This document shows, piece after piece, positions 1 to 64,000 of a stretch of DNA of 64,000 nt. Below the pieces are notes generated by a model. The model had not been told where the DNA came from. It was given only the letters and a program-made list of their open reading frames with translations, and did not search any database. The stretch is from Marinobacter sp. es.048. Lineage in GTDB: Bacteria; Pseudomonadota; Gammaproteobacteria; Pseudomonadales; Oleiphilaceae. Positions within the stretch are counted from its first letter, which is position 1, and every line of letters starts with the position of its first letter. The DNA is taken from the NCBI RefSeq assembly GCF_900188435.1, contig NZ_FYFA01000001.1, forward strand, positions 558,001-622,000, read 5' to 3'. The translations under genes and the position numbers were made by a program.

Positions 1-82
1 CCGTGCCCGTATGGCCACTGCCAACGGTCGCAAGGTTATTTCCCGTCGTCGTGCCAAGGGCCGCGCACGTCTGTCCGCGTAA
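1..82 (+). CDS. rpmH: Ribosomal protein bL34, 3' end (partial)
   Basis: Only the C-terminal 26 codons are in the window, ending at the TAA at 80-82. The visible residues include MATANGRKVISRRRAKGR and end in LSA, the strongly basic tail typical of bL34, a small 50S subunit protein. rnpA starts 14 bases downstream, the near-universal rpmH-rnpA arrangement. In pseudomonad-type chromosomes dnaA and the origin lie on the other side of rpmH, so the window edge probably sits beside oriC (inference). The start and promoter are outside the window. Confidence 0.95.
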   Translation, partial: RARMATANGRKVISRRRAKGRARLSA

Positions 83-96
83 GCTCTGATTGCCTG

Positions 97-504
97 ATGA
101 AGGCTTTGAGTTTCCCGAAATCACATCGTCTTTTGCGACCTGCTGATTACGGCAAAGTCTTCAACGACGTGCAGCTGAAAGTTCCGCACCGGAATTTTCT
201 GATCCTGGCAACACCGAACAACCTCGGTCACGCCAGGATCGGTTTGATCTTCTCGAAGAAGAACCTCAAGCTTGCCGTCCAGAGAAACCGGATAAAACGA
301 CAGGTCAGAGAAAGCTTTCGGCACCAGACGGACCTGCCGGGTGTCGATCTTGTGGTTCTGGGACGGCAGGGACTGGTTTCCCTGGACAACCATTTGGTGC
401 GCGCAGCCATGGACGACCTCTGGCGCCGTCTCAGGAAAAAGTACGCTCAATCTCAGCCATCCCGGGCAGCAACATCCGAACCTGCCGGTCGAGGAACGGG
501 TTAA
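97..504 (+). CDS. rnpA: Ribonuclease P protein component
   Basis: This 135-aa basic protein binds the RNase P RNA and helps it remove the 5' leader of pre-tRNAs. The family signature is visible as [20 protein letters not shown] followed by [10 protein letters not shown], the conserved RNR-type basic helix at about residues 48-74. The N-terminus ([17 protein letters not shown]) is also typical. It lies between rpmH and yidD, and its TAA overlaps the yidD ATG by one base, suggesting translational coupling. The C-terminal tail after residue 115 is low-complexity and poorly conserved, which is usual for the family. Confidence 0.97.
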
Positions 505-797
505 TGCGCAAGCTTCTGCTTTTGCCCATCCGCTTCTACCAGTACGCAATCAGTCCCCTGATGGCCAGTCACTGCCGCCACTATCCCACCTGCTCACAAT
601 ACGCCGTTGAAGCCATAACCCATCATGGCGCGCTTAAAGGATTATTTCTCGCGATCCGGCGTCTGTTAAGGTGTCATCCCTGGGCCGAAGGCGGTTATGA
701 TCCTGTACCGGGAACAACAGACCCCCGGGTTCAGGAAACGGCAACAACCTGCGTACACGCTGATCATTCCCATACAACAACCCAGACCAGACAGTAA
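504..797 (+). CDS. yidD: Membrane protein insertion efficiency factor YidD
   Basis: This 97-aa protein belongs to the YidD family, which assists YidC-dependent insertion of inner membrane proteins at the cytoplasmic face of the membrane. The family core is clear: [20 protein letters not shown], then [12 protein letters not shown] and the RLLRCHPW segment, with the conserved cysteines and a GGYDPVP ending. The start overlaps the rnpA stop by one base. About 20 residues after GGYDPVP look non-conserved, slightly longer than the usual ~85 aa. yidC begins five bases after its stop. Confidence 0.95.
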
Positions 798-801
798 CTC
801 T

Positions 802-2517
802 ATGGATATTCAACGCATCGTATTATTTGCCGGCCTGGCTATTGTCAGTTATCTGATGGTGCTTGCCTGGAATGAGGATTACCATCAGCAGCCGCAGACG
901 GCTCAAGTCGCTGAATCGCAGCCTTCGCAAAACAACGGCAGCATGGGCAGTTCAGACGATATGGTGCTTCCGGAGGAAGGTACTGCACAGGTAGACGGTG
1001 ACGGCGAGTTCACTACACCGGAAACAGGTCAGGCTGTCGTAAGCTCAACAGAAAACAACACCACCGTCAGCGATCAGTTCATTACTGTCCGCACTGACGT
1101 GTACGACCTGCAAATTGATCGGGTAAGCGGTAACCTGGTGAAAGCCCAGTTGCTTGACTACGACGACTCCCTGAACAGCAAGGAACCGCTGACACTCCTG
1201 AACAACACGCAGAACCGTCTCTACGTTCTTGAAAGCGGTCTGATCGGTCGTGACGGTCCTGATAGCCGCAAAAACGGTTCCGCTCCCGTCTACAATGCAG
1301 ACGCCTCCAGCTATGAGCTGGCTGAGGGTGACAACCAGCTCCAGGTAAACCTGACATACACCACCGATAGCGGTGTGCAGATCACCAAGCACTACCAGTT
1401 TGAACGCGACAGCTATGAGATAGGCGTCAAGTACCTGGTTGAGAACCAGTCCGGTGAAAACTGGCAAGGCAATTTCACCGGCAAGATCGTCCGTGACCAG
1501 TCTCCAGACCCAACCTCCCAGACCAGCATGGGTATTCAGGCATTTCTTGGCCTGGTGATCAGCTCCCCGGAAGATCCCTACGAGAAATTCGATTTTGGCG
1601 ACCTGCAGGAGACCCAGATCAACCAGTCCGTCACCAACGGCTGGCTGGCCTTTCTCCAGCACTACTTCCTGTCTGCCTGGGTACCCGAACGTGACATCTC
1701 TGCCCAGTATCAGACCACACAACGTGGCCAGAACTACGTGATGGGCTTTGTCTACCCCGCCACCACAGTAGCGCCGGGCGAGACCGCCGAGATCGGTGCA
1801 CGGGCTTATGTCGGACCGAAAATCATTGAGCGTCTGGAAGCCGTGGCTCCGAACATGGACCGTACCGTTGATTTCGGCTGGCTGTTCTTTATTTCCCTGC
1901 CGCTGTTCATCATTCTGGATTGGTTCCACAGCCTTGTTGGCAACTGGGGTGTTGCCATCATCCTGCTGACGGTTCTGGTCAAGGGGGTGTTCTTCCACCT
2001 GTCCGCCACCAGTTACAAGTCCATGGCCAAAATGCGGGCGGTAGCGCCTCAGCTGACCCGGCTAAAAGAGCTCTATGGTGACGACCGACAGCGCATGTCC
2101 CAGGAAATGATGGCGCTGTACAAGCGGGAGAAGATCAATCCGCTCGGGGGCTGTCTGCCAATACTGGTGCAGATGCCCGTGTTCATCTCCCTGTACTGGG
2201 TACTGTTTGAGAGTGTCCAGCTACGCCATGCGCCATTCATGCTGTGGATTCAGGATCTGTCGGTGATGGACCCGTATTTCATCCTGCCGATTCTGATGGG
2301 CGCCAGCATGTTCCTGCAGATGAGTCTGAACCCGACGCCGCCGGATCCCATGCAGGCCAAGATCATGAAGATGATGCCGTTGATCTTCACCGTGTTCTTC
2401 CTGTGGTTCCCGGCCGGTCTGGTACTGTACTGGCTGGTAAACAACATTCTGTCCATTGCCCAGCAGTGGTACATTACCCGCAAGATCGAAGCAGAAATGG
2501 CCGGTAAAAAGCACTGA
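802..2517 (+). CDS. yidC: Membrane protein insertase YidC
   Basis: YidC inserts and folds inner membrane proteins with or without SecYEG. The start at 802 is chosen because [21 protein letters not shown] is the canonical N-terminal anchor; the frame is open upstream but that extension would overlap yidD. The product is 571 aa. It has an N-terminal TM segment (about 5-22), an acidic linker, a large periplasmic beta-domain (about 90-350) and the conserved insertase core from about 360 onwards. The core contains [19 protein letters not shown] and [20 protein letters not shown]. It is the last gene of the rpmH-rnpA-yidD-yidC cluster and is followed by a hairpin terminator. Confidence 0.97.
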
Positions 2518-2539
2518 CCGGTGCCCGAACCGACCCGGC

Positions 2540-2570
2540 AAAGGCTCCTCTGTGGAGCCTTTGTTGTTTT
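2540..2570 (+). terminator. Rho-independent terminator after yidC
   Basis: A perfect 9-bp stem (2540-2548 pairing with 2554-2562, AAAGGCTCC/GGAGCCTTT) with a 5-nt TCTGT loop is followed by a T-rich tract ending in TTTT at 2570. It ends 17 bases before the mnmE start, so mnmE may depend on read-through or on a promoter inside yidC. Confidence 0.8.
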
Positions 2571-2587
2571 CAGCCTGTGGAAAAAGC

Positions 2588-3958
2588 ATGAGCCAGAGTT
2601 CTGAAACCATCACAGCCATAGCCACCGCACCCGGACAGGCCGGGGTCGGAATCGTTCGCGTGTCCGGTCCCAAGGCCCGGGCTATTGCCAGACAGATGCT
2701 TGGGTTTGAGCCCAAACCCCGTTATGCCCATTACGGCCCATTCCAAGATAGCCGGGGCGAGTTGATTGACGAGGGCATCGGGCTGTTTTTCCCTAATCCC
2801 CACTCCTTTACCGGTGAGGATGTATTCGAGCTTCAGGGCCACGGTGGCACCGTGATTCTCGATCTTCTGCTTCGGGAAGTGTGCAGCCAGGGCGCAAGAC
2901 TGGCCCGCCCCGGTGAGTTTTCCGAGCGGGCGTTTCTGAACGACAAACTGGATCTGGCCCAGGCCGAAGCGATTGCCGATCTGATCGAGAGCAGCTCGGA
3001 ACAGGCAGCGCGTTGTGCCGTTCGTTCCATGCAGGGGGTGTTCTCCCGGCAGATCGAGGATCTGGTGGACGCGGTGACCCACCTGCGGATCTACGTTGAG
3101 GCGGCGATCGATTTTCCCGAGGAGGAGATCGACTTCCTGGCCGACGGCAAGGTGGCCAGTGACCTTCAAAACCTCCTGGAGCGGCTCGGGAAAATCCTGG
3201 CCGAAGCCCAGCAGGGAACTATTCTTCGTGACGGCATGAAAGTGGTGATCGGCGGAAGGCCCAATGCCGGCAAGTCGAGTCTACTCAATGCCCTCGCCGG
3301 TCGCGAAGCGGCCATTGTTACGGCGATTGAGGGCACAACCCGTGATGTCCTGCGGGAGCACATCCACATCGATGGGATGCCCCTGCACATTATCGATACC
3401 GCCGGCCTGCGGGACAGCCCGGACGAAGTGGAACAGATCGGAATTGCCCGGGCCTGGGAGGAAATCCGTCAGGCCGATCGTATTCTTCTGATGGTGGATG
3501 CGACAACCACCGATAAAACCAGTCCCCATGAAATCTGGCCGGATTTCATCGACCAGCTACCGGCCAACGCCCCGGTGACGGTGATACGTAACAAGGTGGA
3601 CCTCTCTGGTGAACCGGTCGGCATCAGTGCCGAAGATCACCAGAGCGCGCCGGTGATCCGGTTGGCGGCAAAGTCTGCCGAGGGCCTGGACATACTCCGG
3701 GACCATCTCAAACAGTGCATGGGGTTTGCCAGCACCACAGAGGGCGGTTTTCTGGCCCGGCGCCGGCATCTGGATGCCCTGGAACGGGCCCAGACCTTGT
3801 TGATTCAGGGCCAGAGCCAGCTAGAGGGTTTTGGTGCCGGTGAGCTTCTGGCTGAAGACCTGCGTGCCGCACAGGACAGCCTGGGCGAGATCACCGGGCA
3901 TCTGACGCCTGATGAGTTATTAGGCAAGATCTTCAGCAGCTTCTGCATCGGAAAGTAA
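2588..3958 (+). CDS. mnmE: tRNA-modification GTPase MnmE (TrmE)
   Basis: MnmE acts with MnmG to install the 5-carboxymethylaminomethyl group on wobble uridine 34 of certain tRNAs. This 456-aa protein shows the N-terminal folate-binding domain ([20 protein letters not shown]), a G domain with [31 protein letters not shown] and NKVD, and the C-terminal FCIGK ending with its catalytic cysteine. The start at 2588 gives the canonical N-terminus; the upstream open frame is not conserved-looking. Its partner mnmG lies 12.7 kb away, separated by accessory genes, whereas many relatives keep the two adjacent. Confidence 0.97.
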
Positions 3959-4008
3959 TCAGAAAGTCTGTAATGAATCTCATTGACCGCAAATGATTTG
4001 CTGAATGC

Positions 4009-4041
4009 TTTATTGAGCGACCACTCAATAAAAGCTAGAGT
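4009..4041 (+). promoter_or_regulatory. Palindromic operator overlapping a putative promoter
   Basis: TTTATTGAG at 4009-4017 and CTCAATAAA at 4024-4032 form a perfect 9-bp inverted repeat with a 6-nt spacer. A possible sigma70 promoter is TTGAGC (4013-4018), a 17-nt spacer and TAGAGT (4036-4041), so the palindrome covers the -35 box. It lies 56 bases upstream of the isomerase/GST pair. The size and symmetry suit a TetR-family repressor, but no regulator gene is adjacent, so the protein is unknown. The arms are seen directly; the regulatory role is inference. Confidence 0.55.
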
Positions 4042-4088
4042 ACTGGACAGGCTACAAAACCAACTCAAACGTCCAGGACCTTTAAACA

Positions 4089-4700
4089 ATGAATCCCGAG
4101 ATCGATTACTACTTCACCTGCATTTCCCCGTTTACCTATCTTGGTCACCGGGCCCTTCTGGATACAGCCCGCACCGCGGGTGCCAGGGTCAATTTCAAAC
4201 CCGTTAAGCTGGCAAAAGTGTTTGCCAATTCCGGAGCTAAGCCCGTTCCGGATCGTCCGATCTGCCGTCAAGAATACCGTCTGCTTGAAATTGAACGGTG
4301 GGCGAGGAAACGGGATTTGCCCGTGAACCTGAAGCCCGCGCATTTTCCGACAGATCCCGGGTTGGCAGACCGTTGCGCTATTGCTCTGCAGGAAGCCGGT
4401 AAAGATGCTGGTGAATTTGTGCAGCGTGCCTTGGAAGCGTGTTGGTCCGAGGAGAGAAACATTGCCGAAGAAGCTGTGATCCGTGACATCCTGACCAGTC
4501 TGCAATTCGATGCCGAAGCCGTGCTCCGGTCAGCGGATTCATCCGCCGTTGCTGACCAGTATGATCGCAACAGTGACGAAGCCGTGGAACGGGGCGTACT
4601 GGGTGCGCCTGCCTACCTGTTGAACGGCGAGCAGTTTTGGGGGCAAGACAGGATTGAGCTGTTGGCGGAGACTCTCGACTCGCAACGCGGTGCCCAGTAA
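4089..4700 (+). CDS. 2-hydroxychromene-2-carboxylate isomerase-like (DsbA/kappa-GST fold) protein
   Basis: This 203-aa protein resembles the HCCA isomerase / kappa-class GST family, which uses a thioredoxin-like fold with a helical insertion. Visible hallmarks are the N-terminal IDYYFTCISPFTYLGHRAL (the active-site Ser-Pro-Phe region of the family), VNFKPVKLAKVF, and the C-terminal ERGVLGAPAYLLNGEQFWGQ with the cis-proline GAPA motif. HCCA isomerases act in naphthalene-type degradation, but no other aromatic catabolic genes are near, so glutathione-dependent detoxification is more likely. The stop codon overlaps the next gene's ATG by one base, indicating an operon with the GST under the upstream palindrome. 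Confidence 0.85.
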   Translation: MNPEIDYYFTCISPFTYLGHRALLDTARTAGARVNFKPVKLAKVFANSGAKPVPDRPICRQEYRLLEIERWARKRDLPVNLKPAHFPTDPGLADRCAIALQEAGKDAGEFVQRALEACWSEERNIAEEAVIRDILTSLQFDAEAVLRSADSSAVADQYDRNSDEAVERGVLGAPAYLLNGEQFWGQDRIELLAETLDSQRGAQ

Positions 4701-5401
4701 TGATTGATCTCTATTACTGGCCGACACCCAACGGCCACAAGATCACGATATTTCTGGAAGAGACCGGGCTGGACTACCGGATCCACCCTGTGGATATCAG
4801 CGCCGGAGAACAGTTCAAACCAGATTTCCTCGCCTTCTCCCCCAATAACCGTATGCCGGCCATCGTTGATAATGATCCGCCAGAGGGCAGTGAGCCTGTG
4901 AGCGTGTTTGAGTCAGGTGCCATCCTTTTGTACCTCGCAGAAAAGGCCGGCCGTTTCATGCCATTCAGTCTGCATGGCAGAAAAACGGTGCTGGAATGGC
5001 TGATGTGGCAAATGGGAGGTCTGGGGCCCATGGCCGGCCAGAATCATCATTTCGTCCAGTATGCCCCTGAGCAAATACCCTATGCGATCAGTCGATACGT
5101 CAACGAAACAAATCGTCTGTACGGCGTACTCGATACCCGTTTGAAGGGGCGGGACTGGGTTGCTGACGATTATTCCATTGCCGATATGGCCATTTACCCG
5201 TGGATCGTACCCCACGAACGACAGAGACAATTTCTGACGGACTTTCCCAACCTTGAGCGGTGGTTCCATTCGATGCAGGCGAGACCTGCAGTCAGGGCTG
5301 CTTACGAAAAAGGAGAGCCCTGGTCGAGCCGCCCGGCGGTGACTGAAGAAGGAAAAAAGCTGTTGTTTGGCCAAAAGGCCACTCGGGACAGAGAAGAATA
5401 G
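4700..5401 (+). CDS. Glutathione S-transferase family protein (YfcG/nu-class-like)
   Basis: This 233-aa protein carries an N-terminal thioredoxin-like domain (IDLYYWPTPNGHKITIFLEE, with TPNGHK as the glutathione-binding loop) and FSPNNRMPAIVD with the cis-proline. VFESGAILLYLAEK follows, then an all-alpha C-terminal domain containing DDYSIADMAIYPWI. This pattern fits the YfcG/nu-class GSTs, which act as disulfide-bond oxidoreductases using glutathione in the cytoplasm. It is translationally coupled to the isomerase-like gene. Substrate specificity cannot be read from sequence. Confidence 0.9.
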   Translation: MIDLYYWPTPNGHKITIFLEETGLDYRIHPVDISAGEQFKPDFLAFSPNNRMPAIVDNDPPEGSEPVSVFESGAILLYLAEKAGRFMPFSLHGRKTVLEWLMWQMGGLGPMAGQNHHFVQYAPEQIPYAISRYVNETNRLYGVLDTRLKGRDWVADDYSIADMAIYPWIVPHERQRQFLTDFPNLERWFHSMQARPAVRAAYEKGEPWSSRPAVTEEGKKLLFGQKATRDREE

Positions 5402-5420
5402 GCAGGGAGGAAGCCGAACC

Positions 5421-5444
5421 AAGGGAAGCCTCGAAGCTTCCCTT
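5421..5444 (+). terminator. Hairpin after the GST gene
   Basis: AAGGGAAGC (5421-5429) and GCTTCCCTT (5436-5444) form a perfect 9-bp stem with a 6-nt loop in the 67-bp gap between convergent GST and ectD. The following GTGGGTTT is only weakly T-rich, so termination efficiency is uncertain. Confidence 0.5.
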
Positions 5445-5468
5445 GTGGGTTTCACTTTGAGAACATCG

Positions 5469-6404
5469 TTAACCGGTTCTGCGCCAGTCTGCCTGACCTA
5501 CCGGTTTGAGTGCTTGGGTGTGACTGCGATTCCCCAGGAAATCCGGCCGCGGTTTGTTGCCGCAGAAAGGGGCTTGCAGCTGGTTCTCCACACTGTTGTA
5601 GACGAAAAACAGGTTGCTGCGCGGCCAGGGCGAGATATTGGCATTAGAGGCGTGGAGCGTGTTGCACTCGAAGATGATCAGCGAGCCGGCAGGGCCGGTT
5701 GGCGCTTTGATACCGTAGTCATCCGCCATGGCTGCCAGGTCCCGATTGCTGGGAACACCCAGTTCCTGTTTTTTAAGCGACGACTGATAGTTGTCCTCGG
5801 GTGTGCGGCCAACGCAGGGTACAAAGGTCTTGTGAGAACCCGGGATGAGCATCAGGGGGCCGTTGAAGGGCGTGTTGTCGGTGAGGGCGATGGAAAAGCT
5901 GACTGCCCGCATCCGTGGCATGCCGTCCTCGGCGTGCCAGGTTTCAAAATCCGAGTGCCAGTCAAAACCCTTGCCGTGGAAACCGGGTTTGAAGTTGATC
6001 CGGGACTGGTGGATGTAGGCTTCACTGCCCAGAAGCTGGCGCACCATTGCCAGAATCCTGGGATCCCGGGTCAGCCGGTCGAATCGGTCCGACAGTTCGT
6101 GAATGCCAAAAATCGAGCGGATTTCCTGCTTGCCGGGCTCGGTAATGGTGCCTTCCGAGCGCAGGATGCTTTCATCGTCCTCATAGCCCCGCAAATCCTC
6201 CCGGAACTGGCGCACGGTGGCCTGGTCGAAAAAACTGTCGAAGACCAGAAAACCGTCGCGCTCATACTGTGCCAGCTCAGTCTCACTCAGTGGTCCGTCG
6301 AATCGGTCCGAACCGCTGCTGTGCACCACGGTATCCTGACGTTCAAAGCTTTTGGTGGGGCGTTCCAGGCGGGTGGGATAAAAGTCGTCAGTACGAGTCT
6401 CCAT
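5469..6404 (-). CDS. ectD: Ectoine hydroxylase
   Basis: EctD is a non-haem Fe(II)/2-oxoglutarate dioxygenase that converts ectoine to 5-hydroxyectoine, a compatible solute for salt and heat stress. The 311-aa protein has the family signature with iron ligands H150 and D152 in FDWHSDFETWHAEDGMP and H251 in NTLHASN, plus R262 for 2-oxoglutarate. The length matches known EctD (~300-310 aa). AAGGAGG lies just upstream of the ATG. It stands alone: ectABC is not in the window, so the substrate must be made from genes elsewhere or imported. Osmotic control is plausible but no clear promoter was recognised. Confidence 0.95.
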   Translation of the reverse strand: METRTDDFYPTRLERPTKSFERQDTVVHSSGSDRFDGPLSETELAQYERDGFLVFDSFFDQATVRQFREDLRGYEDDESILRSEGTITEPGKQEIRSIFGIHELSDRFDRLTRDPRILAMVRQLLGSEAYIHQSRINFKPGFHGKGFDWHSDFETWHAEDGMPRMRAVSFSIALTDNTPFNGPLMLIPGSHKTFVPCVGRTPEDNYQSSLKKQELGVPSNRDLAAMADDYGIKAPTGPAGSLIIFECNTLHASNANISPWPRSNLFFVYNSVENQLQAPFCGNKPRPDFLGNRSHTQALKPVGQADWRRTG

Positions 6405-6523
6405 ATTCGAACCTCCTTACTTTTATTCGAGAAATCAGAACATCTCTATTTAATTCAGTTAGTTAATAACTCCGATCGGAAATGCACCGGTAAGGTGGGG
6501 TCAGGCGGGGATATTTCAAGGTC

Positions 6524-6548
6524 AAAAAAACCCGGGCTGAGGCCCGGG
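6524..6548 (-). terminator. Rho-independent terminator after the acyl-CoA dehydrogenase
   Basis: Read on the minus strand, a perfect CCCGGGC/GCCCGGG 7-bp stem (6531-6537 with 6542-6548, 4-nt loop) is followed by seven T residues (plus-strand A-run at 6524-6530). It lies 20 bases beyond the stop of the acyl-CoA dehydrogenase gene. Confidence 0.85.
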
Positions 6549-6568
6549 GATAACGTGTACCGGATACC

Positions 6569-8389
6569 CTACCCGGTGAAGGCCAGATCCTCGGCGTCGA
6601 GCTGCATCAGGTTTTTGCTGGGGCTGAGCATGCTGGTGGCGTGGCTCTGGGCCCGGGGCAGCAAACGTTCAAAATAGAACTCGGTGGTGGCGAGCTTGGC
6701 CTGGTAAAAGCCGGTGGATTCCTCACCACCGTTATCGAGTTTTTCCACAGCCACCGCAGCCTGACGCAGCCAGATATAGGCCATGGTGACGTAGCCGCTG
6801 TACATCAGGAAATCGTAGGCTGCGGAACTTACCACATCCCGGTCCTTGCGGGCCGCGAGCATGATCCGCACCGTCAGCAGATTCCACTGGCCGGTCAACT
6901 TGAGCAGCTCAAGCGCCCAAGGCCGCAGTCGTTTGTCGGTGAGATGCTTACGGGCAAAATTGGCAATGTTCAGGGTGAACTCGCGCACCGCGCCGCCCTG
7001 GGTCATCAGCAATACTTTTCGTCCCAGAAGGTCCAGCGCCTGGATACCGGTAGTGCCCTCGTAAAGGGTGGCGATGCGGGTATCCCGGACAATCTGCTCC
7101 ATACCATGTTCCCGGATGTAACCATGGCCGCCAAAAACCTGGACCCCCAGGTTAGCCGCTTCGCAGCCGAGTTCAGTGAGAAAGCCCTTCAGAATTGGCG
7201 TCAGGAAGCCGAGTTTGTCATCGTACTTTTCCGCCTTTTTATCGTCACCTTCGGTGAATCCCTCGACCATGTGATCGGCCAGCCGGGCCGCGTAATACAG
7301 CATGGCACGACCGCCTTCGGCGATGGCCTTCTGGGTCAGTAACATCCGGCGCACATCAGCATGATGGATCAGGCTGTCGGCGACCTGGTCCGGCTCTTTC
7401 TTGCCTGAGAGTGCCCGCATGGAGCGCCGATCTTTTGCATAGGCCAACGCCCACTGATAGGACAGCTCCGCCGGCCCGACGCCCTGAATGGCGGTGCCGA
7501 TGCGGGCGGTGTTCATGAAAGTGAACATGCAATTGAGCCCTTCATTCTCGGGGCCAATGAGAAAACCGGTGGCGCCATCAAAATTCAGCACACAGGTGGC
7601 CGAGGCCTTGATGCCCATTTTCTTTTCCAGGCTGCCGCAGGCGACACCGTTACGCTTACCGACGTCGCCGTTACTGTCGGGCAGGAACTTGGGTACGATA
7701 AAAAGGCTGATACCCCGGGTGCCCTTGGGGGCGTCGGGCAGACTGGCCAGCACAATATGGATAATGTTCTCGGTCAGGTCGTGGTCGCCAGAGGAGATGA
7801 AGATCTTGGTTCCGGTTAGCCGGTAGCTGCCGTCGGCTTGTGGTTCGGCTTTGGTCTTTACCTGGCCCAGATCGGTGCCACACTGGGGTTCGGTCAGGCA
7901 CATGGTGCCGGCCCAGCGGCCCTCGGTCAGTGGCGCAAGGTAGGTCTGTTTCTGGTCTTCCGTACCATGAAGGAAAATCGTGTTCATGGCCCCCAGGGAC
8001 AGCCCCGGATACATGGAGAAGGGCCAGTTGGCGGTACCCATCATTTCCTGTTTCAGCAGTCCCATGGACGCGGGAAGGCCCTGGCCGCCGTATTCCTCGG
8101 GCGCTGAGAGTCCCTGCCAGCCCCCCATGGCGTATTGCTGGTAGGCTTCCCGGTAACCGGCGGGTGTGGTGACTTCACCGTTGTCCAGTTTGCAGCCTTC
8201 TTCGTCGCCAGAGAGGTAAAGTGGGCTCAGCACCTCTTCACAAAACTTTCCGCATTCGCCGAGTATCGCGTCCACGATATCGGGCGTGGCGTTTTCACCG
8301 CTGGTCAGGGTGGCGTAATGACCCGGGTAATCGAACACCTCGTTCAGCAGGAATTTCATGTCGCGCAGGGGTGCTTTGTAAACCGGCAT
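6569..8389 (-). CDS. Acyl-CoA dehydrogenase with C-terminal extension domain (DmdC/FadE-like)
   Basis: This 606-aa flavoprotein belongs to the large acyl-CoA dehydrogenase subgroup that carries an extra C-terminal domain. The N-terminus MPVYKAPLRDMKFLLNEVFDYPGHY is diagnostic and sets the start at 8389; 83 upstream in-frame codons lack family resemblance. MCLTEPQCGTDLGQVKTKA is the FAD/substrate loop, and GGHGYIREHGMEQIVRD and YEGTTGIQALDLLGRK are conserved C-terminal motifs. Relatives oxidise medium/long-chain acyl-CoA or 3-methylmercaptopropionyl-CoA (DmdC); substrate cannot be decided here. It is a single-gene unit with its own terminator. Confidence 0.93.
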   Translation of the reverse strand: MPVYKAPLRDMKFLLNEVFDYPGHYATLTSGENATPDIVDAILGECGKFCEEVLSPLYLSGDEEGCKLDNGEVTTPAGYREAYQQYAMGGWQGLSAPEEYGGQGLPASMGLLKQEMMGTANWPFSMYPGLSLGAMNTIFLHGTEDQKQTYLAPLTEGRWAGTMCLTEPQCGTDLGQVKTKAEPQADGSYRLTGTKIFISSGDHDLTENIIHIVLASLPDAPKGTRGISLFIVPKFLPDSNGDVGKRNGVACGSLEKKMGIKASATCVLNFDGATGFLIGPENEGLNCMFTFMNTARIGTAIQGVGPAELSYQWALAYAKDRRSMRALSGKKEPDQVADSLIHHADVRRMLLTQKAIAEGGRAMLYYAARLADHMVEGFTEGDDKKAEKYDDKLGFLTPILKGFLTELGCEAANLGVQVFGGHGYIREHGMEQIVRDTRIATLYEGTTGIQALDLLGRKVLLMTQGGAVREFTLNIANFARKHLTDKRLRPWALELLKLTGQWNLLTVRIMLAARKDRDVVSSAAYDFLMYSGYVTMAYIWLRQAAVAVEKLDNGGEESTGFYQAKLATTEFYFERLLPRAQSHATSMLSPSKNLMQLDAEDLAFTG

Positions 8390-8636
8390 AGCGGAATCCT
8401 CTGTGTCTTTCTCAACAGTCTTGGGTGGGCAACCACCGTTCGTTGCCTTGTGTTTTACGCCAATACCCGGGCACTGCCATTGACGAAAAGCACCGGGCAG
8501 ACTGTCAGAATGGACAATTGGCCGAGATGACGTAGCAGAGACCGTGGATTCCGGGTAATGATCGTTAAAGAGGGTTTCGGCGTATTTCCTTGCGCCGAGG
8601 ACCCCCACATATTCCTGTTCAGAGAGTGTAAAAGTC

Positions 8637-9197
8637 ATGCAAAGCCTGTTTACTGAGATATCGAAACGCCTGTCGACACCTATACTCTGGGTATTGTTTT
8701 CGGCACTGCTGCTCAGTGGCTGTGCCAGTCCCTCGCTCGAGGACTACGCCGACCGCAAGCCAGAGCTGGTCCCTGAAGAGTTCTTTACCGGCGAACTTTC
8801 CGCCCGCGGGGTGCTCAAGAATTTTTCCGGTGAGGTGATTCGCACCTTTGATGCGGATATCAGCGCGTCATGGGATGACGAGGGCGTGGGTACACTCGAT
8901 GAGGTGTTCCGTTTCGATGACGGCGAAGTGCAGAGCCGTGTCTGGACCCTGACTCCCGCGGACGACGGCTACCATGCTGATGCCGGTGACGTGGTTGAAC
9001 CCGGAACCATGCGTTGGAGTGGCAATGCAATTCACATGAATTATGTGCTCCAGGTGGCCTATGGCGACGGTACCCTGGACGTACGCATGGATGACTGGAT
9101 GTACCTGATTACGCCCGACACGTTGATCAATCAGACCACCATGAGCAAGTGGGGAATCGACGTGGGCGAGGTGGTTCTGGTCATCCAGAAAAAGTAA
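8637..9197 (+). CDS. DUF3833 family lipoprotein
   Basis: This 186-aa protein has a lipoprotein signal peptide ending in LLLSGCAS, with the lipidated cysteine at about residue 29, so it should be membrane-anchored in the envelope. The body contains EEFFTGELSARGVLKNFSGEV, DDGEVQSRVWTL and MDDWMYLITPDTLINQTTMSKWG, matching DUF3833, a lipocalin-like family of unknown function. It is divergent from the acyl-CoA dehydrogenase and lies 38 bp upstream of the RND adaptor, so it may share a transcript with the efflux genes. Confidence 0.85.
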   Translation: MQSLFTEISKRLSTPILWVLFSALLLSGCASPSLEDYADRKPELVPEEFFTGELSARGVLKNFSGEVIRTFDADISASWDDEGVGTLDEVFRFDDGEVQSRVWTLTPADDGYHADAGDVVEPGTMRWSGNAIHMNYVLQVAYGDGTLDVRMDDWMYLITPDTLINQTTMSKWGIDVGEVVLVIQKK

Positions 9198-9235
9198 CAG
9201 ACGACTAACCTGACCCCGAAATACCTGGAAATCCT

Positions 9236-10330
9236 ATGTGGAAACAGTGGTTGATTGCGTTGGTACTGGTGGCTGTCGCTATCGGCGGCGCCTTTGTGTA
9301 TCAGAACTTCGATGATGGGACCGCCGCCCAGAGCGGCCGCGAACGTCCCGCCAGCGCGGTTAACACTATGCTTCCGCAGATGGAGGCAGTACGGGATGTG
9401 GTCAACGCCGTTGGCAGTCTCAAAGCCCTGAACGCGGTGGAACTGACCACGGAAGTCAGTGGCCGGGTGGTGGAATTGAATCTGGAAACCGGCCGCCGGG
9501 TGGGGCAGGGCGACGTGCTGTTGCGGCTTGATGATCGACAGGCCCGGGCAGACCTGCAGGTGATCGAGGCGCAACTGGCGGATGCCCGCCGACAGCTTGA
9601 AAGGGCACAGCGGTTGCGCTCGAACAACAGTATTTCCCAGTCCCAGGTGGATCAACTGAGAACGTCAGTCGATGTCGCCGAGGCACAGCGTCAGTCAGCT
9701 CAAGTTCGTCTGGAAAACCACCGGATTGAGGCGCCGTTTGCCGGTGTGGTCGGGTTGAGTGACATCAGCGTCGGCGCCTACATTACTGCCGGAACCTCGG
9801 TGACTACCCTGGATACCACCGATCGTATGGAACTGGGCTTTTCGATCCCGGAGCGTTTCCTGGGGCAGGTGAGTCTCGGGCAAGAGGTAAGAGGCGCATC
9901 GCCGGCCTATCCGGACCAGACCTTTTCCGGTCAGCTGGTGGAGTTGGGTTCCAGGGTTAGTGAGTTGAGTCGTTCGCTGCCCGTCCGGGCACTGATCGAT
10001 AATCCGGATGGCCTGCTCCGGCCGGGTCAGTTCATGTCTGCGACGCTAACGCTCCGGGAACGGCAAGCACTGGTAATCCCCGAACAGGCGGTGATGATCC
10101 GGGGTGATGAGCAATATGTGTTTGTGGCGGAAGATGGTGTGGCCCGGCGGGTGTCGGTGAACCTGGGGTCGCGCATGCCCGGTTTTGTGGAAGTTTCGAA
10201 CGGTTTGAGCCAGGAAGACCCGGTGATCGTGACCGGCCAGGATCGGCTCAGCAGTGGGGATCGGGTTCGGGTATTGGAAGACGACAAAGCCATTCCCGAG
10301 AACCGTTTTATCACGGCCAAGAAGTCGTAA
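9236..10330 (+). CDS. RND efflux periplasmic adaptor (membrane fusion protein)
   Basis: This 364-aa protein links an inner-membrane RND pump to an outer-membrane channel. It has an N-terminal membrane anchor (about 5-22), a lipoyl/barrel-sandwich half (ELTTEVSGRVVELNLETGRRV, GDVLLRLDDRQARADL), an alpha-helical hairpin (about 100-150), the second lipoyl half (IEAPFAGVVGLSDISVGAYI) and beta-barrel/membrane-proximal domains. There is no lipidation cysteine; anchoring is by a TM helix. The pump gene starts 3 bases after its stop. No TolC-type gene follows, so an unlinked outer-membrane channel is presumably used. Confidence 0.93.
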   Translation: MWKQWLIALVLVAVAIGGAFVYQNFDDGTAAQSGRERPASAVNTMLPQMEAVRDVVNAVGSLKALNAVELTTEVSGRVVELNLETGRRVGQGDVLLRLDDRQARADLQVIEAQLADARRQLERAQRLRSNNSISQSQVDQLRTSVDVAEAQRQSAQVRLENHRIEAPFAGVVGLSDISVGAYITAGTSVTTLDTTDRMELGFSIPERFLGQVSLGQEVRGASPAYPDQTFSGQLVELGSRVSELSRSLPVRALIDNPDGLLRPGQFMSATLTLRERQALVIPEQAVMIRGDEQYVFVAEDGVARRVSVNLGSRMPGFVEVSNGLSQEDPVIVTGQDRLSSGDRVRVLEDDKAIPENRFITAKKS

Positions 10331-10333
10331 CCG

Positions 10334-13300
10334 GTGGTCCTCTCTGACGTTTCCATCAAGCGGCCGGTGTTCGCAACGGTCCTCAGTCTTCTGATCGTGG
10401 TGTTCGGTCTGGCAGCCCTGATGGGACTGCCGGTGCGCGAGTATCCGGACATTGACCCACCCGTTGTTTCCATCTCCACCGACTACACCGGCGCAGCAGC
10501 CGAGGTGGTGGATACTCAGATTACCCAGGTGATAGAGGGTGCCATCAGTGGCATTGAGGGTATTCGGTCTATCGAATCATCCACCGAGCAGGGCGAATCC
10601 CGAACCAGTATTGAATTTACCACGGCCCGGGATGTGGATATCGCCGCCAATGATGTCCGTGATGCGGTGTCCCGGGTGGCCAACCAGTTGCCAGACGAAG
10701 CCGATCCACCAGTGGTGCGTAAGGCGGATTCCGATGCACGCCCGATGATGTGGGTGACCCTGCGCAGTGATGTCTGGGACAGTGCCGAATTGAGTGACTT
10801 TGCCGACCGGGTCCTGGCGGACAGGTTGTCGGTACTCGATGGTGTTGCCGACGTGCGTATCGGCGGCGAACGGCGCTATGCCATCCGGGTCTGGCTGGAT
10901 CGCGAACGTCTTGCGGCCCGGGATATAACCGTTGCAGAAGTCGAACGGGCCCTGCGTGCCAACAACGTGGAGCTGCCGGCCGGATCGGTGGATTCGTCCA
11001 CCCGGAATTTCACCGTGCGGGCCGAGGGCCGGCTGTCGAACGTGGAACAATTCCGGGAGCTGGTGATTCGCCGGGATGGCAATGATCTGTTGCGCCTGGG
11101 CGAGGTGGCCAATGTCCAGATGGGTGTGGAGTCGGATGTAAGCCGCCTGCGCGCGAATGGCCAGACCGCCATCGGCATGGGGATTATCCGCCAGTCCAAG
11201 GCCAACACCGTGGCGGTTTCCGATGCCGTCCGCGCCGAGCTGGAGAAGATCCGGGAGACACTGCCACCGGAAGTCACCATCGCGGAAAGCTACGACGAAT
11301 CCATTTTCATCCGGGCTTCCATCAAGGAAGTCGTCACCACGCTCGCCATTGCGGTGTCCCTGGTTATCCTGGTTATCTTCCTGTTCCTGCGCTCCTGGCG
11401 GGCTACCCTCATTCCCGCGGTGACCATTCCGGTTGCGGTGATTGGTGCCTTTATCGGTCTCGGCTTCCTGGGTTTTTCCGTCAACGTACTGACCCTGCTG
11501 GCGGTGATTCTTGCCATCGGACTGGTGGTGGACGATGCCATCGTAATGCTGGAAAACATCCAGCGCCGGATTGACGAGGGTGAGCCTCCGTTGCTTGCCG
11601 CCTACCGGGGCGCGAAGCAGGTCGCCTTTGCCGTGATAGCGACCACTCTGACCCTCGTAGCGGTGTTCGTTCCTATCTCCTTCATGGGCGGCAACATTGG
11701 CCGGCTGTTTGCCGAATTCGGCTTTACCCTGGCGGCGGCAGTGGTATTTTCGAGCCTCGTGGCCCTGACCCTGGCACCGATGCTGTGTTCCAAGTGGCTC
11801 AGGCACAGCCCCGAATCGGCAGAAGGGCATCGTCTCTGGGCCGCGAGCGAAAAAGTCCTGGATGGCCTGACCAATGGTTACCGCAGGCTGTTGGAGTTTT
11901 CCCTGAGGCAGCCGGGATTATTACTGGGCCTGGGACTTGTCGGCCTGGTCATTACCGCCGTGGTTTATCCGAAATTGCCCCAGGAGCTGGCGCCAACCGA
12001 AGACCGGGCCGTGATCATCATGCCGACCAGCGCGCCCAGGGGTTCGACGGTGGAGTACACCGATCATTACGTTCGGCAGGTGGAAGAAACACTGCTGCCC
12101 TACCTGGATGAAGGCATCGCCAACCGTTTGCTCGCTATCGTCGGATTCCGCAATGAAGAGGACAACGCCTTCATGATCATGGGCCTGGTGCCCTGGGAAG
12201 AGCGTGATATCAAGCAGCAGGAGGTGACCAGCGAAATCCGCAGAAAGTTGGCTGATGTGTCCGGCATTCGAACTGTGGCCGTCAATCCGGCGGGTCTGGG
12301 CCAGAGGGGATTCAGCCAGGCCATCGAGTTTGTGGTGGCCGGTCCGGACTATGAGTCGGTTCAGGCCTGGAGTCAGGAGATCGTGGAGCGCGCCAAGGAA
12401 AACCCGAATCTCCAGAACCTGGATACCGATTTCGAGCTGACCCGACCGGAACTGAGGGTGAATATCGACCGGGAGCGGGCCGCGGATCTGGATATCACGG
12501 TAGAGGACGTGGGCCTTACCTTGCAGACCATGCTGGCTTCCCGGCAGGTAACCACATACATCGATCGAGGCCGGGAATACGATGTAATTATTCAGGCGGA
12601 AGACGCGAACCGGGCAACGCCTGAAGACCTCGGCCAGATTTTCCTGCGGCCCCGGGAGGGCGGTAACCTTATTCCATTGCAGGCGCTGGTTTCCGTGCAG
12701 GAAATCGGTGCCAATCCGGATCTCCGGCGCATCGACCGCCTGCCCGCCGTGGTGATCAGTGCGTCTATGGCGGACGGTTACGACCTGGGTTCTGCATTGA
12801 CCTACCTGAACAACCTGGCTGTGGATAACCTGCCTCCGGAAGCCCGCATCAGCTACAAGGGCCTGAGCCGGGAATTCCAGGAATCCTCGGCCGCCATCTA
12901 CGTTACCTTTGCCCTGGCTTTTGTCATTGTGTTCCTGGTGTTAGCGGCCCAGTTTGAAAGCTGGATCCATCCGCTGATCATCATGCTGTCGGTACCACTG
13001 GCGGTGACCGGGGCTCTGCTGGCGCTCTGGTGGACGGGGATCAGTCTGAACATCTACAGCCAGATCGGTATCATCATGTTGCTGGGGTTGATGGCCAAGA
13101 ACGGGATACTGATCGTGGAGTTTGCCAATCAGCTTCGGGATAAAGGCTATGAGGTGCGGGAAGCCATTCTCGAGGGTGCCTGCCTGCGTTTCCGTCCGGT
13201 ACTGATGACCACCATATCGACGATTTTCGGTGCCGTGCCCCTGGTGATTGCAACCGGCGCCGGGGCCGAGAGCCGGGAGTCTATTGGTGTGGTAATTCTG

Positions 13301-13480
13301 GGTGGGCTGATCTTCGCTACCACGCTGACACTGTTCATCATACCGGTGCTGTATAACCTGTTGGCGCGGTTTGCCAAATCTTCCAATGCAGTGGAGAAGG
13401 AACTGGAGCGCCAGGCTTCGGGCCAGGCTGGTGGCACAGGGCTGGCGGCAGCGCCGCAGAAACGCGCGGATGATTTCTGA
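10334..13480 (+). CDS. RND efflux pump permease (HAE1/AcrB-like)
   Basis: This 1048-aa inner-membrane proton antiporter exports hydrophobic or amphiphilic compounds. The N-terminus LSDVSIKRPVFATVLSLLIV and PVREYPDIDPPVVSISTDY are family hallmarks. The proton-relay Asp pair lies in AIGLVVDDAIVMLENI, with a second TM half containing MLLGLMAKNGILIVEFANQLR. Twelve TM segments and two large periplasmic loops fit the usual length (~1030-1050 aa). The start is GTG at 10334, three bases after the adaptor stop, indicating tight coupling. Substrate range cannot be inferred. It converges on the EAL gene with a 12-bp gap. Confidence 0.95.
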   Translation: MVLSDVSIKRPVFATVLSLLIVVFGLAALMGLPVREYPDIDPPVVSISTDYTGAAAEVVDTQITQVIEGAISGIEGIRSIESSTEQGESRTSIEFTTARDVDIAANDVRDAVSRVANQLPDEADPPVVRKADSDARPMMWVTLRSDVWDSAELSDFADRVLADRLSVLDGVADVRIGGERRYAIRVWLDRERLAARDITVAEVERALRANNVELPAGSVDSSTRNFTVRAEGRLSNVEQFRELVIRRDGNDLLRLGEVANVQMGVESDVSRLRANGQTAIGMGIIRQSKANTVAVSDAVRAELEKIRETLPPEVTIAESYDESIFIRASIKEVVTTLAIAVSLVILVIFLFLRSWRATLIPAVTIPVAVIGAFIGLGFLGFSVNVLTLLAVILAIGLVVDDAIVMLENIQRRIDEGEPPLLAAYRGAKQVAFAVIATTLTLVAVFVPISFMGGNIGRLFAEFGFTLAAAVVFSSLVALTLAPMLCSKWLRHSPESAEGHRLWAASEKVLDGLTNGYRRLLEFSLRQPGLLLGLGLVGLVITAVVYPKLPQELAPTEDRAVIIMPTSAPRGSTVEYTDHYVRQVEETLLPYLDEGIANRLLAIVGFRNEEDNAFMIMGLVPWEERDIKQQEVTSEIRRKLADVSGIRTVAVNPAGLGQRGFSQAIEFVVAGPDYESVQAWSQEIVERAKENPNLQNLDTDFELTRPELRVNIDRERAADLDITVEDVGLTLQTMLASRQVTTYIDRGREYDVIIQAEDANRATPEDLGQIFLRPREGGNLIPLQALVSVQEIGANPDLRRIDRLPAVVISASMADGYDLGSALTYLNNLAVDNLPPEARISYKGLSREFQESSAAIYVTFALAFVIVFLVLAAQFESWIHPLIIMLSVPLAVTGALLALWWTGISLNIYSQIGIIMLLGLMAKNGILIVEFANQLRDKGYEVREAILEGACLRFRPVLMTTISTIFGAVPLVIATGAGAESRESIGVVILGGLIFATTLTLFIIPVLYNLLARFAKSSNAVEKELERQASGQAGGTGLAAAPQKRADDF

Positions 13481-13492
13481 AGGACCTGGTGA

Positions 13493-14758
13493 TTACAGGG
13501 TGGCCGGGAATTCCAGCTGGCCACCGAACATTTCATCAGGGTGGATGTCGACACAAAAGACTTGTTGCCCTGGCAGTATGGTTGAAAGTGTCACTGTGCG
13601 TTTTGCGTCTGGAAGACCGACGTAGGGGCGACAACTGCTGATGTGCTGAGGCCGTTCAAGGGCATTACGGAAGTATTCCCGGTGTGTCCACTGAGCGCCG
13701 GCGGAGTGATACAGCGGATTGAATTTTCCACGATGGATATCCGGATTGGCGCGCGCCAGGTTGCCCTGTTGAATGCCCTGTGGGTTGAGCAGGAAACACC
13801 GTTTCACGCCGTCCACTTCCAACAGCTTGCTACAGGCGGTGTTGAACGGTAGCTCCCGGCTCAGGGAATGGCAGGCTTCCAGAATTTCGAAGCGCAGAAG
13901 GCGAAAATAGCTCTCCTGGTCCTGAATATCCTGGGCTGAAGATTCACTGGAATCGGCAATGATTCGCTTCAATGCCTGTTCCGTAACTTCCTGCTCATGA
14001 TCATGCAGGCTGGTTGGCCGGGCAAACAGGAAGCCCTGCAGCAGATCGGCTTCGGTTTGAAGAGCGATGTGGCCTTGGGTGCTGTTCTCGATTCCCTCCA
14101 GAAGCACAAGACTGCCGCTTTCACGGATCATCTTTACCAGACTTTCCAGAAGCATTCTGGCCCGACTGTTATTCTCCGCATTGACCAACAGGCTCCGGTC
14201 CAGTTTTACGATGAGCGGATTGATGCGCCACAAACGCTCGAAATTGGAATCGCCCATACCAAAATCATCAATGGCAATCTGAAAACCGTGTGCCTTCGCC
14301 TTGAGAATGAATTCCAGTAGCGCGGTTGGGTTGTCGGATGCGGTTTCCACCAGTTCCAGAACCACTTTCTCGGGATCGATTCCGCTGCTCTGACATTGCA
14401 GAGTGAGTTTCTCGAGCGAGGCTTCCGGATGGATGCAGGTGCCAGGATTGATATTCAGGAACAGCCATACAGCCTGAGAGCTGACAGCAAAGTTATCCAG
14501 GTGAAGCTGCAACAGATATCTGTCCAGTTCTGGAGTCTGGTTATTCTCCTCGGCTTGCTCGAACAGCTTGAAGGGAGAGATGCTTTCGTTGTTCTTTCTG
14601 ACCCGGACCAGAGCCTCGTAGCCAACCAGTTTTCGATGGGTCGGACTCAGTATCGGCTGGTAAACAGAACTGAAATCATAGTCGTCGATGATCTTCGGGG
14701 TGCGGGTTATTTCGGCTCCGCGATAGATGCGCCGTGGAAGTCGGACTACGCTGCTCAT
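13493..14758 (-). CDS. EAL-domain c-di-GMP phosphodiesterase with C-terminal PDC/Cache-like domain
   Basis: The 421-aa protein begins with an EAL domain (about 28-250) in which the catalytic set looks intact: E48 in YEALVR, N102 in LNINP, E135 in LELVET, D164-D165 in IDDFG, K185 in VKLDRS, E221 in LLEGIE and Q241 in LLQGF. It should hydrolyse c-di-GMP to pGpG. Residues ~290-421 (WTHREYFRNAL, CRPYVGL, RTVTLSTILPG) resemble a PDC/Cache ligand-binding fold. No TM segment or signal peptide is visible, so this sensor-like domain appears to be cytoplasmic, which is unusual. Single-gene unit on the minus strand. Confidence 0.85.
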   Translation of the reverse strand: MSSVVRLPRRIYRGAEITRTPKIIDDYDFSSVYQPILSPTHRKLVGYEALVRVRKNNESISPFKLFEQAEENNQTPELDRYLLQLHLDNFAVSSQAVWLFLNINPGTCIHPEASLEKLTLQCQSSGIDPEKVVLELVETASDNPTALLEFILKAKAHGFQIAIDDFGMGDSNFERLWRINPLIVKLDRSLLVNAENNSRARMLLESLVKMIRESGSLVLLEGIENSTQGHIALQTEADLLQGFLFARPTSLHDHEQEVTEQALKRIIADSSESSAQDIQDQESYFRLLRFEILEACHSLSRELPFNTACSKLLEVDGVKRCFLLNPQGIQQGNLARANPDIHRGKFNPLYHSAGAQWTHREYFRNALERPQHISSCRPYVGLPDAKRTVTLSTILPGQQVFCVDIHPDEMFGGQLEFPATL

Positions 14759-14989
14759 GGTCAGGAACCTTTATACTGCCAATGGTCTGGCCATCCTGGC
14801 CTGCTGATAAAAGAGTGTCTGAACAGGTAGATAAAGCGAATTCCGTACCAGAGAGACAAAAATCAAGCAGCTAAGTATGTTTAAACCCGTCAAATAAATG
14901 AATCGCACGATCGGTTTCGGAACAACTGCACCGGATTCGGGCAGATTCTGGGCGGGAAGGTTGGCAATGCACCAAAACAGGATTTCTTG

Positions 14990-16288
14990 ATGCCATCAAA
15001 AAGTCAGTTCCGTTTGCTTGGCCAACGCCGGTTCCTGCCGTTCTACCTGACCCAGTTTTCCGGCGCCTTCAACGATAATCTGTTCAAGAACGCGCTGCTG
15101 CTGTTGATCACCTACAGCACCGGCAGCTTGATGGGGCTGTCCGTGAATGTGGTGGTTAACCTGGCGGCCTTTCTGTTCATCCTGCCGTTTTTTCTGTTTT
15201 CCGGTATTGCCGGCGAAATGGCCGACCGCTATGAAAAATCCCGGATCATCCGGAACGTGAAGCTGGCAGAGATCGTGATCATGGCCGTTGCCGCGCTTGG
15301 GCTATGGTTCGGCTGGTACGAGCTGTTGTTGGTTTTGCTGTTCCTGATGGGTACCCAGTCCACCTTCTTCGGCCCGGTGAAATACGCCATCCTGCCTCAG
15401 GTGTTGGCGGACGACGAACTGGTTGGCGGTAATGGACTGGTTGGTATGGGCACCTTTGTCGCAATTCTGCTGGGTACCATTGCTGCGGGCCTGCTGATGG
15501 GGTTTGAGACGGCTGCCCGCTTAACGGCGATAGCGGTTGTGGTGATGTCGGTACTTGGCTACCTGGCGGCGCGCCAGGTGCCGGAAACCGAACCCGACGG
15601 TTCCGGTGTCACTGTGCGTTTCCGGCCGGTGGTGGAAACCTGGAGGCTGATGGCCCTGGCGGCCGAGCGTCGCCAGGTGTTGCTGGCGGTGTTGACCATC
15701 TCCTGGTTCTGGTTTCTTGGCGCTGCTTACTTGACCCAGTTTCCCAATTTTGCCCGCACCAATCTGCTGGGCGACGAAACCGTTGTGACCCTTTTGCTGT
15801 CCATGTTCACAATTGGCATTTCCATCGGCGCCATGATGTGTGAGCGGCTCACCAAACACCGCATTACCCTGGCGCCTGTGCCCTGGGGGGCTCTGGGGCT
15901 GAGTCTGTTCGGGGTTGATCTGTATTTTGCGGTGCCAGACGATCCCGTGGCCTCCACCTGGTTGACGCTGTTGACCGATCCCGTGTACCTGAGGGTGTTA
16001 ATGGATCTGGTCGGTATCGGGATCTGCGGTGGTCTTTTCATCGTGCCTCTGTACGCCTTTATCCAGCACGAAACTCCACGAGCCAAACGTGCCCGCATCA
16101 TTGCCGCGCTGAATGTCATCAACGCGTTGTTCATGGTGGTGAGTGCCCTGGCAGGAATTCTGGTGCTGGGTGCGTTGGAGGTCAGCATTCCAGGGTTTTT
16201 CCTGCTGCTCTCGCTCCTGAACGGAGTGGTGTTACTGGTAGTCTGGCGCCTTCAACGCAAAACAGCCTGGAGTTCTGTGGATAAATAA
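14990..16288 (+). CDS. MFS transporter, LplT-like
   Basis: This 432-aa, roughly 12-TM major facilitator starts with FLPFYLTQFSGAFNDNLFKN, the N-terminal signature of lysophospholipid transporter LplT and of the MFS half of Aas-type acyltransferase fusions. Those proteins flip lysophospholipids across the inner membrane for re-acylation; here no acyltransferase domain follows, so the exact substrate is uncertain. The ATG at 14990 is preceded by AGGA at suitable spacing; a TTG one codon upstream is an alternative. Its last codons contain a TGTGGATAA DnaA-box sequence. Confidence 0.85.
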   Translation: MPSKSQFRLLGQRRFLPFYLTQFSGAFNDNLFKNALLLLITYSTGSLMGLSVNVVVNLAAFLFILPFFLFSGIAGEMADRYEKSRIIRNVKLAEIVIMAVAALGLWFGWYELLLVLLFLMGTQSTFFGPVKYAILPQVLADDELVGGNGLVGMGTFVAILLGTIAAGLLMGFETAARLTAIAVVVMSVLGYLAARQVPETEPDGSGVTVRFRPVVETWRLMALAAERRQVLLAVLTISWFWFLGAAYLTQFPNFARTNLLGDETVVTLLLSMFTIGISIGAMMCERLTKHRITLAPVPWGALGLSLFGVDLYFAVPDDPVASTWLTLLTDPVYLRVLMDLVGIGICGGLFIVPLYAFIQHETPRAKRARIIAALNVINALFMVVSALAGILVLGALEVSIPGFFLLLSLLNGVVLLVVWRLQRKTAWSSVDK

Positions 16289-16583
16289 TTGGACAACCTA
16301 CGGAAAGCTTCTGGATTACTTTCTTTAAACTATTATAAAACAATTAGTTAAGGGTTTTTTTGGGTGATTAATAAGTAGTCTTGCATGTGGATAACTTTCT
16401 TGAAAACTTTTCTGAGAAGAGTGATCCAAGCCTATGAAAAGCCGTAGATTTCGGTTTTCCACTATCCAGTTGACGCCCGGAAAAGTCCCCATTTGAGTCC
16501 TTACCAGGCCGCTGCTGCTTTCAACGTGGTTCGTCTCTGGTTAAAATTTGCACATCCTGACTGCAATTTCCCGGGTGAGGCGT
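16276..16583. other. A+T-rich stretch with DnaA-box-like sites upstream of mnmG
   Basis: The 339-bp gap between the MFS gene and mnmG is unusually A+T-rich around 16312-16410. Perfect TGTGGATAA DnaA boxes lie at 16276-16284 (overlapping the MFS gene end) and 16386-16394, with a one-mismatch box (TTTTCCACT) at 16455-16463. In E. coli oriC sits beside mnmG (gidA), while in pseudomonads it lies between rpmH and dnaA, just outside this window. This could be a secondary DnaA-binding region or DnaA control of mnmG rather than the origin. No coding capacity was recognised. Confidence 0.4.
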
Positions 16584-16589
16584 TATACT
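16561..16589 (+). promoter_or_regulatory. Putative mnmG promoter
   Basis: A good -10 hexamer TATACT (16584-16589) lies 17 nt downstream of a weak -35 CTGCAA (16561-16566). It would give a short leader of about 30 nt to the mnmG GTG. The -35 is poor, so confidence is moderate. Confidence 0.45.
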
Positions 16590-16627
16590 CGCCGCCCTAT
16601 TTTATCCCCCGATTTCCGAGGTGAGCT

Positions 16628-18514
16628 GTGGATTTTCCGACCCGTTTCGATGTCATTGTCATTGGTGGTGGCCATGCCGGCACCGAGGCCGCGCTGGCGG
16701 CTGCACGTATGGGTTCCCAAACCCTGCTGCTGACCCACAACATTGAGACCCTGGGCCAGATGTCCTGCAACCCGGCCATCGGCGGTATTGGTAAAAGCCA
16801 TCTGGTGAAAGAAATTGATGCCCTCGGTGGCGCCATGGCTGAAGCCACCGATAAGGCCGGTATCCAGTTCCGGGTATTGAACAGTCGCAAGGGGCCGGCC
16901 GTGCGCGCCACCCGTGCGCAGGCTGATCGCGTTCTCTACAAGGCGGCCATCCGCCATACCCTGGAGAGCCAGCCGAACCTGACCCTGTTCCAGCAGGCGG
17001 CGGACGACCTGATTGTGGAAAACGACCAGGTGACCGGTGTCGTTACCCAGACCGGCATCCGCTTCAATGCCAGGACCGTGGTGCTCACCACCGGTACCTT
17101 CCTCGGCGGTGTTATCCACATTGGTATGCAACACCATGCCGGTGGCCGTGCCGGTGATGCACCGGCCAATGCGCTTGCCCAGCGCCTGCGGGAGCTGCCC
17201 TTCAACGTTGGTCGTCTGAAAACCGGCACGCCCCCGCGGATTGATGCCCGGTCTGTGGATTTTTCGGTAATGCAGGAGCAGTGGGGTGATGACCCTACGC
17301 CCGTGATGTCGTTTATCGGCAGCCGTAGCCAGCACCCGGAACAGGTCTGCTGCTATGTGACCCGAACCACCGAACAGACCCACGATATTATCCGCAGCGG
17401 TTTCGACCGTTCGCCGATGTTTGCTGGCAGCATTGAAGGGGTGGGCCCCCGCTATTGCCCGTCCATCGAGGACAAGGTGAACCGGTTTGCCGACAAGGAT
17501 TCCCATCAGATCTTTGTGGAACCGGAAGGATTGACCACCAACGAGCTCTACCCGAATGGCATTTCCACCAGCCTGCCGTTCGATATCCAGTTGGCGGCGG
17601 TGCGTTCGATTCCCGGCTTTGAAAATGCCCATATTACCCGGCCAGGTTACGCTATCGAATACGATTACCTGAATCCGCAGGACCTGCGCCATACCCTGGA
17701 AACCAAGTTCATCCAGGGCCTGTATTTTGCTGGCCAGATCAATGGCACCACCGGCTATGAAGAAGCCGGGGCCCAGGGGCTGCTGGCCGGGATCAACGCC
17801 GCCCTGCGCGCCCAGGAAAAAGACGAATGGTACCCGCGCCGGGACGAGGCCTACCTGGGCGTGCTGGTGGATGACCTGATCACCATGGGCACCTCCGAGC
17901 CCTACCGTATGTTTACCAGCCGCGCCGAGTATCGCCTGATCCTGCGCGAGGACAACGCCGATCTGCGCCTGACCGAAGCCGGTCGCAAACTCGGCCTGGT
18001 GAACGACGAGCGTTGGCAGAAGTTCAATGACAAGCGTGAGGCGATCTCAACGGAACGCAGTCGCCTTGAGGCCACCCGTATTCATCCGAATACCGAAGCC
18101 GGTGAGCGGGCCAACGGCTTTCTCAAGCAGCCGATGACCCGGGATCAGTCCCTGGCGGAACTGCTGCGCCGCCCGGAGGTTGTCTACAGCCACATCGCCG
18201 AGATTGGTGCCGAGCAGGCCGATGATCCGGTGGTTGCGGACCAGGTGGAAATCGAGATCAAGTACGAGGGCTACATTTCCCGTCAGACCGACGAGATCGA
18301 GCGGCTGCGCAAAAATGAAAACACCGCCCTGCCGGTGGATCTTGATTACGAGGTGATCGGCGGCCTGTCCAACGAGATCAAGCAGAAGCTCAAGACCGTG
18401 CGGCCGGAAACCGTGGCCCAGGCCTCACGGATTCAGGGCGTCACTCCGGCGGCTGTCAGCCAGATTCTGGTACATCTGAAGAAGCGCGATCTGCTGCGCA
18501 AACAGTCGGCCTGA
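16628..18514 (+). CDS. mnmG: tRNA uridine-5-carboxymethylaminomethyl modification enzyme MnmG (GidA)
   Basis: MnmG is the FAD- and methylenetetrahydrofolate-dependent partner of MnmE in wobble-uridine modification. The 628-aa protein has an N-terminal Rossmann FAD motif ([22 protein letters not shown]), [16 protein letters not shown] with a catalytic cysteine, [10 protein letters not shown], and [17 protein letters not shown]. The C-terminal helical domain ends with the [12 protein letters not shown] region. The start is GTG at 16628, with GAGGTGAG just upstream. It begins the mnmG-rsmG-parA-parB cluster, with rsmG starting 9 bp after its stop. Confidence 0.97.
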
Positions 18515-18523
18515 TCTGCGCCT

Positions 18524-19168
18524 ATGACCAAGTCACTCTGGCATAGCCAGCTCCGGGACGGACTGGCAGCAATGGGGCTGTCCCTGGATGAGGATCGGCA
18601 GGAAAAGTTGCTGGCTTTTCTGGGCCTGCTCAACAAATGGAATCGGGCGTACAATCTCACGGCGGTTCGTGATGAGCGGGAAATGGTGTCCCGGCAGCTG
18701 CTGGACAGCCTGAGCATTCTGCCCTGGGTAACCACGGATCATCTTCTGGATGTGGGTGCTGGCGGGGGTTTGCCAGGCATCCCACTGGCCATCACACTGC
18801 CGGAAAAGCGCTTCACCCTGCTCGACAGTAACGGCAAGAAAACCCGCTTTCTCAACCAGTGTGTGTTGGAGCTGGGGTTGGGTAACGTGGAGGTTATTCA
18901 TGGTCGGGCGGAGGATTGCAGCTCCGAAGAACCCTTCGCCCAGATCAGCAGTCGCGCCTTTACCGCGTTGGAGAATCTGGTGAACTGGTGTGGTGATCTA
19001 TTGGCAAATGAGGGTGAGTTCCTTGCCATGAAAGGTCAGTTTCCGGATGATGAAGTAGCTGCCCTCCCGGCTGGCTGGCAGGTAAAATCCAGCCATTCCC
19101 TGGACGTTCCCGGTGCCGATGGCGAACGCCATCTACTGGTGGTCGCCCGGGCCGCGTATTCCCGGTAG
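18524..19168 (+). CDS. rsmG: 16S rRNA (guanine527-N7)-methyltransferase RsmG (GidB)
   Basis: RsmG methylates N7 of G527 in 16S rRNA in the 530 loop; loss of the enzyme is known to give low-level streptomycin resistance in many bacteria. The 214-aa protein contains KWNRAYNLTAVRD, the SAM-binding LLDVGAGGGLPGIPLAI and SRAFTALENLVNW, all typical. It sits in the conserved mnmG-rsmG-parAB order, 50 bp before parA. Confidence 0.96.
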   Translation: MTKSLWHSQLRDGLAAMGLSLDEDRQEKLLAFLGLLNKWNRAYNLTAVRDEREMVSRQLLDSLSILPWVTTDHLLDVGAGGGLPGIPLAITLPEKRFTLLDSNGKKTRFLNQCVLELGLGNVEVIHGRAEDCSSEEPFAQISSRAFTALENLVNWCGDLLANEGEFLAMKGQFPDDEVAALPAGWQVKSSHSLDVPGADGERHLLVVARAAYSR

Positions 19169-19218
19169 TTCGGCAGTCGAATTTCTCTACCGCTAACCCA
19201 TAAACAAGGAGGCAGGAC

Positions 19219-20013
19219 ATGGCGCGCGTGATTGCAGTGACCAATCAGAAAGGCGGTGTGGGCAAAACCACCACCTGCGTCAACCTGGCCGCCTCCCTGG
19301 CCGCGACTAAACGCCGGGTGCTTCTGGTGGATATGGACCCCCAGGGCAACGCCACCATGGGCAGCGGTGTGGATAAAAATACTCTGGAACTGTCCGGCTA
19401 CGACATGTTGACCAAGCGCGCCAGCGCCGCCGAGGTGATTATCCCCGCCGAGGCCTCCGGGTTCGATATCCTGCCGGCCAACGGCGATCTGACCGCCGCG
19501 GAAGTCGAGCTGATGAACGAGATCGGCCGTGAGCATCGCCTGCGCCTGGCCTTGAACACCGTTCGCGACAACTACGATTACATCCTCATCGATTGCCCCC
19601 CATCACTCAGCCTGTTGACGGTAAATGCCCTCTCGGCGGCAGACTCTGTGCTCATTCCGATGCAGTGTGAGTACTATGCGCTGGAGGGGTTGGCGGCGCT
19701 GATGAACACCGTTGAGCAGATCCAGGAGACGGTTAACCCGAATCTGCAGGTGGAAGGCATTCTGCGCACCATGTACGACCCGCGCAACAGTCTCACTCTG
19801 GACGTTTCCGGCCAGCTGAGCGAGTACTTCGGCGACAAGGTCTACCGTGCGGTGATTCCGCGCAACGTTCGTCTGGCAGAGGCACCGAGCTACGGCGTGC
19901 CGGCCCTGAAGTACGACCGGGCCTCCAAGGGGGCTATTGCTTACCTGGCCCTTGCCGGCGAGATGGTTCGTCGTCATGGCTCAAAAAAGACATCCGCGCC
20001 GGTTGCGGTGTAA
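19219..20013 (+). CDS. parA: Chromosome-partitioning ATPase ParA (Soj)
   Basis: This 264-aa Walker-type ATPase segregates the origin region with ParB. The deviant Walker A motif appears as NQKGGVGKTTTCVNLA at residues ~8-23, followed by VLLVDMDPQGNATMG and IDCPPSLSLLTVNAL. There is no N-terminal DNA-binding extension, so it is the chromosomal (Soj-type) form. A strong AAGGAGG ribosome-binding site precedes the ATG. A TGTGGATAA sequence occurs in its coding region at 19368-19376. parB follows after 48 bp. Confidence 0.97.
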   Translation: MARVIAVTNQKGGVGKTTTCVNLAASLAATKRRVLLVDMDPQGNATMGSGVDKNTLELSGYDMLTKRASAAEVIIPAEASGFDILPANGDLTAAEVELMNEIGREHRLRLALNTVRDNYDYILIDCPPSLSLLTVNALSAADSVLIPMQCEYYALEGLAALMNTVEQIQETVNPNLQVEGILRTMYDPRNSLTLDVSGQLSEYFGDKVYRAVIPRNVRLAEAPSYGVPALKYDRASKGAIAYLALAGEMVRRHGSKKTSAPVAV

Positions 20014-20061
20014 CATACCGCCCTGTCACTCACTTAAGCACAACGATTTTCAACGGGAAGA

Positions 20062-20949
20062 ATGACTGACACCATGGCGGCGAAGAAACGAGGATTGGGT
20101 GAACGTGGATTGGGCGCCCTGCTGGCGGGCTCCAAGGTCAATCTTGACCAGGAGCTGAAAGACCACGATGGTGAGCTCCGCGAAGTCCCCATTGATCTGA
20201 TCCAGCGTGGCCGTTATCAGCCCCGGCGTGACATGGACCCTGCCGCCCTGCAGGAACTGGCCGACTCCATTCGTCAGCAAGGGGTGATGCAGCCGGTGGT
20301 GGTTCGTCCCATCGCTGAGGGCCGTTACGAGCTGATCGCCGGTGAGCGACGCTGGCGGGCCACCCAGATGGCCGGCCTGGACAGCATCCCTGCCATCATC
20401 CGGGATGTCCCCGATGAAGCCGCCATCGCCATGGCGCTGATCGAGAACATCCAGCGTGAAAACCTCAACCCCATTGAAGAAGCCTTCGCCCTCCAGCGCC
20501 TGCAGGACGAATTTGGCCTGACCCAGGCCCAGGTGGCCGAAGCCGTTGGCAAATCCCGTACGACCATTACCAACCTGCTACGACTGATCGGTTTGTCTGA
20601 AGACGTTCGTATTATGCTCGAACATGGCGACCTGGAAATGGGCCATGGCCGGGCGATGCTGACATTGGCGCCGGAACTGCAGATGCAGGTAGCCAAACAG
20701 GTGGTGGCCAAGTCTCTGTCGGTTCGACAGACTGAAGCCCTGGTTCGGCGGGTGCAGCAGGAAACACCGGACAGCAAGTCCCGGAAAAAAGGGGTGGTAG
20801 ACCCCAACATTCGAGCGCTGCAGGATGATCTGGCGGAGCGACTGGGTGCCCGAGTGTCGATCGATCATGGTCAGCGTGGCAAAGGCAAGTTGGTAATCGA
20901 ATACAGTTCTCTGGACGAACTTGACGGCATTCTCGGCCACATCAAATAA
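20062..20949 (+). CDS. parB: Chromosome-partitioning protein ParB (Spo0J)
   Basis: This 295-aa CTP-dependent DNA clamp binds parS centromere sites near the origin. The sequence shows the N-terminal ParA-interacting region (RGLGERGLGALL), the CTPase/ParB-N domain with QPRRDMDPAALQELADSI, GRYELIAGERRWRA and ENIQRENLNPIEEA, a helix-turn-helix (TQAQVAEAVGKSRTTITNLLRL) and a C-terminal dimerisation domain. The ATG at 20062 follows GGGAAG closely; an ATG at 20074 is an alternative start. No perfect parS palindrome was spotted in the window. Confidence 0.96.
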   Translation: MTDTMAAKKRGLGERGLGALLAGSKVNLDQELKDHDGELREVPIDLIQRGRYQPRRDMDPAALQELADSIRQQGVMQPVVVRPIAEGRYELIAGERRWRATQMAGLDSIPAIIRDVPDEAAIAMALIENIQRENLNPIEEAFALQRLQDEFGLTQAQVAEAVGKSRTTITNLLRLIGLSEDVRIMLEHGDLEMGHGRAMLTLAPELQMQVAKQVVAKSLSVRQTEALVRRVQQETPDSKSRKKGVVDPNIRALQDDLAERLGARVSIDHGQRGKGKLVIEYSSLDELDGILGHIK

Positions 20950-21114
20950 AATCGTTGGGGTTTTGTGGGTCTTCCGACCCCCTACGAAAGTTCGTATCTG
21001 GTTAAGCACACAACATGTAGTGGTGAAAAACTGAACGGCTGTCTATTTGTGAGGCGATTTGCCAAAACCCAGCTATTACGCCGCTTTTGACGGGTCAGCC
21101 GGTTCCCGGTTTTG

Positions 21115-21143
21115 TTGATTCGTGCACATTGAACACATATAAT
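21115..21143 (+). promoter_or_regulatory. Sigma70-type promoter of the atp operon
   Basis: TTGATT (21115-21120), an exact 17-nt spacer and a perfect TATAAT (21138-21143) lie 77 bases upstream of atpI, in a 271-bp gap after parB. This is the best promoter match in the region and should drive atpIBEFHAGDC. The rest of the gap holds only a weak GGGTC/GACCC hairpin near 20968 with no T-tract. Confidence 0.75.
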
Positions 21144-21220
21144 CTGCGGCGCTCGTGTCGGTGTATTTGCTTACTTTTTAAACGACATCGACCGAAAAGC
21201 ACCGTACTTCCGGAACGAAC

Positions 21221-22511
<1,291 letters not shown>

Positions 22512-22534
22512 TCGGACACCATTAAGCCGTAGTT

Positions 22535-22557
22535 CTAAACCCTAAACCCTAAACCCT

Positions 22558-22562
<5 letters not shown>
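22535..22562 (+). repeat. Short tandem CTAAACC heptamer repeat
   Basis: Three exact tandem copies of CTAAACC (22535-22541, 22542-22548, 22549-22555) are followed by an imperfect CTTAAAC copy in the atpB-atpE gap. The unit equals the plant-type telomere heptamer (CCCTAAA), presumably by coincidence. It lies in the transcribed leader upstream of atpE and just before the A-rich initiation region. Confidence 0.85.
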
Positions 22563-22851
<289 letters not shown>

Positions 22852-22920
22852 TCGAGTCGCCAGAGCCGGGGTTTTGCCCCGGTCAGATGATTCTTAACAA
22901 AACAGGCGAGAGGTGAAGAC

Positions 22921-23391
22921 GTGAACATTAATTTGACGATGATTGGTCAAGCCATCGCGTTCTTTATCTTTGTCGTCTTCTGCATGAAATACGTGTGGCC
23001 GCCAATCATGGCCGCACTGCAGGAGCGTCAAAAGAAGATCGCTGACGGACTGGCTGCCTCAGACCGCGCTGCGCGCGATCTGGAACTGGCTCAGGAAAAG
23101 TCAGCTCAGGAACTGCGTGAAGCCAAACAGCAAGCTGCTGGTCTGATTGAACAGGCCAACAAGCGTGCGGCCCAGATTGTGGAAGCATCCAAGGATGACG
23201 CCCGCAAGGAAGGCCAGAAGCTGATTGAGCAGGCCAAGGCCGAAATTGAACAGGAGCGTAATCAGGCTCGTGACGCTTTGCGTGCAGAAATTGCCACCAT
23301 TGCCGTTACCGGTGCTGAGAAGATCCTGGAAACCTCTGTCGATGCCTCCAAGCACAACGAGATGTTGGAAAAACTGGCGGCAGAACTTTAA
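22921..23391 (+). CDS. atpF: F1Fo ATP synthase subunit b
   Basis: Subunit b is the peripheral stalk anchor. The 156-aa protein has one N-terminal TM helix ([20 protein letters not shown]) and then a long charged coiled-coil (about 30-140) with [22 protein letters not shown]. The start is GTG at 22921 with GAGAGGTG upstream. The length equals the E. coli protein. Confidence 0.97.
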
Positions 23392-23406
23392 ACGACGAGG
23401 TTCATC

Positions 23407-23943
23407 ATGGCAGAACTGAGAACGCTGGCCCGTCCCTACGCAAAGGCAGCATTTACAGCCGCTCAGGAGCATAAACAGCTGGCTGAGTGGTCCCAGGTGC
23501 TGACAGTTGCCGGGCAGGTCACCGCGAACGAAGACATTCGACAGCTTCTCGCGAATCCGGGTCTGGAAGAGCAGAAGAAGGCAGAACTGATTCTGGAGGT
23601 CGCTGAAGATGGCGTCACCGATCAGGTCCGCAACTTTTTCGCTGTACTGGCTGAAAACCGCCGGCTGACTCTTCTTCCTGAGATTGCAGCGCTCTTCAAC
23701 ACGTACCGGGCTGATCTGGAGCGCACTGTTGATATCGAAGTCACCGCGGCTTTCGAGCTGACGGACGAACAGCAACAGAAGCTCGCCCAGGCACTTTCGA
23801 AGAAACTCGAGCGGCAAGTGTCACTCGCAGCGTCATTGGACAAGTCTCTTATTGGCGGTGTGATTATTCGCACCGGCGATATGGTCATTGACGCATCTGT
23901 ACGCGGAAAGCTGACCAAGCTGGCCGACGCTCTGGGCTCCTGA
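23407..23943 (+). CDS. atpH: F1Fo ATP synthase subunit delta
   Basis: The 178-aa delta subunit caps F1 and joins it to the b stalk. The N-terminus ([22 protein letters not shown]) and the C-terminal [27 protein letters not shown] are family hallmarks. It lies 15 bp after atpF and 28 bp before atpA. Confidence 0.97.
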
Positions 23944-23971
23944 TTTCAGCACAAGGTTTGAGGATATTGGC

Positions 23972-25516
23972 ATGCAGCAACTGAATCCATCCGAGATCAG
24001 TGACATCATCAAGAAGAGAATCGAGAAACTCGACATCTCTTCCGAAGCAAAGAACGAAGGTACGATCCTGTCGGTTTCCGACGGTATCGTTCTGATCCAC
24101 GGTCTTGCCGACGTTATGTACGGTGAGATGATTGAATTTGCCAACGGCACATTCGGTATTGCGCTGAACCTGGAGCGCGATTCTGTTGGTGCTGTTGTGC
24201 TGGGCGATTACGAAGATCTGGCGGAAGGTCAGAAAGTTCGTTGTACCGGTCGGATCCTGGAAGTGCCGGTTGGTCCGGAACTGATGGGCCGTGTTGTTGA
24301 TGGTCTGGGTAACCCCATCGACGGTAAGGGCGACCTCGGTACCGACCTGACCTCTCCGGTCGAAAAGGTTGCACCGGGCGTTATCGCTCGTCAGTCCGTT
24401 GATGAGCCGGTTCAGACTGGTCTGAAGGCAATCGACACCATGGTGCCGATCGGTCGCGGCCAGCGTGAGCTGATCATCGGTGACCGTCAGATCGGTAAGA
24501 CCGCTGTCGCCATCGACGCGATCATTAACCAGAAAGACACCGGCATCAAGTGTATCTACGTTGCCGTCGGTCAGAAGCAGTCTTCCATTGCCGCCGTTGT
24601 GCGCAAGCTGGAAGAGCACGGTGCCATGGATCACACCATCGTGGTTGCCGCCGGTGCCGCCGATCCTGCAGCGATGCAGTTCCTGGCTCCGTACTCCGGT
24701 ACCTCCATGGGTGAATACTTCCGTGACCGTGGTGAAGACGCCCTGATCATCTATGATGATCTGTCCAAGCAGGCTGTGGCTTACCGCCAGATCTCCCTGC
24801 TGCTGCGCCGTCCGCCGGGCCGTGAAGCATACCCGGGTGACGTATTCTACCTGCACTCCCGTCTGCTGGAGCGTGCGTCCCGTGTTAACGCTGATTACGT
24901 TGAACAGCTGACCAACGGTGAAGTGAAAGGCCAGACCGGTTCCCTGACCGCTCTGCCGATCATTGAAACCCAGGCTGGTGACGTATCCGCGTTCGTACCG
25001 ACCAACGTAATCTCCATTACCGACGGTCAGATCTTCCTGGAAACCAACCTGTTCAACTCCGGTATCCGTCCGGCGATGAACGCCGGTATCTCCGTATCCC
25101 GGGTAGGTGGTTCGGCCCAGACCAAGATCATGAAGAAGCTTGGCGGTAACATCCGTCTGGCTCTGGCCCAGTATCGTGAACTGGCCGCTTTCGCACAGTT
25201 TGCTTCCGATCTTGACGAAGCGACCCGTCAGCAGCTTGAGCACGGTCAGCGTGTAACGGAACTCATGAAGCAGAACCAGTACAGCCCGATGTCTGTGGCT
25301 GAAATGGGTACGGTTCTGTTCGCAGCCAACGAAGGCTTCCTGGACGACGTTGATGTCGACAAGGTAGTGAAGTTTGAAGCGCAGATGCTCGACTGGATGC
25401 GCTCCGAGCAGAAAGACCTCCTCGACAAGATCAACGAGAAAGGCGATTACAACGACGAAATCGCTGCCGGCCTCAAAGCTGCACTTGAGAAATTCAAGAC
25501 CACTCAGAGCTGGTAA
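23972..25516 (+). CDS. atpA: F1Fo ATP synthase subunit alpha
   Basis: The 514-aa non-catalytic nucleotide-binding subunit contains the P-loop [15 protein letters not shown], the alpha-specific [63 protein letters not shown] and the arginine finger region SRVGGSAQ. The N-terminal [18 protein letters not shown] binds delta. The length is standard. A long antisense open frame over this gene reflects codon bias only. Confidence 0.98.
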
Positions 25517-25591
25517 GAAAACGGGCCTGCGGCGACTGTCGCGGGCCGCTTTTCGTAGCAACGAGTGTCTAACTTGAGAAGGCAGTGAGTT

Positions 25592-27905
<2,314 letters not shown>

Positions 27906-27952
27906 TCTGAGCCGACGCACTTGTTTCCGGATCGATCAAAGAGGCAACTGAC

Positions 27953-28375
27953 ATGGGTATGACCGTGCATTGTGATGTGGTAAGTGCCGAAACAAAGATC
28001 TATTCCGGATTGGTAGAAATGCTGATCGCAGCGGGCTCTGAAGGTGACCTGGGTATTGCCCCGGGCCACGCGCCGCTGCTGACTCAGCTGAAGCCGGGCC
28101 CTATTCGGATCATCAAGCAGGGCGGTGAAGAAGAAATTCTTTACGTGTCCGGCGGATATCTGGAGGTCCAGGCCAATCTGGTAACTTTGTTGGCGGATAC
28201 CGCGGTTCGTGCAAAGGATGTGGACGAAGCAGCCGCGCTCGAAGCTCAGAAAGAAGCCGAGAAAGCACTTGCCAACAAGACTGGTGAATTCGAGTATTCC
28301 CGTGCCGCTGCAGAGCTGGCCGAAGCTGTTGCCCAGCTTCGGACCATCCAGCAGCTGCGTAACAAAATGCGCTAA
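27953..28375 (+). CDS. atpC: F1Fo ATP synthase subunit epsilon
   Basis: The 140-aa epsilon subunit couples gamma rotation to the c-ring and inhibits ATP hydrolysis. The N-terminal beta-barrel contains [25 protein letters not shown] and [10 protein letters not shown], and the C-terminal helical hairpin is present ([18 protein letters not shown]). It ends the atp operon and is followed by a strong terminator. Confidence 0.97.
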
Positions 28376-28408
28376 GCATTTCCGTTTCGGGTTTGCCGAA
28401 CACCGAAG

Positions 28409-28480
28409 CCGCATCCTGAGCGGCTGGAAGACCAACGTATTACGTTGGCCATCCGGCCCTGAAGGATGCGGTTTTTTTAT
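28409..28480 (+). terminator. Terminator of the atp operon with nested hairpins
   Basis: CCGCATCC (28409-28416) pairs with GGATGCGG (28464-28471) directly before a run of seven T residues. The 47-nt loop contains a second perfect hairpin, CCAACG/CGTTGG around 28432-28448. The outer stem closing on the T-tract is a typical intrinsic terminator; the inner stem may help it fold. Confidence 0.8.
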
Positions 28481-28524
28481 TTTCAGCATTCAGAGAGTAA
28501 ACACTCCGGGAGCCTGACTTTTCC

Positions 28525-29889
28525 ATGAGCCCGCTACACGTCGTCATTCTGGCCGCTGGCCAGGGTTCCAGAATGAAATCCGCACTGCCGAAGGTGCTGC
28601 ATCCGATTGCCGGCCGCCCTATGCTTCATCACGTGATCGACACCGCCAAACAGCTTGGCGCCGAGAAGATCCATACGGTCATTGGTCATGGTGCTGACAA
28701 GGTCCGGGAAACCACCGATGAGGCCTCGGTAAACTGGGTCACCCAGAGTGAGCAGTTGGGTACCGGCCATGCTGTGGCTCAGGCCCTGCCGGATCTTCCC
28801 GATGACGCCCGTGTTCTTGTGCTTTACGGCGATGTGCCTCTGACTCGTCATGAGACGCTCGACGGATTGGTGGGGACACTGGATGACGATACCCTGGGTC
28901 TGTTGACGGTCACCATGGACAATCCCCAGGGCTACGGACGGATTGTCCGGAATGCTGATGGCGACGTGCAGTCGATCGTCGAGCAGAAAGACGCATCCCC
29001 CGAACAGCAGCAGATTCGTGAGGTGAATACCGGCATCCTGGCGGTGTCAGCGAAACACCTGAAGAACTGGCTGCCGACGCTCTCCAACAGCAATGCACAG
29101 GGCGAGTACTACCTCACTGACATTATTGCCATGGCGGTGGAGCAGGGCATGAGTGTCTCCGTGTCCCAGCCGGAGAACCCCTTCGAAGTACAGGGGGTCA
29201 ACAACCGCCTGCAACTGGCGGAACTGGAACGCTGGTACCAGCGTCAGCAGGCTGACCGGCTGATGACAGAGGGTGCGACCCTCGCGGACCCCGCCCGGGT
29301 TGATGTCCGTGGCGAGCTCAGCATTGGCAATGATCTGTGGATTGACGTGAACGTGGTCTTCGAGGGTAAGGTCAGCCTCGGCAGCAATGTCTCCATTGGC
29401 CCCGGTTGCGTCATCAAGGACGCCACCATTGCTGATGGCACCGAGATCAAGGCTAACAGCGTGATTGAAGGTGCGGTGATCGGCGCCAATGCCCAGATAG
29501 GGCCGTTTGCCCGCATCCGTCCGGGCACCGAACTGGCTGCGAACACCAAAGTCGGCAACTTTGTGGAAACCAAAAAGGCCATCGTCGGTGAGGGTAGCAA
29601 GATCAACCATCTGAGCTACGTGGGTGATGCCTCGCTGGGCCGTAATGTGAATGTGGGTGCAGGAACCATCACCTGTAATTATGATGGTGTGAACAAGTAC
29701 CAGACGGTGCTCGGTGACGGCGTCTTTGTCGGTTCCAATACGGCCCTGGTAGCCCCGGTTACCGTTGCGGCGGAGGCCACCATTGGCGCCGGATCGACCA
29801 TCACCCGTGATGTGGCCGATCACGAGCTGGCCGTCGCCCGGGGCCGGCAGCGCAATATCGCCGGCTGGGAAAAGCCCAAGAAACACTGA
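28525..29889 (+). CDS. glmU: Bifunctional N-acetylglucosamine-1-phosphate uridyltransferase / glucosamine-1-phosphate acetyltransferase
   Basis: GlmU makes UDP-N-acetylglucosamine, the precursor of peptidoglycan and LPS, in the cytoplasm. The 454-aa protein has an N-terminal nucleotidyltransferase domain ([36 protein letters not shown]) and a C-terminal left-handed beta-helix acetyltransferase ([52 protein letters not shown]). The length is standard. glmS follows after 30 bp, so the two aminosugar genes likely form one operon. Confidence 0.98.
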
Positions 29890-29919
29890 TATAAACGATC
29901 GACAGACAGGTAGAGCAGC

Positions 29920-31752
29920 ATGTGTGGAATTGTAGGCGCGGTTTCGGAACGGGACGTTCAGGGTATCCTTCTTGAGGGTCTGCGCCGTCTGGAGTACCGG
30001 GGGTATGACTCCGCCGGTATGGCCGTCATCGGTGGTGACCACAGTGTTCAGCGTGCCCGGGAAGTGGGCAAGGTTGCCGCGCTGGCGGAGGCCATTACAG
30101 CCAACCCGCTCGTCGGTCACCTGGGCATTGCCCACACCCGCTGGGCAACCCATGGCGAGCCGTCCCAGATCAACGCTCACCCGCACATGTCCGGCGAGCG
30201 CCTGGCCATTGTCCACAACGGTATTATCGAGAACTATCAGGAGCTTCGCGAAGAACTCCGGGCCGACGGTTTCGAGTTTACCTCGCAGACCGACACCGAA
30301 GTCGTCGCACACCTGATTGAAAAGAACTACCGGGACCTCGGCAATCTTCATGATTCCGTACGGGCGTCCATTGCGCGGCTTCGCGGTGCCTACGCACTGG
30401 CCGTTGTCCACGCCGATGAACCGAACCATCTGGTGGTCTGCCGGGAGGGCAGCCCACTGGTGATCGGCGTGGGTATTGGTGAGAACTTCATTGCCTCGGA
30501 TCAGCTCGCCCTGCTGCCGGTCACCGATCGCTTCATGTTTCTGGAAGAAGGCGACATTGCCGACATCAAAAAGGATGGAATGACCATCCTGGATCGTGAA
30601 GGTCAGGCAGTGGAGCGGGAAGTAACCCGCTTCGAGCATGGTGCTGATTCCGCCGACAAGGGCGAATACCGTCACTTCATGCTCAAGGAAATCTATGAGC
30701 AGCCGAAGGTCATCAAGGCGACCATGGAGGGCCGGGTCACCAAAACCCGGGTGCTCGAACAGGCCCTTGGTACCGAGGCTGCGCATCTCCTCGAGAACGT
30801 TCGCCATGTCCAGATCATTGCCTGCGGCACCAGTTACCATGCCGGTATGGTCGCGCGTTACTGGATTGAGGAGCTGGCCGGCGTCGCCTGCTCGGTGGAG
30901 GTGGCTTCCGAGTTCCGCTATCGCAAACACGTGATCCAGCAGGACACCCTATTTCTGTGCATTTCCCAGTCCGGCGAAACTGCCGATACCCTGGCAGCCC
31001 TGCGTCAGGCCAAGAAAGCTGGTTTCCGGGCGGCGATGGCCATCTGCAACGTGCCGGGCAGTTCGCTGGTTCGAGAATCCGACCTGGTCATCATGACCCA
31101 GGCCGGACCGGAAATTGGCGTGGCCTCCACCAAGGCCTTCACCACCCAGCTCACGGCCTTGCTGATCTTCACCCTGGCTCTCGCTCGTCATAATGGGCTG
31201 TCCGAGGAGCAGGAAGCTGAAATCGTCGAGGCCCTCCATCTCGTGCCTGGTCAGGTCAGCGATGTGCTGGCCCTGGATGGCGAGATCGCCGAAATGTCCA
31301 AGGCGTTCATGGACAAGAACCACAGCCTGTTCCTGGGCCGGGGTTCCCAGTTCCCTGTCGCCCTCGAAGGTGCGTTGAAACTCAAGGAAATCTCCTACAT
31401 CCACGCCGAGGCCTATCCGGCCGGCGAGCTCAAGCACGGCCCCCTGGCTCTGGTAGACAGCGAAATGCCGGTTGTCACCGTAGCGCCCAACAACGACCTG
31501 GTTGAGAAGCTCAAGTCCAACCTGGAAGAGGTCCGGGCCCGCGGTGGCGAGCTGTTTGTTTTCGCTGATAGGAAGGCGGACGTGAAAGCGGAAGAGGGCC
31601 TGCACGTGATGCAGATTCCGTCGGTGCATCCGATTACGGCGCCGATCGTTTATACCGTGCCCCTGCAGCTGCTGTCTTATCACGTGGCAGTGCTCAAGGG
31701 TACTGATGTGGACCAGCCGCGGAATCTCGCCAAGAGTGTTACCGTGGAATAA
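29920..31752 (+). CDS. glmS: Glutamine--fructose-6-phosphate aminotransferase (isomerizing)
   Basis: GlmS makes glucosamine-6-phosphate from fructose-6-phosphate and glutamine, the first step of the pathway completed by GlmU. The 610-aa enzyme has the N-terminal glutaminase domain with catalytic Cys2 ([21 protein letters not shown]), two SIS isomerase domains ([40 protein letters not shown]) and the C-terminal AKSVTVE. No glmS ribozyme is expected in Gammaproteobacteria and none fits in the 30-bp gap. An intrinsic terminator follows. Confidence 0.98.
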
Positions 31753-31787
31753 GCGTCCTCATGGAAAGCTTATTGGGGTTGTCAAAG

Positions 31788-31810
31788 AATCCGCCTGTTG
31801 GCGGATTTTT
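31788..31810 (+). terminator. Rho-independent terminator after glmS
   Basis: AATCCGCC (31788-31795) and GGCGGATT (31800-31807) form a perfect 8-bp stem with a TGTT loop, running straight into five T residues. Confidence 0.88.
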
Positions 31811-32087
31811 GCTGTCTGTCTAGGTTCCAGGCAGTTATTTTTTTACTAGGCAGTCTTTTTAGGGCTCGAATCGGTTAAAATGTGGGTTCGATGCTGCTGT
31901 TTTGTTCAGCAATTTCACGCTCACTGTCTGTGTTTTTCGGCGTCCAACTCCCTTTCTATGGTTAGTGAGACCAAAAGCGGTCTCCCGTTTGTACCTTTGA
32001 CCAATACCCCGGTACGTAAATATCAAGGAAGATGCGGGCGCTTCACGACACAATACCAATAACCCGTTTTCTCAGAAGATTTCCGTA
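31811..32087 (+). other. nhaB upstream region with hairpin
   Basis: This 277-bp stretch holds no recognisable gene. A -10-like TAAAAT lies at 31876-31881 with no good -35. Further down, GAGACC (31967-31972) and GGTCTC (31979-31984) form a 6-bp stem followed by CCGTTTG. If transcription starts near 31888 the nhaB leader would be about 200 nt, long enough for leader-based control, but no known riboswitch class was recognised. Confidence 0.35.
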
Positions 32088-33593
32088 ATGCCCACTACCG
32101 TTATCTCCGGCTTTACCCACAATTTCCTTGGCAAGGCGCCCGTCTGGTACAAGCAGGTCATCCTGCTGTTTCTTGTCGCCAACCCGATTGTCATGTGGAC
32201 CCTGGGGCCGGGAACGGCCGGCTGGCTTCTGATTGCCGAGTTCATTTTCACCCTGGCCATGGCCCTGAAGTGTTACCCGCTCCTGCCGGGTGGTCTGTTG
32301 GCGGTGGAGGCACTGCTGATCGGGCTGACCACGCCGGATGCGGTCTATCTGGAGGTGCTCACCAACTTCCCGGTTATCCTGCTGCTGATGTTCATGGTAG
32401 CGGGCATCTACTTCATGAAAGAGCTCCTGCTGGTGACCTTCACCCAGATTCTGGTGGGTGTGCGTTCCAAGTCGGCGCTTTCGTTGCTGTTCTGTTGCGC
32501 GGCGGCAATTCTCTCGGCCTTTCTCGATGCCCTGACGGTTACCGCAGTGATCATCAGCGTGGCGGTGGGCTTCTACTCGGTTTACCACAAGGTGGCCTCC
32601 GGTAAGGGGTATCACCACAATGATCACAATGCCGGCAGCGATGATGAAGTGGTTGAGCTGCATCGGGAAGATCTGGAGAACTTCCGGGCCTTTTTGCGTA
32701 GCTTGTTGATGCACGGTGCTATCGGCACGGCGCTGGGTGGTGTGGCCACCATGGTGGGTGAGCCGCAGAATCTGTTGATTGCCAAGGTGGTGGGTTGGGA
32801 TTTTGCCGGCTTCTTCCTGCACATGGCGCCGGTGAGCGTGCCGGTGCTGGCGTCGGGGCTGTTTACCTGCTGGGCTCTGGAGAAGCTGCGTTGGTTCGGC
32901 TACGGCGGGCGCCTGCCCAAGCCCGTGCGCCGGGTGCTGGAAGAGTTTGCCGAGAACGAGCGGGCGAAACGCACCAAGGCGGATCAGGCGGCTCTCTGGG
33001 TACAGGCCTTTGCGGCTGCAATTCTGGTGGTGGGCCTGGCTTTCCACCTGGCCGAGGTCGGCCTCATTGGCCTGCTGGTGATCATCCTGATTACCTCATT
33101 TACCGGCGTCACCGACGAGCATCAAATAGGAAAAGCCTTTCAGGAATCCCTGCCGTTCACCTCCCTGCTTGTGGTGTTTTTCGCAGTGGTTGCAGTGATC
33201 CATGAACAGCACCTGTTCAAGCCGATCATTGACTATGTGCTGTCGCTTCCCGAAGCCCGTCAGCCGGGAATGTTCTTTATCGCTAATGGCGTGCTCTCGA
33301 TGATCAGCGATAACGTGTTCGTGGCCACCGTGTACATCAGTGAGGTGAAGCAGGCCCTGGATGCCGGCGCTATCAGCTATGAGCATTTCCAGAAGCTGGC
33401 GGTTGCCATCAACACCGGCACCAATCTCCCCAGTGTCGCGACCCCGAATGGCCAGGCGGCTTTCCTGTTCCTGCTGACGTCTGCGATCGCGCCGCTGGTT
33501 CGATTGTCCTACGGCAAGATGGTGATTATGGCGTTCCCTTACATGCTGGTGATGGGTGGTGTAGGCCTGTACATGGTTATTAACTATATTTGA
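32088..33593 (+). CDS. nhaB: Na+/H+ antiporter NhaB
   Basis: NhaB exports sodium in exchange for protons at the inner membrane, helping sodium and pH homeostasis. The 501-aa protein has about 12 TM segments and NhaB-specific stretches such as [38 protein letters not shown] and [14 protein letters not shown]. The length matches E. coli NhaB (~513 aa). It stands between two terminated units, consistent with independent regulation in a marine organism. Confidence 0.95.
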
Positions 33594-33731
33594 CGTTCTG
33601 TTCGGATTTTTGCGGGCGGTGTCAGTGCAGATTTGCCCGGGTCTGTTAATCTTTGTCTAAACAGAGTCAACAATAATACGGATTCCATGCTCAGAAACTG
33701 CTCAGGCCATGCTTGTCCAAGGTATACAGCT

Positions 33732-34523
33732 ATGCGTTTTGTTGGCGCCCGGCTTTGGATATTGCTAGCAGTTTTATTGTTTACTTCTGCCTCCTTTGCG
33801 GAGCCGGAATCCGCCGACAAAACTCTCCGCATTGCCTATGTAGAGTTCCCCCCCATTACATACCAGGCCAGCGATGGCACCGCTGCTGGCAGTTTTATAG
33901 AGCTTACCCGGAAGATCGTTGTGGAGGCGGGTTACGAACCGGAATTTCTCTTCTTGCCCATCAGCCGGGTATACCTGTATCTGCGCAACGGTCGGATTGA
34001 CGTATGGCCAGGTTCCGCCAACGTTCCTGCTCTTAACGGTGAAGTTCTCGAGACCTGGGTCACTCCCCTCGCGACCCAGCTTAGCGCCTGGTATTTGGAG
34101 GGAACCGAACCACTCATTCATTTTGATCAACTACAGGGTAAGACCGTCATCACGATTGGCGGATACACCTATGGAGGGCTCTTATACTGGCTGGAGGCGG
34201 AAGGCTCGATTGACGTCACCGAAGCACCAAACTATCGGGCTGCTCTGGAAATGCTCAAGCTTGGCCGCGGGCATTACCTGTTTGGCCATCGAGATCCGGT
34301 TCTGGAAACACTGACCATGCCCAAAGACGACAAAATTCGTGAATCGGAGATCCGTTTGAGGAATCTGACCTGGCTGTTTTCGCTTGCCAATCCCCGGGCA
34401 GCGATACTGCGCGAAGAGTTCGATGATGCCTATATCCGTTTGGCTGAAAAGGGTGAAGTACCCCCGATCCGAAAGTTCGGAGAGAGCTTTGTGATTCCGG
34501 GCTTGCCCGAAAAATATCGGTAG
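33732..34523 (+). CDS. Periplasmic solute-binding-like protein (SBP_bac_3 type), orphan
   Basis: This 263-aa protein has a Sec signal peptide (MRFVGARLWILLAVLLFTSASFA) and then LRIAYVEFPPITYQASDGTAAGSFIELTRKIV, the opening of family 3 amino-acid-type binding proteins. The start at 33732 places the signal peptide at the N-terminus; the frame extends upstream to a TTG but that would bury the signal. No ABC permease or ATPase gene is nearby. Such orphans may feed a distant transporter or act as periplasmic sensors. The ligand is unknown. Confidence 0.8.
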   Translation: MRFVGARLWILLAVLLFTSASFAEPESADKTLRIAYVEFPPITYQASDGTAAGSFIELTRKIVVEAGYEPEFLFLPISRVYLYLRNGRIDVWPGSANVPALNGEVLETWVTPLATQLSAWYLEGTEPLIHFDQLQGKTVITIGGYTYGGLLYWLEAEGSIDVTEAPNYRAALEMLKLGRGHYLFGHRDPVLETLTMPKDDKIRESEIRLRNLTWLFSLANPRAAILREEFDDAYIRLAEKGEVPPIRKFGESFVIPGLPEKYR

Positions 34524-34537
34524 CAAGCCCAAGTGGC

Positions 34538-35269
34538 TCAGGAATCGGGATTGAGGCGGATATCCCCGTACCAGGCGGTCGCTTTTTCCCCGGTGTTGTC
34601 TGAATCCGACATAATGGCAATACCCACCACCGGAGGTGGTTCCTCGCCAAAAGCTTCCCGGTAGTCAGCCATGATGTCCCGTTCCACAGTGACCCATTCC
34701 CCAACCTTTTCTGATCCGGAATTCACCGCGATCATCATGGTTTTTTCGGTGTATGGATTGGGTACGATCTCGCCCTCTGCGAGGGTATTGGCCCAGATGT
34801 AGTTCAGGGCGTTGCCCGGTAAAGACTCGCCGAACAATACTTCAACCGTTTTCCGTTTTGCGCGCTCGAAAAAGCCGGCCTTCTCGGGCTGAAACTCGAA
34901 CGCAACGTAGATTCTGGCGGGATAGTCGTCACCGGACTTTTGCCGGGCATTGCCGTTTTCGAATACATTCGAGACCTTCCAGCGCCATTGCAGAATCATA
35001 GAACCGGTGGGCTCCAGTCTTACCCGTGCGATCAGGCCCGACGCTCCGCCCTCCGTGGTCGCCCGCACAACCTGCTGACCGTCCTCGGTTGTCAGTTCAT
35101 AGCGGCTGAGCTGGTCGATCTTGGGGAATTCCAGAGGTTCCCAGCCATCGTTGAGAGACTGCATCTGGGAGAAGGGAGTCAAGGCTGCCTCTTGTGACGC
35201 GACGGGCGTAACGAGCATGAAAGAAACGAGGAGCGGGCCCCAGATTCGTTTGTATCCGACCTTCTCCAT
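34538..35269 (-). CDS. DUF3047 domain-containing exported protein
   Basis: The 243-aa product has an N-terminal signal peptide (about 1-25, ending near PVASQ) and then the DUF3047 pattern: ILQWRWKVSNVFENGN, DDYPARIYVAFEF, NALNYIWAN and VERDIMADYREAFGEEPPPVVGIAIMSDSDNTGE. DUF3047 proteins are exported beta-rich proteins of unknown function. It is divergent from nrdA, whose promoter lies about 60 bp from its start, and convergent with the preceding solute-binding gene. Confidence 0.85.
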   Translation of the reverse strand: MEKVGYKRIWGPLLVSFMLVTPVASQEAALTPFSQMQSLNDGWEPLEFPKIDQLSRYELTTEDGQQVVRATTEGGASGLIARVRLEPTGSMILQWRWKVSNVFENGNARQKSGDDYPARIYVAFEFQPEKAGFFERAKRKTVEVLFGESLPGNALNYIWANTLAEGEIVPNPYTEKTMMIAVNSGSEKVGEWVTVERDIMADYREAFGEEPPPVVGIAIMSDSDNTGEKATAWYGDIRLNPDS

Positions 35270-35329
35270 AGTGCCTCTCCTCTTATCAGGGCGTTTCCGT
35301 TGCAGACAGATGTTTTACCGGAAAGTGCC

Positions 35330-35358
35330 TTGTCCTGTAAAAGCTACCCGTATATAGT
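35330..35358 (+). promoter_or_regulatory. Putative promoter of the nrdAB leader
   Basis: TTGTCC (35330-35335), a 17-nt spacer and TATAGT (35353-35358) lie just upstream of the cobalamin riboswitch. Transcription from here would give a leader of roughly 430 nt ahead of nrdA, containing the riboswitch and the inverted repeat. Confidence 0.6.
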
Positions 35359-35394
35359 GTTTTCATCCTTGGTTAAATACTAGATGTAGTGATC

Positions 35395-35592
35395 AGTGCG
35401 TAACCAGCTCGGTCAGTACGTGATCACTTCAAACATTTTGGTATCGGGAATCCGGTGAGACTCCGGAACTGACGCGCAGCGGTATTGGGGAACAAGCACG
35501 GCATTACGACACTGGTTGAGACCGGGAAGTCGCCGAGCGAGGCCGAATCGAACGATTCACGCCCCTGAGTCCGAAGACCTGCCAGGGAGAAA
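35395..35592 (+). ncRNA. Cobalamin (B12) riboswitch upstream of nrdA
   Basis: The conserved cobalamin-riboswitch blocks appear in order: TCGGGAATCCGGTGAGACTC (35444-35463), CTGACGCGCAGCGGTA (35469-35484), the B12-box-like CACTGG with ACCGGGAAGTCGC (around 35510-35533) and the terminal GAGTCCGAAGACCTGCC (35567-35583). The element precedes a class I ribonucleotide reductase. B12 riboswitches are known to repress B12-independent RNR genes in bacteria that also carry the B12-dependent class II enzyme. The ends are approximate; the expression platform between 35593 and nrdA was not resolved. Confidence 0.88.
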
Positions 35593-35643
35593 GAACTGCA
35601 CCTTCGCGACTCAGGGTGAGCAGACCGGACTCAGGCCAGACCC

Positions 35644-35729
35644 GTAGGTCGGATTAGCGAAGCGTAATCCGACACCTCTGTTTGCGCCAGGCCGCCTTTG
35701 TCGGATTACGCTTCGCTAATCCGACCTAC
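35644..35729. repeat. REP/BIME-like inverted repeat pair, copy 1
   Basis: A 30-nt unit starting GTAGGTCGGATTAGCGAAGC (35644-35673) recurs as its exact reverse complement at 35700-35729, separated by 26 nt. Each unit is itself palindromic (GTCGGATTA/TAATCCGAC). It lies in the nrdA leader, between the riboswitch and the start codon. The same structure is found downstream of nrdA. Such elements are typical of dispersed REP sequences mobilised by RAYT transposases; none is encoded here. Confidence 0.9.
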
Positions 35730-35797
35730 GGTGGCGCTCCGTTTCTCTGCCTACGCGATGGTGAAAGGAATTCAACGCGTATTCAGGAGAACACCAC

Positions 35798-38563
35798 ATG
35801 TCCGCCTCAGCACTGGCCGAACCTCGGCCAACCTCCCTCACCGATACCGAAACCCTCCAGGTCATCAAACGCAACGGCACCCTCGTGGGTTTCGACCCGT
35901 CGAAGATCAGCATCGCCGTGACCAAAGCCTTCCTCGCTGTTGAGGGTGACAATGCCGCCGGTTCCGCTCGTATCAACGATGCGGTGCACCGGGTCACGGA
36001 ACAGGTCATTCAGGCCATCAGTCGACGCCTGAAAGCAGGCGGCAAGGTGCATATTGAAGACATCCAGGACCAGGTCGAGCTTGCCCTGATGCGGGCCGAG
36101 GAGCAGAAGGTCGCCCGCGCCTATGTGCTCTATCGGGAGGAGCATGCTCGCCAGCGTGCGATCGACGAGCCGGTGGAAGCTCACCCACACCTCACCGTGA
36201 AAAAAGCCAGCGGCGAAACCGCGCCTCTGGATCTGGGTTTGATGAAGCTCCAGGTCGAACAGGCCGCGACCGGGCTGGAAGGTATTGACGGCGACTCACT
36301 GGTGCAGGATGCCCTGACCAACCTTTACGACGGCATCGCCGAAGAGGACGTGCTGTCCGCCCTGGTGATGACCGCGCGCAGCCGGATTGAGCGAGAGCCT
36401 GACTACAGCGCGGTTACCGCCCGTTTGCTGCTGGAGCAGCTGCGCCTGGAAAACGCGTTGGCCCTGGACCTGCAGCGGGACTTGCCGCTGGCAGAGCTTT
36501 ATCCACAGGCGCTTGAATCATTCATCCACGCCGGTATCCGTTATGAACTCCTGGATGAAGCTCTGGCCGCTTTCGATCTGGAGCGCCTTGGCGCTGCGCT
36601 GAAGCCAGAGCGTGACCTGCAATTTGGCTTCCTGGGCCTGCAAACCCTGTACGACCGTTACTTCCTGCACTGGAACAAGGCTCGCCTGGAATTGCCCCAA
36701 GTATTCTTTATGCGCGTGGCCATGGGCCTGGCCCTGCGGGAAGACGATCCGAATGCCCGCGCCATCGAGTTCTACAACCTGTTGTCGTCCTTTGACTACA
36801 TGGCATCCACGCCCACGTTGTTTAATAGCGGCACCCGCCATTCCCAGCTGTCTTCCTGCTACCTGACCACTGTGGGTGATGACCTGGAAGACATCTACGG
36901 TGCCATCCGCGACAACGCCATGCTGTCGAAATGGGCTGGCGGCCTGGGCAACGACTGGACCCCGGTGCGCGCGCTCGGCTCCCACATCAAGGGGACCAAC
37001 GGCCAGAGCCAGGGCGTAGTGCCGTTCCTGAAAGTGGTGAACGACACTGCCGTGGCGGTGAACCAGGGTGGCAAGCGCAAAGGCGCTGTATGCGCCTACC
37101 TGGAAAGCTGGCATCTGGATATTGAAGAGTTTCTGGAGCTGCGCAAGAACACCGGCGACGAGCGCCGCCGCACCCACGACATGAACACCGCCAACTGGGT
37201 GCCGGACCTGCTGATCGAACGCATGCGCAAAGACCGTGACTGGACCCTGTTCTCCCCGAGCGATGCGCCGGATCTGCACGACCTGTACGGCAACGCCTTC
37301 CGTGAACGCTACGAGCATTACGAAGCGCTGGCGGAGCAGGGCAGGATCAAGCTGTTCAGGAAAATCCCGGCCAAGCAGCTCTGGCGCAAGATGCTCACCG
37401 TGCTATTCGAAACCGGGCACCCCTGGATTACCTTCAAGGACCCCTGCAACCTGCGCTCGCCCCAGCAGCACCGGGGTGTGGTACACAGCTCCAACCTGTG
37501 CACGGAAATCACCCTGAACATCAGTGCCGATGAAATTGCCGTGTGCAACCTGGGTTCCGTAAACCTTGCGGCTCATATCGCCAACGGCGAGCTGGATGTG
37601 CAGCGTCTGGAACAAACGGTGAACACCGCTGTGCGCATGCTCGATAACGTTATCGACATCAACTACTACGCCGTGCCCCAGGCCCGCAATTCCAACCGGA
37701 AACATCGCCCGGTCGGTCTTGGCCTGATGGGGTTCCAGGATGCGCTCTATCAATTGGGCCTGCCGTATTCCAGCCCGGAAGCGGTGGAGTTTGCCGACCT
37801 TGCCATGGAGCAGCTCAGCTACTTCGCCATTCGCGCCTCAGCCACGCTGGCGGGTGAGCGAGGTGCTTACGAGACTTATGAAGGTTCTCTCTGGCAGCAG
37901 GGCATCCTGCCTATCGACTCGATCGACCTGCTGAAGGAAAACCGCAGGGAAGGGGATCTGTCCATCAACAACAACGCTCGCCTGGACTGGTCGCCGGTGC
38001 GTGACCTCATCGCCAAGAACGGCATGCGGAACAGCAATGTGATGGCGATTGCGCCCACAGCCACCATCTCCAACATCGTGGGCGTGTCCCAGTCCATCGA
38101 GCCGGCGTATCAGAACCTGTTCGTGAAATCGAACCTCTCCGGAGAATTCACCGTGGTCAATCCTTCCCTGGTTCGGGACCTCAAGGCCGAAGGCCTGTGG
38201 GACAACGTGATGGTGAATGACCTCAAATACTTCGACGGGTCCGTGCAGCAGATCGACCGTATTCCGGTTGAATTGAAGGCCCGCTACGCCACCGCCTTCG
38301 AGATCGATGCGAGATGGCTGGTGGAGGCCGCCGCAAGGCGCCAGAAATGGCTCGATCAGGCCCAGAGCCTCAACCTGTACATGGCAGAGCCCAGCGGCAA
38401 AAAGCTTGATGCCCTCTACCAGCTGGCCTGGGAGCGTGGGCTGAAAACCACCTATTACCTGCGCTCCCTGGGTGCCACCGGCGCGGAAAAAACTGCGCCG
38501 GTGTCAGCACCACAGCCACAAGTGTGCAGCATCGATGAGCCGGACTGCGAGGCATGCCAGTAG
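35798..38563 (+). CDS. nrdA: Class I ribonucleoside-diphosphate reductase, alpha subunit
   Basis: NrdA reduces ribonucleotides to deoxyribonucleotides using the radical from NrdB. The 921-aa protein has an N-terminal ATP-cone (about 19-120, VIKRNGTLVGFDPSKI) and a second ATP-cone-like repeat (about 130-215, LTVKKASGETAPLDLGLMKL), an arrangement known from Pseudomonas NrdA. The catalytic barrel shows the redox cysteines in LSSCYLTT and AVCNLGSVNL, the radical cysteine in SSNLCTEITLN and the paired tyrosines in KTTYYLRSLGA. The tail cysteines 910, 917 and 920 serve re-reduction. The leader carries a cobalamin riboswitch and a REP pair; nrdB follows after 119 bp. Confidence 0.96.
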   Translation: MSASALAEPRPTSLTDTETLQVIKRNGTLVGFDPSKISIAVTKAFLAVEGDNAAGSARINDAVHRVTEQVIQAISRRLKAGGKVHIEDIQDQVELALMRAEEQKVARAYVLYREEHARQRAIDEPVEAHPHLTVKKASGETAPLDLGLMKLQVEQAATGLEGIDGDSLVQDALTNLYDGIAEEDVLSALVMTARSRIEREPDYSAVTARLLLEQLRLENALALDLQRDLPLAELYPQALESFIHAGIRYELLDEALAAFDLERLGAALKPERDLQFGFLGLQTLYDRYFLHWNKARLELPQVFFMRVAMGLALREDDPNARAIEFYNLLSSFDYMASTPTLFNSGTRHSQLSSCYLTTVGDDLEDIYGAIRDNAMLSKWAGGLGNDWTPVRALGSHIKGTNGQSQGVVPFLKVVNDTAVAVNQGGKRKGAVCAYLESWHLDIEEFLELRKNTGDERRRTHDMNTANWVPDLLIERMRKDRDWTLFSPSDAPDLHDLYGNAFRERYEHYEALAEQGRIKLFRKIPAKQLWRKMLTVLFETGHPWITFKDPCNLRSPQQHRGVVHSSNLCTEITLNISADEIAVCNLGSVNLAAHIANGELDVQRLEQTVNTAVRMLDNVIDINYYAVPQARNSNRKHRPVGLGLMGFQDALYQLGLPYSSPEAVEFADLAMEQLSYFAIRASATLAGERGAYETYEGSLWQQGILPIDSIDLLKENRREGDLSINNNARLDWSPVRDLIAKNGMRNSNVMAIAPTATISNIVGVSQSIEPAYQNLFVKSNLSGEFTVVNPSLVRDLKAEGLWDNVMVNDLKYFDGSVQQIDRIPVELKARYATAFEIDARWLVEAAARRQKWLDQAQSLNLYMAEPSGKKLDALYQLAWERGLKTTYYLRSLGATGAEKTAPVSAPQPQVCSIDEPDCEACQ

Positions 38564-38569
38564 CTACCC

Positions 38570-38655
38570 GTAGGTCGGATTAGCAAAGCGTAATCCGACA
38601 ACCGAGCCAGAATTCACCAAACACAGTCGGATTACGCTTCGCTAATCCGACCTAC
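38570..38655. repeat. REP/BIME-like inverted repeat pair, copy 2
   Basis: Left unit 38570-38599 and right unit 38626-38655 repeat the 30-nt sequences of the copy at 35644-35729, with one change in the left unit (GCAAAG for GCGAAG) and the same 26-nt spacer length but an unrelated spacer sequence. It begins 7 bases after the nrdA stop and ends 27 bases before nrdB, so it is transcribed between the two genes. It could form a stable hairpin affecting nrdA mRNA stability or nrdB expression. Confidence 0.9.
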
Positions 38656-38682
38656 GATGAACCGAATTCAGAGGTAAGAGGC

Positions 38683-39741
38683 ATGCTCAACTGGGACGAC
38701 GAACCAAAAACTGAATCCAGGGCGGCGCATCCCGGCGCCCCGGCCCCCGTGAATGTCGACGACAAACGTGTCATCAACGGCGAAACCGACATCAACCAGC
38801 TGGCGCCATTCAAGTATCCCTGGGCCTGGGAGTACTTCATGAACGCGAACAAGAACCACTGGACCCCCCTGGATGTGAACATGGCCCAGGACGTTCATGA
38901 CTATCATCACCGGCTGACAGCTCCGGAAAAGCACGTCTATGAGAATGTGCTGGCCTACCTCACCACCTCCGATATCCTTGCCATGCGCAACATCGGGCTC
39001 GCGGTGATGGAAAAGATGAGTGCGCCGGAGCTACAGATCTACCAGGCCCGGCAGGTCTATGAAGAAGCCATGCACACCTGGGCCTACCAGCACTGCATCG
39101 AAACCCTGAACCTGGACCAGAGCGAGATCTACAACCGCTATCGTGTGGTGCCCGCGATCAACGGTAAGATCCAGATCGCTAACCGCCGGCTGGATGCCGC
39201 CATGCGCCCGGACATGAGCCTGCGCAACAAGGACGACCTGCAGGAATTCATCATGTCCTACCTGTTTTTCGCCGCGGTGTTCGAGGGTACCTGGTTCTAC
39301 AACGGTTTCAGCCCCATCTTCGCTCTGCAGCGCCGGGGCCTGATGCGTGGTACGGGTGAGCAACTGCAGTACATTCTGCGGGACGAGGCCATGCATTTCT
39401 CCTTTGGCCTGAAGGTGGTGAACCAGATCGTGGAGGAGGAGAACATTACCTTTGACCCGAAGGCTGTGCGTGAGATGTGGGACGAATCCGAAGCCGCTGA
39501 GAAGGCCTATGCGAACTACATTCTGCGGGATCCGATACTCGGTTATTCCGCGGAATACCACAGCGAGCAGTTCCGCTTCGTGGCGAATCGCCGTGCCCGT
39601 ACCGTGGGTCTGGAGGAGCCGTTCCCGGGCGCGAAGAACGTCTCGCCATGGCTGGACGAGCAGGCCAACCTGCGCAAGGAGAAGAACTTTTTTGAAACCC
39701 GGGTAATCGAATACCAGACGGGAGCCCAGCTTGAGTGGTAG
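38683..39741 (+). CDS. nrdB: Class I ribonucleoside-diphosphate reductase, beta subunit
   Basis: The 352-aa radical-generating subunit carries the expected diiron ligands and tyrosine: an Asp in TTSDILAMRN, Glu/His/Tyr in VYEEAMHTWAYQHCIE, Glu in AVFEGTWFYNGF, and Glu/His in LRDEAMHFSFG. The tyrosine spaced seven residues after the first Glu ligand corresponds to E. coli Y122, so a Tyr-radical class Ia-type enzyme is expected. The C-terminal EYQTGAQLEW supplies the docking tail. AGAGGT precedes the ATG. It is separated from nrdA by the REP pair. Confidence 0.95.
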   Translation: MLNWDDEPKTESRAAHPGAPAPVNVDDKRVINGETDINQLAPFKYPWAWEYFMNANKNHWTPLDVNMAQDVHDYHHRLTAPEKHVYENVLAYLTTSDILAMRNIGLAVMEKMSAPELQIYQARQVYEEAMHTWAYQHCIETLNLDQSEIYNRYRVVPAINGKIQIANRRLDAAMRPDMSLRNKDDLQEFIMSYLFFAAVFEGTWFYNGFSPIFALQRRGLMRGTGEQLQYILRDEAMHFSFGLKVVNQIVEEENITFDPKAVREMWDESEAAEKAYANYILRDPILGYSAEYHSEQFRFVANRRARTVGLEEPFPGAKNVSPWLDEQANLRKEKNFFETRVIEYQTGAQLEW

Positions 39742-39914
39742 ACCCGCCCGAACGGCCTGAGCTATGCGCCCTGAGCCTGCATGAACTGATACCCTGGGCA
39801 GGGCGTATAACCTGGATGGTGGCCGTTGAGGTTGCTGGTAACCTTCGGCTATTGTCTCGCAAGCGCCATGATGACAGGCTCAAACAAGCGGAGAGTTTCC
39901 CAGAGGTAGCCTTG

Positions 39915-40706
39915 GTGAATAGACATCTTTTGTATGGATTTGCGTCGCCGTTGTGCCTCGGTTTACTGGTTGCGTTCCTAGCTTTGCCGCGTGTCTCGAT
40001 GGCACAAAGCAAACTGACATTCGCTTTCGGCGAAGAATCACCCCCTTACAGTTTCTCGCTTGGCGACAAGGCCGGCGGCCTGTTTCCTGAGTTGGTTCGG
40101 CTGACGTTCAGTTCTATCCCCGGCTACACCATGCAAAGCGCGGTGATGCCCTGGTCGAGGGCGCAGTACAACGTCAGGCTGGGCCTCACCGACGGCCTTC
40201 TCACCTATCCGTCGAAGGAGCGACAGAACTACGCAGTCTTTTCAGCGATACCGCTCTTCAATCAGGATTATGGCCATCTGGTTTACTCGGCTGAAAACCC
40301 CAACATAGGCCTGATCGAATCGGCGACCAGCTTTTCTGACTTGTCCAGACTGAAGGTGATCGTTGAGAAGGGTTCCAAATGGGAAGAGGAAAATATCCCC
40401 GATTATCTGGAGCGGGTGCCGGGCCGAGACATGCATACGATGATGCATCTTCTTATGCTACGCAAAGCCGGAGATTTTTTGGTGCTGCCCGCTGAAGACG
40501 CCCGATTCATCGCTCGAAAACTGGGCTACTCGGAAAAGCTTGAAGTTCGCAATGTCGATTTTATTCCGAATTCCCTGATCCCTTTTCACATTGGCGTTTC
40601 GCGGGAGCTTCCGTCTGCCATGAAAGTGATCAATCAGGTGGATCAGGCCTTGCAAAGGCCGGAATTACAGTCACAACTGAACACTCTGATCAAAAGTTAT
40701 CGATAA
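39915..40706 (+). CDS. Periplasmic solute-binding-like protein (SBP_bac_3 type), orphan
   Basis: The 263-aa product starts with a GTG at 39915, preceded by AGAGGTAG, which places a signal peptide (LLYGFASPLCLGLLVAFLALP, cleaved near SMA) at the N-terminus. The same frame is open back to a GTG overlapping the nrdB stop, but that extension would bury the signal peptide. The mature part begins LTFAFGEESPPYSFSLGDKAGGLFPELV, typical of family 3 binding proteins. No transporter genes are nearby. The ligand is unknown. Confidence 0.75.
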   Translation: MNRHLLYGFASPLCLGLLVAFLALPRVSMAQSKLTFAFGEESPPYSFSLGDKAGGLFPELVRLTFSSIPGYTMQSAVMPWSRAQYNVRLGLTDGLLTYPSKERQNYAVFSAIPLFNQDYGHLVYSAENPNIGLIESATSFSDLSRLKVIVEKGSKWEEENIPDYLERVPGRDMHTMMHLLMLRKAGDFLVLPAEDARFIARKLGYSEKLEVRNVDFIPNSLIPFHIGVSRELPSAMKVINQVDQALQRPELQSQLNTLIKSYR

Positions 40707-40717
40707 CGTAGATTGTG

Positions 40718-42496
40718 TTACCTGATCTTTTCAGCAGACGGTAAGTCCTTCTCTGGCTCGTCCGATGTGCTCCCGATGCAGACCTGGTTTCGGCCCTGGA
40801 CCTTGGCCTGGTAGAGGTTGTGGTCGGCCGTTGCAATCGCATGGTCCAGTGAGACATGTTCAGAATGGGGACTGGCGACACCGACGCTGATGGTGCACCG
40901 GATCAATTTGCCCCGGTCAGGGATGACCAGCTGTTCAATATTATGGCGGAAACGCTCGGCCACTTTTTTGGCTTCCGCCTGGTCGGTTTCCGGCAGCAAC
41001 AGGGTGAATTCCTCGCCACCCCAACGGGCCAGGAGGTCGCCCTTGCGACGGGAGCGATCAAGCTCGGCGGCTATGTTCTTCAATACCCTGTCACCCGCAG
41101 CATGGCCATATTGATCATTGATGTTCTTGAAGTGGTCAATATCGATCACAACCACGCAGATGTTCCTGTTCTTGCGCGAGACCAGACTCCACAGCGATTC
41201 GGCGACCGGCAGAAAGCCGCGGCGATTGTTCAGGCCGGTCAGCGGATCAATCCGGGCGTTTCGCTCCGCTGTCATCCGGGCCTGTTCGTTTCGTCGAACC
41301 AGATCGGCCAGCGCCAGCGCCAACAGCATGGCATCCAACACCATGCCGATGTCCACGGCGTAGTAACCAGGCTGGGTGTAAGGAATAACGCCGGATACCG
41401 TCAGGGCGGAAATCGAAGCGCCGACGACAGAGGCCAGTGTGCCCAGCAGGAAATAGCGGGCGGCCTGATTGCCACTCAGCCAGCTCGATACGCCCATGTA
41501 GAGCATCAGTGCACTGAACACCGGTACAACCAGAAATGCCAGTCTCAGCGCCGGGCCCTGCTCGTTCAAGGCGATGCAGGTCGTAACGAGCGCGAAATAG
41601 GCCCCGAAAAAGATCTGGATGGCTCGGTGGAGTCGCGGCTGGTGGCGTTTGGTATTCAGGAAATTCGTCGCAAATGCCAGGCCGGCGCTTGCGAAACACA
41701 GCATCAGCAGGGGCGGGGCCCACTGTTGCCAAGCCACCGCGTTGGGCCAGAGCAGTGCCATCCCGATGCCGCTGTAGGATGCCGTCATGGCAAGATAACT
41801 GCCCATGTAGAGCGAATAGAACAGATAACGCCGCTGCCGAAGGCCGGCGAACAGCATCAGGTTATAGGCTGATAGTGCAAACATGGCCCCGTAGACGAAG
41901 CTGTAGAACGCAGTCTCGGAGTGTTCTCGACCATGGCTGGTGGTTATGCTGGAAAAATACAGTGGCACCAGCATGGGGTCGGCTGTCTGGATCCGCAGTA
42001 ACAGACGTGTCTTGCCGGGCGGAAACGGGTAATCGGCACTGGGTATGCGTTTGGCGAGGGAGCGTTCATCCAGCGGAATCTGATCACCGCTGACAAAGTG
42101 CTGTGGGGGCCGGTCTTCGGTCAGCAGAAAGAAGTCGACCCGCTCCAGCCAGCCTGTTCTGACGGACACGCGCCGCAAAATGAGCTCTTCGGTCGGATTG
42201 AGGACATCCGCCGCCAGCCAGATCGCACCGGAATTGATGCCATTGACCAAAACGCTGGTTTGGGGGCGGGTCAGAACAGTGGGATTGCGGCCAATCAGGG
42301 ACTGAACCTGCTCAACAGACAGCCTGTCGCCCTGTTCAGCGAGAAACGCCACCCGGTCGGTTACGGCGCCCGGGTAATCAGATTGCGCGTCAATGACTGG
42401 CACTGAACCATAGTCGTCTGCCGATTCGGCAGCAGCAGACGTTGTCAGGTTCAGAAGGATCAGCACGCAGAGCAGGGGCCAATAGTGTGGCACCAA
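40718..42496 (-). CDS. 7TMR-DISM diguanylate cyclase
   Basis: This 592-aa membrane sensor makes c-di-GMP. Order: signal peptide (1-23), an extracellular 7TMR-DISMED2 domain (about 45-185), seven TM helices of the 7TMR-DISM type (about 197-400) and a GGDEF domain (415-575). The active-site motif is GGEEF at 493-497, and RKGD at 484-487, five residues before it, is an intact inhibitory I-site. It should respond to a periplasmic ligand and be product-inhibited. It converges with the solute-binding gene upstream; a role for that protein as its ligand carrier is speculative. Confidence 0.92.
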   Translation of the reverse strand: MVPHYWPLLCVLILLNLTTSAAAESADDYGSVPVIDAQSDYPGAVTDRVAFLAEQGDRLSVEQVQSLIGRNPTVLTRPQTSVLVNGINSGAIWLAADVLNPTEELILRRVSVRTGWLERVDFFLLTEDRPPQHFVSGDQIPLDERSLAKRIPSADYPFPPGKTRLLLRIQTADPMLVPLYFSSITTSHGREHSETAFYSFVYGAMFALSAYNLMLFAGLRQRRYLFYSLYMGSYLAMTASYSGIGMALLWPNAVAWQQWAPPLLMLCFASAGLAFATNFLNTKRHQPRLHRAIQIFFGAYFALVTTCIALNEQGPALRLAFLVVPVFSALMLYMGVSSWLSGNQAARYFLLGTLASVVGASISALTVSGVIPYTQPGYYAVDIGMVLDAMLLALALADLVRRNEQARMTAERNARIDPLTGLNNRRGFLPVAESLWSLVSRKNRNICVVVIDIDHFKNINDQYGHAAGDRVLKNIAAELDRSRRKGDLLARWGGEEFTLLLPETDQAEAKKVAERFRHNIEQLVIPDRGKLIRCTISVGVASPHSEHVSLDHAIATADHNLYQAKVQGRNQVCIGSTSDEPEKDLPSAEKIR

Positions 42497-42562
42497 TTTT
42501 CATATTCCTTTATTTGGTTTTGCCTAGACTATCGGCAAACCTGCTCCGTGTCATATCCCACT

Positions 42563-44665
42563 TCAGGCTGAGCGCACCGCCACCCGCGTGCCATTAAACG
42601 CCGCATTGCCGGTCAGTGTGTCAATGCGCTGCGAATCGGTGACGTCGTTCATGCTCACCCCGGGCTGCGACTCCGCGATGGTCATTCCGGTGTTGTCCCG
42701 GTTGTGGCCCCAGCCCTGCGGCATGCTGATCACGCCCTCGAACATGTCGTCGTCGATTTCGACCGGCAGCTGGATACTGCCGGTGACCGAACGGACGGTT
42801 GCCAACTGTCCTTCTTCGAGCCCGAGTTTGCGGGCATCTGACCCGTTCATCTGCAAAGTGCATGGGTTCTTGCCTTTTACCAGTCGGTGGGAATTCTGGG
42901 TCCAGGTGTTGTGGCTGCGGGGGAGGCGGCGGCTGATCAGGGTAAACGGATAGTCGCTGTCCTCATCTGCCTGCAACAGACCCGAGGCATCCAGGCGTTT
43001 CAGATCGTCCAGATACAGCTCGGGGGCAATCCGGATCTTGCCGTCTTCGGTCTGGATACGCTGCTCCAGGCATGGCTGTAGCGGTCCCAGATCCACGCCA
43101 TGAGGGCTGGCTTTCAGGGCCTCCAGGCTCATGCCCTGCTTGCCGTAGGCGCCGTGCTTCAGGCCGAGATCCAGCATCGCCTCCGGAGTTACACCGTCGT
43201 CCTCCAGGCCGGTCAGCCGCAGGGCCAGATCCCGGAGGATCTCCCAGTCGTGTTTCTGGTTTGGCGCTTTCTCGAACATCGGTTCCGAGAACTTGGCGGT
43301 GTTGCGCACGGCAAAGGAGTTGAAGAACACGTCAAAGTGGGGCACTTCCAGGCCGGTGGTGGCCGGCAGGATGAGGTCGGCATGGCGGGTGGTTTCGTTC
43401 AGGTAGATATCCACCGACACCATGAAATCCAGAGAATCAAACGCTTCTTCCAGTCGGGCTCCACCGGGCGCCGAGAGCACGGGGTTGCCGGCGACAGTAA
43501 TCATCGCGCGGATCTGGCCCTCGCCCGGGGTCAGGATCTCATCGGCCAGGGTGGCCACCGGGAACTCGTTGTTGAAGTAGGGGAGTTTTCTCACCCGGGA
43601 CTCATAGCGGCCATAGGAGCTGGGTTTGCCTTTTTTGTCCCGAACCAGGTCAAAGGCTGGCTGGGGGAACATGGCGCCGCCGCGGCTATCGAAGTTGCCG
43701 GTGAGAATGTTCAGCACATTGTTCAGCCACTGGCAGAGACCGCCGAAAGATTGGGTTGAGGCCCCCATACGGCTGTAGCAAACGGCGCTTTTCGCGGCCG
43801 CCATATCCCTTGCCAGCTCTCGAATGGCGTCGGCGCTCATACCGCAGGCTTCCGCCACGGTTTCAGGTGAGTAGGGTTTTACGGCCTCGGCCAGTGGCCC
43901 CAGCCCGTCGATCCGGTCTTCCAGGTGGCCAAGGGTTACCAGCTGTTCCTCGAACAACGTGTGGACCAACGACAGCATGAACAGGGCATCGGTTTCCGGG
44001 CGGATAAACAGGTGCTGGTCGGCCTTTTTTGCGGTCTCGGTGCGCCGCGGATCAACCACCACCACCTTGCCACCGCGTTGCTGGATAGCTTTCAGGCGTT
44101 TTCCCACCCCGGGCGCGGTCATCAGGCTGCCGTTAGAGACAATCGGGTTGGCGCCGATGATCAGCATGAAATCGGTGTGGTCGATGTCCGGCACCGGAAT
44201 CAGCATACCGGCGCCGAGCATGTAATTGGAGGCCACATGGTGCGGCAACTGGTCGGCCGAGGCGGAGCTGTAGCGATTGTTGGTGCCCAGAGCCTTGAAG
44301 AACCGCGGCAGCATGATGGCGTTGCCAAAGTTGTGGGCGTTCGGGTTGCCCAGGTATACCCCGACCGCATCCTGGCCATATTCCTGCTGTGTGCCCCGAA
44401 ACCGCGAGGCGATTTCGTCGAATGCCTCATCCCAGGTGATTTCCTGCCAGCCGTCGGCGGTTCGCCGCATGGGGGTTTTCAGGCGGTCCTTGTCGTTGTA
44501 GAAATCCTGCAGTGCAACGGCCTTCGGGCAGATGTGCCCGTGGCTGAACGGGTCGTTGTTATCGCCCTTGATGGACAGGATCTCGTCACCCTGATGTTTG
44601 ATTTCGAGGCCACACATGGCTTCACAGATGTTGCAGGTGCGGTAATGGGTCTGGGTGTCGGTCAT
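42563..44665 (-). CDS. Molybdopterin-dependent oxidoreductase
   Basis: This ~700-aa enzyme belongs to the DMSO-reductase superfamily. An N-terminal 4Fe-4S site is formed by C11-x2-C14-x3-C18-x27-C46 (TCNICEAMCGLEI, GHICPKAVAL), followed by molybdopterin-binding regions (MLIIGANPIVSNGSLM, VVVDPRRTETAKKAD) and a C-terminal dinucleotide-binding domain (LPRSHNTWTQNSHRL, ISMPQGWGHNRDN). No Tat signal is visible, so it is probably cytoplasmic, like assimilatory nitrate reductase or formate dehydrogenase relatives. No partner subunit or cofactor gene is adjacent, so the substrate is undetermined. ATG at 44665 is preferred over GTG at 44674. Confidence 0.85.
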   Translation of the reverse strand: MTDTQTHYRTCNICEAMCGLEIKHQGDEILSIKGDNNDPFSHGHICPKAVALQDFYNDKDRLKTPMRRTADGWQEITWDEAFDEIASRFRGTQQEYGQDAVGVYLGNPNAHNFGNAIMLPRFFKALGTNNRYSSASADQLPHHVASNYMLGAGMLIPVPDIDHTDFMLIIGANPIVSNGSLMTAPGVGKRLKAIQQRGGKVVVVDPRRTETAKKADQHLFIRPETDALFMLSLVHTLFEEQLVTLGHLEDRIDGLGPLAEAVKPYSPETVAEACGMSADAIRELARDMAAAKSAVCYSRMGASTQSFGGLCQWLNNVLNILTGNFDSRGGAMFPQPAFDLVRDKKGKPSSYGRYESRVRKLPYFNNEFPVATLADEILTPGEGQIRAMITVAGNPVLSAPGGARLEEAFDSLDFMVSVDIYLNETTRHADLILPATTGLEVPHFDVFFNSFAVRNTAKFSEPMFEKAPNQKHDWEILRDLALRLTGLEDDGVTPEAMLDLGLKHGAYGKQGMSLEALKASPHGVDLGPLQPCLEQRIQTEDGKIRIAPELYLDDLKRLDASGLLQADEDSDYPFTLISRRLPRSHNTWTQNSHRLVKGKNPCTLQMNGSDARKLGLEEGQLATVRSVTGSIQLPVEIDDDMFEGVISMPQGWGHNRDNTGMTIAESQPGVSMNDVTDSQRIDTLTGNAAFNGTRVAVRSA

Positions 44666-44829
44666 GGCAAACACTCGGTCCGGATATTGTCATTATTGGT
44701 TCTGGCAGTGTGGCACAAGCCGGCGAAAAATCAGACGGTCATAATTCACATAAAACCGGTCGATCCCGCCAATTCAGTTATCTGTCGGCCTCAGAAAGAC
44801 ACCCTGGTTTTTCATCGTACAATAGCGCC

Positions 44830-45603
44830 ATGACCAGATCCTTTTACCGTCGGGGCCCGGACCATCGTGCCGGTGCGCCGGTTACCTTTCTCGACGTCCG
44901 CCGTCGTTTCCAGTTTCGTTCCATCGAGATTGGCCGCTGGGTCACAGAGCCGGAGAAACAGCGCAGTGCGTCGCTGTTCTACGATGCCCTGTGCGACCTG
45001 ATGACCATTCTTGGCGGCACCGAGTCGCTGGTTTCCCTGCGTGGCACCCTGGCTCTTCAGTATGGTATTGGCGGCCGGCCCGGTGTGTCGGCCCACTACA
45101 CGCCGGCCACCCGAAGTTTCTCTCTGGCCAAGAACGCGGGCCCTGGCAGTATTGCCCACGAGTGGTTTCATGCCTTCGATCACTATATCGGGGAGAAACT
45201 TTTCGGCGAGACCCAGAGAGGCCAGTTTGCCTCCAAGCTCTGGCTTGGCCGTGACGACGCTGTACGGCATCCTTTGAACGAACGTCTGCAGGCCTGCTTC
45301 AAGGCGATTCTGCTGGACGAGAAAGGTGCAGAGCCCAGCGAACTCTTCCGGTGTTCGGTGAAGGCTGACAAAGCGGCGGGGATTCAGTATTTCAGCCTGC
45401 CCGAAGAGCTTTGCGCCCGGGCATTCGAGGCCTTTGTGCAGGATGCGGACGTGAAGAACGCCTTTCTGGTGAGCGGGACCCGGGAATCGGAAGAGGCAAA
45501 GCTGGGCCTCTATCCGGTTGGCGCGGAACGGGAACGAGTCAACGGCGCATTTTACAGTTACTACACTGCCTTGGGCCGGGCGCTCCGCTCAGCAGAGAAG
45601 TGA
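44830..45603 (+). CDS. CLCA_X-type putative zinc-dependent protein
   Basis: This 257-aa cytoplasmic-looking protein contains SIAHEWFHAFDHYIGEKLFG (around residue 105), an HExxH zincin motif followed by an Asp/His pair as in the LPD1-like/CLCA_X family. Upstream blocks FYRRGPDHRAGAPVTFLDVRRRF and GGRPGVSAHYTPATRSFSLAK support that family. A role as a metallopeptidase is inferred only from the motif. The start at 44830 is chosen because conservation-like sequence begins there; the frame is open further upstream. Divergent from the molybdopterin enzyme. Confidence 0.65.
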   Translation: MTRSFYRRGPDHRAGAPVTFLDVRRRFQFRSIEIGRWVTEPEKQRSASLFYDALCDLMTILGGTESLVSLRGTLALQYGIGGRPGVSAHYTPATRSFSLAKNAGPGSIAHEWFHAFDHYIGEKLFGETQRGQFASKLWLGRDDAVRHPLNERLQACFKAILLDEKGAEPSELFRCSVKADKAAGIQYFSLPEELCARAFEAFVQDADVKNAFLVSGTRESEEAKLGLYPVGAERERVNGAFYSYYTALGRALRSAEK

Positions 45604-45655
45604 CCTGTTGTGAAAACCTTTCGACTAACGAAAGTGCTGTCGGTTTTCTGATTTC

Positions 45656-46339
45656 TCAGTGGCAATGCGCGTGAGCCGCCGCGTCTTCATCCCTGGGATC
45701 GCCCATCCCGCCTTTCAGGCCGTATTTGATCAACAGAAGGTTGGCCGGCCAGGCGGCAAACAACCCGAGTGAAAGCGATATATACAGTGATGACCAGAAC
45801 AGGGCATCGCCCATCGTGGCCTCGCCACCGAGATAGAGATCGGTCGTAATCGCGACGGATTCCATCACCACGATACTGATGGTTTCAGCGAAGAAGGCGC
45901 CCTTGAACGCTTCTTTGAAGGACATTCCATTCTGTATCATCGGCCCGATGTTCAGGGCAAACCCGAATATATATGCCAAGGTAAAGGTGATGATGGCGGC
46001 CCAGAAATTGCCCATGGCGAACAGGCCGACCGAAATAATCACCCCGAGAATTTCGCCGATGCCGCAGCCGGAATAACAGTGGGCCACTGAGCGAAAACCC
46101 TTGCGGGCGATACTGTCCGTGGGGATCTGTTTGCGCCCCGAATAGCGGTAGATGGCAAGGCCTACCGGCCCGGAATAAAGCACGGTCAGCGCCCAGACCC
46201 ACTGCATCATGGAGGCAATATGACTGTTGCTGGTTCTCAGATCGTAAATCACCCAGGCAACACTGGCGGCAACAAGCGCCAGCCAGATGCCCAGTCCCGT
46301 CCAGGTGTCGATAAGGGCCTGAATTTGGTCAAGGCTCAT
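45656..46339 (-). CDS. DUF4396 integral membrane protein
   Basis: This 227-aa protein has about six predicted TM helices and the DUF4396 features AHCYSGCGIGEILGVIISV, FALNIGPMIQNGM and WPANLLLIKYGLKGGMGDPRD. The function of DUF4396 is not known. The C-terminus is His-rich (ending AHAHCH) and the conserved HCYSGC has paired cysteines, so metal binding is possible (inference). An AGGAC-type site precedes the start. It converges with the CLCA_X gene. Confidence 0.8.
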   Translation of the reverse strand: MSLDQIQALIDTWTGLGIWLALVAASVAWVIYDLRTSNSHIASMMQWVWALTVLYSGPVGLAIYRYSGRKQIPTDSIARKGFRSVAHCYSGCGIGEILGVIISVGLFAMGNFWAAIITFTLAYIFGFALNIGPMIQNGMSFKEAFKGAFFAETISIVVMESVAITTDLYLGGEATMGDALFWSSLYISLSLGLFAAWPANLLLIKYGLKGGMGDPRDEDAAAHAHCH

Positions 46340-46372
46340 AGCGGGAAAGGTCCTTTCCTGAAAAATGTATTT

Positions 46373-47067
46373 TCAGTGTAGTCCTTGGAGGCCCGGAGTC
46401 TCTCTTTCAAGCTCCAGCCAGGCCCGGAGTTCGAGCAGCGGCTTTGGCGAGCAGATCCAGTAGCCCTGGAGCATTTCCGCCCCGAGGGATTCCAGAAGGC
46501 GGGCCGACTTTTCGGTCTCGACGCCTTCGGCAACCACCTGATAGCCCAGGCCCATTCTGATGGCGGTTTCCACAATCATCCGGGCGCTCTCGCTGGTCTC
46601 GATGTCCTGCAGCAGGGCCCGGTCCAGTTTGATTTCGCTGGCGGGCAGCTTCTTCAGGTAGGAGAGCGAGGAGTAACCGGCGCCAAAGTCATCAATCGAC
46701 AGTTTCAGCCCGATATCCGTCAATTCCTTTAAGCCTTTCAGGCCGGTGTGCGGATCGTCCATGGCCGCGGTTTCGGTGAGTTCGATGATGACTTGTCCGG
46801 GGCCACCTGGAATCGGAACAGCATGTTGGGATGGTCGACATCCCTTGGATAGAAAGGGCGGGTGTCTCCGTGCGGAACTCGCGACGCAAGGAGTCTCCGG
46901 AGAGCTCGTGGAACACCACGTCATCAAGCTGAGGGTAGGCCAGCTCGGCGATCAGTATCTGGTCATGGTCGGTCTGGTTACGCACCTGAACCCGCAGGAA
47001 GCCAGGATCAGAACAAGGATAAGCAGATCGTTGCTGAGGATCACGAGCAATAGACCCCGTTATATCG
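46373..47067 (-). pseudogene. Decayed 7TMR-DISM/EAL signalling gene
   Basis: On the minus strand, residues encoded at about 47040-46860 (FLRVQVRNQTDHDQILIAEL, LDDVVFHELSGDSLRREF) match a 7TMR-DISMED2 sensor domain. A one-base shift at about 46865 continues it (GDTRPFYPRDVDHPNMLFRF). Near 46795 this joins, in another frame, the C-terminal half of an EAL domain (VIIELTETAAM, LSIDDFGAGYSSL, EIKLDRALL, VAEGVETE, LQGYW). The seven TM helices, any GGDEF domain and the first EAL motifs are missing. It therefore looks like an internally deleted, frameshifted remnant of a sensor phosphodiesterase. Boundaries are approximate. Confidence 0.75.
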
Positions 47068-47285
47068 CCATCAGGCTTTTCTTTTTATCGTAAAGTCCAG
47101 CTTAACAATCTTTCTCCTTCAGAAAAGCTGACAACCAATATTTAATGTAGCGAAATGTCTCATATTTCGGGTTGATGGCCGTTGCCTTCCGGCTTTCTGG
47201 TGCTTCCCGTTGCCTTGAAGCGCCTGTCTGGATGGCGGCGCATCTGCTACGTTGAAAGGATACTTCCTATCCTACGGAGGACTCT

Positions 47286-47498
47286 ATGTTTGTCGCTGAG
47301 AAAGCAACCGGGCACCTGATTGAAGTACTGGATACCCGGGCACTGTTTGATCCCCATATCCAGCAGGTACGTGGCAGCCTCCATTATGGGGAGGAGGCTC
47401 AGGACCCTGAATCGTATACAAAATCCGAATTGGCATTTCCCTCCGGCGAAGCGCTTCCCCTGTGCTGGACAGACCCTGATTACCGGCGCCATAGCTGA
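47286..47498 (+). CDS. Small conserved-looking protein of unknown function
   Basis: A 70-aa ORF with a good CGGAGG ribosome-binding site eight bases before its ATG. The sequence (VAEKATGHLIEVLDTRALFD, VRGSLHYGEEAQDPESYTKS, FPSGEALPLCWTDPDYR) is protein-like, with no signal peptide or TM helix. It resembles small hypothetical proteins I recall from pseudomonads, but no function can be assigned. The flanks hold gene debris on both sides, so it could be a survivor of a rearranged region. Confidence 0.65.
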   Translation: MFVAEKATGHLIEVLDTRALFDPHIQQVRGSLHYGEEAQDPESYTKSELAFPSGEALPLCWTDPDYRRHS

Positions 47499-47732
47499 TA
47501 TTTACTTACCCTCCCTGCATTGATGACAGGGCCTCATTGGCGTGGTCTAGGTTTCGTCTTTGTGGACCTTTTATTGCCAACTTCGTTTATCTCCTGGCCA
47601 ACAAGCGGGCGGAAGTGGCTGCCATTAAAGTGTCACCAGAGGAGAATATTCTGGACTTCGGAAAGATTGAACTGGCGGGCTAAGGCCCCATAGATGGGGT
47701 GGCGGAGGGAAATTCCCGGCCGGAAACCAGAA
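47499..47732 (+). other. Non-genic region with a possible gene remnant
   Basis: No complete gene is present. From about 47573 to 47683 one frame reads ANFVYLLANKRAEVAAIKVS and ends EELAG-like (FGKIELAG, then TAA) without a plausible ATG, suggesting the 3' end of a lost gene. GCCCCAT/TGGGGTGGC forms a small hairpin near 47686. The remnant could not be identified. Confidence 0.4.
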
Positions 47733-47769
47733 ATAGGTTTTTCCTATCTCTGGTTTGGGAATTATCAAT
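47733..47769 (+). promoter_or_regulatory. OxyR-type operator upstream of ahpC
   Basis: The OxyR consensus is four tetrads, ATAG-N7-CTAT-N7-ATAG-N7-CTAT. Here ATAG (47733-47736) and CTAT (47744-47747) are perfect with exact 7-nt spacing; the distal tetrads are TTGG and CAAT (5 of 8 matches), for 13 of 16 overall. The first half lies inside a longer imperfect palindrome (AAACCAGAAATAGG with CCTATCTCTGGTTT). It is 78 bp upstream of the ahpC start. A matching site precedes ahpF. Induction by peroxide through OxyR is inferred. Confidence 0.7.
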
Positions 47770-47847
47770 TTTATCCGCATCGTCGATATCCGTACCTTAC
47801 GCCCCATCAATTCATCAACCTATGAATCCATCACCAAGGAGTTTTTA

Positions 47848-48411
47848 ATGGGAATCATTAATAGCGAGATCAAACCGTTCAACGCCACCGCTTTCAAAAA
47901 CGGCGAGTTCGTTGAGATCAGCGAAGCCGACGTAAAAGGCAAGTGGGCGGTATTTTTCTTCTATCCGGCCGACTTCACATTCGTTTGCCCGACCGAGCTG
48001 GGCGACGTGGCCGACAAGTACGAAGAGCTTCAGAAGCTGGGCGTTGAAGTGTTCTCAGTGTCTACCGACACCCACTTCACCCATAAGGCATGGCACGACA
48101 GCTCCGAGACTATCGGCAAGATCAACTACTACATGGTAGGCGACCAGACCGGCACTATCACCAACAATTTCGGTGTGATGCGTGAAGGTCAGGGCCTGGC
48201 AGACCGCGCTACCTTCCTGATCGATCCGGATGGCATTATCCAGTCCGTAGAAATCAGTGCTGAAGGCGTTGGTCGTAACGCTGACTACCTGATGGACAAG
48301 GTCAAGGCTGCCCAGTACGTGCGCAAGCACCCGGGTGAAGTTTGCCCGGCCAAGTGGAAAGAAGGCGAAGAAACCCTGGCTCCGTCACTGGACCTGGTTG
48401 GCAAGATCTAA
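47848..48411 (+). CDS. ahpC: Alkyl hydroperoxide reductase subunit C (peroxiredoxin)
   Basis: AhpC is a typical 2-Cys peroxiredoxin that reduces H2O2 and organic peroxides and is recycled by AhpF. The 187-aa protein has the peroxidatic C47 in [14 protein letters not shown] and the resolving C166 in [10 protein letters not shown]; length and positions match the E. coli enzyme. The start at 47848 has AAGGAG upstream and gives the canonical [12 protein letters not shown]-terminus. A putative OxyR site precedes it and a terminator follows. ahpF lies 1.5 kb downstream in a separate unit. Confidence 0.97.
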
Positions 48412-48439
48412 GCTCTCCTTCTGGATAGCTTGTGAACGA

Positions 48440-48466
48440 AAAACCCCGGAAGTTCCGGGGTTTTTT
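48440..48466. terminator. Terminator between ahpC and prx5 genes
   Basis: ACCCCGG/CCGGGGT stem (within 48443-48461) with flanking A and T runs makes a hairpin followed by TTTTTT on the plus strand and by T residues (plus-strand A-run) on the minus strand. It can therefore serve both convergent genes. Confidence 0.85.
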
Positions 48467-48488
48467 GTGTCTGAACAAAAAGTGAAGC

Positions 48489-48965
48489 TCAGAGTGCGTC
48501 GAGGATTGTTTTCGCGCTGGTTTGATCAAGACCCTGGGCGTCCACGTGCAGCAGCTCAACCTTCCCGTCGTTCACGATCATGGCGTAACGCTGGCTGCGA
48601 ATGCCCATTCCGTTGGTGGTCCGGTCCTGGGTCAGGTCCAGCGCCTTGGCGAACTCTGCTACGCCATCGGCCAACATGATGATCTCTTCCGCATTGTGGG
48701 CCTTGCCCCAGGCGTCCATTACAAACGCATCGTTGACCGATGTACAGACGATGCTGTCCACGCCTTTGGCGCGCAGTTTGTCGGCATTCACCACAAAGCC
48801 TGGCAAATGGGCGGCTGAACAGGTAGGAGTGAACGCTCCCGGTACGGCGAACAGGACGGCTTTTTTGCCGGCAAAGAGCTCGCTGGTACGGACTTTCTCC
48901 GGACCTTTCTCGCCCATTACCTGAAGTTCGATGTCTGGCAGAGTATCACCCGGCTGAATTGGCAT
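48489..48965 (-). CDS. Peroxiredoxin (Prx5/AhpE-like)
   Basis: This 158-aa Prx5-type atypical peroxiredoxin has its peroxidatic cysteine C49 in VPGAFTPTCSAAHLPGFV and the family blocks DSIVCTSVNDAFVMDAWGK and DRTTNGMGIRSQRYAMIV. It likely reduces organic peroxides with glutathione or thioredoxin in the cytoplasm. The start at 48965 gives the standard N-terminus MPIQPGDTLPDIEL and overlaps the end of the DUF3581 gene by 20 bp, indicating co-transcription. Its position between ahpC and ahpF makes a peroxide-defence cluster. Confidence 0.93.
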   Translation of the reverse strand: MPIQPGDTLPDIELQVMGEKGPEKVRTSELFAGKKAVLFAVPGAFTPTCSAAHLPGFVVNADKLRAKGVDSIVCTSVNDAFVMDAWGKAHNAEEIIMLADGVAEFAKALDLTQDRTTNGMGIRSQRYAMIVNDGKVELLHVDAQGLDQTSAKTILDAL

Positions 48966-49701
48966 TGCTGTGGTCTCCAGTGTTGTTCTTGTTGAAATAG
49001 TCGGCGCCACGGGCCTTGAGGCGATAGAACTCTTCAATCACGCCGGCCATCGCATCGGCACAGTAGGGCCGCAAACCACTTAATACGAGCCGTTTGGTCA
49101 CTTCGCCCACCGGTTTGCTGTCGGCGGTCAGGCGGTATTCAAGAAAAACGTTGCCGCGCTTGCCGGCCGCCTCGAGCGTGGCGTTGTGCAATTCAAGGCC
49201 GGGGGAGGGCAGATCCAGGTTATCCAGGGCCAGGCTCATGCTCTCATACATCACCATGGGACGGTCGGGATTGAACATCACCCCGTTCGACTCCATCAAG
49301 GGTTTGAGAGTATGGGGAAAGTTCTTGCCGGAGGCCGCCACATAGGCACGGGTGATGGTCTCGATCAGCTCCTCATCCCGGGTTGTCGCGCCACTGCGGG
49401 CCACCTCGATATAGACTTTGCCGGCGTCGTCACAGACGTCAATGGTGTTTTCGGTTTCGACAAACTTGAGCGGCACATTCTCTCCTAGCAGGCTGCGGAA
49501 CCTGAAGGTCATGTTTTCCGACAGCCCGAACCGGGCGAGGACAATGGCGAAAAGCAGGTCCCCGGGAACACAGAAACGTCGGGCATCCGGGTCGTGGATG
49601 GGATTGAAATCCCCAGCGATTTCCTTGGCGAACTGGCTGGCTTGCAGGGCGGAGATTACGACGTGTCCGTCCTGGACGGAGTGGAAACGGTCTAGAAACA
49701 T
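48946..49701 (-). CDS. DUF3581 family protein
   Basis: The 251-aa protein shows the DUF3581 pattern: VISALQASQFAKEIAGDFNPIHDPDARRFCVPGDLLFAIVLARFG and VMYESMSLALDNLDL. The HDxDARRFCVPGDLLFA region resembles a MaoC/hot-dog-like fold, suggesting possible thioester or acyl-group chemistry (inference), but no function is established. The 3' end overlaps the Prx5 gene by 20 bp. The ATG at 49701 is the first in frame. Confidence 0.82.
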   Translation of the reverse strand: MFLDRFHSVQDGHVVISALQASQFAKEIAGDFNPIHDPDARRFCVPGDLLFAIVLARFGLSENMTFRFRSLLGENVPLKFVETENTIDVCDDAGKVYIEVARSGATTRDEELIETITRAYVAASGKNFPHTLKPLMESNGVMFNPDRPMVMYESMSLALDNLDLPSPGLELHNATLEAAGKRGNVFLEYRLTADSKPVGEVTKRLVLSGLRPYCADAMAGVIEEFYRLKARGADYFNKNNTGDHSNANSAG

Positions 49702-49822
49702 GCGTTGCCTATTCTGGGTACCAGAGAATGATGTTGCGACGTTATGACAACATCATACTTCGGCAGGCTTTCGGTGGATATGCGCTATTGGTCAAGCTTC
49801 GAGCGGCGATGAGCCTGAAGGT

Positions 49823-49859
49823 ATAGCAAAGTCCTATCAAACAGTTTGGGTCAATTAAT
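49823..49859 (+). promoter_or_regulatory. OxyR-type operator upstream of ahpF
   Basis: ATAG (49823-49826) and CTAT (49834-49837) are perfect OxyR tetrads with exact 7-nt spacing; the distal tetrads are TTTG and TAAT (4 of 8 matches), 12 of 16 overall. As at ahpC, the CTAT is followed by GTTTGGG. The site lies 101 bp upstream of the ahpF ATG. Confidence 0.65.
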
Positions 49860-49960
49860 TTGAGCATCAGGGTGCCGGACCGTATCTTTGCACCAACTCA
49901 ACCTAACCACCGTATTTGATTCAGATACTTAGTTTCGAGATTTAAAGGAGAAGTCAGAAT

Positions 49961-51547
49961 ATGTTGGATGCCAATATCAAGGAGCAGCTCAAGGCCTACA
50001 TGGACAAGCTGCAGCAGCCGATCGAGCTGGTCGCGGCCTATGACGACGGCAAGAAATCCCAGGAACTTCGTGAGCTGCTGGAAGAGCTGGAGCCCATGTC
50101 TTCCAAGATCAGCCTGCGCACCGAAGAATCCAATGATGTGCGCCGTCCGTCCTTTGCTATCAATCGTGTAGGCACCGATATTGGCGTTCGCTTTGCTGGC
50201 ATTCCCATGGGCCACGAATTTACCTCGCTGGTACTGGCCCTGCTGCAGGTGGGTGGTCATCCGTCCAAGGCATCCCAGGATGTAATCGAGCAGATTCAGT
50301 CTCTGGAAGGTCGGTTCGAGTTCGAAACCTATTTCTCCCTGTCCTGCCAGAACTGCCCGGACGTGGTTCAGGCCCTGAACCTGATGAGTGTGCTGAACCC
50401 GAACGTCAAGAACACCTCCATTGACGGCGCCCTGTTCCAGGATGAAGTGGAGCAGCGCGAAGTGATGGCGGTACCCAGCGTTTACATGAACGGTGAGCCC
50501 TGGGGCCAGGGCCGTATGACCCTGGAAGAGATTGTCGCCAAACTCGACACCAGCTCCAGTGAGAAAGATGCCGAGAAGATCAACCAGAAAGACGCCTTCG
50601 AGGTTCTGGTGATTGGTGGTGGCCCGGCCGGCGCCTCTGCTGCCATCTACGCGGCCCGCAAGGGGATCTCCACCGGTATCGCGGCGGAGCGTTTCGGCGG
50701 CCAGGTGGCTGACACCATGGGCATCGAGAACCTCATCTCCGTGCCTTACACCGAAGGCCCGAAACTGGTGGCGGCTATGGAGCAGCACGTCAAGGAGTAC
50801 GACGTGGATATCATGAACATGCAGCGTGCCGAGAAGCTGATCCCGGCCTCACGCCCGGGCATGCCCCACGAAGTACGGCTGGAAAACGGTGCCACTCTCA
50901 AAGCGCGCAGCCTGGTTCTGTCCACCGGAGCGCGCTGGCGTCAGATGGGTGTGCCGGGCGAAGAAGAGTATCGCAACAAGGGTGTGGCGTATTGCCCGCA
51001 CTGTGACGGTCCCCTGTTCAAGGGCAAGCGTGTTGCCGTCATCGGTGGCGGTAACTCCGGTGTGGAAGCGGCCATTGATCTGGCTGGTATCGTGGGCCAT
51101 GTAACCCTGATCGAATTTGGCGCCGAGATGCGCGCTGATGAGGTATTACAGAAGAAGCTGCGCAGCCTGAAGAACGTGGAAATCATCACCTCCGGACAAA
51201 CCACCGAGATCACCGGTGATAACGGCAAGGTGAATGGTCTGAACTACACCGATCGTACCTCCGGTGAGCAGCATCACATCTCCCTGGAAGGTGTGTTTGT
51301 GCAGATTGGCCTGGTGCCCAACACCGAATGGTTGAAGGGTGACATTGAGCTGAGCCAGCACGGTGAGATTATCGTCAACGACCGCAACGAAACCTCCATT
51401 CCGGGCGTTTTTGCGGCGGGTGACGCGACGACGGTGCCCTACAAGCAGATCGTGATCTCCATGGGTGAGGGTTCCAAGGCAGCGCTGAGCGCCTTTGACT
51501 TCCTCATCCGCAACTCTGTGGACGAGAGCGAAGACGAAGCGGCGTAA
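49961..51547 (+). CDS. ahpF: Alkyl hydroperoxide reductase subunit F
   Basis: AhpF is the NADH-dependent flavoprotein disulfide reductase that recycles AhpC. The 528-aa protein has an N-terminal tandem-thioredoxin domain with a CxxC ([14 protein letters not shown]), a linker (about 200), then a thioredoxin-reductase-like part with FAD ([21 protein letters not shown]) and NADH sites ([20 protein letters not shown]) and the active CxxC in [21 protein letters not shown] precedes the ATG. It is transcribed alone, with a putative OxyR site upstream and a strong terminator downstream. Confidence 0.97.
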
Positions 51548-51574
51548 TCGACCAAACGCCGCCTGATGAGAGAG

Positions 51575-51606
51575 AAAGGCACCGGAGCGATCCGGTGCCT
51601 TTTTGT
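51575..51606 (+). terminator. Rho-independent terminator after ahpF
   Basis: A perfect 12-bp stem, AAAGGCACCGGA (51575-51586) with TCCGGTGCCTTT (51591-51602), GCGA loop, followed by further T residues. Confidence 0.92.
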
Positions 51607-51721
51607 TCAAGCCCCCATAATTGACAAGGTATTTCTGGCGTATGGGAAACGACATTGCCATACTGTGGAACCTGTATGAAAAATAGTCACTTATTTGTGG
51701 TCATGGACTGATGCGCGAGTC

Positions 51722-52492
51722 ATGAAACGCTACCTTTCTGCATATTGGGTACTCCTGTTCGCCGCAAGCATACTGAGTGCGCCTGCAGTGGCCGATTCGG
51801 TGGTCAGGATCGCCGTTCCGAATATCACCAGCCTGTTGACCGAAAACCGGGACGGTGTTTACCAGAAAATCCTGCACAGGGCCCTGGCAGGCCTCGATGT
51901 GGCTGTGACCGAGCAGTTCTTTCCCTACAAACGGGCCATGATGGTGTTCGAGCAGCATGGCGCCGACTGTATCTATTCCTTTACCGAGGTTCTGGAGCGG
52001 CGACTGGGCAAAGGCGCCGTTATCGCCAGCTTTCCGCTCGGCAAGTTCACCTATTACCTGTTTACCCCGCAGGACGAAGACCCCATCAGTTCACTGTCGC
52101 ACCTGGAGGGGAAAACCGTGGGTTCGGTCATTGGTCATGAGACCTATCTGGCCGGGGTACTGGATGGCCACGACGTTAACGTGATCTGGTCCAAGAGCGA
52201 TGCCCAGAACGTGGCCATGCTCGAGCACCAACGATTCGGCGCTATGATTGCAGCGGTTCCGGACGTCAGGCCTTTCATGGACCACCTCAGCTACGATTCG
52301 AAAACACCTCTTCTTGAAAGTTACGATCGGCTAACCTGCCACAACACCGACGCCAACCGGCAATTCCTGAGCAACCTCTCGGCTCAGATGAAAGGCCTGA
52401 AAGAAGCTGGCATTTACGAGCAATTGGCTGGCCAGCTGTATGTTGAGTTTGAAGACCCGGCTTCTGCCGCTGAAGATTCCCTTCTGAACTGA
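51722..52492 (+). CDS. Periplasmic solute-binding-like protein (SBP_bac_3 type), orphan
   Basis: This 256-aa protein has a signal peptide (MKRYLSAYWVLLFAASILSAPAVA) followed by VVRIAVPNITSLLTENRDGVYQKIL and the binding-protein features YSFTEVLERR and LEGKTVGSVIGHETYLAGVLDG. It resembles the other family-3 binding proteins of this window. The start at 51722 gives a standard signal peptide; the frame opens further upstream at a GTG. It may be co-transcribed with the next binding protein (102 bp). The ligand is unknown and no permease is adjacent. Confidence 0.78.
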   Translation: MKRYLSAYWVLLFAASILSAPAVADSVVRIAVPNITSLLTENRDGVYQKILHRALAGLDVAVTEQFFPYKRAMMVFEQHGADCIYSFTEVLERRLGKGAVIASFPLGKFTYYLFTPQDEDPISSLSHLEGKTVGSVIGHETYLAGVLDGHDVNVIWSKSDAQNVAMLEHQRFGAMIAAVPDVRPFMDHLSYDSKTPLLESYDRLTCHNTDANRQFLSNLSAQMKGLKEAGIYEQLAGQLYVEFEDPASAAEDSLLN

Positions 52493-52594
52493 GACATTGG
52501 TTACGGATCTCTTCTTGTCTGTTACACGACAGGTCGGTAGCTTAGGCCCCTCAAAAGCCAATCCTGCCAGGTCGTCCAGAGGGTGATTCATCAG

Positions 52595-53749
52595 ATGAAG
52601 TCCTTTCCAGCCCGCTTGCTGATCAGCTGCCTGCTCCTGTTCACAGTTCCTTTCGCAGACGCCGGCCCCAGGCCCAGAGTTGTTTTCCTGTCACCGGACG
52701 ACTCCCGTTTCTGGCAACTGGTGGCCGGTTTTATGGAGGCGGTGGCGGAGGATCTCGAGGTTGATCTGGAGGTTCAATACGATCCGGAGAGTCATCGCCT
52801 CAGCTATCTTCGCATGGCGAAGGACGTGCTGAGCCGTGAAGAAAAGCCGGATTACCTGCTGTTCATGTGCAAGGAACATGTCACCGAATCCATGCTCAGG
52901 CTGGCCGATGGGTCAGGCGTAAAGGCGTTTACCTTCAATACCGATGTGCCTGACGCCGCCCGAGCCAGTATCGGTATGCCCCGAACCGTATTGCAGGGCT
53001 GGCTCGGCCACCTTTCTCCGGACAATATTGCCGCTGGCCGTGCCCTGGTAACGCTGCTGGGTAAACAGGCCGAACAATTGGGGCTCTCCTCCGGACCCAG
53101 CATTCCAATGTTGGCCCTCTCGGGAACACTGGATTCCTCTGCCACCAAGGACAGGAATGGGGGTTTGTTGGCGGCTGCGGTCCAGCAGCGCAGTGAGCTT
53201 CTGCAACTTGTGTATGCCAATTGGAGTCGTACGCTGGCCCGCGAAAAAACGGAAGTCCTGCTAAAACGCTATCCGAAGACTGTCTCCATCTGGAGCGCGA
53301 GCGATGGCATGGCACTGGGCGCCATTGAAGCGGCCCGAAATGCCGGCCGGACGCCGGGCAAAGATCTGTTGGTGGGTGGAGTAGACTGGCAACCCGAGGC
53401 CCTGGAAAGAATCCGGCAGGGGGATCTGCTGGTCAGCCTTGGCCGACATTTCATGGGCGGTGGGCTTGCCTTGCTACTGCTGCATGACTACCACCATGGC
53501 CGCGATTTCGGAGATATGTCACCGGATTATGTTTTCCGCTACGAGCTGGAGCCTGCAACGAGGGGCAATGTCGAACAGGTGCAGCGCATTATGGACCCGA
53601 AGAATTGGAGCGCCATTGATTTCCGGCGCTTCAGCCGCGTTGGCGAGACTGAGACTGCGAAGGCAGTGCCTGATCCTGATGCCGTGCTGGATGCGATCAC
53701 TGGGACGCTGGTAAGGCAGAGAGCAGACACGGTAGCGAGTAGCGAGTAA
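52595..53749 (+). CDS. Periplasmic binding protein, type 1 (sugar-like), orphan
   Basis: The 384-aa protein has a signal peptide (MKSFPARLLISCLLLFTVPFADA) and then PRVVFLSPDDSRFWQLVAGFMEAVAEDL, DYLLFMCKEHVTESMLRLADGSG and SIWSASDGMALGAIEAARNAGR, the pattern of type 1 periplasmic binding proteins (sugar/AI-2-like). GAGGG at 52579-52583 supports ATG 52595 over the in-frame GTG at 52583. No ABC transporter genes follow. Orphan proteins of this class often work with membrane signalling proteins such as GGDEF or chemoreceptor sensors, but that is inference. Confidence 0.8.
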   Translation: MKSFPARLLISCLLLFTVPFADAGPRPRVVFLSPDDSRFWQLVAGFMEAVAEDLEVDLEVQYDPESHRLSYLRMAKDVLSREEKPDYLLFMCKEHVTESMLRLADGSGVKAFTFNTDVPDAARASIGMPRTVLQGWLGHLSPDNIAAGRALVTLLGKQAEQLGLSSGPSIPMLALSGTLDSSATKDRNGGLLAAAVQQRSELLQLVYANWSRTLAREKTEVLLKRYPKTVSIWSASDGMALGAIEAARNAGRTPGKDLLVGGVDWQPEALERIRQGDLLVSLGRHFMGGGLALLLLHDYHHGRDFGDMSPDYVFRYELEPATRGNVEQVQRIMDPKNWSAIDFRRFSRVGETETAKAVPDPDAVLDAITGTLVRQRADTVASSE

Positions 53750-53773
53750 GGCTTTCCTGGATTCGAGCAGGCT

Positions 53774-54448
53774 CTAGGGCCTTGATATGTCCTGCACGAG
53801 GCTCCCTTCGGGCATTTCAGGTTCCTTCTCGTCGGAAAAGAGATGGCCGTAGGCCGCCCGCACACCGGAAACGATGAACTCGTGGGGCACGTCGTCGAAC
53901 AGGCCGTGGTCGTTGACGTATTCCATGTGGGCTTCGCCCGATTCCGTGTACTCCTGAAAGATCGAATCGTTAATACCATCGAATTCCAGCGGTTCCACCT
54001 TCATCAACTCGCACAGTTGCCGATTGAACGCCGGTGTCGCCTTGACCCATTGGCCGTTCAGGTAAAGCTCGATAAACCCGTGCATCCTGAAAATGTCCGA
54101 TTGCAGCCATTCGATCAGTTTCGGGCTTGAGAGATGGTTGCGCACATCGGCCAGCCCCAGCCGGCTGGGAACGCCAATCGAGCGAGCTGCCGCGCCCAGA
54201 AGAACCGCTTTCGGGATGCAGTAGGTCTCGCCGCTCTCCAGTGCGTAACTGGCACTGAACGTGTTGGCATCGGTCCGGAACACATAGGGGTTGTAGCTGA
54301 TGCTGTCACGAACGGCGAGATAGAGCGCCTTGACCTGCTCCACCGGTTCTTCGGGCACACCCTCCAGCTGCGACTCAATCCAGGCTTTCAGCCGGGGATG
54401 GTCATAGTCGAAAAAGGCGGTGGGCTGGAGATAGCGTTCCATAGTCAT
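53774..54448 (-). CDS. Transglutaminase-like domain protein
   Basis: The 224-aa protein carries a transglutaminase-like cysteine protease fold: the putative nucleophile C77 in LESGETYCIPKAVLLGAAARS, GVPSRLGLADVRNHL, and His123 in FRMHGFIELYLNGQWVKATPAFN. The usual Asp after the His is not obvious (KATPAF), as in several bacterial members. There is no signal peptide, so it is cytoplasmic. Such proteins may act as peptidases or amidases; the substrate is unknown. Convergent with the sugar-binding-like gene. Confidence 0.8.
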   Translation of the reverse strand: MTMERYLQPTAFFDYDHPRLKAWIESQLEGVPEEPVEQVKALYLAVRDSISYNPYVFRTDANTFSASYALESGETYCIPKAVLLGAAARSIGVPSRLGLADVRNHLSSPKLIEWLQSDIFRMHGFIELYLNGQWVKATPAFNRQLCELMKVEPLEFDGINDSIFQEYTESGEAHMEYVNDHGLFDDVPHEFIVSGVRAAYGHLFSDEKEPEMPEGSLVQDISRP

Positions 54449-54558
54449 CAGTCCGTTCTCGGGATCAGCCTCTGATCGTGCTCAATTGATGATCGCCAGA
54501 CAATGGCGGTATCCACCAGAACGATTGCCGAAAGTGCTCACAGCATGGGGTTTGCAGT

Positions 54559-55287
54559 CTAAAGGTTTCGCATTAATTCGTAGGTGCACATATTTACTGC
54601 CGAGGCCAGGTTCAGGGATTCAATCTGCCCCCGCCCGTGAATGCTGTAAGGCACCGCCTGAAGCTGGTCCAGAGCCTCCCGCGGCACCCCCCGGGCCTCG
54701 TTGCCGAACAGGTAACAGTCGTGTTCCCTGAAGCCCCGGGATACCATCGAACCACCATTGAGGTCGAGGCAGGCAAGGCTCTGGTATCGATCGGGAAGGC
54801 TGGTCAGGGCAACGTCGGTCTCAACAGGGACGTGAAAGAGCGCCCCCATGCTGGCACGCACTACCTTCGGGTTGAACGGGTCCACACTGCCAGGGCTCAA
54901 CAGACACCGGAAACCGCCGAACCAGGCCAGGGTGCGAACGATGGTGCCCAGGTTACCGGGGTCCTGGACTTCGTGCAGATAAATGGCTTTTTCTCCAGGC
55001 ACCGGTTCTGCCGGGCGCTCCGGTATGGGCACCACCGCCAGAATCCCCTGCGGTGTTCGGGTGTCGGCGAGCTGAGCCATCTGGCGATCGCTGATCACAT
55101 GAGTCCTGAACGGGCTCTGCCAGTGCTCATAGTTACCGGTGACGTAAAGCTCCGAGGCCTTAAGAGCAGGTTGGCGCTCGGCAGCTTTCTGCAGCTCAAG
55201 AACCAGGTGTTCGCCCTCAACGAGGTAGTGGCCAAACGACTGCCGGTACTTTTTCTGGTGCAGCTTTTTGATGTCGGCCAGATTCAC
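54559..55287 (-). CDS. SpoU/TrmH-family RNA 2'-O-methyltransferase
   Basis: The 242-aa protein has a short N-terminal substrate-binding region (ADIKKLHQKKYRQSFGHYLVEG) and the SPOUT methyltransferase core: LHEVQDPGNLGTIVRTLAWFG, RASMGALFHVPVE, LFGNEARGVP and IESLNLASAVNMCTYEL, the trefoil-knot SAM site. It should methylate a ribose 2'-OH in rRNA or tRNA; the exact site is not deducible. It is divergent from rlmE, another rRNA 2'-O-methyltransferase, 156 bp away. Confidence 0.9.
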   Translation of the reverse strand: MNLADIKKLHQKKYRQSFGHYLVEGEHLVLELQKAAERQPALKASELYVTGNYEHWQSPFRTHVISDRQMAQLADTRTPQGILAVVPIPERPAEPVPGEKAIYLHEVQDPGNLGTIVRTLAWFGGFRCLLSPGSVDPFNPKVVRASMGALFHVPVETDVALTSLPDRYQSLACLDLNGGSMVSRGFREHDCYLFGNEARGVPREALDQLQAVPYSIHGRGQIESLNLASAVNMCTYELMRNL

Positions 55288-55381
55288 GAGGGCGGTCTCC
55301 CGTCAGGTGGGCGTGGTGGGTTCTGAAAAATCACAGAATGCAGGCAGGATTGTACGTGTGGCCGTCCCGGTTGTCAGGATT

Positions 55382-55410
55382 TTGCCGCCGCCCGGCGCGG
55401 CACGTACAAT
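55382..55410 (+). promoter_or_regulatory. Putative rlmE promoter
   Basis: TTGCCG (55382-55387), a 17-nt spacer and TACAAT (55405-55410) precede the rlmE ATG by 33 bases. Spacing is ideal and both boxes match four or five of six positions. Confidence 0.6.
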
Positions 55411-55443
55411 TAGCGTTTGGCTTTCCCGTTGTGAAGAGACCCC

Positions 55444-56064
55444 ATGGCCCGATCCAAAAGCAGTAACCGCTGGCTTGAAGAGCACGTCAACGACCCCTTC
55501 GTGAAACAGGCGCAGGTGGACGGCTACCGCTCCCGCGCCAGCTACAAGCTTCTTGAAATCAACAAGAAGGACCGGCTGATTCATCCCAATATGGTGGTGG
55601 TGGATCTGGGCTCGGCTCCTGGCGGCTGGTCTCAGGTGGCGGCTAAACTGGTTGGCCACAAAGGCCGTGTCATTGCCTCCGACATTCTGCCCATGGATGC
55701 CATTGCCGGCGTCGATTTCATCCAGGGTGATTTCACCGAGAACGAGGTGTTCGAGTCGATCATGGCCACCCTGGGTGATGACCCGGTGGACGTGGTGATT
55801 TCCGACATGGCGCCGAACATCAGCGGCGTGACGGTTGCCGACCAGGCCTCATCCATGTACCTGGTGGAACTGGCCCTGGACATGGCAAGCCAGGTACTCA
55901 AGCCCAAGGGTAGCTTCCTGGCCAAGGTGTTTCAGGGTGAAGGTTACGACGAGTACCTGAAATCCGTGCGCGCTGTCTTCGATAAGGTTGTGGTGCGCAA
56001 GCCGGATTCCTCCCGCTCCCGCTCCCGGGAAGTCTACATCTTGGGCAAGGGGTTCAAGGGCTGA
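55444..56064 (+). CDS. rlmE: 23S rRNA 2'-O-ribose U2552 methyltransferase RlmE (FtsJ)
   Basis: RlmE methylates U2552 in the A-loop of 23S rRNA, a late 50S assembly step. The 206-aa protein shows the SAM motif [20 protein letters not shown], the catalytic Asp in [11 protein letters not shown], the Lys in [15 protein letters not shown] and the Glu in [14 protein letters not shown], the K-D-K-E set. In many relatives ftsH lies downstream; here the next gene is on the opposite strand, so that linkage is broken. Confidence 0.96.
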
Positions 56065-56065
56065 T

Positions 56066-57100
56066 TCAGCCCACGGCCCGGTCGAATCCCTGCATCACAT
56101 TCACCGCATTGACGCCGATGGCGTCCACGTCGTAACCGCCTTCCATGGTAAAGACCGTCGGCAGGCCAAGCCGGGCGAGACGTTGGCCCAGGGTCAGATA
56201 ATCGCCGGAGGTTAGCTTGAAGAACGAAATCGGGTCTTCTTCGAAGGTATCGACACCCAGGGCAACCACCAGGGCGTCTGGCTGGAATGACTGGATCCGC
56301 TCGCAGGCCTTCTCCAGCCCCTGGCTCCAGACGCTGTAGGGCGTGTTTGGTGGGTAGACCATGTTCAGGTTGTAACCTTCGCCGGCGCCCTCGCCAATCT
56401 CGTCTTCAAAGCCCAGAAAATGGGGAAATACCAGGTCCGGATCGCCGTGCAGGCTGATGGTGAGCACGTCGTTGCGACCGTAGAAAATCGCCTGGGTGCC
56501 GTTGCCGTGGTGGAAGTCCACATCCAGCACGGCAACCTTGCCATAGCCCTGGTCACGAAAGGCCTGGGCCACGATGGCGGCATTGTTGAAGAAACAGTAA
56601 CCACCGAACAGATCGGCGTGGGCGTGATGTCCGGGCGGGCGGCACAGGGCAAAGGCTGCGCGCTCGCCTTCAGCCACCAGTTTCTGGGCGGTCAGGGCCA
56701 CGTTGGCGGAGGCCCGGGCGGCCTCCCAGGTGCCGTCCGATATCGAGGTTTCCGCAGCAAAGCTGTAGTAGCCCAGCCGGCCGTCGATGTCCCTGGGCAG
56801 CCGGTGGCGCATGCCGCGACCGGCCCAGACCGCCGGGATCGCTTCTCCCGGTTTGCCGGCCGCCAGCCATTCTTCCCAGCAGGTTTCCAGGAACGCCACG
56901 TAATCCGCCGTGTGCACCCGCTTGACGGGCTCCAGACCAAATTCTTCCGGTTCCAGAATCTCTCCCAGCGCCTGTTCTTTCACCCGTGCCAGGATGGTTT
57001 CGGCACGGGACGGCTTCTCGTGGGGCTCGATCAGCAGTCCGCCATCCAGTTCGGTTTTGACGTGTCGGCGGCTGTGCAGTGGAGAGAATACGGTTTTCAT
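56066..57100 (-). CDS. Histone deacetylase-like / acetylpolyamine amidohydrolase
   Basis: The 344-aa enzyme belongs to the arginase/deacetylase zinc-hydrolase superfamily. Hallmarks are FALCRPPGHHAHADLFGGYCFFNNAAI with the His pair, VLDVDFHHGNGTQAIFYGR with Asp/His zinc ligands, ALGVDTFEEDP with the further Asp ligand, and the C-terminal MEGGYDVDAIGVN. The closest recalled functional relatives are acetylpolyamine amidohydrolases, which recycle acetylated cadaverine or putrescine. The start at 57100 gives MKTVFSPLHSRRHV, typical of that group; the longer upstream frame is not. It converges on rlmE with a 1-bp gap. Confidence 0.9.
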   Translation of the reverse strand: MKTVFSPLHSRRHVKTELDGGLLIEPHEKPSRAETILARVKEQALGEILEPEEFGLEPVKRVHTADYVAFLETCWEEWLAAGKPGEAIPAVWAGRGMRHRLPRDIDGRLGYYSFAAETSISDGTWEAARASANVALTAQKLVAEGERAAFALCRPPGHHAHADLFGGYCFFNNAAIVAQAFRDQGYGKVAVLDVDFHHGNGTQAIFYGRNDVLTISLHGDPDLVFPHFLGFEDEIGEGAGEGYNLNMVYPPNTPYSVWSQGLEKACERIQSFQPDALVVALGVDTFEEDPISFFKLTSGDYLTLGQRLARLGLPTVFTMEGGYDVDAIGVNAVNVMQGFDRAVG

Positions 57101-57243
57101 GGTCTTGGGTGGTCCTTGCTGAATGACGTGAGCACTTTGGCACAGGGAGCTTGATGGCTCAAAGGCGCTGATTGTGGCAGGCTGAAACCTTTTGCGGGCA
57201 GAGGGGATTACCGATATGGCGACGAGCGACAGGCCGGTAAAGG

Positions 57244-57792
57244 ATGATTGATCTGATCGCGGACATGACCCTTGCCGAGGGACTGGGCCAGCTTTTTGGC
57301 CTGGTGGCCCTGGGATTCTGCATCGCCGGTTTCGCCAACAAGAACGACGACCGGCTGATGGTGTTGCTGATCTCCGCCAATGTTGCCTTTGCCCTGATGT
57401 TCGCGTTTTTCGAGAGTTGGACCGCCTCGGCACTGACCGTTCTGGTGATTGTGCGTATTACCCTGGCGCGCAAGTATCAGGGCAACTGGCCCATTATGCT
57501 GGGCATGCTGGCGGTGAACCTGGTGGTCGCCTGGGCGACCTGGAAATCGATCACCGATGTGTTCCCCCTTGCCGCTGCGGTTTTCGGCACCGTGGGCATG
57601 TTCATGCTCCGGGGCATCCCTTTGCGGATCGTCCTCGGGTTTGCGGCACTGGCCTGGATGCTCAACAACATCGTTATCGGTTCCGTGGGTGGGACCCTGG
57701 CAGAAGGCATGGTGCTGGTGACCAACATCATCACCATCATCCGGCTCTATCGGCTGCAGAAGAAGTATCGGGATTTCACTCCCGGGAGCTGA
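57244..57792 (+). CDS. YgjV-like inner membrane protein
   Basis: This 182-aa protein has about six TM helices and resembles the YgjV family of inner membrane proteins of unknown function: LGQLFGLVALGFCIAGFANKNDDRLMVLLI, FGTVGMFMLRGIPLRIVLGFAALAWMLNNIVIGSVGG and the C-terminal RLYRLQKKYR. No function is known. It is divergent from the acetylpolyamine amidohydrolase gene. The start with MIDLIADM is the first ATG in frame. Confidence 0.75.
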   Translation: MIDLIADMTLAEGLGQLFGLVALGFCIAGFANKNDDRLMVLLISANVAFALMFAFFESWTASALTVLVIVRITLARKYQGNWPIMLGMLAVNLVVAWATWKSITDVFPLAAAVFGTVGMFMLRGIPLRIVLGFAALAWMLNNIVIGSVGGTLAEGMVLVTNIITIIRLYRLQKKYRDFTPGS

Positions 57793-57946
57793 AATGCTTT
57801 GCTGGTATGAGCTTTTGGATCTTGAAACTGACTGAAACAACCCAGGGTGGAACCACTTTGGCCAATTCCCGCGCAGCCTGGCCTGAGCTATCTTGATTCC
57901 AGACCATCAATTATAAAAAACGGACTGGAATCCGAGAGGACGGACA

Positions 57947-59473
57947 ATGAGTAACCAGCATTTCGATGTACTGATCATCGGCGCCGGCGTTTCCGGCATT
58001 GGCATGGCATGCCACCTGAAGCGTGAATGTCCTGGCAAATCGTTTGCCATCCTCGAGCGTCGGCAGTCCCTGGGTGGCACCTGGGATCTGTTCCGTTACC
58101 CGGGAATTCGTTCGGATTCGGACATGTTTACCTTCGGCTACAATTTCCGCCCCTGGACCGGCGGCAAGGTGCTGGCGGACGGCGCATCGATCAAGAATTA
58201 TGTGGCGGAGACTGCCAGGGAACACGACGTTGAGCGCCACATTCGCTTTGGCCTGGCGGTAAAGACGGCGGACTGGTCCGGCGTCGACAATTGCTGGAAG
58301 CTCAAGGCCCTGAATGAAGTAACCGGCGAAACCGAGCACTACACCGCCAACCTCATGGTCGGCTGTACCGGCTATTACAATTATGATCAGGGCTACAAAC
58401 CGGACTTCCCTGGCGAAAGCGATTTCCGTGGCCAGATTGTGCACCCGCAGCACTGGCCGGAGAATCTCGACTACACAGGCAGGAAGGTGGTGGTCATTGG
58501 CAGCGGCGCAACCGCGATCACCCTGGTGCCCACCATGGCGGAGAAGGCCGAGCATGTGACCATGCTCCAGCGCTCACCCACCTATCTGATGCCTTTGCCC
58601 TCCATAGACAAGGTGACCCTGGCCCTGCAGAAAATATTGCCCGAGAAGACCGCCTACCGGCTGACCCGGGCCCGGAACATTTCCATTTCCCGGTTTCTTT
58701 ACCGGCGTTCCAGAAAGAGCCCGCAGTTCATGCGTCGGGTGTTCCTGGGCATTATCAAGCGCAAGGTTGGCGACATCGCCGACATGCGCCACTTCACGCC
58801 GGATTACAATCCCTGGGACCAGCGCCTGTGTGTGGTGAAAGACGGGGATCTATTCCAGGCCATGAAAGCGGGCAAGGCGGCCATCGCCACCGACCATATT
58901 GACCGCTTCACGGAAACCGGCATCCGTCTGAAATCCGGCGAGGAACTGGAAGCGGATATCATCATCCCGGCAACGGGTCTGGATATCCAGATGCTGGGGG
59001 GTATCCGGCCGACGGTGGATGGCGAAGAAGTGGTGATGAAAGACAAGGTCATCTACAAGAATGTGATGGTGGAGGGTGTGCCCAATGCTGGCATGATCTT
59101 CGGGTACACCAACAGTTCTTGGACCCTGAAGGTGGATATTGCCGCCGAGTACCTTTGCCGGCTGATGAATCTGATGGACAAGCGTGGTTATCGCATCGTG
59201 GTGGCCCGGGATACCGAAAACAGTCGAGGCGAAGACACGGTCCTCGGCTCGCTCGACGCTGGCTACATTCGCCGGGCCGCCGATCGCCTGCCCCGTCAGG
59301 GCACTCACGGGCCCTGGAAATCGTCTCAGAATTACCTCGAAGATGTGAAAATCCTGAGATTCGAGCCGATCGAGGATGGCTACCTGGAATTCGACGGCAA
59401 GCGGACTCGTGCGAGCCACAAGGAATCCGGCGGCTTCCTGAGACCCCTGCGCTCGGCCCTCTTCGGGACCTGA
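57947..59473 (+). CDS. Flavin-containing Baeyer-Villiger-type monooxygenase
   Basis: The 508-aa enzyme inserts oxygen next to ketones or hydroxylates using FAD, NADPH and O2. The N-terminal FAD motif is DVLIIGAGVSGIGMACHLK, with RYPGIRSDSDMFTFGY. The Baeyer-Villiger fingerprint FxGxxxHxxxWP is FRGQIVHPQHWP at residues 160-171, and the NADPH Rossmann motif is VVVIGSGATAITLVP (182-196). Cytoplasmic; the natural substrate is unknown. Its stop directly abuts that of convergent mltF (no gap), a very tight convergence without a visible terminator. Confidence 0.93.
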   Translation: MSNQHFDVLIIGAGVSGIGMACHLKRECPGKSFAILERRQSLGGTWDLFRYPGIRSDSDMFTFGYNFRPWTGGKVLADGASIKNYVAETAREHDVERHIRFGLAVKTADWSGVDNCWKLKALNEVTGETEHYTANLMVGCTGYYNYDQGYKPDFPGESDFRGQIVHPQHWPENLDYTGRKVVVIGSGATAITLVPTMAEKAEHVTMLQRSPTYLMPLPSIDKVTLALQKILPEKTAYRLTRARNISISRFLYRRSRKSPQFMRRVFLGIIKRKVGDIADMRHFTPDYNPWDQRLCVVKDGDLFQAMKAGKAAIATDHIDRFTETGIRLKSGEELEADIIIPATGLDIQMLGGIRPTVDGEEVVMKDKVIYKNVMVEGVPNAGMIFGYTNSSWTLKVDIAAEYLCRLMNLMDKRGYRIVVARDTENSRGEDTVLGSLDAGYIRRAADRLPRQGTHGPWKSSQNYLEDVKILRFEPIEDGYLEFDGKRTRASHKESGGFLRPLRSALFGT

Positions 59474-60838
59474 TCACTCAAAGGCCGAACGTATGACGTC
59501 CCGGTAGTTGCGGATCCGCTGCACGTAGTGCACGGGCTCGTAGCCACGGGCGTATCCGTAACGGGTGCTGGGGTAGTATCGCTTGTCCGCCTTGAGGGGT
59601 AAAACCTCGGTCATTTCCTGCCAGGAGTCCGGATTCTTGTTCAAGGTCCGGGCCAGCTCCCGGGCATCCAGCAGGTGGCCCCGGCCGATATTGTAGCTGG
59701 CCAGCGCCAGGAAGGTGCGGTCCGGCTCCGGGATGGTCTCGGGCAGTCGCCGGTGTCGATCGGCCAGGTAACGTGCTCCGCCATCAATAGCGGCCTCGGG
59801 GTCTAACCGGTTGGTGACACCCAGGGATTTGGCAGTTCGCTGAGTCAGCATCATGATGCCCCGGACGCCGGTGGGGGATCTTGCCGTTGGGTCCCAATGG
59901 GACTCCTGGTAAGCCAGGGCGGCTAGCAGGTCTGCGGGCATCCCGGTTTTGGCCTCCGCTTCCCTGAATTTATCGATGAATTTGGGTAGCCGATCCTCAA
60001 TCCGGCGGTTCAGCGCCCTCAGATCGACAAAATCGAAATCACCAATGTAGGAATAGTATTGGTTCTCCATCAGGCCTATGGCTTCGTCGCCATCCACGCT
60101 ATTCATCCACTCGTGGGCATCTGAGCCCAGATCCTCTGAACCCCTGGGCAGGTACCAGCCCAGATTCCGGCCCTCTGTAAGCGTCATTGCCACTTCCAGA
60201 TGCGGGAAGTGCCTGCGCATCACTTGAACAATGTTGGAATCGGCCACGGTACAGCCAACGTCCCTCTCGGCAACATCCGAGAGAATCACTTCGGTGGTGC
60301 GATCTGCATCTGCCTGAAACCTGATTTCCGGGTGTTGCTCATTCAGTTTATTGAGGGTTTCGACGTAGCTGGAGCCGGCAGTTACGACAATATCGGTTCC
60401 CGGAATGTCCTCGGATTTCCGCGGCATGGGGCGTGCATCGCGATGGCACACCAGTTGTTCGGTAATTTCGGTGTGGGCCGGGCCCCGGGCGAACCGCTCA
60501 TCGCGGGAGGCCAAGTGGGTCAGCCCGGCTGCCGCCAGGTGAGTGTTGCCAGACTCCAGCGCAGCAAGAACCTCACTGGTGGATTCCAGCAGGCGCCATT
60601 CCACCTGCCAGCCACGTTGTTCGGCATAGGCGCTGATCAGCGCATGTTCGGGGCCGACGGGGTTTTCATGGCGGTCCAGGTAATAGGTGGTGGAGCCATT
60701 GCGGGTGGCGACTTTCAGTGTCCCGGTCTCTGACGGTGGTTTAAGATCCGTTGTCGTCGGTTGGCTGTTGTCTTCACTGCAACCGGCCAATACAAGCGGC
60801 AGGATCAGGAGGCCATGGGCGCACTTCCATCGGGACAT
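59474..60838 (-). CDS. mltF: Membrane-bound lytic murein transglycosylase F
   Basis: MltF cleaves peptidoglycan glycan strands, forming 1,6-anhydromuramic ends. The 454-aa lipoprotein has a signal peptide ending LVLAGCSE (lipidated Cys ~20), an N-terminal family-3 solute-binding-like regulatory domain (about 40-265, LKVATRNGSTTYYL) and a C-terminal SLT catalytic domain with the general-acid Glu in AALAYQESHWDPTARSPTGVRGIMMLT. The domain order is the MltF pattern; the length is slightly short of E. coli (~518 aa). It should be attached to the outer membrane. Confidence 0.93.
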   Translation of the reverse strand: MSRWKCAHGLLILPLVLAGCSEDNSQPTTTDLKPPSETGTLKVATRNGSTTYYLDRHENPVGPEHALISAYAEQRGWQVEWRLLESTSEVLAALESGNTHLAAAGLTHLASRDERFARGPAHTEITEQLVCHRDARPMPRKSEDIPGTDIVVTAGSSYVETLNKLNEQHPEIRFQADADRTTEVILSDVAERDVGCTVADSNIVQVMRRHFPHLEVAMTLTEGRNLGWYLPRGSEDLGSDAHEWMNSVDGDEAIGLMENQYYSYIGDFDFVDLRALNRRIEDRLPKFIDKFREAEAKTGMPADLLAALAYQESHWDPTARSPTGVRGIMMLTQRTAKSLGVTNRLDPEAAIDGGARYLADRHRRLPETIPEPDRTFLALASYNIGRGHLLDARELARTLNKNPDSWQEMTEVLPLKADKRYYPSTRYGYARGYEPVHYVQRIRNYRDVIRSAFE

Positions 60839-61028
60839 AACGAGGAGTTTCCTGTTTTTTCAGAATGACATCTACGTATTAACACGTATCTTCACTAAAC
60901 CATACTCCTGAATTTCGGAACTGGATCCTCTCCGGGTCATCAGGGTTGGTGAGGAACTCAACTATCCAGCTGGCAGAGAATGTGTCAGGCTGGCCAACCG
61001 CTTCCTCATTACCAAAGGCGACCGTTGT

Positions 61029-61949
61029 ATGGCGTCCGGCAGAAAAAGTAGAAAACGCGCGCTCTGGCATCCCGCTTTCTGGGGGGCCTGGACTCTGGTC
61101 TTCCTGCTCTGGCTTTTGTCGTTTCTTCCGATGGGGCTCAAGCAGCGTTTTGGTGGATGGCTGGGCAAGCTGCTTTCCAGAAAAATGCGGTCCCGTGCCA
61201 GGGTTGCGGACGCTAACCTGGCGGCCTGCATGCCGGAACTCGATCAAGCGACCCGCAGCCAACTGGTGGAGGATGCGTTTGTCGCCTCGGCCCGTGGCGT
61301 TCTGGAAAGCGTTCATGCCTGGTGGCGGGATATGACCCCCTACTGCGAGAGTGCCTCGGTACATGGCACCGAGCACCTTGAAGAAGCTAAACGATGCGGC
61401 AAGGGTGTGCTGCTGATCGGCGGGCACTACAGTATTTTCGATTTTGCACTGCCTTTGATTGCCTGCAAGCTTGATAAGCCGGGTTACATGTACCGCCCCA
61501 ACAACAATCCGGTGATCGACCGTATGATCGAACGTGGCCGGCGGCGGCATTTTGGTATCCGCCCCTTCACCAAACGTCAGATCAGACCAATGTTGTCATT
61601 CCTGAAAGAAGGGGGGCAGGTCTGGTTTGCCTGTGACCAGGATTTTGGCAAGAAGTCCGAGGTGTTCGTGCCCTTTTTCGGGGTCAGTGCCGGCTGTATT
61701 ACGTCGCCGAGCTATATTGCCCGGGAATCCGGCGCCGCGGTCATTTGCGTTAGTCATTTGCGAATGCCCGATGGCAGTTACCGGGTCGTGTTCTCTCCGA
61801 TTCAGGAATCCTTCGGTGAATATCCAGAACAGGACGCCAAAGTCTGGAACCGTTTTATTGAAGCCACCGTTCGTGAGCAGCCCGATCAGTATCTCTGGCT
61901 GCACAAGCGATTCAAGAGCAGGCCGAAGGGTGCGGCTGCGATTTACTGA
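61029..61949 (+). CDS. LpxL/LpxM (HtrB)-type lipid A acyltransferase
   Basis: The 306-aa inner-membrane protein belongs to the late lipid A acyltransferases that add secondary acyl chains. It has one N-terminal TM helix (about 12-37), the HX4D active-site motif in GGHYSIFDFAL, YRPNNNPVIDRMIERGR, VWFACDQDFGKKSEVFVPFFG and a C-terminal WLHKRFKSRP. Whether it transfers laurate or myristate, or whether it acts on another acceptor such as ornithine lipids, cannot be told. The ATG at 61029 follows GGCGACC only weakly. Confidence 0.9.
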   Translation: MASGRKSRKRALWHPAFWGAWTLVFLLWLLSFLPMGLKQRFGGWLGKLLSRKMRSRARVADANLAACMPELDQATRSQLVEDAFVASARGVLESVHAWWRDMTPYCESASVHGTEHLEEAKRCGKGVLLIGGHYSIFDFALPLIACKLDKPGYMYRPNNNPVIDRMIERGRRRHFGIRPFTKRQIRPMLSFLKEGGQVWFACDQDFGKKSEVFVPFFGVSAGCITSPSYIARESGAAVICVSHLRMPDGSYRVVFSPIQESFGEYPEQDAKVWNRFIEATVREQPDQYLWLHKRFKSRPKGAAAIY

Positions 61950-62018
61950 TGCGTGTTCATGCGTAACGCCCGTCGCTGTTCTATCCTGAAATTTTAAGTA
62001 AACGCTTGGGAGGATACT

Positions 62019-62474
62019 ATGCGCTGCGTTCTCAGACTGGTTCTGGTGGCATCAACCCTGTTGTTCGCCATGCTCACCCATGCCGCAGATGGACTGGTCG
62101 CGGTCAAAAGCAGTCACGATGTCAAAGCCACTGCGGACAAACTCGAGTCTGTGCTGAAAGAGAAGGGCATGACGGTCATGGCCCGCGTCAATCATCAGCA
62201 GGGCGCGGAAAAAGCCGGGCTGGAGTTGCGTCCGACCGAAGTGGTTATTTTCGGCAACCCCAAAGTCGGTACACCGCTGATGCAGTGCACCCAGAGTGTC
62301 GCCATTGATCTGCCCCAGAAGGCCCTGATCTGGGAGGATGCCAACGGTGATGTCTGGCTGGGGTACAACGACCCGCAATACCTCAAGAGCCGCCATGGCA
62401 TTGAAGGATGCGATGAGGTGCTCGGAAAAGTGAGCGGCGCACTGGGTAATTTTGCCAAAGCGGCAACCCGGTAG
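62019..62474 (+). CDS. DUF302 domain exported protein
   Basis: This 151-aa protein has a signal peptide (MRCVLRLVLVASTLLFAMLTHAA) and the DUF302 core: KSSHDVKATADKLESVLKEKGMTVMARVNHQQGAEKAGLELRPTEVVIFGNPKVGTPLM and ALIWEDANGDVWLGYNDPQYL. DUF302 is a small alpha/beta domain of uncertain role, often periplasmic. GGGAGG lies 12 bases before the ATG. Two cysteines remain in the mature protein. Confidence 0.85.
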   Translation: MRCVLRLVLVASTLLFAMLTHAADGLVAVKSSHDVKATADKLESVLKEKGMTVMARVNHQQGAEKAGLELRPTEVVIFGNPKVGTPLMQCTQSVAIDLPQKALIWEDANGDVWLGYNDPQYLKSRHGIEGCDEVLGKVSGALGNFAKAATR

Positions 62475-62514
62475 ATAAAAATGCCACGCGGCTAACGGGA
62501 ACAGCGGGTCTGAT

Positions 62515-63330
62515 TCACTGGTCGGGTGCCCGGATCTTTTCCAGGCCCCTGGCCAGGGTTGCCCGTGACAGTTCGCCCATGTGGGAATCGATCAGTTCGC
62601 CCTGGGCATTGTAGAAAAGCGTTGTTGGCAAGCCATTGCTGCCTACGGCTCGCGCCAGCCGGGCCTGATCGTCCCGGTAAAGGTTGTTCAGGTTCAGGCG
62701 GTTTTGCTCAAGAAAGGAACGGATGGTCTCGGGCTGTTCCCGCTGGTTGGCAAACACAAACGCGATATCCGGATAGATCTGCTGGGCTTCTTCCAGCACC
62801 GGCATTTCCCGGATGCAGGGTGGGCACCAGGTCGCCCAGAGATTCACCACCAGGGGTTGGCCCGGAGCCAACTGGGACATGTTGATTACTTCACCATTGA
62901 GCGAGCGCAGGGTAACGTCCGGCATACCGCGGGCCTGTTGTTCGATCAGTGTAATGGTGCCTGCGGTGCCGGCCCAGAAAAGGGCGCCCGTTAACGCGGC
63001 CGTGGCCAGTGGCTTGCGTTGCGATTTCCTGCGCCACATCAGCAAGCCGGTGAAGACGATGGCGCCGATGACACCCCAGAGCGCATCGAAGCCGCCATCC
63101 CGGATATCAATGATGCCCAGCAGGTCGTTCCGGTAATGCTCGAAGTAGCTGATCACGAAACCGATTCGGGCGCTCAGCATCGCTACCACAAAGATATCGG
63201 CCACCGATCCGGCCACCGGCACCCGATATTTGCGGCCGAGAATCCCTCCAACCAGCAGAGCCAGGCCGAAGGCGATAACCAGGAGCAGGTGGCCGATGGA
63301 CAGGCTCAATGGACCGATACTGACGCTCAT
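62515..63330 (-). CDS. Lgt-like membrane domain fused to a TlpA-type thiol-disulfide oxidoreductase
   Basis: The 271-aa protein has an N-terminal half (1-130) with about four TM helices, containing ARIGFVISYFEHYRNDLLGI and DGGFDALWGVIGA, which resemble prolipoprotein diacylglyceryl transferase (Lgt). A C-terminal TlpA/thioredoxin-like domain (about 137-271) follows, with the redox motif C169-P-P-C172 in NLWATWCPPCIREMPVLE and the cis-Pro region NGLPTTLF. The Lgt catalytic His (MSFHGG in E. coli) is replaced here (FDALWG), so it is not a working Lgt. A periplasmic thiol reductase anchored by this domain is likely. The start at 63330 gives the membrane N-terminus. Confidence 0.82.
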   Translation of the reverse strand: MSVSIGPLSLSIGHLLLVIAFGLALLVGGILGRKYRVPVAGSVADIFVVAMLSARIGFVISYFEHYRNDLLGIIDIRDGGFDALWGVIGAIVFTGLLMWRRKSQRKPLATAALTGALFWAGTAGTITLIEQQARGMPDVTLRSLNGEVINMSQLAPGQPLVVNLWATWCPPCIREMPVLEEAQQIYPDIAFVFANQREQPETIRSFLEQNRLNLNNLYRDDQARLARAVGSNGLPTTLFYNAQGELIDSHMGELSRATLARGLEKIRAPDQ

Positions 63331-63420
63331 TCCTGTAACTTCCTTATAAATCCGTGTTGGGTTGCGGTGATCAAGACATTCTGACTTGAGGATGTGTGTC
63401 AGGTTCCTTCGGATGCTTAT

Positions 63421-63660
63421 TATAATCACCTATGGCTAATTGGCCGGGCCTCTGTTAATGTGCCCGCATCCTGCCTCTAGGGATTCCGCAATTTAAGGCT
63501 ATAAGCCCGTGCGACCTTTCCATACGACCTGTCAGAGGACGTCACCCCGATAACGGCGCGTGACCGTAGTCGTCTTTTATTCCATGAATGTTCATGGCAT
63601 CTGCCCGCATTCGCCGAAAACGGTGGTCGTGGAGGCAGAATAATCAAGAGTTGATCCAAT
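63421..63660 (+). promoter_or_regulatory. Putative long leader of the DEAD-box helicase gene
   Basis: A perfect TATAAT (63421-63426) lies 235 bp before the helicase start with a weak upstream TGTCAG. It would imply a leader of about 225 nt, as seen for cold-inducible RNA helicase genes. The hexamer also reads TATAAT on the minus strand, towards the thiol-reductase gene, so its direction is uncertain. No other element was recognised. Confidence 0.35.
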
Positions 63661-64000
63661 ATGAGTTTTTCTTCACTCGGTTTGTCCGAGCAGCTGGTCC
63701 GTGCCACGTCTGACCAGGGTTATGAAACCCCGTCTCCCATTCAGGCCCAGGCCATTCCCGCTGTGCTTTCTGGCCGGGACGTTATGGCGGCTGCCCAGAC
63801 CGGTACCGGCAAAACCGCCGGCTTTACCTTGCCCTTGCTGCAGCGTCTGGGTGAAAACCCGCGCACCGGCAAAGGCCCCCGTGCCCTGATTCTGACGCCC
63901 ACCCGTGAGCTGGCGGCGCAGGTTCATGACAGCGTGAATCTTTACAGCAAATACATTCCCACCAAGGCCGCCGTGGTCTTCGGTGGTGTGAAAATCAATC
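63661..64000 (+). CDS. rhlE: DEAD-box ATP-dependent RNA helicase, RhlE-like (partial)
   Basis: The first 113 residues are in the window; the 3' end is cut. The N-terminus shows the Q motif ([21 protein letters not shown]), motif I ([18 protein letters not shown]) and motif Ia ([14 protein letters not shown]), the first half of the RecA-like helicase core. The opening [15 protein letters not shown] is most like RhlE-type helicases involved in ribosome assembly and mRNA turnover. Subfamily assignment needs the missing C-terminus. Confidence 0.85.

Follow-up and report, generated by a model that had tools for sequence, protein, structure and literature searches.

Cobalamin control of class I ribonucleotide reductase has been described in S. 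coelicolor, in which a cobalamin riboswitch precedes nrdABS (Borovok 2006, as cited in PMC4991794 and PMC4342826), and a B12 riboswitch before nrdAB has been predicted in B. methanolicus (PMC4342826). For translational corrinoid riboswitches, the logic that links P13, a kissing loop and a ribosome-site hairpin has been published, and the region from P13 to this hairpin is described as the most length-variable one in the excerpted text of PMC10653944. Among repeats, the GTAG tag describes one REP super-family (excerpted text of PMC3733652), and an inverted pair of REPs is what Bertels 2011 (PMC3116915) calls a REPIN. A REP close to the stop codon of nrdA has been reported for E. coli nrdAB (Liang 2015, as cited in PMC12306157).

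Here we analysed a 64-kb window (the whole stretch of DNA under study) of a Marinobacter genome. We found a cobalamin aptamer with conserved alternative pairings 5′ of the nrdAB gene pair, a REPIN in the same leader, its absence from the leaders of most relatives and, elsewhere in the genome, NrdJ and B12-uptake-like genes. We consider it probable that a translational riboswitch of the adenosylcobalamin type turns nrdAB off with B12, and that the REPIN is an inherited spacer.

As in S. coelicolor, a B12 aptamer lies 5′ of class I nrdAB and NrdJ is found in the same bacterium; the S. coelicolor nrdABS riboswitch acts on transcription according to the citing texts, whereas hiding of the Shine-Dalgarno sequence is predicted here and a REPIN sits in the leader. 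With E. coli btuB and env8HyCbl, as described in the excerpts of PMC10653944, the locus shares a predicted L5–L13 kissing loop and a P13 that would promote the ribosome-binding-site hairpin, but the target gene is another one, L5 is of the ACGCG type (the Rfam consensus is C-rich) and an extra anti-sequestor, A:B, encloses a long variable linker. For Priestia megaterium metE, the same excerpts likewise describe a structured segment, variable in length, that separates P13 from the regulatory hairpin downstream of it, and a P13 strand that can alternatively pair with this hairpin; there the hairpin is a transcriptional terminator, whereas here the segment is filled by several repeat families, depending on the species. 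The REPIN itself resembles the GTAG REP dimers and REPINs in the excerpts of PMC3733652 in being a GTAG-tagged palindrome that is inverted in pairs, multicopy and intergenic. Unlike those, it lies between an aptamer and a start codon, in a genome in which we found no RAYT. A second REPIN recalls the E. coli nrdAB REP because it begins 5 nt past the stop codon, inside the 15-nt range that is said to stall ribosomes, although the REP family and the organism are different. Among the matches listed in the literature on REPs and riboswitches, no title concerned a REP within a B12 riboswitch, nor did a REPIN or another repeat in the linker turn up; this does not prove that none has been described.

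A cobalamin aptamer precedes nrdAB

The initial annotation had noted cobalamin-riboswitch blocks 5′ of nrdA and proposed the RF00174 covariance model as a check. The model gave a significant match at 35422–35600 (+ strand, model positions 1–189; 75 bits against a gathering score of 31.5 bits; E value 1.2e-16), which bears out those blocks. This was the only Rfam match at or above the gathering threshold across the 64-kb window. By comparison with the Rfam alignment and the excerpted text of PMC10653944, we assigned L5 to the hairpin CTGACGCGCAG (35469–35479, + strand), the letters of which are identical in 106 of 110 leaders. Its CGCG (35473–35476) can pair with the CGCG of L13, a match by complementarity between motifs that do not covary in the leader set. 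We also considered the GGT...ACC hairpin of the aptamer as the kissing-loop partner and rejected it, as it has no match to L13.

The B12 box AGTCCGAAGACCTGCC (35568–35583, + strand) is present and is conserved across leaders. An apparent loss of the box at three loci (L218, L226 and L228), where a substitution-only search had given no match, was rejected: the box is there with small changes (up to five substitutions allowed), and the leaders of L218 and L228 have an inserted base. The leader as a whole (35395–35810) was more stable than 100 of 100 shuffles (z = −6.13), and we read much of this modelled stability as probably coming from the REPIN stem. The aptamer would be expected to bind a corrinoid and to change expression.

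The gene after the leader, nrdA (35798–38563, + strand), encodes a class I alpha subunit of 921 aa with an ATP cone (PF03477, PF00317 and PF02867) that scores 1628.9 bits with NF005544 (cut-off 965). It is followed by nrdB (38683–39741, + strand), which encodes the class I beta subunit (NF005550, 350.7 bits, cut-off 309). The NrdA protein is 92% identical to that of M. vinifirmus, and its nearest named relatives are Marinobacter. A Shine-Dalgarno sequence, AGGAG, lies at 35785–35789 (+ strand) before nrdA. The divergent neighbour (34538–35269, − strand) is a DUF3047 protein (PF11249, 271.3 bits). In one relative (L250, genome G085), NrdA comes directly after the leader without the ATP-cone region, and the query match begins near residue 122–126.

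Alternative pairings around the Shine-Dalgarno sequence

To describe the expression platform, we compared 111 leaders, from the window and from 110 of the 112 other NrdA-bearing genomes; G046 and G115 were excluded as incomplete at the start. The alignment held 110 rows, of which 59 were distinct over the columns used. The elements of the platform all lie on the + strand. Element A, CTGCACCTTCGCG (35596–35608), is the 5′ strand of P13 plus L13 and can pair with B too, and A′, AGGGTGAGCAG (35613–35623), is the 3′ strand of P13, the GCAG of which can pair with CTGC of B. Element B, CTCTGCCTACGCGATGG (35745–35761), has B′ as its partner in the OFF state or A and A′ in the ON state, and B′, AACGCGTATTCAGG (35774–35787), is the 3′ strand of the sequestor. 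The A:B pairing joins CACCTTCGCG with CGCGAAGGTG, with one mismatch in the window. Across the leaders, P13, the Shine-Dalgarno hairpin and the A:B helix flank a variable linker. This pattern fits 109 of the 111 leaders, including that of the window, and the two misfits (L245 and L250) have a related platform by eye.

The alternative pairings are supported by natural variation. The B:B′ helix, which covers the Shine-Dalgarno sequence, had 22 both-side changes against a shuffle mean of 5.6, and the A:B anti-sequestor had 6 against 1.5, with 86.4% of cells paired; for each helix 0 of 300 shuffles were as high, in shuffles that ignore the relatedness of the leaders. P13 (A:A′) was 98.3% paired and nearly invariant, with one both-side change, a number that 38 of 300 shuffles reached; the CGCG of L13 was unchanged in 59 of 59 distinct rows. 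P13, L5 and L13 are without covariation support in this set because they hardly vary. Slid versions of each helix paired much worse, the structure itself having been read from the same sequences.

These pairings suggest how the switch may work. With ligand bound, L5 would kiss L13 and so fix P13 (A:A′), which would leave B free to pair with B′ and hide the Shine-Dalgarno sequence (OFF). Without ligand, A would pair with B and the GCAG of A′ with CTGC, and both B′ and the Shine-Dalgarno sequence would be released (ON). When B12 is present, class I nrdAB would be off and the B12-dependent NrdJ would do the work. We infer that B12 represses and that control is translational rather than transcriptional.

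We modelled constrained ON and OFF folds of 107 leaders (L210 and L241 were excluded). In the window, four of the five Shine-Dalgarno nucleotides were paired in the OFF model and two of five in the ON model, a difference that, together with the covariation of B:B′, is characteristic of a translational platform. In the unliganded model, OFF was more stable by median in every leader class, and in most leaders. Left to thermodynamics, the switch would thus stay OFF even without ligand; if the model holds, reaching ON would depend on co-transcriptional folding or on kinetics governed by the ligand.

An alternative is that the leader attenuates transcription, by an intrinsic or Rho-dependent mechanism, instead of hiding the Shine-Dalgarno sequence. 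In its favour, transcriptional control is reported for nrdABS of S. coelicolor (as cited in PMC4991794), and the leader has one terminator-like site on the + strand (35648–35673). However, this sole site lies in the first REP unit, which is absent from most relatives, and its tail, ACCTCTGTTT, is weak, whereas B:B′ shows compensatory changes across the Shine-Dalgarno sequence. We therefore regard attenuation as improbable and prefer translational control.

A restriction of the platform to this genus was considered and rejected: of 293 genomes of the order, 13 carried the pattern, and while 12 of them belong to this genus, 1 belongs to another genus of the family. Outside Marinobacter, B12-box matches 5′ of nrdA were found in 3 of 74 loci, several of which have short upstream sequence. 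One of these matches is poor (L072) and two are exact (L094 and L096, from Bradyrhizobium and a betaproteobacterial MAG).

A promoter scan of 35200–35900 gave one candidate against a shuffle mean of 0.2, a putative sigma-70-like promoter, TTGTCC-17-TATAGT (35330–35358, + strand), that was identified as a consensus match. At 35351–35391 (+ strand) lies a pair of putative NrdR-box-like sites, TATATAGTG (35351–35359) and ACTAGATGTAGTG (35379–35391). Their starts are 28 nt apart, and the first overlaps the putative −10. Among the 111 leaders, 64 have the pair, 39 the first box only and 8 neither. A promoter overlapped by such a pair would fit a double control of nrdAB. The pair could also be taken to mean that nrdAB is under NrdR alone and that the aptamer is a relic without a B12 response, but 111 leaders of a genus in which the NrdA proteins differ by up to ~19% have retained the aptamer, the B12 box and the platform, and the sequestor shows compensatory changes. 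We consider a relic aptamer very improbable, and a responsive riboswitch remains the preferred reading.

NrdJ and putative B12 uptake

From the riboswitch before nrdA, the initial annotation had predicted an nrdJ gene elsewhere. This prediction holds, as the genome encodes a class II NrdJ (G000:C2:506000–508141) that scores 565.4 bits with TIGR02504 (adenosylcobalamin-dependent; cut-off 399.95). An aptamer 5′ of nrdAB and a B12-dependent NrdJ are thus present in one genome. A gene for a 232-aa TSCPD protein comes after the NrdJ gene, and we read the two proteins as a split NrdJ; a split NrdJ is also found in P. aeruginosa (PMC4520616, in excerpt).

A second cobalamin riboswitch in the genome (105.7 bits) lies 5′ of a B12-uptake-like cluster, which consists, in this order, of a TonB receptor whose best family is a B12 receptor and of btuF-, btuC- and btuD-like genes. 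The btuB-like (TIGR01779, 411.5 of 599.7), btuF-like (NF002894, 186.3 of 234) and btuC-like (NF003001, 232.2 of 334) genes score below the equivalog cut-offs, and their best matches are B12 families. The initial annotation had named two findings that would count against it, a leader without a covariance-model match and a genome without a B12-dependent reductase and without B12 uptake or synthesis; the opposite was found on both counts.

Of 120 genomes of the genus, 116 have NrdJ and 113 have NrdA; among the 106 genomes that are at least 90% complete, the counts are 106 and 102. In a riboswitch search with stricter filters, the seven genomes without an NrdA match had no cobalamin riboswitch match (G090) or one (the other six). 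Some NrdA-bearing genomes, such as G093 and G048, likewise had one match, so the lower number in NrdA-less genomes is a tendency. On the basis of this distribution, NrdAB looks like a dispensable, B12-repressed backup of NrdJ in the genus.

Some further observations concern individual genomes. G069, G073, G124 and G128, each at least 90% complete, have NrdJ and no NrdA match at an E value of 1e-100. The NrdJ of G104 (C1:553727–555864) is split into two pieces that overlap, with an internal TAG; either the gene is broken or the sequence contains an error. The NrdJ of L338 (G004:C1:607600–611500) contains an in-frame insert of ~370 aa that is intein-like, as it matches models of helicases and gyrases that bear inteins, and G094 and G109 have a similar in-frame insert in NrdJ as judged from match coordinates alone.

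A REPIN in the variable linker

The leader contains an inverted repeat with arms at 35642–35674 and 35699–35731, each of 33 nt, 100% complementary and 24 nt apart. The initial annotation had described an inverted pair of 30 nt; the pair was confirmed as perfect, with longer arms. The order that it gave also stands, with the aptamer (35422–35600) followed by the REPIN (35642–35731, + strand) and the start codon (35798). The REPIN consists of two inverted GTAG-tagged REP units (35644–35673 and 35700–35729) and lies in the linker between P13 (A′) and the Shine-Dalgarno hairpin (B).

The 26-nt core of the repeat has four copies in the window (up to three mismatches) against 0.00 expected from 100 dinucleotide shuffles. 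The 4.06-Mb genome has 26 copies, 13 forward and 13 reverse, at 19 sites, and a reversed control pattern gave 0. The repeat thus has a palindromic tagged unit, an inverted pair and multiple copies, as expected of GTAG REPs and REPINs. The second REPIN (38568–38656, + strand) lies between the nrdA stop and nrdB. Of 106 loci, 12 have a REP between nrdA and nrdB, and 11 of these belong to the 18 whose leader contains one.

A search for a Y1 transposase (RAYT; PF01797) at an E value of 1e-3 gave 0 matches in this genome and was positive, as a control, in 5 of 14 named genomes. At the homologous places of the 19 sites, a REP was present in 18 in G088 (17 of 19 without L018, a weaker match that relies on a flank of 125 nt and has the same target as L019) and in 7 in G010, both nrd sites included. 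From this conservation and the lack of a Y1 transposase match, we take the REPs here to be old copies that were inherited vertically and have lost their mobility, the leader copy being one of them. A special retention of the REP at nrdA was considered and rejected, as the other REP sites are conserved too.

The content of the linker varies among relatives. We typed leaders by loose motifs, with two assigned by hand (L241 as ACAGAT and L245 as native short). The 105 typed leaders comprised 64 native short, 18 REP, 10 other long, 5 CTCTCCC, 4 CACGGA and 4 ACAGAT, and 87 were therefore without a REP; in most relatives the linker is a short native hairpin of ~45–65 nt. CACGGA is a real multicopy repeat, with 22 (G122), 42 (G099), 8 (G114) and 1 (G095) copies, and the CTCTCCC and ACAGAT repeats occur at further places within the fetched loci. 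What stands out is that repeats of several palindromic families lie at one and the same linker position in different species. On an nrdA tree (FastTree, without an outgroup, so that gain and loss are undirected; 26 of 102 inner branches poorly supported), the minimum number of changes was 12 for REP, of which well-supported branches force 9, 4 for CTCTCCC, 3 for CACGGA and 1 for ACAGAT. Some of these changes could stem from recombination of leaders. REP inserts were far more stable relative to shuffles (median z −7.1; 14 of 17 below −2) than native inserts (median z −1.4; 16 of 56 below −2), which indicates that the linker does not require a very stable hairpin.

The initial annotation had suggested that the REP pair could have been recruited into the expression platform. 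This was not supported: the switching elements flank the REPIN and are kept in relatives without it, the full-arm REPIN stem of the window is identical whether ON or OFF is modelled, and REP positions are conserved generally. A reading of the REPIN chiefly as a switching strand was likewise rejected, since 87 of the typed leaders have no REP and the pairings are found without it. The REPIN lies within the platform region as a linker and is more likely to be tolerated baggage than part of the switch. In the mechanism that we propose, it would fold on itself in the naturally variable A′–B linker and bring both sides together, as a spacer inherited with the locus that provides no switching strand, and it may be nearly neutral.

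It may not be wholly neutral, as the modelled difference between ON and OFF is larger in REP leaders (median 4.3 kcal/mol, n = 17) than in native short ones (1.7 kcal/mol, n = 63). The medians of the other classes were 3.9 (CTCTCCC, n = 5), 4.4 (CACGGA, n = 4), 1.6 (ACAGAT, n = 3), 1.9 (other long, n = 10) and 3.0 kcal/mol (untyped, n = 5). One explanation is that the REPIN functions in the switch or its tuning, with a stable stem that speeds linker closure and favours OFF, or that attenuates, and that it was retained for this reason. Consistent with such a role, of the 38 genomes searched, all seven that contain 22 or more REP copies had a REP in the nrdA leader, versus 0 of the 18 others of the same genus; several palindrome families share the one linker, and the first REP unit was scanned as terminator-like. 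However, most typed leaders do without a REP, and the terminator-like tail has no real U run. REP sites elsewhere are conserved as well, and the modelled balance of the window (3.6 kcal/mol) equals that of the REP-less L147 (3.7 kcal/mol), so the difference between REP and native classes may be phylogenetic. A functional REPIN is possible but unlikely in our view, and we favour the inherited spacer.

A more general form of tuning would make the linker a permissive or even selected docking slot, in which self-folding, selfish repeats of unusual stability repeatedly re-tune the riboswitch toward OFF. REPINs, CACGGA-type nested palindromes and other families do lie at the equivalent position across Marinobacter species, and we offer this reading tentatively, as one that we doubt.

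Discussion

B12 riboswitches before nrdAB and the logic of their platform were already known; what is unusual here is a repeat as a passenger in the linker. The locus adds a lineage in which class I ribonucleotide reductase is apparently a B12-repressed backup of a near-universal NrdJ, and in which the natural variation of 111 leaders reveals the alternative pairings of the platform. The locus further places the tolerance of a riboswitch for mobile palindromes in the region between P13 and the ribosome-site hairpin, and the species with and without the repeat provide a natural test of whether inserts tune the switch.
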